Position numbers and translations under genes: made by a program. The notes under the pieces are model-generated. The model was not told where the DNA came from. It saw only the letters and a program-made list of their open reading frames with translations, and did no database searches. A stretch of 64,000 nucleotides of DNA, taken from contig CP136065.1 of assembly GCA_032622095.1 (NCBI GenBank), forward strand, positions 42,507,503-42,571,502. The letters are read 5' to 3'. Of this stretch, positions 1-64,000 are shown piece after piece. Source of the stretch: Siphonodentalium dalli (lineage: Eukaryota; Mollusca; Scaphopoda; Gadilida; Siphonodentaliidae). Every line of letters starts with the position of its first letter. Within the stretch, counting starts at the first letter, position 1.

Positions 1-78
1 TGACTTACGAACGTTTGAATGAGATGGGATGGGACGTTTTTTATCTCGATTTAATAGGGGCACATAATTTAGAGTACA

Positions 79-150
79 TTTTTTGCAATTTTTTCTCCAC
101 AGAATTGAAATTGTGATGGAGCATCCAGACCAACTGAACCATTTTGAGAC
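79..150 (-). repeat. 72-bp inverted copy of the start of the 87-aa membrane gene
   Basis: This stretch is the reverse complement of 2690-2761, the first ~72 bases after the ATG of the small membrane-protein gene. It appears to match without mismatch and sits about 20 bp upstream of the small basic ORF. The same inverted copy is present in unit 2 (about 6922-6993), so the rearrangement predates the 6.8-kb duplication. It marks a template switch or inversion inside the Polinton-like element. Confidence 0.9.
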
Positions 151-169
151 AACTACTTAGACTGTGAAG

Positions 170-864
170 ATGCCTTCAAAAACTAAGAGCAGGAAAGCAC
201 CGCTGATAAAAAAATATGGTGAGTTGATTGTTGCAATGAGTAAAGTTCCATCTGCATATAAAAAGAAAATGATCAACGATGCTCCGAAACAAGTGATGGA
301 TTGTATTTCAGAATGTTGTCAAAATCTTTTAAAAGGTAATGTAAAACTGAATGAAGCTCAGAGCCGTAAGTTACATTCGAAGCGTAAACATATCAGATAT
401 CTTGCAGACAAGAACAAACCTTTGTTGTTGTTGTTACTCTACGGCCATTGGTTGGTTGTTCGACCCCCCATTGGTTAGATTTAGGCGCCAGAACCTCTGA
501 CCTAATAGATTTGAATCCCCTGTGTTAACTGTGTGCGCGGGCGTAATAGTAAGCCTGTTTTTTGGATGTTAGACTTGTGTCTGTGGTCCAGACATGTAAA
601 ATACGTTGCGTATTGAGAAGGAGTTATCATTAAACTTTTTGTTTGGATTTTGACGGATTTTAGTAAATTCGGTTTTGGTGACGTCATCGCAGTACTGTTA
701 GGTGCTGCTTTATCCTTATGACGTCATAGTGTCGCGTATCTTATCGTAGGAGGGCATATCCTCGTAGGAGGTACCAAAAAGGTGGCTTTTTACCATTATT
801 ATTTCTTGCTCCATTGATTAGCAAAACATTAGGTGCAGTTGTTAACAATATTTTGAAAAACTAA
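170..864 (+). pseudogene. Interrupted small basic Polinton-type protein gene (unit 1)
   Basis: ATG at 170 opens a Lys-rich frame with a Cys-containing centre (CISECCQNLLKGNV) that resembles a small ORF recurring beside Polinton/Maverick-like integrase genes in invertebrates (recognised from memory). The frame leaves family-like sequence near 418 and stops at 478. A Gly/Leu-rich hydrophobic tail typical of the same ORF appears at 781-864 in another frame, ending in TAA. The gene therefore looks split by roughly 320 bp of unrelated DNA with a frame change. The intact protein would be a small basic, possibly membrane- or capsid-associated factor; its function is not established here. Confidence 0.7.
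420..765. mobile_element. Insert splitting the small basic ORF (unclassified)
   Basis: The segment separates the two halves of the small ORF. It opens with (TTG)n and contains two CRE-like palindromes (TGACGTCA near 680 and 719) and a short duplication of CGTAGGAGG near its right end. No terminal inverted repeats or clear target duplication were found. A weak B-box-like string (near 510) is not enough to call a SINE. The same insert is in unit 2 (about 7263-7608). Borders are approximate. Confidence 0.5.
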
Positions 865-877
865 ATCTCAAATAAAT

Positions 878-1600
878 ATGAAGAAAATGGTTATTGTACC
901 ATTCAGAATGTTGGAAGATTTCAAACAATGGAAAATGTCAGAAATGAATAAACCTCAATTACCTCCTGATCCTGCAATTTCAAATGTTTCAGATTCTTAC
1001 AAAGAATTGAAATCAGTTTATGATAAAAATATTTCTGAATCAGAAAAGTCACAGTTATTTGGAGAAAATTTGTACAAATTGAAAACTTCACAAAAATCTT
1101 TAAATTCAAAATTCAGTTTACCTGAACAAAAGTTATCTGAAAACTTTGGGAAAATGAGTGAACATATATTGGAAAGTGTGCCATCTAAACTTCGTGGTAA
1201 AGCACAACAAATTGTAACATTGTTGTCAACTAATCCTAAACTTAGATGGGATGATCGTGGACAATTAATTTATGGAACAGAAACAGTTACGGGATCAAAT
1301 ATAATTGATTTGATAAACGATGTTGTTCGTCACCGAAAAGGTTTTGACCCAGTTGGTTATGAAACATTCCTACGTGGATTGGGGGAACTTAATGTACCAC
1401 AAGATTATGTAGGTAACAGGAATCGATGGTTGTGGATACAAAGACATTTAAAAGAAGGTCACACTGGTGATGAGTTTCATACACCTCATGCAACTCCTAG
1501 CAGTGGCAAGTCAAGAAAACGTTCAGTTGATATTTTCACACCTCAAAGTTTTCCTAAAACCAGAAAATCTATTTTGAAAGGATGGTCCTCACTTACATAA
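878..1600 (+). CDS. Polinton-type structural/unknown protein, 240 aa (unit 1)
   Basis: A 240-codon frame whose second half (KLRGKAQQIVTLL, LRWDDRGQLIYG, GSNIIDLINDVVR, then RKGFDPVGYETF and an NVPQDYVGN motif) matches a protein class that I recall being encoded next to the chromodomain integrase in Polinton/Maverick-like elements of cnidarians and molluscs. The N-terminal half is charged and helical, with no signal peptide or membrane segment. It overlaps the integrase frame by 19 bp, the compact spacing expected of a viral-like element. Biochemical function is unknown to me. A second copy at 7721 is truncated. Confidence 0.7.
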   Translation: MKKMVIVPFRMLEDFKQWKMSEMNKPQLPPDPAISNVSDSYKELKSVYDKNISESEKSQLFGENLYKLKTSQKSLNSKFSLPEQKLSENFGKMSEHILESVPSKLRGKAQQIVTLLSTNPKLRWDDRGQLIYGTETVTGSNIIDLINDVVRHRKGFDPVGYETFLRGLGELNVPQDYVGNRNRWLWIQRHLKEGHTGDEFHTPHATPSSGKSRKRSVDIFTPQSFPKTRKSILKGWSSLT

Positions 1601-2676
1601 AATTTGACAAACTTCTAACTGAAATTTACTACAATCCAAAAGAAGTTGGTGGTTTCAGTGGAGCAAATCAACTTTTTAAAAATGCGAAAGAAACAAATAA
1701 CAAAATTAAACTTTCAGATGTTAAAAAATGGTTACAATGGCAAAAAACATACACTTTGCACAAACCAATTGTTCGGAAATTTCGCAGACGTAAAACTATT
1801 GTTGCAGGAATTGATATTCAGTGGCAAGCTGATTTGGCAGATTTTCAAACTTTGCAAAAGCACAATGACAATTACAGATATTTACTTTGTGTTATTGATG
1901 TGTTCTCAAAATTTGCATGGGTTGAAAAAATTAAAGACAAAACTGGTAAAACTTTAGTTAAAACATTTCAGAAAATTCTCAAATCATCAAAACGAAAACC
2001 AGTTTCATTTCAATCTGACAAAGGTTCAGAATTCAAAAATAAATTATTTTTACAATTTTTGAAATCTAAGAAAATTCATTTTTTCACAACAGAGAATCCA
2101 GAGACAAAAGCAAGTATAGTTGAAAGTTTTCAACGGACATTGAAAACAAAGATGTGGAAATATTTTACACATAATCAAACTTTGAAATACAATGATGTTT
2201 TGCACGATTTTGTGAATTCTTACAACAAAAGTTTTCATAGAAGTATTAAGATGGCACCAGTTTTAGCAACTCGAGAAAATGAAATTGAAGTTTCCAGAAA
2301 TCTTTATGGAAAGTTAAAAACGAAAAAAGATAAGATCTTGAAAGTTGGAGATTTTGTTAGAATAAATAAAACAAAGAGAACTTTTGATAAAGGATATCTT
2401 CCAAATTGGACAAAAGAAATTTTCAAAATTAGTAGAGTTTGTAAAAGTACACCATTAACTTACAAATTAGTAGATTTAGATGGTGAAAACATGGCAGGAT
2501 CATTTTATGGTAAAGAAATTCAACATATAAAAGATAATAAAGTTTACGAAATTGAATCAGTTGTTGGTAAACGTTCAAGAAAAGTTGCTGGTAAATCAGT
2601 TAGAGAAATTAAAGTTCATTGGGCTGGTTATCCTAAAAAATTTGACAGTTGGATTCCTGCCACAAATTTGGTATAA
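1582..2676 (+). CDS. Polinton/Maverick-type integrase with C-terminal chromodomain
   Basis: A 364-aa rve-family (RNase H fold) DDE integrase that would join element ends to host DNA. Probable catalytic residues are D84 (in WQADLADF), D146 (in QSDKGSEF) and E181 (in TKASIVESF), close to the usual DD35E spacing. The core spans about residues 75-240. A chromodomain occupies about residues 315-364 (WAGYPKKFDSWIPATNLV at the end), the arrangement typical of Polintons and chromoviral integrases. The frame is open from end to end, so it could still encode enzyme. However, the surrounding block lacks the polymerase, ATPase, protease and major capsid genes of a complete element. The start could be a little later; the overlap with the upstream gene is 19 bp. 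Confidence 0.9.
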   Translation: MVLTYIKFDKLLTEIYYNPKEVGGFSGANQLFKNAKETNNKIKLSDVKKWLQWQKTYTLHKPIVRKFRRRKTIVAGIDIQWQADLADFQTLQKHNDNYRYLLCVIDVFSKFAWVEKIKDKTGKTLVKTFQKILKSSKRKPVSFQSDKGSEFKNKLFLQFLKSKKIHFFTTENPETKASIVESFQRTLKTKMWKYFTHNQTLKYNDVLHDFVNSYNKSFHRSIKMAPVLATRENEIEVSRNLYGKLKTKKDKILKVGDFVRINKTKRTFDKGYLPNWTKEIFKISRVCKSTPLTYKLVDLDGENMAGSFYGKEIQHIKDNKVYEIESVVGKRSRKVAGKSVREIKVHWAGYPKKFDSWIPATNLV

Positions 2677-2686
2677 AACTTTTAAC

Positions 2687-2950
2687 ATGTCTCAAAATGG
2701 TTCAGTTGGTCTGGATGCTCCATCACAATTTCAATTCTGTGGAGAAAAAATTGCAAAAAATCAAGTAACATATTTTACACAAATTATTATAATTGTTGGT
2801 ATAATCGCTACAGCAATTGTTCATTTAAGTTTACAAAGTGAAAATAACGAACTGTGGTTAATTTTACTCAGTAGTTCTTTGGGATACATTTTACCAACAC
2901 CGCGTTTGAAATATTTGAAAAATCAGTCGGCAGAAATTTTGAAAGTATGA
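2687..2950 (+). CDS. Small membrane protein of the Polinton-like block, 87 aa
   Basis: ATG at 2687 lies 10 bp after the integrase stop. The protein has a short polar N-terminus, then two hydrophobic segments: QIIIIVGIIATAIVHLSL around residues 28-46, and LWLILLSSSLGYIL around 54-67, followed by a basic tail. I recall this two-helix layout with an LLSS-GY-LP signature from a small gene in Polinton-like elements. Its stop overlaps the next gene's ATG (ATGA at 2947-2950). Role unknown; a virion membrane or capsid-vertex accessory role is a guess. Its 5' end is duplicated in inverted orientation at 79-150. Confidence 0.75.
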   Translation: MSQNGSVGLDAPSQFQFCGEKIAKNQVTYFTQIIIIVGIIATAIVHLSLQSENNELWLILLSSSLGYILPTPRLKYLKNQSAEILKV

Positions 2951-3654
2951 ATTCTTTCTACATTACAATTCCGAGCGACAGTTCAATGGTAATGTATCCA
3001 AACAATTCTCAATGTTGTTTTACTGTACAATTACCAAAACCAATTCAAATTGATAAAGAAAAATGGGAAGTTGCATTAGTCGAACTGATAATACCTTCAG
3101 AAACATACAATGTTACAGGGGATTCGTGTAAATTCAATTTGATTACAACTGATGCAATAATACTGTATGTTCTTCAAAATCGTTTTGAAGAAAAGATATT
3201 TACGAGACCTGATGGCGTTCGTGCAATTGAAATGCAGATACGAGAAGGTTCGTATTCCTCTGCGGCAGATTTACTTGATACAATGCAAGATGTAATTGAT
3301 GAAACACTTGGAGAAGCAATACAAAACGAATTCGGATTTCACATCAAGTACTCAAAAGTTACAAAACGTGTGAAAATTATTCGCAAGAGTTTAAGTATCA
3401 CAAAACTAGGAATTGAATTACCACAAAGTCTTTTGCACAAGTTGGGTTACAAAACTGAAAACGATTCTGAAGATTTTTATTCAAATAATAGATTTCCGTT
3501 TGGTGTAGATTTGAATGTTGGTCATAATCAAATGTTTGTTTATTCTGATATTGCCGATTTCACAATTGTTGGAAATGTTGAAGTACAAATTTTACGAGTT
3601 GTTTGTTTCAGAGACGGGTCAACATGCATATTTTTCTTGATCATTATTGCATAG
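2947..3654 (+). CDS. Polinton-type protein with C-terminus replaced by tandem-repeat sequence
   Basis: The frame is 235 codons long. The N-terminus (FYITIPSDSS, then KWEVALVELIIPSETYNV) resembles a conserved protein found with the integrase and two-helix membrane gene in Polinton-like elements of invertebrates. From about 3607 the reading frame lies in the first unit of the ~278-bp array, so the last ~16 residues are repeat-encoded and the natural C-terminus seems to be missing. Start overlaps the upstream stop by 4 bp. Function not known to me. Absent from unit 2, where the deletion removes it. Confidence 0.65.
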   Translation: MNSFYITIPSDSSMVMYPNNSQCCFTVQLPKPIQIDKEKWEVALVELIIPSETYNVTGDSCKFNLITTDAIILYVLQNRFEEKIFTRPDGVRAIEMQIREGSYSSAADLLDTMQDVIDETLGEAIQNEFGFHIKYSKVTKRVKIIRKSLSITKLGIELPQSLLHKLGYKTENDSEDFYSNNRFPFGVDLNVGHNQMFVYSDIADFTIVGNVEVQILRVVCFRDGSTCIFFLIIIA

Positions 3655-6028
3655 CGATCAAACAAATGTTTTTAATTTCGTTAGATCATTATCTATTATT
3701 TGGTACACATGATTGATATATTTATTACCTCGTTAGGAAAATATGGAATGTTTTTCTAGTTTTTGTTTCGGAATTGTACATATTTTATACATAAAACTGA
3801 ACACAAGATTGTTACACGGGCGTCAATGAAAACACAACGCATTGAACTTAAAAATTGACAAGTATTTCCTCAAGTTGTGTTTTTTCAGAGACGGATCAAC
3901 ATGCATATTTTTCTTGATCATTATTGTATAGCGATCAAACAAATGTTTTTTAATTTCGTTAGATCATTATCTATTATTTGGTACACATGATTTGATATAT
4001 TTGTTACCTCGTTAGGAAAATATGGAATGTTTTTCTAGTTTTTGTTTCGGAATTGTACATATTTTATACATAAAACTGAACACAAGATTGTTACACGGGC
4101 GTCAATGAAAACACAACGCATTGAACTTAAACATTGACAAGTATTTCCTCAAGTTGTGTTTTTTCAGAGACGGATCAACATGCATATTTTTCTTGATCAT
4201 TATTGCATAGCGATCAAACAAATGTTTTTAATTTCGTTAGATCATTATCTATTATTTGGTACACATGATTGATATATTTATTACCTCGTTAGGAAAATAT
4301 GGAATGTTTTTCTAGTTTTTGTTTCGGAATTGTACATATTTTATACATAAAAAAACTGAACACAAGATTGTTACACGGGCGTCAATGAAAACACAACGCA
4401 TTGAACTTAAACATTGACAAGTATTTCCTCAAGTTGTGTTTTTTCAGAGACGGATCAACATGCATATTTTTCTTGATCATTATTGCATAGCGATCAAACA
4501 AATGTTTTTAATTTCGTTAGATCATTATCTATTATTTGGTACACATGATTTGATATATTTATTACCTCGTTAGGAAAATATGGAATGTTTTTCTAGTTTT
4601 TGTTTCGGAATTGTACATATTTTATACATAAAACTGAACACAAGATTGGTACACGGGCGTCAATGAAAACACAACGCATTGAACTTAAAAATTGACAAGT
4701 ATTTCCTCAAGTTGTGTTTTTTCAGAGACTGATCAACATGCATATTTTTCTTGACCATTATTGTATAGCGATCAAACAAATGTTTTTAATTTCGTTAGAT
4801 CATTATCTATTATTTGGTACACATGATTGATATATTTAATACCTCGTTAGGAAAATATGGAATGTTTTTCTAGTTTTTGTTTCGGAATTGTACATATTTT
4901 ATACATAAAACTGAACACAAGATTGTTACACGGGCGTCAATGAAAACACAACGCATTGAACTTAAAAATTGACAAGTATTTCCTCAAGTTGTGTTTTTTC
5001 AGAGACGGATCAACATGCATATTTTTCTTGATCATTATTGTATAGCGATCAAACAAATGTTTTTTCATTTCGTTAGATCATTATCTATTATTTGGTACAC
5101 ATGATTGATATATTTATTACCTCGTTAGGAAAATATGGAATGTTTTTCTAGTTTTTGTTTCGGAATTGTACATATTTTATACATAAAACTGAACACAAGA
5201 TTGTTACACGGGCGTCAATGAAAACACAACGCATTGAACTTAAAAATTGACAAGTATTTCCTCAAGTTGTGTTTTTTTCAGAGACGGATCAACATGCATA
5301 TTTTTCTTGATCATTATTGCATAGCGATCAAACAAATGTTTTTAATTTCGTTAGATCATTATCTATTATTTGGTACACATGATTGATATATTTATTACCT
5401 CGTTAGGAAAATATGGAATGTTTTTCTAGTTTTTGTTTCGGAATTGTACATATTTTATACATAAAAAACTGAACACAAGATTGTTACACGGGCGTCAATG
5501 AAAACACAACCCATTGAACTTAAAAATTGACATGTATTTCCTCAAGTTGTGTTTTTTCAGAGACGGATCAACATGCATATTTTTCTTGATCATTATTGCA
5601 TAGCGATCAAACAAATGTTTTTAATTTCGTTAGATCATTATCTATTATTTGGTACACATGATTGATATATTTATTACCTCGTTAGGAAAATATGGAATGT
5701 TTTTCTAGTTTTTGTTTCGGAATTGTACATATTTTATACATAAAACTGAACACAAGATTGTTACACGGGCGTCAATGAAAACACAACGCATTGAACTTAA
5801 AAATTGACAAGTATTTCCTCAAGTTGTGTTTTTTCAGAGACGGATCAACATGCATATTTTTCTTGATCATTATTGCATAGCGATCAAACAAATGTTTTTA
5901 ATTTCGTTAGATCATTATCTATTATTTGGTACACATGATTGATATATTTATCACCTCGTTAGGAAAATATGGAATGTTTTTCTAGTTTTTGTTTCGGAAT
6001 TGTACATATTTTATACATAAAAAACTGA
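3607..6028 (+). repeat. ~278-bp tandem array, about 8.7 copies (unit 1)
   Basis: The landmark ACACGGGCGTCAATG recurs at about 3814, 4093, 4373, 4651, 4928, 5206, 5486 and 5763, a spacing of 277-280 bp. Units differ by few substitutions and by 1-3 bp in A/T runs. The first unit is continuous with the 3' end of the upstream gene, so the unit appears to contain that gene's coding end. Right edge near 6028, where AACATACTGAAC follows; the same edge closes the second array near 9215. Confidence 0.95.
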
Positions 6029-6241
6029 ACACAAGAAACATACTGAACATTTTTCTTGATCATTGCATTTGATAACTTTACTTGGTCATCGTTTATGAAC
6101 GAAGATGAATTCATATGTTAAAACATCTTAATTAATTGCATATACTATCATGAATTTAATCTATAACATATCTAAATGGTGAAACTAACAGATAATGCAC
6201 TGAAAAGAAACACAACGTCAGGAAACATTTGTCATTTTTAA

Positions 6242-6661
<420 letters not shown>

Positions 6662-6688
6662 ACATTAACATTGAAACCCCATCAAAAC

Positions 6689-6704
6689 GGCCCTTTTCAG
6701 GGCC
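6689..6704 (+). terminator. Histone mRNA 3' stem-loop
   Basis: GGCCCTTTTCAGGGCC forms a 6-bp stem with a four-base TTTC loop, followed by ACCA, 28 bases after the H4 stop. This is the SLBP-binding element of replication-dependent histone mRNAs. A CAAAGATAGCTCTTT stretch about 12 bases further on is in the right place for the histone downstream element read by U7 snRNP. Confidence 0.95.
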
Positions 6705-7012
6705 ACCAAATTTATCAAAGATAGCTCTTTACTTAGCATAATACTTCACCAAATTTCCCGAAATATGTTACTGAAAACAATTATATACATCCCTACCCCC
6801 GAGTAAGTTCGTCATTATACTTTATTTGTGTGTACGAAAACATTGACTTACGAACGTTTGAATGAGATGGGATGGGACGTTTTTTATCTCGATTTAATAG
6901 GGGCACATAATTTAGAGTACATTTTTTGCAATTTTTTCTCCACAGAATTGAAATTGTGATGGAGCATCCAGACCAACTGAACCATTTTGAGACAACTACT
7001 TAGACTGTGAAG

Positions 7013-7707
7013 ATGCCTTCAAAAACTAAGAGCAGGAAAACACCGCTGATAAAAAAATATGGTGAGTTGATTGTTGCAATGAGTAAAGTTCCATCTGCAT
7101 ATAAAAAGAAAATGATCAACGATGCTCCGAAACAAGTGATGGATTGTATTTCAGAATGTTGTCAAAATCTTTTAAAAGGTAATGTAAAACTGAATGAAGC
7201 TCAGAGCCGTAAGTTACATTCGAAGCGTAAACATATCAGATATCTTGCAGACAAGAACAAACCTTTGTTGTTGTTGTTACTCTACGGCCATTGGTTGGTT
7301 GTTCGACCCCCCATTGGTTAGATTTAGGCGCCAGAACCTCTGACCTAATAGATTTGAATCCCCTGTGTTAACTGTGTGCGCGGGCGTAATAGTAAGCCTG
7401 TTTTTTGGATGTTAGACTTGTGTCTGTGGTCCAGACATGTAAAATACGTTGCGTATTGAGAAGGAGTTATCATTAAACTTTTTGTTTGGATTTTGACGGA
7501 TTTTAGTAAATTCGGTTTTGGTGACGTCATCGCAGTACTGTTAGGTGCTGCTTTATCCTTATGACGTCATAGTGTCGCGTATCTTATCGTAGGAGGGCAT
7601 ATCCTCGTAGGAGGTACCAAAAAGGTGGCTTTTTACCATTATTATTTCTTGCTCCATTGATTAGCAAAACATTAGGTGCAGTTGTTAACAATATTTTGAA
7701 AAACTAA
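7013..7707 (+). pseudogene. Interrupted small basic Polinton-type gene (unit 2)
   Basis: Second copy of the gene at 170-864, with the same internal insert, the same early stop (7321) and the same displaced hydrophobic tail (about 7624-7707). One amino-acid change relative to unit 1 (Ala to Thr near residue 10). It shows the insertion happened before the 6.8-kb duplication. Confidence 0.7.
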
Positions 7708-7720
7708 ATCTCAAATAAAT

Positions 7721-8407
7721 ATGAAGAAAATGGTTATTGTACCATTCAGAATGTTGGAAGATTTCAAACAATGGAAAATGTCAGAAATGAATAAACCTCA
7801 ATTACCTCCTGATCCTGCAATTTCAAATGTTTCAGATTCTTACAAAGAATTGAAATCAGTTTATGATAAAAATATTTCTGAATCAGAAAAGTCACAGTTA
7901 TTTGGAGAAAATTTGTACAAATTGAAAACTTCACAAAAATCTTTAAATTCAAAATTCAGTTTACCTGAACAAAAGTTATCTGAAAACTTTGGGAAAATGA
8001 GTGAACATATATTGGAAAGTGTGCCATCTAAACTTCGTGGTAAAGCACAACAAATTTTAACATTGTTGTCAACTAATCCTAAACTTAGATGGGATGATCG
8101 TGGACAATTAATTTATGGAACAGAAACAGTTACGGGATCAAATATAATTGATTTGATAAACGATGTTGTTCGTCACCGAAAAGGTTTTGACCCAGTTGGT
8201 TATGAAACATTCCTACGTGGATTGGGGGAACTTAATGTACCACAAGATTATGTAGGTAACAGGAATCGATGGTTGTGGATACAAAGACATTTAAAAGAAG
8301 GTCACACTGGTGATGAGTTTCATACACCTCATGCAACTCCTAGCAGTGGCAAGTCAAGAAAACGTTCAGTTGATATTTTCACACCTCAAATTCACGGGCG
8401 TCAATGA
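7721..8407 (+). pseudogene. Truncated second copy of the 240-aa Polinton-type gene
   Basis: Matches 878-1547 with one Val-to-Leu change. At 8390/8391 it is cut by the junction with the ~278-bp array, so the last six codons before TGA come from repeat DNA. The integrase and both downstream genes are deleted in this unit. The junction shows little homology between the parent sequences (CCTCAAA against the array's TTACACGGG). Confidence 0.85.
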
Positions 8408-9215
8408 AAACACAACGCATTGAACTTAAAAATTGACAAGTATTTCCTCAAGTTGTGTTTTTTCAGAGACGGATCAACATGCATATTTTTCTTGATCATT
8501 ATTGCATAGCGATCAAACAAATGTTTTTAATTTCGTTAGATCATTATCTATTATTTGGTACACATGATTGATATATTTATTACCTCGTTAGGAAAATATG
8601 GAATGTTTTTCTAGTTTTTGTTTCGGAATTGTACATATTTTATACATAAAACTGAACACAAGATTGTTACACGGGCGTCAATGAAAACACAACGCATTGA
8701 ACTTAAAAATTGACAAGTATTTCCTCAAGTTGTGTTTTTTCAGAGACGGATCAACATGCATATTTTTCTTGATCATTATTGTATAGCGATCAAACAAATG
8801 TTTTTAATTTCGTTAGATCATTATCTATTATTTGGTACACATGATTTGATATATTTGTTACCTCGTTAGGAAAATATGGAATGTTTTTCTAGTTTTTGTT
8901 TCGGAATTGTACATATTTTATACATAAAACTGAACACAAGATTGTTACACGGGCGTCAATGAAAACACAACGCATTGAACTTAAAAATTGACAAGTATTT
9001 CCTCAAGTTGTGTTTTTTCAGAGTCGGATCAACATGCATATTTTTCTTGATCATTATTGTATAGCGATCAAACAAATGTTTTTAATTTCGTTAGATCATT
9101 ATCTATTATTTGGTACACATGATTTGATATATTTGTTACCTGTTAGGAAAATATGGAATGTTTTTCTAGTTTTTGTTTCGGAAATGTACATATTTTATAC
9201 ATAAAACTGAACACA
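8391..9215 (+). repeat. ~278-bp tandem array, about 3 copies (unit 2)
   Basis: Same unit as 3607-6028, landmarks near 8393, 8669 and 8948. It ends at the same right edge (AACACAAGAAACATACTGAAC) as array 1. The copy number difference (3 against about 8.7) shows the array changes length independently of the larger duplication. Confidence 0.95.
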
Positions 9216-9426
9216 AGAAACATACTGAACATTTTTCTTGATCATTGCATTTGATAACTTTACTTGGTCATCGTTTATGAACTAAGATGAATTCATCGAA
9301 AAGAAACTCTTGATAGCTAATTGATATTTTCCAAAGTGAGATTTTCCTTTTGAAAAAAATAATTCTAAGTCCATTTTCATTTTTTCGATCAGAAATGTCA
9401 CATCAATGACAGGAACATCTATCCTC

Positions 9427-9732
9427 AGGGGGGAACTATGGCCCAGTACCCCCCCAGACATGGGCACTATCGCCCAGTACCCCCCAGACATGGGCACTAT
9501 GGCCCACTACCCCCCAGACATGGGCACTATGGCCCAGTATCCCCCCAGACATGGGCACTATGGCCCAGTACCCCCCAGACATGGGCACTATGGCCCAGTA
9601 TCCCCCAGACATGGGCACTATGGCAGGGCCATAGTGCCCATGTCTGGGGGGGTACTGGGCCATAGTGCCCATGTCTGGGGGGTACTGGGCCATAGTGCCC
9701 ATGTCTGGGGGGTACTGGGCCATAGTGCCCCC
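9427..9732. repeat. 30-bp minisatellite with central orientation switch
   Basis: Units of about 30 bp containing CAGACATGGGCACTATGG run forward for about 6.5 copies (9427-9626), then in reverse complement for about 3.5 copies (9627-9732). The switch point is GCACTATGGCAGGGCCATAGTGC. Both outer ends read GGGGGG-ACTATGGCCCAGTACC, so the array is bounded by inverted copies of one flank. It can fold into a long hairpin. Open frames on both strands (PPDMGTMAQY-type repeats) are by-products. Confidence 0.95.
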
Positions 9733-10202
9733 CATTACTACTTACAGGACTAACCGGACAGTATTTTCGAGGTGGGTACCTGCATCAAAAGATGAAATTT
9801 GGAATTTTGAGACAGTCCGTGAATATACTCAAAATATGGATTTGTGGGGTGAAAACAGGCCTTTCGATTGGTATATAGGTTGTTGCGACAGCTGTCTGCG
9901 ATGAATGGGAAAAGTATGATTTTCTGGGATATTTTGGGGAAGAAATCGTCTCGCGGCGATGATTAAACGACATTTTTTCCGCGATCGAATAATGACAACT
10001 GACTTAAATTGATCGTCGGTGTCCGAACATTAGTGAACAAATATTCACCACACCTTCAGTTGGTCAGATATGCTATCCAAGCGTTTATTTTCCAAAAAAA
10101 CCGTCAAAAAATATCAACAAATATTTGTCGACTGATATTTCTCCACCTCGAAATCTACGACTTCCGGTTTTGGTTAGTGTCCGTTGATCCACTGTGACAC
10201 TG
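9733..10202. other. Unannotated spacer
   Basis: No splice-flanked exon, RNA gene or repeat of this window was recognised here; short open frames have no recognisable family. Confidence 0.5.
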
Positions 10203-10409
10203 AACCCTTTCTACACTAAAGAATCATTGATGAGTAGTTTTCCCATAGGAAATGTTCAGCTAATAAGTTTAACCCTTTCTACACTAAAGAATAATTGATA
10301 AGTAGTTATCCCATAGGAAATGTTCAGATAATAAGTTTAACCATTTGTATACTAACGAATCATTGGTGAGTAGTTATCCCATAGGAAATGTTAAGATAAT
10401 AAGTTTAAC
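10203..10409 (+). repeat. 69-bp tandem repeat, three copies
   Basis: Three consecutive units, each with CTAA(A/C)GAATCATTG...CCCATAGGAAATGTT, starting near 10203, 10272 and 10341 with scattered substitutions. Confidence 0.9.
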
Positions 10410-10971
10410 AAACAACCACAATAGGACACCTCCACTTTTATTTATCTGCCGTCTGCATTATTATCTTAACATCCCTCCGAATCAATAATATACAATTCCT
10501 ATATGCACACTTTTTAACTGACAGGGAAAATCCATTTAGCATAGAACGGGTTAAACAATCTTCTGTCAGACGTTCTGGAAATGAACCACATGAATCCGGA
10601 ACATTTTGTTTTATTTTCCTAATAAATTATATTAGCATTGATGACCAACGAAGAGCGTTTATTATCAGCTCAGATCATATGTGGGGGATATATGCACACC
10701 GATGTGATTTGACACGAGGAGTGTCATGTGATAGGTGCCGCTGACATAAGATGACTTAAAGGTGCACTAATAATTAGCAACAAAGACCGATTATTATCAA
10801 CTTCAAATATAGAGGTAACCTTCTTCGTCTTCTTTCCTTCTCCTCCCCCTCCTCTCCACTCATCCTTATCCATCGCTTGCAACATGAATTGATTGCTTCT
10901 TTGTCGTCTTGTTATCGAAGGAGGCTGAGCGCTAGGGACGAGTCCATATCCAACTTACCAAGTAATAACCT
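10410..10971. other. Unannotated spacer with a pyrimidine-rich tract
   Basis: Contains a short CT-rich run (about 10815-10865). No coding potential or known element was recognised. Confidence 0.5.
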
Positions 10972-11078
10972 CTATTTATTCCGTTATAACGAAATATTAT
11001 TTCGACATCGAGATCTCATTTCGTTATAACGAAATATTATTTTGTTATAACGAAATATTATTTTGTTATAACGAAATA
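10972..11078. repeat. Palindromic CGTTATAACG repeat cluster
   Basis: Four copies of the self-complementary TCGTTATAACGAAATATTAT-like unit at roughly 20-bp spacing, with one interruption (11000-11020). It lies about 200 bp upstream of the lectin gene's signal-peptide exon, so it could sit in that gene's promoter or leader. Confidence 0.85.
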
Positions 11079-11284
11079 AAAAAAAGAGTTCACTTGTCAC
11101 CTCCAGGGCTATGTCGTGCGGGATTTGGATTTCATATATTGATTTAAATAATAAACAGTGGCATGAAGCCACAAGGCTGCATTATCGATTGATATTGTGT
11201 CTGGGTTTCGACGTCAAGTTTATCCCTCGCTGTCAGTCGCTTGCAAATTTTGTTCTGGTACGTAGGAATTCCCTGCAATACAAT

Positions 11285-11593
11285 ATGCATAAAATTATAC
11301 TCATGTGCATTATGCTTGGATTGGCGGCATTAACTGTGATAACCAACGTGTATTCAGAAGACACTGTGTTTTGTCAAGCAAGGGGTTTAACTCAAGTCGC
11401 TGGGCTCTTGGCGATCAACGTTTATCGTGAAGTCGGAGTGTCCAACATTAAGCGTTGTCAACGCGCATGTGCATATGACGTAAACTGTCGTGATTTCTAT
11501 TTCGATTACAAACGGAAGGTCTGCTTCATGGAGGGCGATCAAGGGACAGCTCGTGAAATTACTGGCGTGTACCGCGGACCGAAGGAATATTTG
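11285..11593 (+). CDS. PAN-EGF-C-type lectin gene, exon 1: signal peptide and PAN/apple domain
   Basis: ATG at 11285 starts a typical secretory signal (MHKIILMCIMLGLAALTVIT, residues 1-20, cleavage probably after about residue 24). A Cys-rich PAN/apple-like module follows (residues ~30-95), with cysteines in CQARGL, KRCQRACAYDVNC and VCFMEGD. The exon ends in phase 0 at a good donor (TTG|GTAAGT at 11594). The earlier in-frame ATG at 11111 gives no signal peptide directly after it. Together with the exons at 18455, 42253 and 43872, phases 0-1-1 join exactly into 834 bp, a 277-aa secreted protein. PAN modules bind proteins or carbohydrate. A role in mucosal or haemolymph recognition is inference from domain content. 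Confidence 0.85.
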
Positions 11594-12715
11594 GTAAGTC
11601 CATCTATACCACACATACCATATGATACCAATATAAATCATGCCTGTCTGAAATCCACATGTGCATCTGAGGCCAGAGGTTTGGTGCCATGATTTCTCAG
11701 TCGGAGAACCAAACGAAGAACCCAAACAGAATCAAAATAAAGAGCCAAATTCACATGCAACATAACACGTTTCTAAATGTTGTCCTGGAGGGAGAACTAA
11801 TATGACCTGTGTCACGGCGGGGAATCACGTGGTTTCGATGTTGGTCAGTACCACACATTCAAAATGGCAGAGGCGAATGCAAACGCACAAGCACATAATA
11901 TATGAGGAACTGACACAAAACATGGCAGTTTAATTGTTATGAGCACATGCTGGTTTATTTTAAAAACAAGTTAAGATACCTTATTTGTTCGGAAATACTC
12001 AGTAGTTTACTATAACATTCTGACCAAAGTTGCAAGTCGGAGGTTCGTGCAATACACCAGTCCATACCTCTTGGAGAATCCTTCGACTGACAACTTTGGT
12101 CAGAAGGTTAGAGAAACCAACTGTGAGTTTGGACACAAATGAGATATCAGCTTTTTGACAAAAAAGTATAGCATATGCTCGAACCTGCCAAAATACTATG
12201 TAAAAAGAATTATCATAGTTTAATACCGTTTTCTTCGTTTCTGGTCGCGTTTGCGATCTCATCGGCCATTTTGAATGCGTAATACTCATCAACTCGAAAC
12301 CACACGTGTGTTTAATTACGAAGACTGTCCAGTTTAAAAATGATACGGTCAGTTGGAGATAGATCAGAAACCAATATTAGGTATACATATATATATGTAT
12401 CACATTACTATGAAGATTTGTGTGGTTTTTTGAAAAATATGTTGACCCCAACAACATGAAAGTATCAGAACACCAGTCCAGAAGTATCAGCTTTGGTTAA
12501 TGGTCATTAAACAAACGTGTTCTCTCAACTATATTTGTCCCACACGTAAATATCATGACAACCCTCATTAAGTTGTGTAATATCTTCACCATTTATAATT
12601 TCCGCCATGGTTCAGTAAGTGCACTATCATAAACATTTGAGTCATTTTTCAAACATATTTGATGTCTAGTTTGGGAATCGTCCCTGCATTGTTGAGGTTA
12701 TATGGTATCAGCCAA
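11594..12715. other. Start of intron 1 (11594-18454), no elements recognised
   Basis: First 1.1 kb of the 6.86-kb intron. I recognise no coding exon and no repeat family here. Other parts of the intron are listed as separate repeats. Confidence 0.5.
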
Positions 12716-12718
12716 TAA

Positions 12719-13131
12719 GGGTACGTTCACACACTGGCAAGTTTGCACGGCATTTTTTTGCAGGCATTTTCTGATAGAAAACCCTATTGTGCCAGAATAT
12801 GAACGCCAACATGCTTATAAAATGCATATTTACCAAAGCTAACGACAAGAGGGGTAACATTTCGGTAGTTCCACCTGTAACGGTGCTACTAACACATTAT
12901 TTTAAAAGATTGATTCTTGCGAGATAATTGCATGCTATTTACAAGCAAATATTGACAGCATCGTTGCTAGTGGAACTACATAGTAGATACTTATCATGTG
13001 TGGTTAGCGGTGTTACCGATGCATTTTTATATTTATCGTTCCGTTCATACATGTATTCTTACACCACATGGTTTTCTATGATACAGTGCCCGAAAAAATG
13101 GCGTGAAAACTTGCCAATGTATGAACGTACC
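12719..13131. mobile_element. PIF/Harbinger-like MITE with TAA target duplication
   Basis: About 413 bp with inverted ends GGGTACGTTCACACACTGGCAAGTTT (left) and the matching complement at 13083-13131. The ends are flanked by TAA on both sides (12716-12718, 13132-13134). A 3-bp TWA duplication is the hallmark of PIF/Harbinger transposition. No transposase frame, so non-autonomous. Inside intron 1 of the lectin gene. Confidence 0.82.
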
Positions 13132-13134
13132 TAA

Positions 13135-13569
13135 GGGCCGTTTACATTGGTTTAGATCTGTGTACATTTCTACACGTACACAAGTGTAAACCGTTAGGTA
13201 CTACAATGCACACAGATGAAAACGGTAATCGTTCCTGTGAGCAAAAATCGAATCGGTTATAAGTCATGGTCAACACCGATGTATTGCGACAGGCAAATCG
13301 GATTTTATTAATCATTACTCGGACCTGGCGTATTTATGTGCTAAATCTTTGTTAGTTCAACACACCAATTAACCTATTCCATGGCATCAGATGATTCACT
13401 GAGGTGATCACATTTAAGTACTTGGTGTATATATGGCCAAGCAAACATCTGGGGCAATTTTGCATTTTTCTGAAACCGAAATCAGAAACTCGGTTCGCAT
13501 CCAGAAGCAAGGAATCGCGGAATGACCCACATTTTTTTATACGGCTTCAACGGTTTCTGAAATTTCGCG
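13135..13569. other. Intron 1 spacer
   Basis: Begins with GGGCCGTTTACATTGG, which looks like a second MITE end placed directly against the Harbinger-like element, but no partner end was found. Nothing else recognised. Confidence 0.4.
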
Positions 13570-15240
13570 TCGTATTTCATTATCAATGTTCAATCCTCGT
13601 GAAATTCCTCGAGGGGAGGGGGTGTCAAGTTGGAAATTCCCAACACTTGGAAAGCTGGGGGCCAATCTTGATGTTTGCGATTTTCATGTTCATATTTCAA
13701 AAATTTCACACTGGGCCGATCATGGTACTGTATGGTCCTGCACCCCCTCGGTGCAGAAAAAGCTGAAGGGGTCGAGACACAAGTTTTAAAATAACTTAGA
13801 AACGGCACTCTCCCACGAGTTAGATCACTATAGTTCGCAGAGACGTGGGGACAGGGGGGGGGGGTTGGGGTGTCTCACCCCCCCCCAACTTTGGTCAAAA
13901 TTTTCAACAGTTGGAAATTTCATACCTGCCAAAACATTAGAAAGTTTACACCAACAATAGGTTGAAAATATTCTTGTAGTTTGATTTCCAAACAATTTAT
14001 TGCGGGGAATTAATTGTTTTGGACCAATATTTGCATATTTTCCAATTTTTAGTAAAAACTTTGGACTGAAATGTTCATCAGTTGGAAATTTTCCAACCTT
14101 ATGGGGATGACAGGTTGGAAATTTCCAACACTTGGAAAAGTTGTGTCCTGGTACCTCCCCCGTGGTCAGTCAAATACTGCTAGTTAATTTAAGAAAACAA
14201 TATTGTCATACATTTGGTTAACATTGTCATTGGAATTGTCATCAGTTGGAAATTTTCCAACTCGAGGAAGGCTTGAGGCTATAGTCTAGATGCTAGGATT
14301 TTGTGATTTTCTTGTTCAGATTTCAAAATTTTCCTACACCGGGCCGAACCATGGTCGACCCGGTGTGTCATTGTCCCTCCCCCGTGGCCAATTCAAAACT
14401 GTTAATTAGTTAAAGAAAATAATCAACAATTTTAATACATTTGGTCAAACTTGTGGCCTGAATTGGTCATCAGTTGGAGAATTTTCCAACCTGATGGGGA
14501 GCATGAGGTTTGAAATTTGCAACACTAGGAAAGCTTCAGTTGAGGCAAGTCTAGATGCTAGGATTTGCGATTTTCTTGTATATATTTCAAAAAATTTCTC
14601 ACACAGAGCCGAACAACCATGGTCAGCCGGTGTGTCCTGGTCTCTTGTCTGTAGCCGTGTGCATTTGTCTGGAGTCAGACCACTAGATGTTAGGATTTAT
14701 GCAATTTTTCAGGTTAAAATATCTGAATGTTCTCATACCGGGAATATGGAACCATGGTTTATGAATATAAGGGTATTAGGCCTGAACACTGAGGTGCAAG
14801 GAGGGTGCAAATGGAATTATGGAAAACTTTTGTTTGGTCTGATTCTGATTTCAGGGGGGGGGGTGTGCAGTTGGAATTTGCCAAGGTGGATACCCCCCCC
14901 CCCAACGGAGACCCTCTAGCCACGTCCCTGTATAGTTGTTAGGATTTAGGCAATTTCCAGGATCTCAAAAATTTCTCAGACCTTGCTCAGACCCAGTTGA
15001 TCCAGTATGGATTACTTATCCATTCATAACAGGATACATACACAGCTATCATCCAGGTATGTGAGGGAAAAGTTGGGAAAAAATAAAACTCAAGGGGAGG
15101 GGTGCAAATGGAATTATGCAAGCTCGTGGGATTGTTGTTCTGGTTCAAGGGGAGGAAGTGCAGTTTGAAATTCCAATATGGAAATCCCCCCCTCACGGAG
15201 ACCTTAAAGGCACGTCCCTGTGCGACATACAAATGTAGAT
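13570..15240 (+). repeat. Degenerate ~200-300 bp repeats with TTGGAAATTTCCAA motifs
   Basis: Diverged units recur at about 13590, 14080, 14240 and 14465. Each contains CAGTTGGAAATTTTCCAAC, then GATGCTAGGATTT, TTTCTTGT and a CCGGGCCGAACCATGG-type stretch. Later partial units end in ACGGAGACC...CACGTCCCTG (about 14905 and 15205). The same terminal motif recurs near 39135-39165 and 50290, so this is a dispersed family. Interrupted by G and C homopolymers (13849-13890). Confidence 0.75.
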
Positions 15241-15679
15241 CAAATCGCTTTGGTCAGCTGATAGTGGATTATTTTGCTGTTGCCTGGCCTAAACTAACGA
15301 GAACTCATAGTGAATTATCCGTTACCAGAGTGCTGACGAGCGCACGTTCACTGCCAGTAATAATGTTGTGATCACAGTAATGTGTGACATAAGAATTCAC
15401 ACATTTCTGTAGACAGATCGTACAAATATCAGCCTCACTATCGATGCAGTCTGAGAAGAATTTTGAACTAAATAATAATAGTGCATACTTTTGTATCAGA
15501 ACTCAGTGGACACCATATATTGATAATAGTTAGGAATAGGGTATACTACATGCAATTATAGTATTTAGTGTTATATTTGTCAACTTTGTTTGTATTTAAA
15601 CCTAATGTGAATTCGTGTCTGGTTTAATGGGTGCAGTTAGACATTCTGGTGTAAACATTATTTGCTCCCAATACAAAAC
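15241..15679. other. Intron 1 spacer
   Basis: AT-rich; no gene or repeat recognised. Confidence 0.4.
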
Positions 15680-16165
15680 TAGAGGTGTGACTGTCCCAAT
15701 GGGACTAATGATACCCCCCGTGTTTTTAAAATTCTAAGATGTTTCACATGTCAGTAAACATTTTGTTAAAATAATAAAATAACAGTTCCCATTGCAGGTG
15801 CACAACCCTAACCCTAATCTTAAACCTATTGACCGAAAAATTTAGGAATAAAAGCTCGGACAAAATTATGCATGTTGCAAAAAAAAGGCGTCATAATTGC
15901 AGGTGCACAGGTTCCCATGGTACTAAATATCTGTGCCAAGTTTTAAACAAATTGACCTAAAAATGTAGGGATAAAAGCTCGGACAAAATTATACATGTTG
16001 CGAAATTTTTCTAAGTCGAAAAAAGGGGGATAACTGCACCAAAAAAAGTCAGAAAACGACTCAGAAAAACTCCGGACAAATTTGTGTCCACGGACGGACG
16101 GACAAGCTGATTCCAGTATACCCCCACAACTTCGTTGCGGTGGGGGGGGGGGGGGGGGTATACAA
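15680..16165. mobile_element. Dispersed element ending in GGACGGACGGAC and TATACCCCC
   Basis: Two diverged direct copies of TAGG(A/G)ATAAAAGCTCGGACAAAATTAT (about 15843 and 15967) precede a CGGACGGACGGAC run and a foldable TATACCCCCACAAC...GGTGGGGG...TATAC terminus (16118-16163). The left side opens with CCCAATGGGACTAATGATACCCCCC. It looks like a non-autonomous DNA element of a kind common in bivalve and gastropod genomes (recollection); borders are not exact. Confidence 0.55.
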
Positions 16166-16949
16166 AATTAATATTTCAACAAAATGCTGATGGATGATTA
16201 TGTGTGATTGGAATGGGATGAGACAAAAGCCTATTGTGGATTTTGTAAAAGTCCTCTCCCAGATCGCTCAAATTTCTCGAACGATAAAAGGCCGTTCGGG
16301 CGAGTCAGGCGAGAATTTTTGCTGGTTTGTTACTTTAGATAACTCAGGGGTGAATTTAATATAGATCACACTCAACAACAGACAGCAAGAGATAAAATCA
16401 GAAGTGTAGTGCGGTAAGATTTGGGAAATGAAGATAACCAATGAAAATACTATGATTTTCCCTAATGGAAATTTCGGGTGAATCTTCGCGTATAGGGTTA
16501 TTTCTGATAATAATATGACCATACGCTAGCGTAATTAACGAACCAAATCAAAACCACTCATATGAGGGTAGCTGAGGCTTTTTTTTTTTATCAAAATCAG
16601 TGTATAGATTCTCTGGTATTGCCTCCAAATAAGATTCACATAAGGCTATATTTCCTGGGTTCGTCGAATAAATGGACCCCAATTGTAATTTCGAGTATAC
16701 TTTAGGCAAATCGTACTTCCGGGTATAGTCTTGATCGACAGCTAGACAATTCATGGTTATAAACTACTACTACCAACATCAAAGTGAAAATAGTTATACC
16801 TTGTCGAGATGGGAACGGAAACATCTTTAATGAATTTAACCAATTTATTTCTTTTCTTGACGCTGGGTGAGCACTACGTCGGAGATACTATACAGAGAAG
16901 CGTGTCCATTTCATAGCTGTTCATTTCATTCAAATGTGTCACCGTGTCG
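16166..16949. other. Intron 1 spacer
   Basis: Short minus-strand open frames at 16268-16754 show no recognisable domain. Nothing else is seen. Confidence 0.4.
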
Positions 16950-17605
16950 ATTTCAACGAAAATCGGCGAACAACGTCATCTTGTAACTTTCCCCATTGAC
17001 CGAGTTCGCCTGAATGTATTTTCTGCTTTGTTCATAATTATGTGTTTCCTTTCGAATCCATAAAATAGTATATTTATGGATTATCACATGCATGTATGTA
17101 CTATATTGTCTTATGATAACAATTGATTCCTTATTAAATATATGTTATTTCGTTTCGCACAGTACCGCACCGTACCAAGTGCTGTACATTAAATGCCACA
17201 TTCGCACAGTAGAACGGTAAATTCGTGATGACATTCTTAATATATTTCATATCAGGAATTTCGATTACTTTTCACTCGCCCCGATATGTGTAGACTGTAG
17301 TTACTATAGTGTCGTTATTTATTGTGTCTTATTTTCTCAATAAACGGTAAACTAACGCTACGAATGAACTTACATTGTAATTATATGTTCATAATTCTCA
17401 TTTGCAATACCAGTAATCGAAAGACACAGTAACAAGATTTTCCGATTACGACATTAATGCTTTAAGCCTACCGATCTACTGTGCGACAAACGTGGTCGCT
17501 AAAATCAAAACAGCTGCGTCGTATTAGATAATAATTGGTGACGTCACAAAATCAGATATAGTTTAAATACGACCCAAAGTGTCCGGCTTTGGTTCGTTAT
17601 TGTGT
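16950..17605 (+). repeat. ~650-bp dispersed repeat, inverted partner at 44862-45490
   Basis: Runs from AACGAAAATCGGCGAACAAC to AAGTGTCCGGCTTTGGTTCG. Its reverse complement is found 27 kb downstream with many shared blocks (TTTCGTTTCGCACAGTAC, CAAGTGCTGTACATT, ATTATGTGTTTCCTTTCGA). It contains two copies of GATCTACTGTGCGAC-like sequence or complement. No coding frame. Probably a non-autonomous transposon. Confidence 0.85.
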
Positions 17606-18454
17606 TTGGTAGAGCATATATCAGTTCCGATCTTGAGGCCTATGGTATAAATGGCATTCTAACAGGTAATGATGGGCTGTCTCAACAACACGCATGCACA
17701 AAATTGGTAATGAGATCGAAATTACTACATTTCAGTCTCAATCGCGTGTGGTATACTTGGCATTTGCGACTATGCCAATGATAGTAGTAGGGGTGTGCAC
17801 ATGTGTATACACGACCGTCAGTTGACTCTTTAAACTTGTCCAGGTTGGTACAATTTCCCACACACTCTGGTAGTCTATTCCAATCGCTTATTAGAAATTT
17901 TAAAGATGCATAACCCGAGTTAACACTCGCAAATTACTATTTCCTTGGATTCGGGGGTAAAAAATATTGTATTCGAGTCGAGGAACCAACCCATCAAAGT
18001 CCAGAGTGATCAGATATCGATTTTTGAAATCTATTATCTTTCACCACCGATAATTTTTAATGGCCCAGTAAACGGTTGACGAGAAGACGGTCTAGGACCA
18101 AATTGCGGATGAAGATGGATAACTCTAAATTAAAGTGGCTTTTTTGTGTCAGATATTTGACAAACCTGCAAAATTTCGTTGAACAAAATTTGATAAATAA
18201 CAAGTTTTGGGCAATTTTTGTACTTTAGTTGACTGCACGGTTAGCATTAATTTTGGACATTTGAGATTTTGGGATTAAAAAAACATTGTTGTTGTTGGAA
18301 TCTGGTGATATGGTGATCATCGAATCGGATTGAGTATATTTAAGCTGTTTCTTCCCGTTGGTGTAACATTTATAATTTAATATCTAAAATCCAAATTGTG
18401 GTTTCGAACTTTATATTATACCTTTAAAATAATAATATGTGTTACCTTATACAG
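17606..18454. other. End of intron 1
   Basis: No repeat or exon recognised until the acceptor (TTACCTTATACAG) at 18454. Confidence 0.5.
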
Positions 18455-18554
18455 GATGACACACATCCATGCGCCTCGAATGTGTGCACATCAAGCCAGA
18501 CATGCTTGCCAACGGGGACTGCACTTGCCGGGTACAGATGTTCACAGGTGAACG
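18455..18554 (+). CDS. PAN-EGF-C-type lectin gene, exon 2: EGF-like segment
   Basis: Acceptor TTATACAG precedes codon-phase-0 sequence encoding DDTHPCASNVCTSSQTC and AGYRCSQ, a short EGF-like module with four cysteines in C-x4-C-x5-C-x11-C order. The preferred donor is AACG|GTGAGT at 18555 (phase 1). A weaker donor CAG|GTGAAC at 18548 (phase 0) would pair with an alternative acceptor at 42254, so two in-frame splice variants differing by three codons are possible. The module lacks the last Cys pair of a full six-Cys EGF, unless the next exon completes it (WCP follows after splicing). Linked to exon 1 by phase and by domain logic, not by transcript evidence. Confidence 0.78.
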
Positions 18555-18989
18555 GTGAGTACATCAACGGGTTTGCTCCAACAATTTGGAATATGGAATT
18601 CCAATGCAGCACCACTGATGTGAAACAAATATTTTCCAATGTCCTTGTTAGTAGAATGTTGGAGTGAGTGAGATGTAGCTTCGTGTGTCTGCATGTACAT
18701 AAATGTCTCAGGGTTCCAGACATCCAGTTACAACAACAACAACAACAACTGGGCCACACTTGACACTTGTCCAATTGCAAGGATAGGAGGCGTGGTCTGT
18801 CTGTTTGTTATCGCTACTTGTCAATGCATTGTCCGGTCACGCGACCTGTTGTCGCTATCTAATCTCCTTATCAGGTGAATAACCCGTGCGCTTTGAGAAA
18901 TTACGACGAATGCAAGGTCTGTTGTTTTGCGGTTAGATATCAACTTATATCATGGACGAACATGACTTTTGGAACTCAAAAATATCTTT

Positions 18990-20410
18990 TGAGGGCATGG
19001 GTGAGGCCCGGCCACACATACCCCATAGAAACACCACCACCGCTCCCCCGGGGTACCATCCGGACGGGTGAAAATGGGGTATGGACCATTTTCGAGAACG
19101 GGAAGGATTTCGGCGAATTTGACGGCATGAATGGGTGGCCCGCCCAAAAATACGATAGAAACATCACCCCTCACCCCGGGAGAACTGGTGTATGGACCAT
19201 TTTCTAGAACGGTAAGGATTTAGGCTAATTAATTTGGCAGCAGGAGTGGGTGGCCCGATCAAAATACACCATAGAAGCCCCCCACCCACCCCTCACCCGC
19301 GGGGGGGGGGTGCCACAGAGGAGGTGGAAATGGGTTACGTCCAAATACCGAATAGAAACACCCCAGACCTCACCCCCGGGGAAGGGTACCTCAAATAACC
19401 CCTATAAACACTCCACCCCTCACATCCGGGCGGGGATGGGGTGGGTTACCACCCGAGGGGTGAAGATGGGATATGGACCATGTTCGAGAACGGTAATGAT
19501 TTCGGTCAATTTGACGACAGGGGTGTGTGGCCCGCTCCAAATATCCCCTAGAAACATCCTACCATCATCCCTGGAGGGTACCACCCTGCTGGGGTGAAAA
19601 TGGGGTATGGAGCATTTTATTCCTTATTCGCAAAAATACATGCCTCTGCCGGTCAATATAACGGTATGTGTAGGTGGCCCGCCCCAAATACCCCATAGAA
19701 ACACCCCACCCCTCACCCGGGTGTCGGAATGGGGTATGGACCTTTATCGAGAAAGGTAAGAATTTCGGCCAATATGACGGCATTGGTGGGCGGCCAGCCC
19801 TCAAATATAGTCCATAGAAACACCCCCACCCTCACCGCGGGTGGTTCTACCTGAGCGGGTGAAAATGGGGTATGTACCCCGGGTGCACGTTGGGGTGTTT
19901 CTACGGGGGCATTTGGGGTGTGCCACCCACCGTTCTCGAAAATGGTCCATACCCCATTTCACCCGGGTGAGGGTGTTTCTAGGGGGTAATTGGAGCGGGC
20001 TACCCACTCCTGACGTCAAATGGTCCATATCCCATTTTCACCTCCTGTGGTGGTTCCACAGGGTTGAGGGGTGGGCTGTTTATATGGGACATTTGAGCGG
20101 GCCATCCATCCATGTCGTCAAATTGGCCGAAATCCTTACCGGTCTCGAAAATGGCCCATATCCCATGTTTACCCCCTCGGGTGGCATCCCCCCGGATGTG
20201 AGGGGTGTGGTGTTTCTATGGGTTATTTGGGGCGGCCCATACCATCAAAATTGGCCGAAATCCTTACAGTTCTCCAAAATGGTCCATACTCCATACCATT
20301 CCCCCCAGGGTGGCCGTTACCCCCCCCCCCCACCCCGGGTGAGGGCTGGTGTGTCTCTGGTGGGTATTTGCGGGCCACCAACCCATGCGTCAAATTGACC
20401 GAAAGAGACC
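18990..20410. repeat. Degenerate ~120-145 bp GC-rich repeats with orientation switch
   Basis: Forward units (about 18995-19850) carry CCCCATAGAAACACC, CACCCGGG, GAAAATGGGGTATGGACCATTTTCGAGAACGGTAAGGATTTCGG (in pieces) and GGGTGGCCCG. From about 19870 to 20410 the same motifs appear as reverse complements (GGTGTTTCTA...GGG near 19893, 19973, 20210, 20348). Spacing varies from about 50 to 146 bp. Open frames through it are repeat translations, not genes. Confidence 0.9.
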
Positions 20411-20755
20411 TTTTTGTGAATAAGGAATCAGTTTAAAAAGTTATGTTCGTGTCTAACGTGTCAAACTTATCAGTCCGATCCATCCATGCTCTCAGTCGCC
20501 AAAGCGACATCCGAACGAGCGAATTGCAAACAAACATATATAATAGAAATCATCCATCACACTGGCACATACTTTGTTAGAATTTATCTTATAAGTACCG
20601 ACATCGCCTCCTCCTCCAGACTCTCCTGCATGTACATTGAGTGACAAACGCCCTTGCATAAACGCCTCCCCAATTAAAAATAAACACTCCCATATACGCG
20701 AAGAAACAACATCAAAACTGGGCGAATAAAATCGACCGAATAATTAAACCCACAA

Positions 20756-21150
20756 AACTAGGTTTTAGTCAAACCTGGGGTAGAGTGGTTTAACTTTGAT
20801 GATTTTTCAAAGTATATTTAAAGGTATATTTTCGAGACCAGACGTATGGTACGTATAAATCATATATACCGAAGCTTATACTGATGATTATATAGCCAAT
20901 TCACCACAAACAATTAGTAATATTACCATAACTTTATCACGTCAATAAAACCTAGTTTTAATTGAGATCGAATTCCACAAAATAAAACTGAGTTTATCAC
21001 AAAACTGAGTTTAACTATACTAAAACCCAGTTTTACTCCCATAAAACCTAGTTTTACTACAGTAAAACCAAGTTTTACTCCTACTTAAACCTAGTTTAAA
21101 CTGGAGTAAAACCTGGTTTAGAATAAAACCTAGTCTAAACTAGAGATGCC
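20756..21150. repeat. AAAACCTAGTTTTA tandem cluster, DNA-element remnant
   Basis: About ten imperfect copies of a ~20-bp palindromic motif (AAAACCTAGTTTTACTnC and variants), densest at 20945-21130. It ends in CTAAACTAGAGATGCCGATTCGG, which resembles the terminal sequence of the element at 40515-40966. Confidence 0.7.
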
Positions 21151-22746
21151 GATTCGGACCCATGTTCTCATTGCTACAGTAAAACAATTTTGAAAACCAA
21201 ATACAACATATAAGCTATGCTTATATATATACTAAAAAGTTATTAGGACAACGTCCAAACGTCGAGTAGGCTATATAACAAACATTTATGGCGCGTCCAC
21301 ATGTACCTGCAAGAAAATATCTGCAAGAAAATATCAGGTACAATTGTACACTGATATTTTCTTCTGCAAAGATTGAGCCCATGAGAACGCGGCGGTCTTG
21401 AACGCGTTAATTGAGCTCAATCAGAACAGTATTAGTCGAGCTGGTTCATTGGCACAATGTCTTTAATGCTGCACCAACGCAGCTCCCGTCATGAAATTAG
21501 ACTTGTTGCCAAATCTGCATTTAGAGTAAACTGGATATCTGGAATTCCATGGTTACTCATGTGTAAGAATTGGACGACATGCATGTTCTTGAGCAGAGCG
21601 AAGTAGTTATACAATCTAAATAACCAAGGCTGTAGTTACATCCTTAATAAAAATCACAAAAACTCAAAAGTGATATCATTTGTGATCTGGTACACTCATT
21701 GGTTTAACAGTTCAAATAAATTAATTTTTGGTAGCAAAAACTGTGTTTGTGTTGAAAACCAGGAAATGTCGTTTGACTCGTTTCGTAATAAGTGTGACAA
21801 AATGCACAACACGATTTCTTTTCTAAGAAATAAAGGCACCAGTGTATCTCTTACTAATGAGTTATATATAAATTCCGGGATATAAAATAATAAACATGAA
21901 TCGAAGACACTTGTCCGGAAACACTTCTATCAATTAATAGCGCCCGCTCTCCCGCGGCGAAGCCGCGGAAGCGAAGCGACCAGGGTATACGTATGCGAAT
22001 ATGAGATATATACTAATCGACTTTTTCGGCCCAATCTAAAAATAAATTGAAATCACCTAAAATAGGATAATTTATTCATAACTCAAAGGTCAGCGGAGTC
22101 CAAAAATGATTGTTGGCGACGGCCGCCATTTTGTATTAATTAATGCCACCTAAAATGTGTTTCACAATTGGGCAAAATGCTCCAGGGCAAAAATAAAAAA
22201 CTTTGATCTAGCAACTGTTAGCTATACTTCATTATATGTAGGAACATCATGCTCCTAAAGCCAAATATATTTTCAAAAAGTGAATGTAAATTGAACAAAA
22301 GCTCTGGTTAACAAAAAAGTTAAATTGCATGAAAAAGTTTTGTTTACATATTTCATAAAATTATTAAAACTATTTACCCCGAAAGAGGAATCTAGCGACC
22401 TTGCTGGCCGTTTACATATTATCTTCAATTTTCTAACGGTATTTCCGCCTAAAAGATTGATAAAATATTCTCAAAGTTCAAGGCCGACAAACGGAAACTT
22501 TAAGTTCCGATTGAAAGATCGCAGAGTCATTTTAAGATTGCTTCTTGGGAAACCAGTAAAGGCGTCATGACATCAAGACGTACATCATGACGTCACTACC
22601 GACACCGGCGCGCAAAATTCCAGACAGGACTGCGTCGATGGCCAGACAGCTGAGACTCGTATTACATGGCAGGCTAAATATCCACATTTACTTTATATGT
22701 GATTATTTACATACATTGTATATATCATTTTCTTGTGTCCCATTAT
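21151..22746. other. Intron 2 spacer
   Basis: No exon recognised. A GC-rich GCCGCGG/GAAGCGAAGCGACC patch lies at 21940-21985. GTCTTTAATGCTGCACCAnnGC...CCCGTCATGAAAT at 21459-21496 recurs at 62842-62879 beside a hairpin, so it is a dispersed repeat fragment. Confidence 0.45.
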
Positions 22747-23134
22747 AAGGGTGGATACACACATGCATGTAATTTCTGTATGTAAAATACATGTATTTTA
22801 CATGGCCACACCAATAATTGACAACATTAATCACCTGCGCGCGAGCGGTTCATTGTTAACAGGCCAGACAAGTGAGTAGTGCTAAGCGAAGTCAAATTGT
22901 CTTCTATCAGTACATTTAAGGCCAGTCCAAAACATGTCTTCTCTTACGGATGCGGAAATTAGTCAAGTCTGTGTGATATCTGACATCAGAATCCATTCGT
23001 CTGGCATATGTAGGCTTGATGTAGAAAATGTTCAACCATGATGCTTGTTTGGGTGGGGTCTCGAAAGCTTCAAATCGCTAAGGGACTTAGTTGAATGTAT
23101 CGGGCGGAATAATCTGGGCAAGAAGGTACAATAT
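22747..23134 (+). repeat. Dispersed element R2, inverted copy at 40968-41383
   Basis: Begins AAGGGTGGATACACACATGCATGTAA and runs to AGAAGGTACAATAT. The reverse complement is at 40968-41383 with most blocks conserved (ATAATTGACAACATT, GTTAACAGGCCAGACAAGTGAGTA). The leading GGGTGGATACACACATGCATG also occurs at 23503 inside the foldback, so this is one end of an element family. Confidence 0.85.
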
Positions 23135-25866
23135 GATATGTTTTACTTAAATAGCTCAGAGTTAGCCACCCCGACTGGTAGCTTTCGGGGTCATATATAG
23201 CCCCTGCATGCGTCGGGGAAATCCTAATCCACCACTGCTATAAATAAGAGAGGACTGGTAGTTATTTAAATAGAAAGACTAAGAAAGTCTACCATATGGG
23301 TTATCCCACGAACAATTATTTTAAGTGGCCTGGCGACTCGGTCCAAGATAACGACTTATCTACATTCCGACTTAATTGGAACTAGAACTCAGTGCGTTCA
23401 ACACGTAGGCAATGATTGGGTTGTCAGTGGACACATATTACATCGTCTGTATGATCCATGTAAAACGCCAAATACACGATAATTACAGATATTTAACCTT
23501 AGGGTGGATACACACATGCATGTAATCTCTGTAATTATCGTGTATTTGTCGTTTTACATGGATCATACAGACCATGTAATATGTGTCCGTTGACAACCCA
23601 ATCATTACGGCTATGTTTGACCACAGTGAGTCAAGCTCTGAGCGTGCATGCAGAGAGCCGTTGACTGAACGAAGTCGTCAGGTCACTTAAAATAATTGTT
23701 CGCGCGATAACCCAAATATTGGACTTTCTGTTTAAATCATTGTCAGTCTTCTCTTGATTTTATACAGGTGATGGCACCAGGATTTCCCCAACGCAGCAGG
23801 GGAGGGGGTCCTGCACAAAAATTCCATATATAGGGCGGGGGTGTGTGGGTCATTTGGACCCGGAAAAAATGCGTAAATGAAAAAAAATGCAAATTTTTTC
23901 CTCCACTTAAAATCACTGTTTTTGTGCTCATGCAATCTGTTAATATCAACCATATGACACACTAGGCTATTTAAAACATACTAACCAGAACTAACTACCA
24001 TTTAGGGGTGTATGTATGCTGATGTATGTCAAAATTAATGTACCAGATTTCGACGGATGAAAGATATATTATATATATATATAAACAAATTATATAACAA
24101 ACATTAAAACACAAGGACAAACATTTATAATATGCATATCAAGATAGCCTTTCAATTGGATGTCAAAGTGTATGTTTTAGCTATATATATATATACACAC
24201 ATGTGTATCCCTTTAAGAGTTTGAACAAAATATAAAGCTGAGTTTATATTGATTAATTCTGTGATGAATTTTGCAATTACTTTTGACAAATTTGTTTACT
24301 GTTATAACATAATTATATGCTCAGACACGATCAGTCGACAATGCTTGCATATAAGCATAATTATGAAATGATTACCATCTTCTGTTCTTAATCCACATAA
24401 TGGATATTATTTGTTATCAAGATAAACTTTATGATACAAACAAAAATAACAATTCCACTATATTCCACTGGTTTAAAACTATAAAACAAAATAACTCATA
24501 CAAATAGTTCATACTATTTGGATAACAATATGAAAGCTTAGCCTTTTGTGATATTAATTCAACCACAGTTATTATTCACAAGTCTAAGCAGTTACGTACT
24601 GTACAGATACATGTAGTAAGGTAGTATATCTGGAGTTCCAGTTATTTGACTGCCAATACATATGGTATTGTAATTATTAGTTGCTTGTTCATTATTGGTT
24701 GCTTTGATATTCAATTTAGGATATAGCAGGATAGAGCAATGTAACTATAAAAGTAGCTTTTGATATTAAAGTCTCAACTTATTCCATATGCAACATAAAG
24801 CTAGAATATAAACATGACTAATATGAACTTTGTTCTTGAAACTAATTATAAATCATACAAACCTGGATCAAACTGCACAGGTAATTTATGCAACTCTCTT
24901 CATGCGAACTTTCTCAGAGTCACATATCTCAACTGGACAGTCTGATCCAGGATGCTTGTTCTTATAATGGGTTTCCATGTGATACGTCCAGTTAACCACA
25001 TTGCACAGGGGTACCTACATGTATACGGACGGTTTGTGCAAGGTGACCGTGGCTTGGATATCTCCGCTGGTTTTAAACTAAACTTTATACTCTGATAATA
25101 AGTTAATAATACTACCAATTCTTCACTAATATTGGTATATGTCAATCTGCACACCAAGATGACATACATACATATATTTAGACTGTGAGCTGCTGTGAGT
25201 GTGACTTTCCTTGGGTCCCATCATACCCATATGCAGATATATATCACAGAAATAGGGGAGATGAAATTTGTTCTACCCCTATTACTACAGTATTACTATT
25301 GGGCCTTGGCTCTAAAACATCTTATACTATTGTTATATAAAAGAATATGGAGTTATTGAGGATATCAGGACATGTATTACCTCATAATTATTATGTTTTA
25401 TGGCATTATGCCCAATGTTTTTAAGTGCATGCATTCAGCATTTCCACATTTTATACTAATAGAATTATCTCCCTTTAGATCAGTTTAGAGGTTTATTAAA
25501 ATGCTGGGAATAGTATTAAATAATAAGAAACTGAACAATTCTTTGCTAGGCTACGATTTGGTTTATATTTTATGTTTTTTGTAAGATTTTGGGGGTGGGT
25601 CCCAATAATTGGGCGGAAAAAAGAGGAAAAATTGCAGGTAGAGGGGTGGTGGGTCCCCGAGAGGGGCAAAAACATTTTTTTCGCCCTATATATGTAAAAA
25701 AATTCCGCGACCCCCCCCCCCCCGGAACGCAGGGGCTATGATCCCCAACATGGGGGGCAATATTATCAGGATCTCCTATATGATCCCCGACTTGGGGCTA
25801 TATATGATCCCGATAGCTACCATCGGGCTGGGTGGCTAACTCTGAGCTATTTAAGTAAAACATATC
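23135..25866. mobile_element. 2.7-kb TIR element (non-autonomous), with empty site elsewhere in the window
   Basis: Ends are inverted repeats: GATATGTTTTACTTAAATAGC at 23135 and its complement ending at 25866. They continue inward through CTCAGAGTTAGCCACC and a diverged CGGGGTCATATATAGCCCC part (~100 bp). Flanks R2 (left) and CGGATTCGTCATCTCC (right) are directly adjacent at 40960-40970, which lacks the insert. No transposase-like frame inside; 24000-25560 is plain AT-rich DNA. The element contains the foldback at 23264-23735 as a nested insertion. Confidence 0.8.
23264..23735. repeat. Foldback element with ~210-bp arms
   Basis: Inner arms 23413-23493 and 23530-23606 are close inverted copies (AATGATTGGGTTGTC...CACGATAATTACAG) around a 36-base loop. 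Outer arms include GGGTTATCCCACGAACAATTATTTTAAGTGGCCTG at 23297 against its complement at 23675-23712. Symmetry continues to TTTAAATAGAAAG at both ends. Confidence 0.9.
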
Positions 25867-26466
25867 GGCCGGATTCGTCATCTCCAGTTTAAACCTCCGA
25901 GTTTAAACCTGGTTTAAACGTACATTGGTGGTCCCGCCAAACCGGGTCTAATGGGGCGTTTTTGTCGTTCAGTGGCCAGCTAATTGACAACTGTATTCGG
26001 TGATATGAGCATGCAGTCAAACAACCATGTTACCAATCGGACCAGAAGGCATGCCGATATTACGCTTATTGACACGCCATTAATTATCGCGAATGCGTGC
26101 ACGCTCATGGGATTTATTTCAATGAGAAACAGGTATCGCTTATGAACCACTAATCCGATATCATTCTGGGTTTCAATCAATCTTGCAAAATGGCATGTCT
26201 CTCAACACGAGATTCACGTGCTGTTCATCACTTTGTTTGTGATTGATTTTCTGCAAGATGGTTTACACGAAAAGACAAAATGTTGTGTATTTACATGTAT
26301 ATATGTTTATACAAAAGAGTATACGATCTGTCTATCCATCTGTCTGTCTGTTGCTATGCTATGCTTTAATCTCTAAGACATGAATTCACATGTAACTGGC
26401 GAGATGTGCAATATTTACAAGGTGCTGAGTGCGAAATATATACATATACATAAAAGAACACAGAAA

Positions 26467-26560
26467 ATGAAGAAGAAGCAGAAAAAGAAGAAGAAGAAAA
26501 GAATGAGAGGAAAAGAAGAAGAAGATAAGAAGAGGAATAAGATAGAAGAAGATAGAAGAA
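26467..26560 (+). repeat. Polypurine GAA-rich tract
   Basis: About 95 bases almost free of pyrimidines on this strand, built from GAAGAA and AAAAGAAG. Could form triplex DNA; otherwise a simple repeat. Confidence 0.9.
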
Positions 26561-26754
26561 GATTGGTCGATATATATGGCGGTAGCCTCTGTTAACCATC
26601 GTCAGTCCTCATTATCGTCGTTTTTATATTCATCTAATACGTTCTATCAGTATACTTTTCGAGGATTCTTATATCAATACTAATAATAATACTAACAACA
26701 ACAACAGCAGCCATAACATTTTGACTTGATATTTCAATAACATTAATAAAATGT

Positions 26755-28500
26755 ATTCAGCTATAAATTTCTATTTCTATATTTGAACGCTAATTTCAGA
26801 TAAAGTGTTAATTTTCTCAAGTCAACGCGACCAGACTTTGTCAGTAGCTCGTAAAACTTTATCTTAGAAGGTGGGTTCCAATAGTGTTCGGATATGTATT
26901 TTACCCGCAGGTGCCTCAAGTTGGCGCACTTCATAACAAAATGGTATTCATCACCCAGTTCATTTTTGCACAAGCTACATAAATCTCATTTTGCTCCTCG
27001 CTTTCCCCATCTACCTGTTTCTACTTCCAATCTATGATTGCATGTACGTATTTTTATCAAATATTTTCTCAGACTGAAGGGGAAATCGGTAATATAGTTT
27101 TCTAAGTGGAGGGTTGACTTCAGTTCTTTGTAAAATATTCCCCGTGATGACGATTCTATATCTAACCACCATTGCTGAGTAAACTGGTAAATCAAAGTTT
27201 TGGTTATGTCTTTTTTCTGGCTGTCTATTAACTGTGCCTGGTTCGACCATGCCACGCCGAAACCAGCTGAGTGTATTATTGTTTTAGTAATGTTAATATG
27301 TCTAAAGAGTTTACCGTCGTGTTCCATAAGACGAAACAAGATATCATATAGTTTCTTGGCCAGAACGGACCCCTCTCCCGTCATGAGTCTCGACCAGTAG
27401 CTTACTATTCTCTGCTTTGCCATTATGGCCAATGGATATCTGCCCAGTTCCCATACACCATGTAATTCGGAGTGCTGGTCTTCAGTGCATCAATATTTTG
27501 CAGAATTTTAAATGTACGCTCTCAATTTCTTTCATATTTTCGAACCCCCATATTTCGCAGCCATATAACACAATTGGAACTACAGTCGAGTCGAACAATT
27601 TAAGAGCGACCTCGACTGATAAGTCTAGTTTCCTGACTTTACTCAGTAAGCCAAACATGGCTTTACAAGCGGTTTCTTTAATCATTTTGATTGCATTATG
27701 ATATCGCCCGGTATAAAATAGTTTTACTCCCAAATAAGGAAACTCGTCCACAATATCCTAATGATTTGTCGCATAATTTGAATTCTACATCTGTCACCAC
27801 CCTCTCCCCGCTGAAAATTATAACCTTGGTTTTACTAGTGTTCACGTTCAGTTTCCAAGATTCTGCAAAGTCGCTGAAAGCGTCAAGGGTACGTTGCATA
27901 CTTACAAAATCTTCAGCGAACAGGACAGTATCATCGGCGTAGAGTAAACATATAAGTTTCAAATAAATGCCTAATTTGTCGTGGGAAACATTGTTCAACT
28001 CGGTCAGGCCATCAACTACACAATCGTGCATAAATTTTCAAGATCGTTGATACAAATCGAAAAGGGGAAAGGGGAGAGCATCGCCCCCTGCCGTACTCCC
28101 ACACTACACGGGAAAAATTCGGACAGATGTTCATTTTGAGAAACACATGACTTCGTACATTCATACATACTTCTAATTATTCGGAAAACGTTACCATTTA
28201 TACCTTGTTTTACAAGTTTGACCCACAGACCTTGTCGCCAAACTGTGTCGAAGGCTTTCTGGAAATCAACAAATGTGCATATCAGTTTCTTATTGCTTTT
28301 TATGTACAACTCGATAATACTCTACAATATGAATAATCCGTCTGTAGTTGAATACCCTTGTCTGAATCCAATTTGATTATCATTTATGACACCGTTTTCT
28401 TGGGCGAAAGTAGAAAGCCTTTTATTCAGTACACTCGTAAATAACTTGCCTATAGCACTCAAGAGTGTGATCCCTCTATGTTCGCAACTTTTCTCCCAGA
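26755..28500 (-). pseudogene. LINE (non-LTR retrotransposon) reverse transcriptase, 5'-truncated and frameshifted
   Basis: Minus-strand reading fragments give, in order, a GITLLSAIGKLFTSVLNKRL-type palm start (about 28490-28440), FVDFQKAFDTVW (about 28265), GVRQGAMLSP (about 28100), the catalytic YADD box in LICLLYADDTVLF (about 27945), a thumb region with VLYGCEIWGF (about 27560), and a C-terminal Cys-containing tail down to 26761. The frame changes near 28020, 27720 and 27440 and shows stops, so it is inactive. No endonuclease domain remains. The clade is not resolved. It lies antisense in intron 2 of the lectin gene. Confidence 0.92.
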
Positions 28501-29148
28501 CCCTGGACCAATTTCAATCAAATTATGTGTGGTGACTCGGGGTAACTAGGAGGATGGTATAACAGCGTCAGGTTTTCAACATTTTATTTTAAAAATAAGT
28601 AAAATGTAATTAAAAAAAAAAGAAGAAAATATAGTGTTGTTAACTTGAGAAAGGAGTTGAATCTAAGAAGAAATAAAATGTAAATTAATTTGTGTTTGTT
28701 TTAAATTTAATTAAATGTTGTTTTTTTTAATTAAAATTTTCAAATGATAAAAGTGTGCGCAAAGGTGTCGCAGGCTCCTAGCGCACAAGGGGGCCGCATG
28801 CGCCTCTGACGTTGAATAAAGGCTCCATAATCTAGTCAATCCTGCACCAAGAGGTCAGTCAAGTAAAGGCAATTTGCTTATGAGTATACACCAGAAGCGG
28901 CATCTGAACTGTTGGACAGGTTTTAATAAAGAAATATATTACATGCGTTGCTTTTTTCAATGTTATAAATTTCTCGTCATGCAGAAAATAAAAAAAACTT
29001 CCCAGGCTTTAAATGAACAGGTGGAATATTATGTGAATGTATGGACGTAACCACATGCAGTAGAGCTTTGTGGTATGATCTACACCAAAATGGGTTATCA
29101 AATTTGACCCATAAAGAAATATAATTTTAGGATTGAAAACTACACCCC
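28501..29148. other. Intron 2 spacer
   Basis: AT-rich with A and T runs (28570-28740); no exon or element recognised. Confidence 0.4.
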
Positions 29149-29200
29149 GTGTACCTGGTATCACCGACCCGGAAGGTATCACCAAACCGGACCGAGTGGG
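29149..29200 (+). repeat. ~50-bp terminal-type repeat, inverted partner at 40165-40220
   Basis: GTGTACCTGGTATCACCGACCCGGAAGGTATCACCAAACCGGACC contains two copies of GGTATCACC/GGTATCAC. Its reverse complement, with four or five changes, is at about 40170-40216. The two face each other 11 kb apart, like ends of one large element or two solo ends. Confidence 0.8.
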
Positions 29201-29793
29201 AAAGAATGTTCACGCATATAATATGCGAATATTGTGTTTCTCAATGTAAAACTGACAAGGAACCATACGAAGGAATGTTTACCCACCCGATGTCAGTCGG
29301 TTTTCACAGATCTAACCATTTACCAATTTTTAGCGAATTATTTCAATAGTCTTTTCTGTTTTGCTCTCTCAAATTTTCAAGAAAATCTATTCACTAACAT
29401 AATCAGCGGCCTTTCACACTGCCGACAATATGTCCGTATATAATTGACTTTGTCAAAGAGGCATAGAATTGAACATATTTTTAAAAGCACGTGTCATTCT
29501 CAATATGGTGGGACCACTATCGATCCAGATAGATGTCAAAGTCGCGAATCAAGATGTCGATAACACCGGATCTTCTGTGCAGTAAATATCAATAGTACTG
29601 ATAGAGTTCTGGTGAGTTTTCGCTTGTTTTCGTGTATATCGGAGACTAATGAGTTGGACGTATCTCATCTAAATATGAATACCATTTTCGAATCATGTAT
29701 ACACATCCATTATGGATCGATTAATTAAATTAATTGAACATCCATCTCAGCAGTCAAATTTGCTCAAACAAATAGGCGAATGAAAGATTACGT

Positions 29794-30802
29794 ATATATA
29801 TATATATATACCTTATTTCCTCCAATATTGAAGATTCGATATATATTGTATAATTAATCATATATACATATCATTTGGTACATACAAATGGAACAGATGA
29901 AACAGGAAATGTAACTAAGAAGAATGATACGATAGAATATGCAACTTACAGTATTAATGAGTTGGCGAATGCCGCCAGGTACAACTGAGAATCGATCTGC
30001 TCAAAAAATAGGCTACAAAAGCTGGCATGAATATACAAAAAACGATATGTACAAGGATAGATAGCCTTCGTGTCAACATAACATATACCTTTACATATAA
30101 CCATACGAAAAGACCGGCAAGAGAGCAATCAACCTAGGAAAAGAATATCATTCGAATTATATGTACATGAACACGAGACGAGCTTACATATGTCAGAGAC
30201 CACATCAACAAACACACACCCTCTCGACCACACCCGTACGCATGCACGATCGCAAACACACACAATCGTACATACATACGCTATGATGTACTATCACAAC
30301 AACACTCAATAAGATCATATCGGTGCAGTTTTCCCCACATGTCCATAAACACATATATTCAAATCAAACCACAAACATCAGACAAATACATTTCACACAC
30401 TTTCTCACAGACAATCACGCGCGTGTCAGCATATACATTGTAAACAATGCATCCGCGTGTATATGCATGCACAACCATACATACACTTACTTAAACCAAC
30501 ATACGACTATACTATGAATTTAAATCTTGCATGTGCATGTACGCACCATGCAGCAACATATATCAAAGTACACTCAGGTGTGTTGGCACCCATGAGGCGC
30601 GTGCATGAGCATGTACATCCAGAACTATATGCTTACTCAAAGGACCACATGGTTATCATATAACACAAGATGTTTGGTCGTTTTCGTTATCGGATACAGC
30701 CCATATACGGGAAAGCAATGAGAAGGTGTATCAAATTTGTGACAAAAATGTTGATATTGTGTCTGGAGATATGTCCCTCAATTATTCACATGATTATTGG
30801 TG
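29794..30802. other. AT- and CA-rich part of the copy-1 insertion
   Basis: Contains a (TA)n run at 29792-29812 and a CACA/CATACA-rich stretch (30190-30560). No coding frame recognised. Confidence 0.5.
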
Positions 30803-31211
30803 TTAACGCGCGAACTTAGTTACAATTGCTGTTTGGTAGCTACTCCACATGTGGTTGGCCAGCTTTACAAAGAAGTTGATAAGCATGAGTTCAATTTGAA
30901 TGGGACCCTCCATCTGAGCTGGTATGCACCCAAGGAAGACTGCTACCAGATTCATGGAAGATAGGGAGTCAAGAAAACAAGACGTGTCTGTACCAAGCAT
31001 GTCAATTATTTTATACCAGACCTGATTTCGGGACTGGCATAAATATGGACATTCAGTTATAACATGGACCACCTCACAAGCTATTTCCAGTTCGCACAGC
31101 GAACAGTTTGAATTGAAATCATAAGCCGACTTTGCGATGAGTTGTCCTGCAACCGTGTAAAGGTGCTTATCTTGTGGGAACAGTTTACAGGATTTCCAAA
31201 GTCTAGACATG
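30803..31211 (-). pseudogene. Probable LINE ORF2 C-terminal fragment
   Basis: A 135-codon frame with CSLCELEIACEVVHVITECP, a C-x2-C...H-x4-C zinc-knuckle-like motif of the kind that closes many non-LTR reverse transcriptase ORFs. No reverse transcriptase core precedes it. It lies in the 1.8-kb segment absent from the duplicate copy, consistent with a retrotransposed insertion. Assignment rests on the motif alone. Confidence 0.5.
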
Positions 31212-32189
31212 CATGGAAAGAGAAGGTTGAATAGATTGAAAAATGCTGAGGTTTACATTAGATTTCACTTTACAACGCCAATCTTCTGTATATACTGTGA
31301 AAGTACATTTATTCGTGGTGTTCCAATTTTCGTGATTTTCGTGGCTGTTGATAACCACGAAATTAAAAACCCCACGAAAAGTATGATATTTTCGAAACAG
31401 TCGCATTTTGAGAATGTCATGCGGGAGGTAAATGTAACTCTATTGGCCCATATATGTATATTCAGAGCCTTGAGAGTTATGTTATGAGAAGAACATGACT
31501 TTCGCCTAGGTTATATAGGTTTATGTACTACAATCCCGTTTAATATTGACATTCTCAATAGTCGTCAACTAAATCTTGGACACACGACATGCTGATTAAT
31601 TATATATATCTGATCACAAGAACATGCATACTGTCGGTTCGGATATAGTTTAGTCGTATCATAATCAGGTGCGTATTGAGACCCAATATGGCGAAAAAGC
31701 CCATCTAGATTCAAGCTACTTCATCTTACTTGCCATGCATTAAATTTTGTCATCAGAGACAGTGTTTCTGTTTTTTTAACTGGGGTGTCTCGCCCAACCT
31801 CATTCAAACCGTTCATCAGGGGGACAAATCTATATATCCATGCATTTTTTCGGGCTACACCCGAAGTCAATGTTCTCTTAGTCTGGTTTTTGGCTCAATT
31901 CTAGATCTGATGTATAACTCTGGCGAATCGCGTGGAAAGCATGACCGCCTATATGAAACATTCTGTACTTCATGTATATACTATAGTATGGTGCATATCA
32001 AGCAAAATGGTCGGCATGACAGACGCCATCTTGTCTGGAGTCTAAGCGACCACAACACGCCAGGATTATTACACTTCAGAATGGGGTTTCTGCGGTGGTC
32101 CAAACGTGATACCAAATCGAAGGCATCAAACATTTCGTATGCGATAGTGCAATTGAAACTCTCTGGGCTCTCTGTCTATTACTCGTCGA

Positions 32190-32500
32190 TATATTTGGAG
32201 GTTCATGTGAGCCATTCCCTTTTAATGTGTGTAGATAGTTTGTAACGGAGGGCGTATACACGCTCTAAACATATCACGGACATTTCTCATTATTTTCAGC
32301 ATCGAAGAGTCACAAATGTCGATAACTGGCGTCGTAAATATCTCATTAAAATGTAATCATTAGCTTTCAACATCGAAAACGAAAACTATAGTGGAGTCAA
32401 GTCAGGTAAGACATCTTTAACGGTGCTCCTGGAATCATTATCTCAATAGGGGTCCGCACTAATACCATGGAATCGATGTTCAACTTCACCGGATATTGGT
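32190..32500 (+). repeat. ~300-bp direct repeat, partner at 33115-33400
   Basis: CAGCATCGAAGAGTCACAAATG, then CGAAAACTATAGT, TCATTATCTCAATAGGGGTCCGCACTAATA, and ATCGATG recur with offset about 922 bp and perhaps 80% identity. Confidence 0.8.
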
Positions 32501-34308
32501 CATTTAATTGTATACGGACTTCATCTGTTTCAGATAGTCATACCAAGTTCTGTTCCGATTTTCTTCAGACTATATGAAACAATAAAGAGTGTGTATGTTA
32601 TATATCAAAGATTGAAAAGAACTTCAAATTTGCGACCACTTTTTGCAAGACATTTCAGATTATACTAAGATTGTCGGCATTTTGTGTATTTAATCACCAA
32701 TATTAAAAATCGATTAAAGTGACTGGATATGGGCGTAAAGTCTGATTTCGAGACTTCGACGTAAAACCAGCATTATCCCAACATATTACACTAGCTGGTT
32801 CACGTCGAAGGAAACTAGGACAGACGGACTCACAGAAAGACCTACTCAAGTCACCGATTAGTTTGAGCCGATTTTTCTTCAGAGCAGAATAGAAGAATAA
32901 AGAGCGTTCTCCCAAATTAATAACAATTAATGTCATAACAATATAATAATTTTGCGGCTGTGTGATTGGGGGATCTATTCCTGATTTGGCAAATAAAGAG
33001 CGTTTATTTTATATGTCAACGATTGGAAGCAGCTGGCAAAATGATATTTACTTTGGAAAGATTTTTCAGGGTATACAAATGTTTTTTTTTTTATCAGCAA
33101 TTCATGTATTTAGCGACCCATCTTTACCTTCTTCCAAATATATGGAAGTATGAACGAGCCATGGCCATGTAATGTGCATCGGCATCTAAACACCCTGAGA
33201 ACATTTCTCAAATTTTCAGCATCGAAAAGTCACAATGTTCGGTATATGGCGGCGTAAATTCTCATTAAAATGTTCTCATTAGTTTTCAGGATTGAACACG
33301 AAAACTATAGTTGAGCAAAGTCAGACTGGAGATCATTACTGATGCTCCGGGAGCCATTATCTCAATAGGGGTTCGCACTAATAGTTTGGAAATCGATGTA
33401 TAGATGTTGGTCAAGTCATAGATAAGTTGGGTACTGATTGTTCTCAGAGCAAAGAATAATAAGGAGCGTTCTAGTTAGTCTATTCCTGATATGGTAATAC
33501 AACGAGCGTCAGATATGTAGAGGATAAACATGTTTTTCTGGTGTGCATTTGGGACGATTATCTGTGGAGTTTTGAGATGGAAAATACAGTTTTAAATACC
33601 GGCGCAGCGTGTAGCCGGTAAAACGGATATTTTGCATCGGAAAACCTACCGAAAAACGTCCCAAATCAAACAGACAGCATGTTTATCCCCATTCTAAATC
33701 ACACACATAGCAAAATCATGCTATAGACATACAAATCTACCCACGAATTGCTGCAGTGGACGGTATATAATTGATTTTGTCAAAGAAGCATAGGATTGAC
33801 CATATTTAAAAAAAAGCACATGTTATTCTCAATATGGTGGGACCACTTTCGATCCAGATAGATGTCAAGGGGCGGACCAAGATGTCAGTAACACCGGATC
33901 TTCTGTGCAGTAAATATCCATGTACTTATAGAGTTCTGGTGAGTTTTCGCGTGTTTCGTATGTATCTGAGACTGATGAGTTGGACTAATTATCTCATCTG
34001 AATATGAGTCCGTACCATTTTCGAATCATGTATACACATATAATATGGGTGGATTAATTAAATTAATTGAACAGTCATCTCAGCAGTCAAATTTCCTCAT
34101 TCAAAAAGGCGAATGAAAATGACGTATACATAAGTCCATGTTCACACGAACATGCATGCTGTCGTTTCGGATAACAGTTTAGTCGTATCCGAATCGGGTT
34201 TGTATTAAGACCCCACATGGCGAAACAATACCATACGACTATGGTAATATAAGACGGTCATGTTGTGGACACAGTTAATACCATGTATTAAGGAGGTTAT
34301 CCTGCCAT

Positions 34309-34327
34309 CTATATCTATATTTGCGAA

Positions 34328-34366
<39 letters not shown>

Positions 34367-37300
34367 GTTCTATAGAAATTCACAGGGGACCACCTAGATG
34401 ACATTAAAGGGGTCTAATAGGGGTAACTTTTTACGAGAAAGATAATGGCGAGGGTTAGAATTTTATAAAGTGACGCCGCTGTTGTCAGGGGCAGAAAAGG
34501 GGGAGGGTCAGAACAAAAATTGTCGCCGATTGCCACCAATCTTAAATATAATCATCCCCATAACATGAGGAATCTAATGGTGTGGTTTAAATATGTAAAA
34601 AGTCGCGCCGTTCGCGCCAGGGATGCCCGGAAGGGGAGAGGGGCACCAAAATGGATCAAAATAATTTTAGCGCCGAATTCTATCAAATTTATGCACATTC
34701 TTCTGAGAACTTCTCCATGATACAAGGAATCTTATTGCGTGATTTAAAGACGCCAAATTGGTGTCGTTGGGATTAGAGATTTGGGGCGGTAGGTGGGTAC
34801 TAAATCTGATAAGTATTGGTTTAGTCGCCGATTGCCACGAAACTTATTTATCCCATGATATGAGGTGTCTAATGGCGTGGCTTAAAGCTGTCAAACGTGG
34901 CGTCATTCGAGTCAGGGGTGCCCTGAAACGAAGAGGGGCACCAAAATTGATACACATTATCTTTAGCGCCAATTGCCACCAAATTGATACACATTCTTAT
35001 CCATGATATGAGGTATCTAATCGCGTGACGTCATATTGGTGCTGCTTTGGTGAGAGATGGGGTGGGATGGGGTGAGCACTAAATTTGATAAAAAATTGTT
35101 TAGTCGCGGATTAGCACCAAACAAACAAATAATAATATCCATGATATAAAGAGTCCAACCAAAAACTTATAAAAAATAAGTTTAGTGCCAATTACCATCA
35201 AACACATACACGTTCTTCTCAAATGATACAATGAATCAAATATTTGCGAACATCTAGCTTTCTGTGTTATATATATAACTTTAAGGGTACAATCGAGCTG
35301 GCACCAAGGGGGTCTGACAGGGGTAACGTTTTACGAGTAATATAATGGTCAGGGTTAAACTTTTCTAAAGTTAAGTTGTTGATACGAGGGATATAAACGT
35401 GTGATTTAAGACGCGAAATTGGTGCCGTTTGTGTGAGAGATGGGGGGGGGGGGGGGTAATAAATATGATAAGAATTTGTTTGGTGGCCGAATACCACCAA
35501 ACTTATATATAATCATCTCAATTATATAATGCATGCATGAGTCTAATATACCTGGTTTATATATGATAAAAGTGGCGCGATTCAAGTCATACATGAGGAG
35601 AGTTGCACCAAAGTCGATACAAATATATTAATAGCACTGATTCCACCAAATTCATGCACGTTCGTATCTAATGATATGATTAATTAAATCACATTTGGGG
35701 CCATTTGGTTCATTGATGGCGAGAGGAGATTCACTAGCATTTATAAGAATGTTCAATTCGCCGATATCCAACAAAGTTATATATAGTCATCTCCCAGGCC
35801 ATCTCCATGTCGTTATGAGGAGTTGTTGGCATTCTAATTTCACAATCTGGACAAATGGTGACCGTATTAAGTTACTTGAACAATTATTTTGAGTGTGTTT
35901 TATTCAAGGGCATAGCGCTGTAGGCGTCGAACATACTAAATGTACCCCATGTTGTCATTTCCCTTGCACAAGATATAATCGAACCTTCATGGTATGTGGA
36001 AGTAGGGTCTTGGTCGATGCATGCCAATAGGTTAGTGTGAAATGTTCTGAACGCCCGCTGTTTTCTCCAAATCGAGAACCGAGGTTATTCGGGTTACACC
36101 ATTATTGTTTTAAACGCGGGGAGTGCTAGCGTAGCATCCAGCTGATTCTAACTTAGGAGCTTTTGTGTCTCTTCTGTAAATTGAAGATATATTTTGGTCG
36201 GACAATAGACAATTTTTCTTACCAATATAGTATGCTCGTTGTTCGCAAAAATGGGGTTGACCCAGAAAAATTGTTAAAGAAGCGATCTTGGTGTCATTCA
36301 ACGCGGGATAATCTGTGGTACAACATATCCAAAATCCGATTTGGGGACAATCCAGGATCCAAGATGGCGTCCAACATGGCCGCACTTAGTCAAAAGAGAC
36401 TCTGGTTGAGAAATTATTCGATTATAATGAGAACAAATATTGCCATATGTATACAAATAACTTTAAGGGTACATTCGAGATGGCACCAAGGCGGTCTGAC
36501 AGTGGTAACTTTTTACGAGTAAGATAATGGTCAGGGTTAAACTTTTCTAAAGTGACGTTATTGATACGAGGAATATAAACGTGTGATTTAAAGACGCGAA
36601 ATTGGTGCCGTTTGTGTGAGAGATGGGGGGGGGGTACTAAATATGATAAGAATTTGTTCAGTTGCCGAATACCACCAAACTTATATATAATCATCTCCAT
36701 TATACAATGCATGCATGAGTCTAATAGACGTGGTTTATATATGGCACAAGTGGCGCGGTTCAAGTCACGCATGAGTGGAGTTGCAACAAAGTCGATACAA
36801 ATATATTAATAGCACTGATTCCGCCAAATCCATGCACGTTCGTCTCTAGTGACATGATTAATTATATCACATTTGGGGCCGTTTGGGTATTGGATGGGGA
36901 GAGGAGATTCACTAGCATATATAAGAATGTTCAATTCGCCGATATCCAACAAAGTTATATATAGTCATCTCCACGTCGTTATAAGGAGTGGTTGGCATTC
37001 CAATTTCACAATCTCGACAAATGGTGACCGAATTAAGTCACTTGAACAATTATATCTTCTCAACTGTCATATTTATATGGGGATGGAAATCAGGGCATTC
37101 CTATAATGATCTAGCAATACATATACATAGAAGAAAGCATTAACAGTATATTTAAGAGCTACATATATTCATTCAAACTGAGGGACCTTGAATCGTCAGA
37201 GGATTGCATATTAGAATGGCTCATGTATATGTTATAACACGATTGAGTCTGTCTCATTCAATATAGTTTCCACAAAAACAGTTACAATTGACAAGAGCTA

Positions 37301-38014
37301 TGGAAATGTAGTGCAGACCTGTTCAAAAAGAGTGGTCGCAGTGTGCAGTCAGACATGGTTTGGTTACTTCTGAGATAAAGGAAAACGCAGTCCGTAGCAC
37401 ATGACTTTTCAGGATCCTCTGACAAGGGTTTATCTGCCAGATACAGAGGATTTCTTTCATATTTTAGAACAGACGCATCGCCTAACATAAACAATTCAAA
37501 CTATCGCTGTGTCGGACACATGTAGCTGCTACATACATGCATAACATCATTTCTTTTAAACTGAAAATGATTAGCCAGTATATATAACAGAGGAGCACCT
37601 GGACATCTCTTTAAGACATCTGTATCTTCATGAAGATGTGATAAACTAGATTGATTGATTGATTGATTGATACATCTCTATGTAAAACACAATTGTCGTC
37701 TTTTATTGTTTCGAACTAATGTGTTTATGTTTCATGCTATAACGTCTGAAGTATACGCAGTTGTAAATAAATAAATAATTCTTTATTGTGGGAGGGAATA
37801 AACGCGATAACCAAAATGATAATCGCTCCGATCTGACAAGGTGAGCCACTACTTATATTCCAAGTGTAAGAATCATGTTTTGTGATGCCATTTTGATATA
37901 CAATTTATGAGAATACGTGTAACACTTTGAGAGCACGAGTATTCTCTATTCCCACCAAATATCCAGATGGTTTCACATCACTTTAACCTGGGCAACGCCG
38001 GGTAACCCTGCTAG
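34309..38014 (+). mobile_element. Non-autonomous Helitron, 3.7 kb
   Basis: 5' end TCTATATCTATATTTGCG follows A (34308). The 3' end has a hairpin-forming CCTGGGCAACGCCGGGT (37988-38002) about ten bases before the terminal CTAG (38011-38014), followed by T. TC start, CTAG end, 3' hairpin and A|T insertion site are the Helitron signature. A (GTCT)n tract sits just inside the 5' end (34329-34365). No Rep/helicase frame. The interior consists of diverged ~300-bp modules (GGCACCAA...GGGGTCTGA...TTTTACGAG). It interrupts copy 2 of the segmental duplicate. Confidence 0.85.
35270..37075 (+). repeat. Internal ~1.18-kb tandem duplication inside the Helitron
   Basis: 35275-35890 matches 36460-37060: AACTTTAAGGGTACA, GTTTGTGTGAGAGATGGGGG, ATAATGCATGCATGAGTCTAATA, GAGATTCACTAGCAT and CCAACAAAGTTATATATAGTCATCTCC occur in the same order with offset about 1.17-1.19 kb. 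Confidence 0.85.
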
Positions 38015-38264
38015 TATATAATAAAGCCACTTCATCTTACGTGCATGCATTAAATTTTGTCCTCAGAGACAGGGTTTGTGTTTTTAATTTTTTACTTGGG
38101 TGATATCTCGCCCAACCTCGATCAAACCGTTCAACAAGGAGACCAATGTAGATATTAGAGTGTTGGATCAATTAAGTGAACAAAGCAATGATAAATCTGA
38201 CACAGCCATGTCTTTTTTGACCGAATGACCCCCAAAATGACTCGTTCCTATTTACATGTCAATG

Positions 38265-38575
38265 TTAACATCCATGACTAATAGTGTGCACTGAAATTCA
38301 TATACAGCTGTTTACAGTGAATTTTCCCCCGCAAATCTCTGTTTTAGTGTTAAAAGGGGGTGGGTGTCCAAAAATGGTCGGAAAAAACTGCCGAAATTGA
38401 AAAAAAAATGGACGCGGGGGTGGGTGGGTCCCAACAAAGGTCGAAATTCAAAAATCAGCATACGTGCCTGCAAATTTTTTCCGACTCCCCCCTGACTTGC
38501 GGGGGGGGGGGGAATTCACTGTAAACAGCTGTATATGAATTTATGTGCATACTATTTGTGATGGATTGTATATAG
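38265..38575. mobile_element. Foldback MITE, ~310 bp
   Basis: Arms ATTCATATACAGCTGTTTACAGTGAATT (38297-38324) and the exact complement (38511-38539), with weaker symmetry extending to AATAGT(G/A)TGCAC on both sides. The loop is a G-rich GGGTGGGTCCCAAC/GACGCGGGGG stretch related in style to 23820-23880 and 25600-25720. No target duplication identified. Confidence 0.85.
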
Positions 38576-38655
38576 CATTCTGTACTATACTATAGTCTGG
38601 GGCATATAACAAAAATGGCCGCCATGACAGACGCCATTTTTTCTAGAGTCTGAAA

Positions 38656-40514
38656 GGTAACTTTTTCTAGTTAGCATCCGGAAAACAGAATCCGGCTTTT
38701 AAGTTTGTACTCTGTGACCTTTTGACCTGGTTGACCTTGATCAGATATTCACAACCACATACACCCCCGTTGTATATAGAAATGCACGCCATTTCGTTTG
38801 GTATATAACATGTCCCCACTACATGTATTTAAATGCAGTTCTTGTTGGGTCCATTTCAATCTAACTACCCTTAAACAAATGCGATCGAAAAGAACTATGG
38901 TAACTGGGAGAAACGATTACAATTTCCATACATTACAAACATATCTCGCAGCGAATGTTTTATATGTTGTCAGGAAGAAGCCCCTGCATACATTAAGAAT
39001 AAAATAAATTCTGTAAATATTTTCAACCGATATATGTCGTATTTTGACTGGACTATAACATATGGTTCAAATGGAACTACTCAATCCGGGGGTGCATGCG
39101 CATTAAGACAATATTAGGTGGACACACCAACTGAGACCCTATACAGCCACGTCCCTATCCATCAAAGATTTACACTGTTTAATTTTCCCCTACCATACGT
39201 ACAGTTCCGGGCCTATATTATTGAAAATATCCTACTATATACAAGGCATGTATTAGCATGAAATTAAAACACAAACAAACATACGAATACGCCCACCCAT
39301 GTGCACACACGCCCCTCCCCCGCCCACCAACACACACAACGACAAAGAAACATCTGCCATGTGAAGACCTGTCCGAAAGATAATGGTATATTCCATATAA
39401 TGGGGATATTTTACTAGCTCAAGTCCTAAAGTACGTGCCATTCTACGGATTTTCTTTCGTGCAATCGAATCCTAACTGGCGGAACCAGCGTCACCAATGA
39501 TTTAAGGAAATGTTATGCGGTCTGCATCCTATATGGACCACACCGCCGTCAACAATTCATAAGTGAATAACTGACAAACTTGATAGCTTTTATAATGAAG
39601 TATGACTTAATATATATTACATAATTATTATAATAATTGAAAATCGATTCATTAGAATGCGTGACTGACATTGAGTGATTATCAGTACTAATTCACGGAC
39701 AAAAACAGTCAAAATGCGAAATATATAATCCGCATCTTTGACATCCCAACTCCGGTTTGGCGACATCTTATTGCAGTGTCGATCCGCGGCTTTGACCCCC
39801 ATAATTATGGTGAGTACCTACACTTGATCGCGGTTAGTGATTTTTTTTCTTTACGAATCGCACTGTAGGGTGGAACAACTTAAGGTTACTCGAACATATA
39901 TTTTCTATTGATACTTGCATTTTCCGCCGTTAGCGGCGGCTAATTATACCTCAAACGAACTATCTAACGTCAAAAAGTGTCCAAGATTTATGATAAAAAC
40001 GGATATGAGCCGGAATGTCCATTAAATGTAGCGGGGCGACAGCAAGCTATCATAATGAGGGAACATTACGCTTTACGAATTTATGTTTTAAATAGTGGAT
40101 AGCAACATCAACCGGGCGATAAATACATTCATCTGAGGGAGGATATGTTCATTTATCAAAAACCGCATGGTCCGGTTTCGTGATACCTTCCGGGTTGGTG
40201 ATATCAGGTACACGGGTTGAACTTTGTGTATAGCATATATGGTCATGTAGTAGCATCGTTTGGTGTCATAATTAAAACGTTCAACCCTTCAAATGAATTC
40301 GTAGAAAACACCTGTATTTTTGATTGCCACAATATAGCTGTAAACATTATATTGAAGGAACTTGTCCATATCTGAGCAACGCTCACGTGCGAATGAATCA
40401 ACTGTGACACGATAACACCAGTCGGCAGTCGCCACGTAGACACGTCCTCACTCGAGATAATTTACAGCTCCACCCTTTGATTGATTGTTTGACAATTCTA
40501 AACCGCGATGAAGA
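38656..40514. other. Intron 2 spacer
   Basis: No exon recognised. Holds a fragment of the CACGTCCCT dispersed family (39115-39165) and the inverted ~50-bp terminal-type repeat (40165-40220). Confidence 0.45.
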
Positions 40515-40966
40515 AAAGACGGATTCGTCATCTCAAGTTTAGCCTCGGTAAAGCTGGTTTAGCTGGACCGCCGAATAAGATGGTTTAGTTGCTGGTTTAA
40601 GCTTATGAAACGCAGACAAATTATCGAAATTGACAAAAACTTATCCCCGCACGCTGTATATGTGTGAGTGCTTGTCGCTTATAAATTTCCAATCAAAATA
40701 TGGTCGTTGTCGTAATTATTGATTTTCGCAATCAATAAAACGAGGCGGTCCGCATTAGGCAAGTACGATTAATTATCTCGACGATACAGAGACACTACTG
40801 CTAAACCAACGGTCTGGCTGGACCAGGTTTAAACCAAAGATGACGAATGCGTCACTTAAACCTGTGTTCGCGGGTTTAAACCACGGATTTTGCTGACTCA
40901 CGGCGGTTTAAACCTAGATGTTTACGTAGACCAGGTTTAAACCGGAGATGACGAATCGGGCCATCA
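40515..40966. mobile_element. MITE R3 with GATTCGTCATCTC ends
   Basis: Ends GGATTCGTCATCTCAAGTTTAGCC (40519) and CCGGAGATGACGAATCGGGCC (complement CCGATTCGTCATCTCCGG, to 40966) are inverted. Near the right end the motif GGTTTAAACC is repeated. Only the right end is present at 25867 and possibly at 21140. Confidence 0.75.
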
Positions 40967-40967
40967 T

Positions 40968-41383
40968 ATTGTACCTTCTTGTCCAGATTATTCCTGCCAA
41001 TACATTCAACTAAGTCCCTTAGCGACTTGAAGCTTTCGAAACCCCACTCCAAGCAAGCATCATAGTCGAAAATGTTCTATATCAAGCCTGTATACACCAG
41101 CTGTGTCGCTTCTGGTGTTCGTATCTTAATAAAATGCCAGATATCACACAGACTTAACTAATTTCCACATCCGTAAGAGAAGACCTGTTTTGGACTGGCC
41201 TTAAATGTCTTGATAACAGAGAGTTTGACTTCGCTTATGACTACTCACTTGTCTGGCCTGTTAACAATGAACCGCTCGCGCACAGGTGAACAATGTTGTC
41301 AATTATTGGTGCGGCTATGTAAAATACATGTATTTTACATACAGAGATTACATGCACGTGTGTATACACCCTTAGGGTTTATC
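40968..41383 (-). repeat. Inverted copy of R2, forming an unoccupied junction
   Basis: Reverse complement of 22747-23134, abutting R3 directly. This junction is the pre-insertion arrangement of the 2.7-kb element at 23135-25866. Confidence 0.85.
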
Positions 41384-41892
41384 ATCAAATCCTTCTTTTC
41401 AGATAACAATTCATCCGATAATCCCATGAACAGTAACAAGCGGGCGCAAATTACGTTTACGTACATGATCATATTAGTGATTTTATTTTAATTTGTTTTT
41501 GTATTATACATACAACCTTTTGTGATAGTTTTACGGCTATTTTTAGAACATCATTTTCACGCGATCTCGCGCAAGCGCAAAACGGGAGGGAGTACCAAGA
41601 GGGAGTACTCTATCTTGTTGGCACCATTAACCAAGAGGGAGAACTCTATATTGTTGGCACCATTAATGAAGGCCAATGATATTATTTCAACTAATATATT
41701 TCACCGCGAATTATGCTTGGTTTTAGACAAATACTATGCACAATTAATCTATTTTTAGTCTTGTAATCGAGATTTATTTTTACAGATATGGCCCGGAAGA
41801 GATACACTATCTTTAATTGTTCCAGCTTTTTAGTGAATTCGTTAAAGTTTGAAGATGTATCTTTGTAAATGGACCACCTTAAGGCGGAGGTC

Positions 41893-42226
41893 GAGTGACC
41901 ATTTTGAATGGGGATTGCCAAGCAAATCTGCGGAGCAAAAGTCACAGAGTTGCACATAATTCAGAGTGTGACTTGATGCGGTATTGGAAACAACAGGTAT
42001 TTATTTATCTGGCGGGTCCGCTTGGGACTTTTATATTATTTTTTTCCAATGTAGGTCAAGTGATGTAATTCAAGAAAAAAATACTCAAATATATATTGCA
42101 AAAATGTATAATTTACCAAGCGGACCCGCCAGATAATACATAAATAATATGTGCAACTCTGTAACTTTTGCTCCACATATTTGCATGGAAATCCCCATTC
42201 AAAATTGTTCACTTGACATCCCTCAT
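41893..42226. mobile_element. Foldback element 26 bp upstream of lectin exon 3
   Basis: Arms ATTTTGAATGGGGATTGCCAAGCAAAT...GGAGCAAAAGTCACAGAGTTGCACATAAT and their complement (42150-42226), with an inner pair CTGGCGGGTCCGCTTGG / CCAAGCGGACCCGCCAG (42010, 42117). Its right end lies within the region where the branch point and polypyrimidine tract of exon 3 must be. Confidence 0.88.
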
Positions 42227-42252
42227 AATTAACTAATTAATCCCCTTCACAG

Positions 42253-42462
42253 AGGAGTGGTGTCCTACATATCTCGGGTACAATACGTACACATACAGTG
42301 ACATCGACGTCGAGATGTGCATGAAGTTGAATGAGACACTCTTGCTCCGAGAGGACGCTGAAAAGGTTTGCTTCAACGACGGCGGCCATTTTGTTGAGAT
42401 TCCCAGCAGAGCCGTCCACACCAAAATGGTGAATTCAATCATTGCTAAACGGACTGGAACAA
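42253..42462 (+). CDS. PAN-EGF-C-type lectin gene, exon 3: N-terminal half of the CTLD
   Basis: Acceptor CCCCTTCACAG at 42252. The open phase-1 exon encodes EWCPTYLGYNTYTYSD, a CMKL segment and AEKVCFNDGGHFVEIPS, the conserved first half of a C-type lectin-like fold (WCP entry of the long form, the A-x-x-x-C-x-x-x-GG-x-x-x-x-I helix-2/strand signature). Donor ACAA|GTAAGT at 42463. Splicing adds one base (A) to GT of exon 4, giving Ser just before RIWFGG. No start codon in frame; internal exon. An alternative acceptor two bases later (42254) keeps frame only with the weaker exon 2 donor. Confidence 0.88.
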
Positions 42463-42896
42463 GTAAGTACAACAAATTTATCAAAAAATGAATCTTACCC
42501 ATCCCAGAATCCCGAATAAAAATATTGCTGACAGGGCTATAGTTATTAATAAAACTCCTATCCTCGGATTAAACGAAGTACTTGCACGTTGTTCTGTTCT
42601 TGTGATAATGCGATATAGTTTTTTCACTTATATACAGGACTGCAGGGACCTGGCCAGTCGGATGGATAGTTGTGCGTGGTGTAAACCTTAGAATTCCGAA
42701 CTGCACCATCTCACCCGTTGAAACAGACAATAATCGAATTTTGGTCTAAAACACAAATGTTATCTCATAATTTAAATATAATCAATGGCGAAGCTGTGTT
42801 TGATGTAATTGTTATCGACTGGGTTAACCCTCGTAATGAGCTTTACATGTATGTCACAGCCAATGCAATAACGTCGATGAAATGAAGGAAATCACA

Positions 42897-43418
42897 TCAA
42901 TACCGGAATCACATACCGGATTATATATACGTCAATAGCATACGGGATTATACATACTTGTACATCAATCTCATACGGGATTATAAATACATGTACATCA
43001 ATCTCATACGGGATTATACATATGTCAATATCATACCGGATTATATATACGTCAATATCATACGGCATTATATATACGTCAATCTCATACGGGATTATAC
43101 ATACGTCAATCTCATACGGGATTAAACATACGTCAATCTCATACGGGATTAATACATACCTCAATCTCATACGGGATTATACATACGTCAATATCATACG
43201 GGATTAAACATACGTCAATCTCATACGGGATTATATATACGTCAATATCATACGGGATTAAACATACGTCAATCTCATACGGGATTATATATACGTCAAT
43301 ATCATACGGGATTATACATACGTCAATCTCATACGGGATTAAACATACGTCAATCTCATACGGGATTATACATACGTCAATCTCATACTGGATTATACAT
43401 ACGTCAATCTCATAAGAT
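42897..43418 (+). repeat. 27-bp minisatellite, ~19 copies, in intron 3
   Basis: Unit CGTCAATCTCATACGGGATTATACATA with T/A variants (ATCTC or ATATC, TATAC/AAAC). Period 27 bp, a few units longer (CATGTACATC). Frames reading IIPYEIDVY on the minus strand are artefacts of the period being divisible by three. Confidence 0.95.
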
Positions 43419-43871
43419 TATCGTCGTTTTTTTTAAAGAGGCTGACATTTAAACAATATTTTATTTATATCCATTCTAAATAAAACATTACCTATATAGT
43501 TAAAGGTTATAATTTAGAAATAAGATTTTTCAATTTATGATAATTTCCTCAAGAATATACCAATAGTATAGCATAATGATGATATGAATGCGATATTATT
43601 CACAAAACACGCTTTGTGTCCGAGAAAATACAGGTCGAGTGTTGTTCAGTTTATCAGTGTTTATCGGTTTGATTGTTTATAAGCAGAGCCACGATATTGC
43701 GTCTAACTAAGACAGCGTAGCCATGCCGAGTATTTAGATTCATGACATGTTCTATTGCATTGTATACTTTTAGAAATTAGGAAAATCCATAAAAAAACCT
43801 GTGGTAACCAGTGAAACCGCTACAGTGTTCGATAATGAGGACATTTATTGAATATTCTAACATTTTTTCAG
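43419..43871. other. End of intron 3
   Basis: AT-rich, no element recognised; ends in acceptor ACATTTTTTCAG (43871). Confidence 0.6.
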
Positions 43872-44086
43872 GTCGCATATGGTTCGGCGGGTACGAAAAG
43901 GCTAACGACAAAGTACTGTACGATTATCTAGACAAAGTCGTTCCGTGGGTTGAGTGGGGTCCAATCGATCCAGGATACGGAAGAAACGAATACTGGATGG
44001 TCCTAAACATACATGAAGAATATCTGATAATAGACATGTTTCCAGGTTATTCCCATGCATTCATATGCCAGATAGACAAACCGTGA
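43872..44086 (+). CDS. PAN-EGF-C-type lectin gene, terminal exon: C-terminal half of the CTLD
   Basis: Begins after CATTTTTTCAG and reads RIWFGGYEKANDK, PWVEWGPIDPGYGRNEY, then FPGYSHAFICQIDKP and TGA. WFGG and the closing FIC (partner of the helix Cys in exon 3) are standard CTLD landmarks. The inner disulfide cysteines and the WND calcium motif are missing (WMVLNIHEEYLIIDMF takes their place), and there is no EPN or QPD tripeptide. Calcium-dependent sugar binding is therefore unlikely. The domain may bind proteins or other ligands. Completes a 277-aa product with exons 1-3. Confidence 0.9.
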
Positions 44087-44861
44087 ATCAACAGACAGCC
44101 AATACCGGTGGCCGGAGATATGGATAGAGGATATTCGTTCGAGGGAGAGGGTGACATACTTCGACAAACTTCATACAACTTTCCATGATGTTAAACACTG
44201 TACGCTGTGTCGGTTGAGTGGAAATATAGAGAGTGAAGTAGTTATTTCCATAAAAGTAATATTTCTAAATTGGCAGTACGAAACATTAATATTAGATATC
44301 GGGACCTATTTTTAAGCTTGACCTTGTTTGAGGGACAGTTCAATGTGCCTTTCCGATCGACACATGGCCATTTCACTGATTTAAGCACATATGAAGCAAT
44401 CAACGCCCAGTCCGTGCCTCCATAACTCTGCTATGTATTTCTCGAGTTTAGATTGGCTGCACAGAGCTATACTATTTTACGATAGTACCCCAGTAGGATT
44501 ACGACTCGCCTACTACTCTTTTTTTTATTTATAGTAACAGACCCATTTCGTGCAATCGGATTGCCACCCAAAAGACGCGACCAATCGCGAACAGTCCTTT
44601 TTTTAATCCAGATTTTCAATATTCACAGTAAATAAAAAATGTGACAAAATCAGACAAGAAATTGTGTGAGAATTGAAACCAATCTTCGATACAATATAAT
44701 AATTAATGCATGTCTTGTCGTTGACTATGCCAAAATAATGGTCCTTGACGAGGAACAGTCAACCACTATTTTGGCATAATCAACTCCAATCCATGTATTA
44801 TTTTTTAATATTATATCGCACGTGACTTGCTCGCGTTTTGATTGGCTGCGCAATGCTATTC
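44087..44861. other. 3' side of the lectin gene, with a small foldback
   Basis: Probable 3' UTR; an AATAAA occurs near 44631, with no closer canonical signal seen. A hairpin TTGACTATGCCAAAATA...TATTTTGGCATAATCAA lies at 44721-44788. GATTGGCTGC(A/G)CA...GCTAT occurs at 44453 and 44838, and GCAATC(G/A)GATTG(C/A)CACC at 44557 and 45540, which are repeated ends of a DNA element. Confidence 0.5.
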
Positions 44862-45490
44862 TATTATAACGAACCAAAGCCGAACGCTTTGGGTCGTATA
44901 TAGACTATATCTGATTATGTTACGTCACCAATTATTATCTAATACGACGCTGCTGTTTTGAATTTGTGCGAGCAACTTTGTCGCACAGTAGATCGGTGGG
45001 CCTAAAGCATTAATGTCGTAATTTGAAAATGTTGTTACTGTGTCTTTCGATTACCGGTTTACACATGGAAATCCTGAATACTGAATTACAATTTCAGTTC
45101 ATGCGTAGCGGTAGTTTACCTTTTATTGAGAACATAAGACATAATAAATAACGACACTAGTAACTACAGTCTACACCCTGCGGGACGAGTGCAAAGTGAT
45201 CGAAATTCGTTATGTGAAATATAATAAGATTATAATCACGAATTTACCGATCTACTGTGCGACGGTGGGCCTTCAATGTACAGCACTTGGTACTGTACTG
45301 TGCGAAACGAAATAATATATATTTAATATGGAACTAATTGTCATCATAAGACTACATAGTACATACATGCATCTGATACTCCATAAATATCATACTATTT
45401 TCTGGAATCGAAAGGAAACACATAATTATTAAAAACCAGAAGATTTCAGGGAAAGTTACATGATGACGTTGTTCGTCGATTTTCGTTGAA
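44862..45490 (-). repeat. Inverted partner of the 16950-17605 repeat
   Basis: Starts AACGAACCAAAGCCGAACGCTTTGGGTCGTAT and ends near GAACAACGTCATCATGTAAC read in complement. Order of blocks is conserved and inverted relative to the intron-1 copy. Confidence 0.85.
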
Positions 45491-46154
45491 TTCGACACGT
45501 ACTGTTCTTCTTATAGTTATAGTGACAAAATAATATCGCACAATCAGATTGACACCTGAACACGCGGCCAATCCTAAACTACATTGAATGTCACTTATTG
45601 CGATATGCCACACCATAAGACCTATTGATGAATGATAATAATGTTACAAGTGTCTGATCATAGCCAATGTAATAAAACAGTTTGTCCAAATTCTTCCGTG
45701 TAATAACATGGAAGACGGACAATCCTATTCTATAGTGACTGGTACAACTTCGGTTTCTGATTTCATCGAAGATAAACAATTCAGCTTTTCAAATTTTCCT
45801 GAAATTTCCTTTTTAACACTGATTAACGACACAGTTTAAGAAATAAATACATATGCTATTAGTTGCAACTAGTAACTTAGATATATTCCACACAAACACG
45901 ACATCACAAATTGTTGACTTAATCACTAAAAGCGGTCAGAAGAATAATTGGGCGTGTTAAAAAAAGTTCAGCCGAATTGCATCTGAAGCTAGTTATTTAT
46001 ATCGATGACATGATCGTTGCTAAGTGCTTGTATTCGGCTGACTTAATGTGCTGCATGGGCTGGTATCAAATTCTCTGCAGATTTTGTGAAAATAAATAAG
46101 AATACATTCAGCTTTTTATGGGAATAAATAATCAAAATGCTATATAAATATAAG
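45491..46154. other. Intergenic spacer between the lectin and HSPA12-like genes
   Basis: No coding sequence recognised. Confidence 0.5.
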
Positions 46155-47760
46155 AAATGAATATAGTGGATGTGTGTTATTGTGTGATACGGCGCGGTGG
46201 TCGTTAATGAATATAGTGGATGTGTGTTATTGTGTGATACGACACGGTGGTCGTTAATGAATATAGTGTATGTGTGTTATTGTGTGATACAGCGCGGTGG
46301 TCGTTAATGCATATAGTGGATGTGTGTTATTGTGTGATACGGCGCGGTGGTTGTTAATGAATATAGTGGATGTGTTATTGTGTGATACGGCGCGGTGGTC
46401 GTTAATGAATATAACGGTTGTGTGTTATTGTGTGATACAGCACGGTGGTCGTTAACGAATATAATGGATGTGTGTTATTGTGTGATACAGCGCGGTGGTC
46501 GTAAATGAATATAATGGATGTGTTATTGTGTGATGCGACGCCGTGGTCGTTAATGAATATAGTGGATGTGTGTTATTGCGTGATACAGCGCGGTGGTCGT
46601 TAATGAACATAATGGTTGTGTGTTATTGTGTGATACAGCGCGGTGGTCGTTAATGAATATAATGGATGTGTGTTATTGTGTGATACGGCGCGGTGGTTGT
46701 TAATGACTATAATGGATGTGTGTTATTGTGTGATACGGCGCGGTGGTCGTTAATGAATATAGTGGATGTGTGTTATTGTGTGATACAGCGTGGTGGTCGT
46801 TATTGAATATAATGGTTGTGTGTTATTGTGTGATACAGAGCGGTGGTCTTTAATGAATATAATGGATGTGTGTTATTGTGTGATACGGAGCCGTGGTCGT
46901 TAATGAATATAATGGATGTATGTTATTGTGTGATACAGCGCGGTGGTCAATAATGAATATAATGGATGTGTGTTATTGTGTGATACAGCACGGTGGTCGT
47001 TAATGAATATAATGGTTGTGTGTTATTGTGTGATACAGCGCGGTGGTCGTTAATGCATATACTGGTTGTGTGTTATTGTGTGATACAACGCGGTGGTCGT
47101 TAATGAATATAATGGATGTTTGTTATTGTGTGATACAGCGCGCGGTCGTTAATGAATATAATGGTTGTGTGTTATTGTGTGATACAGCGCGGTGGTCGTT
47201 TATGAATATAATGGATGTGTGTTATTGTGTGATACGGCGCGGTGGTCGTTAATGCATATAATGGTTGTGTGTTATTGTGTGATACAGAGCGGTGGTCGTT
47301 AATGAATATAATGGATGTGTGTTATTGTGTGATAAGGCGCGGTGGTCGTTAATGAATATAATGGTTGTGTATTATTGTGTGATACAGTGCGGTGGTCGTT
47401 AATGAATATAATGGATGTGTGTTATTGTGTGATACGGCGCCGTGGTCGTTAATGAATATAGTGGATGTGTGTTATTGTGTGATACAGCGCCGTGGACGTT
47501 AATGAATATAGTGGATGTGTGTTATTGTGTGATACGGCGCCGTGGTCGTTAATGAATATAGTGGATGTGTGTTATTGTGTGATACGGCGCCGTGGTCGTT
47601 AATGAATATAGTGGATGTGTGTTATTGTGTGATACGGCGCGGTGGTCGTTGGTTGCACATTTAGTGAGAACCGCTTCGTTGTTTAACACAATGTGATCGT
47701 TAAAACGACCACAGCGCCGTATCCACCAATAACACACATATACCCACTACATTCATTGTT
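46155..47760 (+). repeat. 50-bp minisatellite, ~30 copies, terminal unit inverted
   Basis: Unit AATGAATATA(G/A)TGGATGTG + TGTTATTGTGTGATAC(G/A)GCGCGGTGGTCGTT, period 50 bp, from about 46155 to 47655. Variants (GGTTG for GGATG, CCGTGG for CGGTGG) cluster in neighbouring units, suggesting local block duplication. At 47693-47758 one diverged unit is in reverse complement (CGACCACAGCGCCGTATCCACCAATAACACAC). Confidence 0.95.
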
Positions 47761-47767
47761 TAAACAA

Positions 47768-48230
47768 CGATGATGATAATGACTACGGCGATGCCGACAA
47801 AGATGACAGTGATGATTATAATGATGGTGATTATGATGATGATGACGATGACAACGATGACGAAGACGGTAGTGATGACGATGATGATGGTGATGATGAT
47901 GACGATAATTATATTTCTAATGGTGGCAAAGGCAGTGATGATGATATCCGATGATGGTGATGGTCATAGCGATGATGATGATGATGATGATGATGATGAT
48001 AATACTAATGATGATACATGATTATAATGATGATGATCGCGGTGGTGATGATTACAATGACGATTACCTTCATATCGATGGCAGTGACAGAAAGTGCCGT
48101 CCCTGCATCATTCAACTTACTAATGATGATGCTGATGACAATAATTATGATGACAATAATAATGATGGTGATGATGATGATAATAACGATAACGAAGACT
48201 GTGATGATGCTGATGATGATGAATACAAAT
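47768..48230 (+). repeat. (GAT/GAC)n-rich trinucleotide tract containing a copied gene fragment
   Basis: Long imperfect GATGATGAT/AATGATGAC tract. At 48076-48112 it is interrupted by TCGATGGCAGTGACA...CCTGCATCATTCA, a diverged copy of 48278-48315, the end of the adjacent HSPA12-like exon. The minus-strand frame there reads LNDAGTALSVTAID against WNDAGTELVVTAID in the gene. Poly-Met and poly-Asp/Ile frames are artefacts. Confidence 0.9.
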
Positions 48231-48234
48231 TCCG

Positions 48235-49280
48235 TCATCCCAGACAGTTCACTGGATGAACACTGTTTGAGTTCCCGTCGATGGCAGTGACAACAAGTTC
48301 TGTTCCTGCATCATTCCACCGGAATTCGAGTTTGATTTGTCGCATCCTTCTACTAGCGCTACCCGGTATATTTATATATATTTCTCCAAGTTTCAGGATT
48401 CCACGGCTATATGTATAATAAGGGTTGATGGTATCAGTTATGAATAGCTTGACAGTCTCTTCTCTCTTTTGCACTGATTGAGTAGGATATATGAACATAT
48501 TTTTAACATCACCGGGAGATATTGTCTCGCCTTTCCGAATCAGAATATGAAACCGCCTTGCGACTGGGAAGAACAGAAAAACTTTACCTGTATACTCCAC
48601 CCCATATGTGAATTTCGATATACGTGAAGATATAATTTGAGGATTGAAACCATAGATAACCCCACCCATCAAGACTGACGTGTCCGGTTCATCAGGGATA
48701 AAAACTTTCTTTCCTGGAAAGTAGCCTAGTATCTCATTCTTCATATACTCCGAACACGCAAAGCCCCCAACAAGAATGATGTTGTGAACGTCTGGAGTAT
48801 TAGGCTCGTTAAATAAGTCGTTGAGATGATCGATTATGTCCCGCGCTGCTTCCCCGAAGATGTTAAGAAACACAGACGAATTGCACCTCAGTTTATCACC
48901 AATTTGTGTAATTCTACCTCTGGTGTAAACTTTATTTAGCATGTGTTTCAGAGTATAGCGACCGGTTTCTTTTTCGACCATTGTCGCCAGAGAGGCGGGT
49001 ACTCTCAAATTAACGTATTCATTTGTAAATGTATTAAAGCTTCTTTTGCTGATTTCAAATTCTCGCCACATATCAATGTAAGATTCCATATCATCTCTAC
49101 GCAAGCGTTCCAAAATCCTTTCACCAAGAGGAACATCACCCCCACCGAGAATTTCGTACATAAACTCGCGAAATCCGCGATCAATTGTGACCCCTCCACG
49201 TACTATTCCTGTAGTGCAGTAGATGTGTCGCAAGCGGGAATTGGCTTGCTTCTCAAGTACTGTAACATCAATGGTCCCAC
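48235..49280 (-). CDS. HSPA12-like Hsp70-family protein, terminal exon
   Basis: Reads GGTIDVTVLEKQANS (phosphate-2 loop of the Hsp70/actin fold, continued from the previous exon), DVHNIILVGGFACSEYM (the adenosine/ILVGG motif) and PDTSVLMGGVIYGFNP, then the HSPA12-type C-terminal region ending NDAGTELVVTAID...stop at 48235. Acceptor TATTTTTAG at 49281-49283; first codon is completed by one base of the upstream exon, giving VDMGGGTIDVTV. HSPA12 proteins are cytosolic atypical Hsp70 ATPases without a normal peptide-binding domain, and are strongly expanded in bivalves (general knowledge). This exon of 348 codons is intact. Confidence 0.9.
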
Positions 49281-49601
49281 CTAAAAATAAAACAAGCACT
49301 TTTGGCTAACTTGGGAGGGGGTACTGTACTTCAAATCTATGCCGAGCCACTATCTTCGGTATAGGTACAATCACGAATTGTTTATTTTCCACAGAAATTG
49401 TGGCTGTGACAAATATTTGTACATATTGTCCATGAATTACGCTTCATGATTTGCACACAAAAAAGTTCAAATTTGCCCAAGGAAACTACCGAAATCTACC
49501 GAAGAAATCGGGGCGTCAATTTCCCTGTCCGCTCAGAGGCCTTTGACCTAGTTATAAAATCAATATATTTGAGCAATAATTTGTCGAGAACGTGTAATTA
49601 A

Positions 49602-50190
49602 AGGCGATGACATAAACTATAAATGCTCATATATGTTCCGCATGTCATTCCGAAGCCACCCATACCTTTTTTAATTTCATACAATGTGTTATTGACAAAT
49701 TTTTCAACTTTAGTCATCAAACTAATTCCAGAAACAAGTCGTGTCTGCGACTGGCAACAAATATTTAAAGCGAAAGTAAAACAAGAATGCACGGGTCAAG
49801 GTCACGTGGAATTCCCAGAATTTTAATATAGTATCAAATCAAATTCCAATTGTTTAACTATACTTTCAAGTTCGATTCTGTTTTAATATCAGATAGACTT
49901 CTTGGTATGGAGGAAATTAATATTTCAAGTGTTTCTTCAATACTCTATCGGATATATATGCACATTTATTTTTTTACGCCAACATTTGTGAACTTTTCTC
50001 TCGATTATTGTCAATCAATCAGCAAGCCGGTCAAAATTTACTGCCAGTCGCAGACACGTCTTGTTTTTGGAATATGTTTGAAAAATTGTTCACAAACTCA
50101 TCTGATAAAATCAAAAAAGTTATGGGTGTCTTCGGAATGACTTGCAGAAAATATATTAATATTTATAGGTTGTTATGTCATGTCATGGAA
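49602..50190. mobile_element. Foldback element in the HSPA12-like intron
   Basis: About 140-bp inverted arms: 49618-49768 and 50035-50175 share CCAGTCGCAGACACG(A/T)CTTGTTT, GGTATGGGTG(G/T)CTTCGGAATGAC and ends near ATGACATAA...TATAAAT. The apparent protein similarity between the two strands simply reflects the arms. Confidence 0.85.
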
Positions 50191-50204
50191 AGTTCCACCC
50201 CAAG

Positions 50205-50307
50205 AAGAGGGGTGCAAATAGGGATTTGTGGGAGGGTGCAACGAGAATATCCCGGACAACCCAGGGCAGATGAGACCATACGCACGCATGACCACGTCCC
50301 TGCATAA
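50205..50307 (+). repeat. Fragment of the CACGTCCCTG dispersed repeat
   Basis: GAGGGGTGCAAATAGGGA...GGAGGGTGCAA...GAGACCATACGCACGCATGACCACGTCCCTGCAT resembles 14800-14930 and 15095-15220 and 39130-39160. Its end lies 10 bp from the donor of the neighbouring HSPA12-like exon. Confidence 0.6.
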
Positions 50308-50316
50308 TAAACTCAC

Positions 50317-50476
50317 CTCCCATGTCAACAACAAGAAATTTAGATCCTGGTATTGAAATATCCAGTGATTGTCCTTCGTTTCCTCTCCTGGCACTTCTTG
50401 TAAAATAATGATTGCAGTAGATGGCGGCTGCTTCGGGTTCTAGCATGATAGTGAGTTGGTTTGCAGCCAGACCAGC
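50317..50476 (-). CDS. HSPA12-like Hsp70-family protein, internal exon
   Basis: 160 bp, acceptor GTTATTTCTTCCAG before GCTGGTCTGGC, donor GGGAG|GTGAGT. It encodes AGLAANQLTIMLEPEAAAIYC (the EPEAA signature of Hsp70-like ATPases) and SKFLVVDMG, ending one base into the Gly codon that the 49280 exon completes (DMGGGT phosphate-2 motif). Exact phase agreement with both neighbouring exons supports the model. Residues of the ATPase core appear normal. Confidence 0.92.
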
Positions 50477-51179
50477 CTGGAAGAAATAACCACACAAACG
50501 ATAGATTCATATGTTAGTAAATTTTAAGAGCAACGATCAATTACGAATTGATTCGCGATACAATTATATTACATGCTAGTATAATGCCACATCTGGGGTT
50601 ACTCATCTCATATACCCCAGTGTATAATGGACGGAAGTAATATTTTGGTTTATCGGAATATTTGTTTGTTTCTTTGTCCTTCCTGTGACATCTTACCAGA
50701 AGTATAAAATGTAAAAATGCATATAAGCTAATGTAAAATTTTTGCACAGATTATTTTTTTAAAATCCATATATCACCCGGTGCCCTGGTAATCGGGACGG
50801 CTAATAGCAGTGGAACGGGTAATAGCGGAGCCAACATATGTGTGTTTTCACACCCCTCTTCGTAAACGGCAACAATAATGGAAACGATATCCAACAGTTT
50901 GTTTCCCTCGGCTCAAGGATAGTCCATTGTGATATTTCCAGCTTCTGTGCAACAGTGCGATCCATCGCATTCAAATAAAAACATTAGGTAGTACCGATAC
51001 CGCCTATTTTACACATTGTTTGTGATTTTGTGGTCCACTTTATATTTGTTGTAAGGAGCGGATGTTCACCGAAGTGTCAGAACTTGTCCTCCAATTGCTT
51101 ATATTTATGTATGAATACATTCATTATACAGGACGATAGATAGGTTTAAATAAAAATAAATCAATTTTCAAAGATACTT
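50477..51179. other. Intron of the HSPA12-like gene, no element recognised
   Basis: AT-rich; short frames without known domains. Confidence 0.4.
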
Positions 51180-51925
51180 CTCTCAGGAAAGCGCCAAAAC
51201 ACATTTAGCGCTGTCCATAGCAGAATCCATTGAAAACGACAGGCTCCCTGAATCATCAACAATTGTGATGAATGGTGCGATATATGGCGCTATTACCCAT
51301 CGCGTGAAGTGGGCGGATCAGTATGCATCCCATATCCAAGAGTCATACCGTTCGCAGAAGCACATACTTATGATGCGGACACAATGATAGTTAAATGTAC
51401 AATGGACGCGAGACTATAGTCTTTGCTGATGATAGCGAAAATGTCGACATGTTTGTGTATCATTGGACAGAAGACATGGCCGAAATGTATCTGCAATCAG
51501 AAGCTATGCGCTCCTCAAGGAGTAATAGAGATATTGTGTCGCAATCTGGGAAGATGAAGAAAGCACACATTCTTTCCATACATGCCTGTATCGGTTGCGA
51601 CACCATATCGACGACATTTGGAAATGGAAAAACAAATATGTTGAAACATGTAGACAGCTCGAGTTCAGTACATGTCTTGGCATCATCAATTGCGAACGCC
51701 ACAGCAAAGTGGTCGAGGTTGGCATTGCTGGTACACAACCTTACACTACACTATGGCGGGAAGATATCAGATACCTTGATAACCTTGACAACCTTGAGGC
51801 ACACTAAATTCATGGACATGGTCTAAACTAGTCGAACATAGATCAAGCTTTAAAAATTTCCACCAAACTGAACGTGCTGCTCATATTCACAGCTTAAGGA
51901 TGCATCTGGCGTACATAATATATGT
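51180..51925 (+). pseudogene. Degenerate GCDT-motif protein (repetitive invertebrate family)
   Basis: The frame at 51395-51826 includes AHILSIHACIGCDTISTTFGNGK. Just downstream another frame reads QTERAAHIHSLRMHLAY (about 51855-51910). I recall both motifs, in this order and spacing, from a large family of uncharacterised, probably transposon-derived proteins in molluscs and cnidarians (usual form GCDTTS). Frames are broken between them and upstream, so this copy is dead. Sense opposite to the HSPA12-like host gene. Confidence 0.6.
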
Positions 51926-52085
51926 GTGGACGAAACGGTACATAAACCATCTATTAGTTCCAACATAAAACGGCCCAAAACGCATAACATAGCTCGTAGC
52001 CTTCTGGAGGGACGAAAACTCACCATTATTAATCGCGATGTGGCAATTCTAAATCCGTTCTTCACTAAGTGCCGATAATAGCCAT
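51920..52085 (+). repeat. ~160-bp repeat, inverted partner at 54710-54860
   Basis: TGTGGACGAAACGGTACATAA, CTAGTTCCAAC..., TAGCTCGTAGCCTTCT and AATCGCGATG(T/C)GGCA occur in complement at 54710-54860 with small deletions. This places 52.1-54.7 kb between facing repeats; the repeat continues the degenerate GCDT-type coding region. Confidence 0.8.
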
Positions 52086-52504
52086 AGGTGAGCCGAATAT
52101 TCATATTAGAAGATTTACCTGATAGCAGATTCTGATTTGCCAAGTCCATAATTACCTGGACCACCTTCCATTCCATTTCATTGTCTGTTAAATCTAGGTC
52201 GCTCATACCGACAAACTATTCAACACTTCCTGGGAGAAGGGTCCCTCAAATCATAACATTTCAAACAATTCATTTTCCGGTGTCTAGCTTTCGATTTAAA
52301 ATATTTGCTAACTATGGTATTTGTGTGTCATCTTGAACTAGAAAGGCATATGGTCGATTAGTGTACTAGCTTACAAAAGGTCATCTACATTTGTCTGTCT
52401 CATTCCTCATGGGGATAACCACATGTACACCTGGCGAACTTCCCAGGTAGCTAGTCACTTCTCAATAGATGGGTCATCACATCACAACCATAGCGAACGC
52501 ATTG

Positions 52505-52915
52505 TGGAAGTGGTATCCCAGTGGTTAGAGTATCGGACTTGTAATGGTGTTAATGCACCGGCGTGAGTTCGCGCATCGCCGGTGGACTATCGTATCCACA
52601 ACAGTGGCTTGGCCAGATTAAGCGGTGTGTGTGTGCTATATATAACCACACGCTGTTTCAAATTTCGCGCCAGGTTGTGACTCTTGGTCAAGGTCACTTG
52701 TACTGTGCTCGCTTCGTCGTACCTGGACGAGAAATAGGGACCTGGTTGTTGGGTAAATGTAAGGCAAGAGCAATCTTGTGAAGCGCCATTATGACAGCAT
52801 GCAGAAGACTTGGCATTACTCAACAGCTGCGGTAATAATGTGAAGCTCTTAGGGCAATCGTGTGGATACGCGCTATATAAGCTCCATCAGTTTTACTATT
52901 ACATACGTAGACAAC
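52505..52915 (+). mobile_element. tRNA-headed SINE, Deu-type tail
   Basis: Starts with a tRNA-like GTGGTATCCCAGTGGTTAGAG (A box) and GTGAGTTCGCGCATC (B box, two changes from consensus), with GGACTTGTAAT in the anticodon-arm position suggesting a Thr-like head. It ends with GGATACGCGCTATATAAGCTCC and a T/A-rich tail, resembling the conserved 3' domain of Deu-SINEs as I remember it. Not a functional tRNA gene. Confidence 0.65.
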
Positions 52916-52919
52916 TTCA

Positions 52920-54709
52920 GCAGTGTTTCGAATGTTGCTAGCTGTCACATTCCCTTGGACGGATGCCTATCTGCTAAGGAGAACACCATAATGTACCGGC
53001 TACCTACACTTTTTGAACATGATCCTAAGCAGTCTACGTGACGTCCCGCAATCGTCTCGTCGAAGAGCTCCCTTCAGAGAAGAACAATACTTGCGGTGCT
53101 AGTTGTGGACATGCGCCATGATAGTGGGAATGAAATGGTGCCACGGTATACACCATCCCTACACCAGGTGTATGTTTCAGATATAGAATGCCATGCATGT
53201 CGGTGATTTTAGTGTGGTAAGATTGTATTTCCGCATCCTTTTCGAAGCCGGTCTGAATTAAGTGAACCAGACGTATAATTTTGTCTGGATAATACTACGC
53301 TAGCCTCCCCAGAACAGTCAGATGAGCTAAAGGATAATGTCTTTATAGAATGAAGGTATGCGTTGTTGTTATCATCATCTCGCAGGGTTAGTGTCAATAT
53401 GTGGGCGGTATTTTTCAAGAAAATGTCAGTAACTGTGGTGCATTTATTTCACTATTTATGTGTCAAGAACAATTTATAGTCTCGATGGCAATGGCTGTGA
53501 ACAGTGAAAACTTTCAAAGGTCGAACGTGACCTTTATGATCATATAGGATAACTATAGAATATAATAGTTAACATGTCTCATGCAGGCAAATGGTCGGAA
53601 TGGTGATGTTGCCAATAAATCACTTGGTGTACCCAACGTATGTTGAATTGATTGTAAGATCTCACCAACGTAGCTTTCGCGTTGAACAATCCACCCTTGT
53701 GTTGATGGCATTCGCACTTTCTTGAACTATACCGACCACCACCCAGCGCGAGTATGACATATCAACCAACTATCAAAGGCATCGTCTTTAAGATTACACC
53801 CCGGTCAGGGGGGGATTACATAATAGTATCCAATGGAGCACACCTGGTCCAGTTGATTAAGAACGGCTTCCAAACAGGTGGGAGGATACAATCTTAGTAT
53901 ACAATGAAAGCAAAGCAACACATTATATTCTGTCTGAGTCTACTGAAGCATACCCAAAGTGACGATTGAGTCATGGTCCCATTTCATTTCCACTATCATG
54001 ACACATGCCCACAAACTAGCACCGCGTGTATTGTTATTATCTGCTTGGATACGTTCGGTGAGACGATTGCTGGACGCCACCAATATTTTTCTAAGGATCA
54101 TGGTCAAGACGTGTGGGTACGTCGTAGCAGAGAGGCATCGGTCAAATGTTAGGTTTTCAAACTTCGAAACCATATACAGAAGTTGTCCGGTTGTGTCAGT
54201 GCGTTCGATGCTTATGCGAATTGAAGAACCATATATTGAGAAGTGGCTGGCTGGGAAGATCACCAGGTGTACAAGTTGTTATCCCCGTTAGGTCACAAAA
54301 GCTGACCGTAGATAGAGAGGTCATTCTGAAAGCTAGTATACGCATCGACCGCATACCTTTCTAGTTGATCGCACAAGCTGATGCCCAAAATGTCATATGT
54401 AGCAGCTGAATTATACCATATGCTACCAAGAATGAAGCTCGCCAATAATAAGGATAAGAATTCCCAGCTTTCAAGACAAAAACACTGGACACCGGCATAT
54501 ATATATTTTTAAATATTCCGATCAGTGGGACCATTCTCCCAAGAAGCGTAGAAGAATGTTGGTGTGGGCGAGATAGATTAATCCGACGAAGAGACGGAAG
54601 CTGGTCCAGACAATCCTGAATGTAGAAAATCAGAATCAGCTCAGGTATTGTTGTTTTGAATCTTGGAAGTCATGTGACTATTCGGCTCACGTATATAGTA
54701 CAATATACG
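52920..54709. other. HSPA12-like intron, unresolved
   Basis: Minus-strand frame 53940-54263 and plus frame 53959-54291 show no domain I can name. The region may be an old, decayed copy of the GCDT-type family, since it is bracketed by inverted pieces of it, but I cannot confirm that. Confidence 0.35.
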
Positions 54710-54989
54710 GTTAAGGCCATTATGGGCGCTTAGTGCAGAATGGATTTTGAAATGCCGCATCGCGATTATTAATTGTGGGTTTTCATTCTTCAAGAAGGCT
54801 ACGAGCTACGTTGGAACTAGTAGATGACTTATGTACCGTTTCGTCCATACATATCGATATTATGACAAAAAGTTGAAATTAGTATGTGAAAATATCGACT
54901 TATTTTCCATTTATGGAAGCCAGTTTGGCCGCCATCTTGAATGTGAGTATCAATTGCCAAACTCAAGCGAATACCTCATATCAATATTC

Positions 54990-56223
54990 TAGGGATCTGC
55001 GAATCGGGGATTTTGCATCGAATCGAATCTCGATATCGAATCTCCTTCCTGATATCGACATCGAATCGAATCTCGAATCGAATCAGCTAGTGATTGACAT
55101 TGTTTACCAGTGTGTATTTCGGTGTCTCGTGACAAAAAACTGCAAATTCACTACATACTATATAACAATGTTAATCTTCTTAAACATCCATTGGAACTTG
55201 GTGTTTAAGGAAAATCATGTCATAGGCAAGTCACTCCCAGTCTCATGGTGGGTTTGGGATCTGTTACACTGAATTTCTATCCAGCTGTGTCGTGGCGAAC
55301 ATGAAACAAGAAGTGACAATAAGACACTTAAAGACAGTTCAACGTATAACAAACCCCATGGAATGGAAGTAACTTGTCTATATTACTTAATAAAGATAAT
55401 AAAGTTGACATGGGTACACCGTTCAGCTATACAATTACATGTAGTCCGATGCCAATGCTAGTTATCTGTTAAACTGTTCACCCTACAATAGATCAAACAC
55501 CTATACATTACATATTCACATAGTTGTCTTCACGGAGGGGGTCCCATGAAAAAAACACAAACTACAAGTGTTAAATGTATCAACAAGATTCAATGGATCT
55601 AAACGTGGTGCAACGCGCTCGATATCCCGGGAAACAGAAACTGAAAGTATGGAATTTATAGGAATTTTGTCGGCAGTGTCGCGGATAACTGGTCGCACAT
55701 GATGACGCCCATTTAAGAACGTAATAGACCGATTGTTCTAAGGTTTCTCACCGTATCTGTTCGTTCCAATCTATGCTGTGTCACTCATAACGGCGGCTGA
55801 CATTGAATTTTATTCATATAATCTGAATTGGATATCTGAAGTTCAAAACTTAAGGTAATCAATTGAGTTCCCCATATATAGCAATCACGCACCGTGTAGA
55901 CAATTTACATAGTGTCGATACAGATTACAAATATATGCGACGATTGTTCACCGTCACGGGTTGCGATCGAAGCGCATAGTTGGCACAATGCACGTTTATT
56001 CTGAACGGCATAAGTTCAAAATTACCTTGGCAACCTTTTGCTTCAATTTTTGTGAGTTCAGGTCATTTGGCATGGGTTATCTAGACGGCAAAAAATTACA
56101 GACTATACACCGAAGTAACACCGATTCGAAAATATCAGAATCAGCGGACCGATTCGGTGTCGATCTCGAATCGGGTGCCCGATATCGACATCGAATCGAA
56201 TCTCGAATATTCGCAGGTCCCTA
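54990..56223. mobile_element. hAT-type non-autonomous element with 8-bp target duplication
   Basis: Ends TAGGGATCTGCGAAT (54990) and ATTCGCAGGTCCCTA (to 56223) are inverted with one mismatch. Both are flanked by the direct repeat CAATATTC (54982-54989 and 56224-56231). An 8-bp duplication with TAGGG ends defines the hAT superfamily. The subterminal regions are full of short CGAATCGAATC / GATATCGACATCGAATCG repeats, typical transposase-binding clusters. No transposase frame. 1234 bp. Confidence 0.93.
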
Positions 56224-56231
56224 CAATATTC

Positions 56232-56626
56232 CATATCAACATGTAATTGTGGGTATAATTCGCGTAACAACTACGTCCATCGTAAGAAAGTAAAAGGAAT
56301 GTAGGCGATTTTTCAATTTCAGTCGCCAATGAGATGTAAGATAATTACTTCGACTCAGTATTTCCAACTCAACTGTCAGAATGTGTGGAGTTGTCTCGAC
56401 AATAATTCCCAATGATGTGAATATGAGTGATTTTTCAAAATCTGTCCGCAATTGTGGGCCCATTTTTAATTTGGGGGACTTTTATTTGGATGTGATATAA
56501 GAACAGTTCTTCGTCTCATTGTTCCCAACTAACAATAGTAAGCATGTGTGGAGTTGCCCCAACGACCACACTACTGCAGTGATTTGAACTCACATAAATA
56601 CGAGAATTATATTTCTAATGACCAAA
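56232..56626. other. HSPA12-like intron spacer
   Basis: Contains two GTGTGGAGTTG(T/C)C pieces (56382, 56550); otherwise nothing recognised. Confidence 0.4.
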
Positions 56627-57335
56627 TTTCGTCGCATCAGTGCTATAATGTCGTATAACCAACATTTTCAACTTTCCGAGAAAATGAAGGTTGAAGTTTT
56701 CAGACAACATTTCTCCTAAAGTTGACAAAGCATGACGTATTGTTGTATTTATCACAATGACATTAGCTGTCTATTGAACCACATATTTTTTCTGTTTACT
56801 TCCTCATTTTCTTTTAAAAAGCAATAACTTGTTTGGAGATACAACCTTTGCGTATACGCAAACGACGATTGGTTTCCGTGCTATAAGGAAGCTGTGCTAA
56901 TAAATACAGATTGAGCTAAATATGGTGGCAATCCAATGTGTCTATGAACTAAAAAGTGTCTATTCTACATTATGAATATTCACTCATGTGCATCATCATA
57001 CAGAAATTTGTGGAACAATCGCAAAATTTAAATCACCAAATGATCACGTGCCTAATATGGAGATACGTCCATATAGCACACATTTGAGAATTTACAAACA
57101 CAAAACAGAAGTCACATGGACAACCTGAAGCATCCGATTGGCTGCTGTTGGACATACGACCGAAAAGCACGAATAATTGTGAAGATCGCTGGAGATACGA
57201 CATTTGTGTCACTGCCATCCAATGCAAAAACAGTTTGGCCCATCGGATTGGATTTTTTCTCACGATTCGAATGATATCAAATACTCATTTCCCGCCAAAT
57301 GGAGTTACGACCTTATACCACTGATGCGACGCAAT
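56627..57335. mobile_element. TIR element, ~0.7 kb
   Basis: Ends TCGTCGCATCAGTGCTATAATGTCGTATAACC and GGAGTTACGACCTTATACCACTGATGCGACG are inverted (about 25 of 31 bases). The interior shows several GGAGATACG motifs. No coding frame or clear target duplication. Confidence 0.7.
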
Positions 57336-58191
57336 GTATACGTATATACGGACAAATAGAAGATAGCGTCCACTTTATATTCCAATTCCAGCGCTGTATG
57401 ATATGATTTAGTCTCGCATTTAAATTTATACATGACAATTACATATAGCGGATATTGAGAAACAGAGCATTATATGCAATAGTCATATAGCATAACTATG
57501 TACAAATAGGCATAATTTATGTGCTTGATAATCTTCAAACTACTGCTACCCCCTCCGCCAGTATTGTTGTTAATGGTGGCGACACTATAACTGTGAAAAC
57601 GAATCAAACAATCTTCGAAGAATTTCAAAAATATATATATCATACAAATCGATTCCAATAGTCCTGTAGAGCTCCAAAATAACTTTTATTACACGCTTGT
57701 TCCTAGAAGTACAGTGTTATTGCTGTTCCATATTTACAAATCCGTATGCAACGTACGTTCCATACGCATCTCGTTGACGTAAAATGACGTACATGACGTT
57801 CGCCTCAACCATGAAACTGGAACTATTTAAATAAAAGAATAATCACACATGACAAACACGCCCTGTATGAGCACAAGCGCCTCTCGTTCTATCCGCGACA
57901 GCACTCGTGCCTTATCGACATACCCATGTACATCGTGTCGTTCTGTGTATGTATATTTAACACAAAATATGCCGGTCAGTTTGAGTAATCTCAAAGCGAT
58001 GTAAAAAACCTAGAATCCGTTCCGCATTAATGAATTATATGTAACTACCCTTTCTGTGAAATAGATCAATCAAGGAACAAATAATAACAAAGGTCATATT
58101 CCCCGCGTTGATGGGTCAATATCAATGGGCGTAAGTTAGAGTAGATATTCATAGTATGATCCAATATGAAATATGTTTAATGTACAATTAC
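57336..58191. other. HSPA12-like intron, with a half-hairpin at 57877-57945
   Basis: 57877-57945 (GCGCCTCTCGTTCTATCC...CATCGTGTCGTTCTG) matches one arm of the hairpin element at 63365-63517. The rest has no recognisable feature. Confidence 0.6.
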
Positions 58192-58417
58192 CTGCTGAGC
58201 CGCCTCTCTCATGAACTGCTTGGCTGCTTCGGACCAGATTGATGGGACTGTCAGCACAAAGTTAATATCTCCCAGTACTTACTATGGCTATTGATGCATT
58301 GATGGTAATTGCTGCCATCAGATGGTCCTTTATACATTCAATGACTGCAGCAAACACATCCATCGCCCTCATTGTCTTACCACCCTCTTCCGTCAGGTTT
58401 ATATGGCGATTAAGGTC
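58192..58417 (-). CDS. HSPA12-like Hsp70-family protein, upstream exon with frame disruption
   Basis: Acceptor CCTCTCTTTCAG precedes GACCTTAATCGCC; donor CAGCAG|GTAATTG at 58191. The first part reads MRAMDVFAAVIECIKDHLM, the last DINFVLTVPSIWSEAAKQF then MREAAQQ, joining in frame to AGLAANQL of the next exon. Both parts are clearly HSPA12-like, but they lie in different frames: a run of three C (58271-58273, plus strand) where two would keep the frame. The exon is 226 bp, one more than a multiple of three. Either the gene is a pseudogene or the base is an assembly/sequencing error. Exons for the N-terminal phosphate-1 loop were not found up to 64000. Confidence 0.78.
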
Positions 58418-58749
58418 CTGAAAGAGAGGATATACATGGGACTACATCCTCAAATTGAAGTGGAATATATTGGGTGATACTGGCACGGCTGCATCAACAT
58501 CACATAATAGTTCGTAGTCCAGGCACATTAGAGTTCACTGTAGGGACACATTGATAAGAACATGTTTATGAACTACATAGCAAGGGTCCCCGAATCGTGA
58601 TAATTGGGAATGGTTCAAATTTTGACGCAATCCCACCAAGCCATATGCGGATGCGAGTCATATTCACCAGGGTCACATATACACGAACGGTATTATCTGT
58701 TCTGCAGTCTCATCACTACGTGTATCCCTTCTCAGAAGTGGTTATGACC

Positions 58750-59400
58750 TGGACAGACATCTGACGGACCAAAAAGTCAACATCACTTGATAAACCACAA
58801 CGAATAACTCTAGAATGTCCTCATAGTAGTGAACATCCATACCAAATTTCACTACTGTTCAAGATATGACGAACACTACCAGATAAACAAAGATGAATAA
58901 CTATAGAATGGAAGACATGAACAAAACGATTAGCCATCTATTGAATGTACTCATATAGTAGTGAGTATCTATACCAACTGTCTTTGAGTTCCGAACACTA
59001 CTGTTGAAGTTATGAACTGAACAGACATCGGACAGACCAAAAAGCCAACATTTCCACATAAACAAAGATGAATAACTCTAGATTGGAAAACCTGAACAAA
59101 ACGATAAGCCATCTATTGAATGTACTCATATAGTAGTGAGTATCTATACCAACTGTCTTTGAGTTCCGAGCACTACTGTTGAAGTTATGAACTGAACAGA
59201 CATCGGACAGACCAAAAAGCCAACATTTCCACATAAACAAATATCAATAACTCTAGAATGGAAAACCCAAACAAAACGATTGAACACGCCATTGAATTTC
59301 CTCATAGTAGTGACAATCCGTACCAATTTACATTGCGATCCGAGCAATATTGTTCAACTTATGACATGAATTAGACGGACGTACAGTCGTATATATCATA
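58750..59400. repeat. ~182-bp tandem repeats, 3-4 copies
   Basis: TGAATGTACTCATATAGTAGTGAGTATCTATACCAACTGTCTTTGAGTTCC recurs at 58935 and 59117 nearly unchanged. More diverged units lie on either side (ACCAAAAAG(T/C)CAACAT at 58770, 59036, 59213). Confidence 0.9.
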
Positions 59401-59682
59401 TAGTCATTTGTTTTCACAACCGCCTTAACGGACGCTCATCCATTGTTTTCTAATTTTGTCACTGTTTTTCAAATGATTTTAGACGAATAACCATGTTCGA
59501 TGGCGTGGACGTTTGTACACTAGTTCTGTATTTTTTTTCCGAGCGCTTCCTTGGAGTTAATGTACATCGAACCGAAAGCACGACCGACTAGTATTATCAC
59601 CCATTCGAACCAAGGACTGCATCGTTTGGAATGGCACATTTAGATGTCCCTCAACTCAGTTAACCCTTTACCCAACAGAACG

Positions 59683-59900
59683 GCCCTGTGCCAATGCATT
59701 CTCTTATATATGCGAGTCGACCATAGGTCGCCTCGCATATATAAGAGAATGCATTGGCTTAATACATTAAAAATTATAAAATTGTTAAAGAATGTAAGAA
59801 AAAATGGTAAAAAAGTGTTTTTAGGCCAATGCATTCTCTTATATATGCGAGGCGACCTATGGTCGACTCGCATATATAAGAGAATGCATTGGCACAGGGC
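59683..59900. repeat. Perfect nested palindrome of two hairpins
   Basis: 59683-59758 and 59825-59900 are exact 76-base reverse complements. Each is itself a hairpin (CCAATGCATTCTCTTATATA-TGCGA arms around GTCGACCATAGGTCGC). A 66-base AT-rich spacer separates them. A related single hairpin is at 62762-62835. Confidence 0.95.
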
Positions 59901-59929
59901 ATAACTGTAACTATCACAATGTGGTCAAG

Positions 59930-60165
59930 GAGCCGGTTCCAATGATATCCATATTTGTATGGTTCTATTGAGACAGACCGAAGATATTTTAGGCTGTTGA
60001 AGCTTTATTTGGCCGGTTTTGGCCGGTTTGTTGGGTAAATGGTTAAAGCTTGAGAATCGGTCCCGGTTTTCACACATGTTGTGGTTCGAACCGGTGCCAA
60101 TATTGCCTAGCCCTGTCTGCGATGATCGTATCCATGACCCAACCACCTCGGCTACGGGGACATCC
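59930..60165 (-). mobile_element. tRNA-headed SINE
   Basis: On the minus strand GTCCCCGTAGCCGAGGTGGTTGGG contains a good pol III A box (TAGCCGAGGTGG, 60143-60154), followed about 60 bases later by GGTTCGAACC (B box, 60083-60092). The body runs to about 59930 and ends beside the nested palindrome. The open frame through it is not a gene. Confidence 0.75.
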
Positions 60166-61057
60166 TTAAAATGGTTGGGAAGCGGATCAGTTTGAACATA
60201 GGTTAATCGCCACCGATTGAGGTTTTGAAGCTTGTCGCATGAGGATTTGTGCCAATTTACCATCGGCATTAACATCAACAGGTACGTGTATGCCCGGTAT
60301 TCGTCGCGTCCAGTGGGTGTACTACAATCGAAGAAAGGCATGTGTTTCTGCTGAACTGCATACACTGACATTTATTCGAAAATTAAAATTATAGTCATTA
60401 CAAAAACACACGCTTGGATAACACCGCCAGAAACAGGTTCATATTAGGTTATTGTTAATTTTTGTTTTGTTTTTTAGTTTTTAGCTTCAGGTGGAACTGA
60501 AACTTAAGAAAGTTTCTATCAATTTAAATGCCGTTGGGTTGCGAAAGGATTAAGTTGAAGAGCAACGCACGCAGGAAAACTGACGTCATCGTAAACAAGA
60601 CGTCTCTTCCATTTCAAATCGTACGTGTCTCGCTTGAAGTTGAATTCGCCTCGGAAGCGTTTTACTTTGTGGTGGGATTACTATTCTAATCATAATGACA
60701 TGATACATGTCTGCACCTATTCGGTTGCTTTGTTTACACGTGAGTTGCCGTGAAGACTTTTAGGAATTCTCGGACGTTTTGAACTTACTGAAGACGTGAA
60801 GTGAATCCCCCGTCCTGATGCCGCCGAGTTCAACTTGAGTTTAGTGCAGACAGAATCGACTACCTAGTCAACGCATGTTTGGTTTTAGCAGGTCTTTACA
60901 ATCATCAATGAGTTTCAAGAATGAGATGCAGGATTTGTAGGCCCACGTGGTGATAAATTTCAGTTTCATTTTCTGTTCATTGGAACCAGTGGTGAGTGTC
61001 CAGAGGCGGAGCCAGTAATGGCTGGATATTTGATGGATTATTCATGTTTATTTATTG
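60166..61057. other. Spacer with CpG-containing stretch
   Basis: 60560-60850 is richer in CpG and has TGACGTCA, and a possible donor (CCAGTG|GTGAGT) lies at 60993. This could be a promoter and non-coding first exon, but no coding exon follows in the window. No other element recognised. Confidence 0.3.
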
Positions 61058-61828
61058 CTAGCTGGGGTACCCGGCGTTGCTCCGGCGAATAATGCTTAAA
61101 CTGTTCGTGTCTTTCAAGTCATTTTAAATAGTTAATAGTCATCTGGGGTAATCAGCACCTATTGTATGGCTGAAACTGACAGACCATATATATATAAAGT
61201 TACATCTATCTCTTAAGTTTACAATACATGTTCTTTATTGCTAATTATTAGTGCCTCTTTAAGTCATTTGAGGTCAACACCACCTAACATGTGACAATCC
61301 CTGTTTCATTTTACTTTTGTGCAGCAATTTCCCCCCATTTTCTTCTGGGCCGATAGTAAACGTTCTTTATTGACCATATCATTTATTAGCCCCCCCCCCC
61401 TTATGTCAAGAGGTGAAAAGCACCAATCCGATGACACTCATCGGGTCAATTTATCTCGCATGTTTCAATTTTCACCGATTGTAACCATTTTTGGTGTATA
61501 ATTAATTATTTAATTAAATTAATAATTAGTGCCCGTTTAAGACATTTGAGGTCAACAGGTCCAATCTAATAAGTTTCACCGAGTCAAATTACTCATATGT
61601 GAACATTTTCATTTCTGAGTGTCAAACTGTTTGGTCGCCTCTAGCCAAAATATATACAAAATATTTATTAGTGCCCTTTTGATACATCTCATGTAAACGG
61701 GGCCTATCTCATAACGCTCCCCGTGTCAAATTACCCCTACAAAAAGATAAGCTCTGATGGTCCAGCCGTTGGTAGCATATAAGCGGACAAACAAACGAAC
61801 AAACATAATTGAGTTGCATTAGTATAGA
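61058..61828 (-). mobile_element. Short non-autonomous Helitron
   Basis: Read on the minus strand it starts TCTATACTAATGCAACTC after A (61829) and ends CGGAGCAACGCCGGGTACCCCAGCTAG with a 3' hairpin. CTAG closes the element; the next base is C rather than the usual T. The interior has about three diverged copies of TTAGTGCC...TTTAAG(T/A)CATTTGAGGTCAAC (61249, 61527, 61670). Confidence 0.8.
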
Positions 61829-62761
61829 TGGTATGCATTTACTATTTATCTTATGTAGGTGTTTGCTGTTTCATAACAAAAATATTGTGTCACAGTCTGG
61901 TAACTCACGTTAACTCGTGTCTCGATATTAAAGCCATTGAATTTTAGCATATATATATACGTCATCGGCCATCACATCGTGATGATCTCACGCTCGCAAT
62001 CATTAGTTGTTGTCAAAATAAATATTGACCACGTGTCATCGTTTATTTTTGTGAATTTGGGCCATTTTGAAATTTGAATTATTGTTATTTCCTTTCTTTC
62101 CCCAACCATGTATTCCCTTTCCTTCCCCAATCAATTAGTTATATACTATAACTTAATATACGTTATACTAGACTTTTATATATCACAATCTTCTAAAAAA
62201 AAAAAAATAGCTACGCCTTACAACACTCAATATATCATATAATTATATATGTACATCAATGATTCAAAAACTGATATTTATATAATAATAATGTGTTGAA
62301 TTTTGTTTAAACTTTAAGCAGTGTTTGGTTGAATAGCCACCACATGGAGGGTCACTCCTATCCTCAAGTTAATGTTGTATTGATACCATTGGGACATTTA
62401 CTATCTTGCATGGGAACCACTTAAGACCCCGTGGTAGGTATATTCATACCAGGTACTCAACTTTTGGAATATCAAACTGTGACAATTTAGCCAAACACAT
62501 TATTTTCATATTATCAGTGACGATTGATGTCACATTTATAATTTCTGACTGTATGATGACCGAATGCAGGCACTAGCAGAACATAAAAAACGTTAATAAC
62601 AGAGCGTGATAAATTATTAAAGAGCGTATGTGGTTATGTATTTCACTTTCAGGGAAATATTAAGCTACTTCTATCTTCAGCGAAATAGGCTAATAGTACT
62701 TAACACTTTCATATATATAAGATAATACATTAGCATAACCCTATTTACCTTAACATTCTGA
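61829..62761. other. Intergenic, no feature recognised
   Basis: AT-rich with a short A run at 62196-62207. Confidence 0.4.
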
Positions 62762-62835
62762 GCCAGTGCATTCTCTTATATATACGATGTCATCGATGTG
62801 ATCCTAGATTTGCATATATAAGAGAATGCACTGGC
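62762..62835. repeat. Hairpin related to the nested palindrome
   Basis: GCCAGTGCATTCTCTTATATA...TATATAAGAGAATGCACTGGC, ~26-base arms. Followed by the GTCTTTAATGCTGCACCA...CCCGTCATGAAAT sequence also present at 21459. Confidence 0.9.
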
Positions 62836-63364
62836 ACATGGTCTTTAATGCTGCACCAGTGCGGCCCCCGTCATGAAATGGCTAAAGAGGTATGTCAACA
62901 TGACCGATAATGTCCACATTTGCAGATTACTGCACCCAGTGGAATGGTAGCGCACTATCATGACCATGTTCATGACTGAACTACCTGCTGTGTACTAAAG
63001 CTATATTTCAGTTCATAATATGACATTTCTACATGTACATCCATTTTTTAAATGTGGCTATCGCCGCTATCCCTAGTTAAAGAAATAATCTGCTGTAAAA
63101 CCAGCTACCTATCACATAATCTTTACTCTTGTCCGTGTCAATAAACAAATAGCATACCAGATATATATATCATTTGTATATGACAGCTTCACTTTTATAT
63201 CTGAGACCTACATATAGTTTTAATACTGTACTATTTTAGCAAAATTTAATTAAATGTCATACAAATTGCCATGGTACCACCTTCTGATATTATTGAATAA
63301 AGTCTCATAAAGCATGTGTTTCTTCCGGAAAGTGATCTAGATAATAGGTAATGGCCATACATAC

Positions 63365-63517
63365 ACAGAACGACACGATGTGTAAATGGATTTGTCAATA
63401 CGGTACGAGTGCTGTCGCGTCAGGATAGAACGAGAGGCGCTTGCGCCTCGAGTTCTATCCTTCCGCGAAAGCACGAGTGCCGTATCGACAAACCCATTTA
63501 CACATCGTGTCGTTCTG
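63365..63517. mobile_element. Hairpin element inside a LINE
   Basis: Two ~75-base inverted arms (CAGAACGACACGATGTGTAAATGG...GAACG(A)GAGGCGC) meeting at GGCGCTTGCGCC. It is continuous with the reverse transcriptase fragment at its right edge (through ACGCGAAGCGTGTAATAAACG) and ends LINE homology there. A single arm recurs at 57877-57945. Confidence 0.88.
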
Positions 63518-64000
63518 CGTTTATTACACGCTTCGCGTTCCGTTAATTTAGATTTGGTACCATTGAGTTCAACATATTGTCTTCTATTTAGCAGATAGCT
63601 CTGAAACCATGAGTATGCTGTGCCCCGTATGCCATAGTAATCTAGTTTATGAAGTAAGATATCGTGATTTATCGTGTCAAATGCTTTTGAGAGGTCGAGA
63701 AATAGGGCTAAAGTGGAATCTCTTGTCATTTTGTCATTATTTGAGACAACTTGATCGAGGAGGTGTAATACAGGATGGAAGGTTGAATGATTAGGACGGA
63801 AGCCGTATTGGTGTTTAGAGAGTATGTTTTGTTCATTTAAGAAGTCTAGTAATCGTTTATGCATTATTTTTTCGAGAATTTTAGAGATAGCTGGAAGAAT
63901 GCTGATAGGTCTGTAGTTGGAGATTTCATGAGTGGTATTATTTTTTGGGATTGGGACTACTTTAGAAATTTTCATTTTGTTAGGGACTATTCCATGCTCT
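63518..64000 (-). pseudogene. LINE reverse transcriptase fragment running off the window
   Basis: Minus strand reads KVVPIPKNNTTHEISNYRPI, LPAISKILEKIMHKRLLDFL, QYGFRPNHST and LALFLDLSKAFDTINHDIL (first catalytic Asp block of the palm), then WFQSYLLNRRQYVELNG. It is cut before the YADD box by the hairpin element at 63517. Jockey/CR1-like style; clade unresolved. The 5' part lies beyond 64000, so only this portion can be judged truncated at its 3' side. Confidence 0.93.

Follow-up and report, generated by a model that had tools for sequence, protein, structure and literature searches.

Introduction

Single histone genes are found in several virus-derived or virus-like elements. According to the available part of PMC9145170, a virus-derived element, the bracovirus, carries a single H4 gene that came from the host, CvBV-H4. 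Among small DNA viruses associated with molluscs, the parts of PMC9145170 and PMC11071296 available to us describe an H3-like gene of Xenomavirus and the Histoid genes of xeno-class adomaviruses of clams, as well as one Tegillarca sequence in which a Histoid gene lies alongside adintovirus-like virion proteins. For mobile elements and satellites, the portion of PMC8268682 consulted describes oyster Helitrons with short satellite arrays and the satellite CgiSat52, annotated as DNA/Polinton. In our literature search no Polinton-borne core histone was found among the matches listed, and the accessible part of PMC12721341, searched for 'histone', held nothing on Polinton histones.

Here we analysed a stretch of 64,000 nucleotides (the window) from the scaphopod Siphonodentalium dalli, in which a sequence-only reading had placed histone H4 and Polinton-like genes in one tandem unit. 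Positions are those of the window, on the plus strand unless given as minus.

Results

The repeat, which had been placed at 1-9299, is enclosed in a 16.1-kb insertion that runs from C5:42501133 to window position 9742, with inverted termini and the 6-bp target-site duplication (TSD) TACAGG at its edges (9743-9748, unstranded; the other copy just left of L009:3631). The element therefore ends at 9742 and not at 9299, and the span first proposed was too short. Judged from its sequence, the insertion is very probably a rearranged, defective Polinton in which both ends are left ends; the window would hold its right part, and a captured host H4 is present twice, at 6347-6661 and just left of the window. 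The expectation of more units to the left was borne out by this second H4 block (C5:42506691-42507502), which directly adjoins the window and differs from the window H4 block by 3 mismatches and one gap in 813, but beyond it lies an inverted arm of the element and no further tandem units. The inverted arms show 13 mismatches over 1639 bases.

The window opens with host histone-array sequence from the 3' side of the left-hand H4 (1-91, equal to 6844-6934; the histone-array loci L018-L020 align with 6285-6934). It is followed by an inverted 74-bp copy of the start of a small ORF (78-151, minus; a 100% inverted repeat of 2688-2761 that matches L021:5120-5047) and by part of a small Polinton ORF, here called pX-like (140-424, 98.6% to L021:2825-3109), whose full version (L021:2846-3223) gave weak matches below cut-off (RA_3, E 0.011; Adeno_PX, E 0.079). 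Polinton ORF X (878-1597) matches L021:3216-3959 and has no Pfam match. The Polinton integrase with a C-terminal chromodomain (1585-2676; PF00665 1.4e-12, PF00385 1.7e-5, and PDB integrase chains) precedes a small ORF of the late-gene block (2687-2950, in the same order in L021:4890-5309) and an ORF that we presume from its position to be penton-like (2947-3600). The latter is truncated on running into an array, with 78% of L021:5306-6157 present; its Pfam match was at chance level (CUB_2, E 0.49) and its structure model was unusable (pLDDT 35). The family B DNA polymerase and the packaging ATPase are absent from the window copy.

The tandem array at 3597-6036 consists of 8.8 monomers of 277 bp, which are the amplified left-end upstream region of the Polinton; each matches L011:3726-3997 at 90-95%. 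We therefore rejected the arrays as an independent satellite; an exact satellite pattern search gave no relative. Next to the array lies an inverted duplicate of the left-end upstream region, the presumed promoter, now 5' of H4 (6037-6300; L011:3445-3994 equals inverted 5644-5091 at 97.5%). Its edge with host sequence falls within about 6285-6316, in a stretch that is alike in host and element. By alignment with host array genes, the H4 5' untranslated region occupies 6301-6346 and is followed by the element-borne H4 of 104 codons (6347-6661; host 103), the histone 3' stem-loop RF00032 (6684-6730; 39.4 bits, gathering score 34) and host histone-array 3' flank captured with H4 (6731-6934). The stem-loop was the sole Rfam match above gathering score within 64 kb, and no second histone stem-loop reached that score in the window.

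The presence of viral-type genes, array and H4 in the first unit was thus confirmed, and H4 occurs in two successive units with a period of about 6842. The near-identity of the 6.8-kb units held for their beginnings, where 6844-8390 repeats 1-1547 with 2 mismatches in 1547, but the integrase, the penton-like ORF and H4 are all missing from unit 2. Its sequence passes abruptly from 8390 into a 3-monomer array (8393-9218), continues into an array tail equal to 6037-6114 (9219-9296, 1 mismatch in 78) and exits the repeat at 9296. Differences are denser at the right end of unit 2, with about 6 in 348 over the last monomer and tail, than at its left end, with 2 in 1547. The 6.8-kb tandem results from a local rearrangement within a single insertion.

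To the right of the repeat there is left-type Polinton subterminal sequence (9297-9356, minus), 98.3% to L011:2925-2866 and with no match in the right-end locus L021, and a terminal inverted repeat with a palindromic 30-bp minisatellite (9357-9742, minus), which matches both the right end of L021 and the left end of L011. Our first idea, that the element ended at 9296, was rejected: this position is a deletion edge at which the region of a left-end ORF is missing (L011 jumps from 3649 to 2927). The palindrome junction was unique, found once among 40 matches scored in the genome, and we rejected a spread of this exact symmetrical form. A second element with two left-type ends, with the TSD GGTGAT, was found on C2.

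The family has the features of Polintons. Its terminal inverted repeats (AGTAGTAATG...CATTACTACT) start with AG at both ends, and an exact 6-bp TSD was present at five of the ten loci examined (the window, C5_252, C1_61, C4 and C2); at C7 five of six letters agreed, and at 4 of 10 loci one terminus was not found. We identified a family B DNA polymerase (PF03175, 4.9e-21), an FtsK/HerA-type packaging ATPase (Pox_A32, 1.6e-8) and, in 8/8 loci, an RVE integrase (rve 1.4e-12, Chromo 1.7e-5); a protease-like ORF matched Peptidase_C5 below cut-off (E 0.02). ORFs occupy the expected capsid and penton places, and the one at the major capsid protein (MCP) position, which we presume from its position to encode that protein, had no Pfam and no PDB match. 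IMG/VR scans with the integrase, the penton-like ORF, ORF X and H4 found no relative. In PHROGs the integrase matched transposase-type entries and, more weakly, a few of unknown function; the only other match was a weak one, also of unknown function, for the small ORF (E 0.049).

The H4 cassette recurs at eight further places: seven are Polintons of nearly full length, and the eighth is a locus of which part was read. A recurrent linkage of H4 to the Polinton block, for which a whole-assembly count had been called for, is thus confirmed, with at least 9 loci and at least 10 H4 copies on 5 of 9 contigs. The H4 search of the genome scored the 40 best of 1053 candidates, and its H4-covering rows were 9 element-borne and 31 in a host histone array on C9 (143.80-144.27 Mb, at least 31 H4 matches). 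A whole-genome pattern over an inserted codon returned those 9 and a tenth in Polinton sequence at C1:276.45 Mb, absent among the 40 rows scored, and none on C9. Since 40 candidates were scored per search, genome counts are lower bounds. Three one-mismatch pattern matches on C3 (243313239, 243347139 and 259289116) were excluded as likely chance because a control pattern gave 7. H4, ATPase and integrase are full length in 7/7 dispersed loci, polymerase sequence is present in 7/7 (partial in C3_32) and the protease-like ORF in 6/7. With the same cassette at 9 loci, chance adjacency of H4 and Polinton was rejected; on this sequence evidence, H4 is cargo of a Polinton family, carried to several chromosomes. 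The window H4 is not located in the histone gene cluster, which is on C9, and three host-array stretches (30 kb) compared with window 1-10500 at E up to 1e-8 gave histone-related matches only.

The captured fragment is genomic DNA, as the host flank runs past the mRNA 3' end to 6934, and a retrocopy of H4 mRNA was rejected on this ground. Upstream, the H4 fragment is joined to the inverted duplicate of the left-end upstream region of the element itself, and it retains the histone stem-loop. The inserted codon and a two-base change (GGA to ATA, G94I) are present in 10/10 element H4s and in 0/7 host-array H4s examined; because these are common to the element copies, we infer that H4 was captured once and then spread with the element. 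In a tree of the H4 region element and host rows were mixed, with weak support, so that it is the shared insertion and two-base change that speak for single capture. Just before the ATG, the window and dispersed copies (C5_252, C7 and C3_32 in this alignment) are similar to different genes of the host array, and more host flank is present in the window copy, so there may have been exchange with the array or acquisition in a second step. Window 6037-6284 matched at 99-100% in 40/40 genome matches scored, 39 of which sit at none of the known H4 loci, whereas the dispersed H4 bearers match at 94-97% over the block, below family members without H4; this points to recombination between subfamilies. 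From its position, the duplicated upstream region would act as promoter and the stem-loop would form the transcript 3' end, so that H4 would be made upon element transcription. The host H4 promoter and the upstream region of the Polinton are weakly alike, with a degree of similarity reached in 6 and 4 of 2000 shuffles.

Outside indels, element H4 is 96-99% identical to host H4 at the DNA level and has no tail extension (insertion codons and the tenth H4, C1_276, were left out of pairwise identities). Its protein departs from the canonical one by an inserted residue, which we take to lie in helix 2 of the fold in all 10 copies, by G94I and by further changes relative to host array H4 (two partial array rows of L020 left out). 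The frame is open in 8/10 copies and frameshifted in 2/10. Element H4 variants comprised 17 nonsynonymous and 4 synonymous changes, a ratio of 1.32 (P 0.80 against neutral) in a small sample of 8 copies, with the two frameshifted copies and the insertion codons kept and C1_276 left out. The MCP-position ORF had a ratio of 0.37 (P 0.003); the H4 ratio did not differ significantly from that of the integrase and MCP-position ORF together (Fisher P 0.19). Because the substitutions accumulated without detectable constraint, element H4 appears to be recently captured cargo that is now drifting, its protein no longer, or never, kept by selection.

Discussion

It had been proposed that a mobile-element fragment was amplified within a histone repeat. 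A tandem with H4 in two successive units does exist, but it sits within a single TSD-flanked insertion, H4 lies within Polinton sequence at eight other loci, and the three stretches of the C9 array that were compared (30 kb) share only histone-related sequence with window 1-10500. The dispersed copies refute a histone repeat dragging a Polinton fragment along as a general model, which is extremely improbable here; the relation is the reverse, with H4 travelling as Polinton cargo. It is very unlikely that false joins in the assembly produced the tandem and the inverted arms. Assembly errors arise readily where highly similar copies are rearranged, and the palindrome junction is unique among the matches scored, yet the TSD is exact across the whole structure and C2 also holds a left-left element with a duplication. 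Moreover, the arms, the H4 blocks and the tandem ends all differ, so that this is not simply one sequence placed twice. An origin of the symmetrical tandem structure after insertion of a normal Polinton is possible, if doubtful: divergence is unequal (0.8% for the arms, 0.4% for the H4 blocks and 0.13% for the tandem ends), and some steps must be later than others. A left-type right terminus would, however, require that the entire right end was lost and yet an intact terminus and TSD survived, and the C2 element again speaks against it. Two left ends together with a duplicated target site suggest that the symmetrical form arose on a replicating linear genome before integration; a later exchange would have given the 6.8-kb tandem.

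Could H4 be functional viral cargo, made from the Polinton promoter and packaging element DNA or disturbing host chromatin? The fusion to the upstream region, the retained stem-loop, the open frames in 8 of 10 copies and the spread over 9 loci would fit, and CvBV-H4 enters host nucleosomes, according to the available part of PMC9145170. We nevertheless find this unlikely, as the frequency of nonsynonymous changes is that expected in the absence of selection, every copy has the inserted residue, two are frameshifted, and nearly all upstream-region matches scored (39 of 40) lie at no known H4 locus. More speculatively, and with little probability, a Polinton lineage may have taken host H4 behind its left-end promoter duplicate, with the altered protein (inserted residue, G94I) interfering, during replication, with the host's assembly of chromatin or its supply of histones; today's copies would then be relics left after this use lapsed.

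Drifting, recently captured cargo remains our preferred reading. A virus-like element would here be caught soon after it acquired a core histone gene from its host: one genome still shows the donor array, the fusion edge, the captured host flank and the descendant copies, so that DNA-level capture, coupling to the element's control region, spread and loss of constraint become testable steps. Adenovirus defective genomes with a left-end duplication are known. By analogy, the left-left symmetrical Polintons, which integrate with TSDs, may resemble them, and they bear on whether Polintons replicate outside the chromosome.

With Polinton/Maverick (adintovirus-like) elements the family shares AG-starting inverted termini, the 6-bp TSD, a family B polymerase, an A32-like ATPase, a retroviral-type integrase with chromodomain and a weakly matched protease ORF; it differs in bearing a core histone gene of the host. 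Oyster Helitrons and CgiSat52, as far as the consulted source describes them, also link short tandem arrays to mobile elements, whereas the window array is an amplified left-end upstream region of a Polinton. CvBV-H4 is likewise a single host-derived H4 in a virus-derived element, but in the text available it has an extended tail, about 87% identity in the fold domain, and a demonstrated function and positive selection; element H4 retains 96-99% DNA identity to the host, with no tail extension and no detectable constraint. The Xenomavirus and adomavirus Histoid genes are also single histone-like genes in mollusc-associated small DNA viruses. Their proteins are remote or H3-like in the parts of the sources seen, whereas in Siphonodentalium dalli integrated Polintons carry a host H4 that is nearly unaltered and still has its host flank and stem-loop.

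Extent and build of the insertion

The sequence-only reading had described window 1..9299 as near-identical 6.8-kb units in tandem, and the likeness held, with 2 mismatches between window 1-1547 and 6844-8390. Unit 1 indeed carries virus-type genes (an integrase with chromodomain and more ORFs), a 277-bp tandem array and an H4 gene (window 6347-6661) with its histone stem-loop. Unit 2 did not prove to be a full second unit: it is without integrase, penton-like ORF and H4, switches at 8390 to a three-monomer array and departs from the repeat at 9296. The window spans C5:42507503-42571502, and we also retrieved the 10 kb to its left (L009). The expected continuation was present as a second H4 block directly adjoining (3 mismatches and one gap in 813), but beyond that block lies an inverted arm and not another unit. 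The arm comprises the array, the penton-like ORF and some of the integrase; 13 of 1639 bases are different from the corresponding window sequence. It stops at L009:3631, AGTAGTAATG, with TACAGG immediately before; at the right terminus CATTACTACT at window 9742 is followed by TACAGG. The 16.1 kb between both TACAGG copies behave as a single insertion with a 6-bp target-site duplication.

A 30-bp minisatellite forms a long near-palindrome in the Polinton termini examined (window 9431-9730, L011:2559-2940 at a left end, L021:9129-9708 at a right end). Elsewhere in the window, a 50-bp tandem array of 30 copies (46156-47650) shows a strong G-over-C strand bias (GC skew 0.50, 46001-48000), and an ORF of 356 aa (48235-49305, minus strand) presumably resembles an Hsp70-family (Hsp12A-like) gene.

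Missing from the window copy are polymerase, ATPase, the left-end ORF and the late genes that follow the penton-like ORF. In the full element, polymerase and ATPase sit between pX/ORF X direct repeats; in the window copy these repeats have fused, so the two genes may have been lost by recombination between them. Left-type subterminal sequence is found at both ends of this copy. A second such element lies at C2:191.83-191.85 Mb (C2:191834200-191846800; L035, L036), with an exact 6-bp target-site duplication, GGTGAT; outward-facing left-type ends are also present at C6:84.59-84.60 Mb (C6:84588800-84603250; L033, L034), where a right terminus was sought and not found. Integrating left-left forms therefore belong to the repertoire of this Polinton family. 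Among 40 scored genome matches, no other shows the palindrome junction found in the window copy, whose exact symmetrical form is thus without visible spread. More minus/plus pairs of upstream-region matches, 9-15 kb apart, occur at C3:204.09-204.10 Mb and C1:203.01-203.02 Mb.

The Polinton family and its H4

Searching the assembly (2.23 Gb, 9 contigs) with the H4 block gave seven dispersed loci, all near-full-length Polintons. The one at C5:252.82 Mb (~17 kb) encodes a family B polymerase, an A32-like ATPase and an integrase with chromodomain, with a weak C5-protease match. H4, ATPase and integrase are each present in all seven, as is polymerase sequence (partial in C3_32), and a protease-like ORF in six. 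Target-site duplications are exact at C5_252, C1_61 and C4 and agree in 5 of 6 letters at C7; one terminus was not found at C3_270, C3_32 and C5_227. We use major capsid, penton and pVI as provisional names, given by place in the gene order; Pfam had no usable match to the major capsid or penton ORFs, and PDB had none to the former. The left-end ORF (L011:2971-3480, minus strand; also L032), of up to 168 aa, had no Pfam match; its upstream region is duplicated before H4.

All 40 scored genome matches (of 836 candidates) to the left-end upstream region (window 6037-6284) had 99-100% identity, which marks the family as large and young; as 39 of them fall at none of the H4 loci found, H4-bearing members seem few.

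Host genes of the C9 histone array match window 6285-6934, and because this match extends past the stem-loop it argues for genomic DNA as the captured source. In the dispersed copies the host-derived part ends near 6743 and a piece of the pX-like ORF follows. Upstream of H4, the region before the left-end ORF recurs as an inverted duplicate (L011:3445-3994 versus 5644-5091, 97.5% over 554 bases), the fusion point lying within a short stretch alike in element and host. The two halves of the C9 array (143.80-144.27 Mb) have their H4 matches on opposite strands, minus in one and plus in the other, and at least one array H4 (L029) is frameshifted.

All ten element H4s share an extra, inserted codon and a two-base change (G94 -> I), both absent from the seven array H4s examined; a genome-wide pattern over the inserted codon had no match on C9. 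Either a single capture event or the uptake of an H4 gene that had been altered beforehand would explain this, with spread afterwards in both cases. Pairs of copies that are more distant in the H4 region tend to be more distant in six element genes too (r 0.51-0.81; 21 or 28 pairs, not independent), which fits sequences that move as one. Some observations speak against a simple history: element and host rows are intermingled, at weak support, in the H4-region tree; the sequence directly ahead of the ATG resembles different host genes in the window copy and in the dispersed copies; and the window upstream region is closer to H4-less members than to dispersed bearers. Recombination probably took place, among subfamilies or with the histone array.

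Eight H4 copies held 17 nonsynonymous and 4 synonymous variants (ratio 1.32; neutrality not rejected, P 0.80), compared with ratios of 0.37 (P 0.003) for the major-capsid-position ORF, 0.52 (P 0.15) for integrase and 0.69 (P 0.12) for polymerase. The test is weak, since H4 did not differ significantly from integrase and major-capsid-position ORF together (Fisher P 0.19). Two of the ten H4 frames are frameshifted, and the inserted residue presumably lies within histone-fold helix 2. We take the element H4 to be drifting cargo, which would have been transcribed from the duplicated upstream region. The penton-like ORF (L021:5306-5971 and homologues) had 43 nonsynonymous and 5 synonymous variants in eight copies (ratio 2.32, P 0.077), possibly reflecting diversifying selection.

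Comparison with known viral histones

In titles and abstract openings our literature search did not find a Polinton with a core histone, which is not proof. The words Polinton, Maverick and adintovirus are absent from the main text of a viral-histone review (PMC9145170), and for the viral insertions of Amoebidium the authors report that nucleosome histones were not found (PMC11244446). Single viral histones are already known, as that review describes for bracovirus H4 and clam xenomavirus H3, and Histoid genes are described in xeno-class adomaviruses, one of them, in clam sequence data, beside genes for adintovirus-like virion proteins (PMC11071296).
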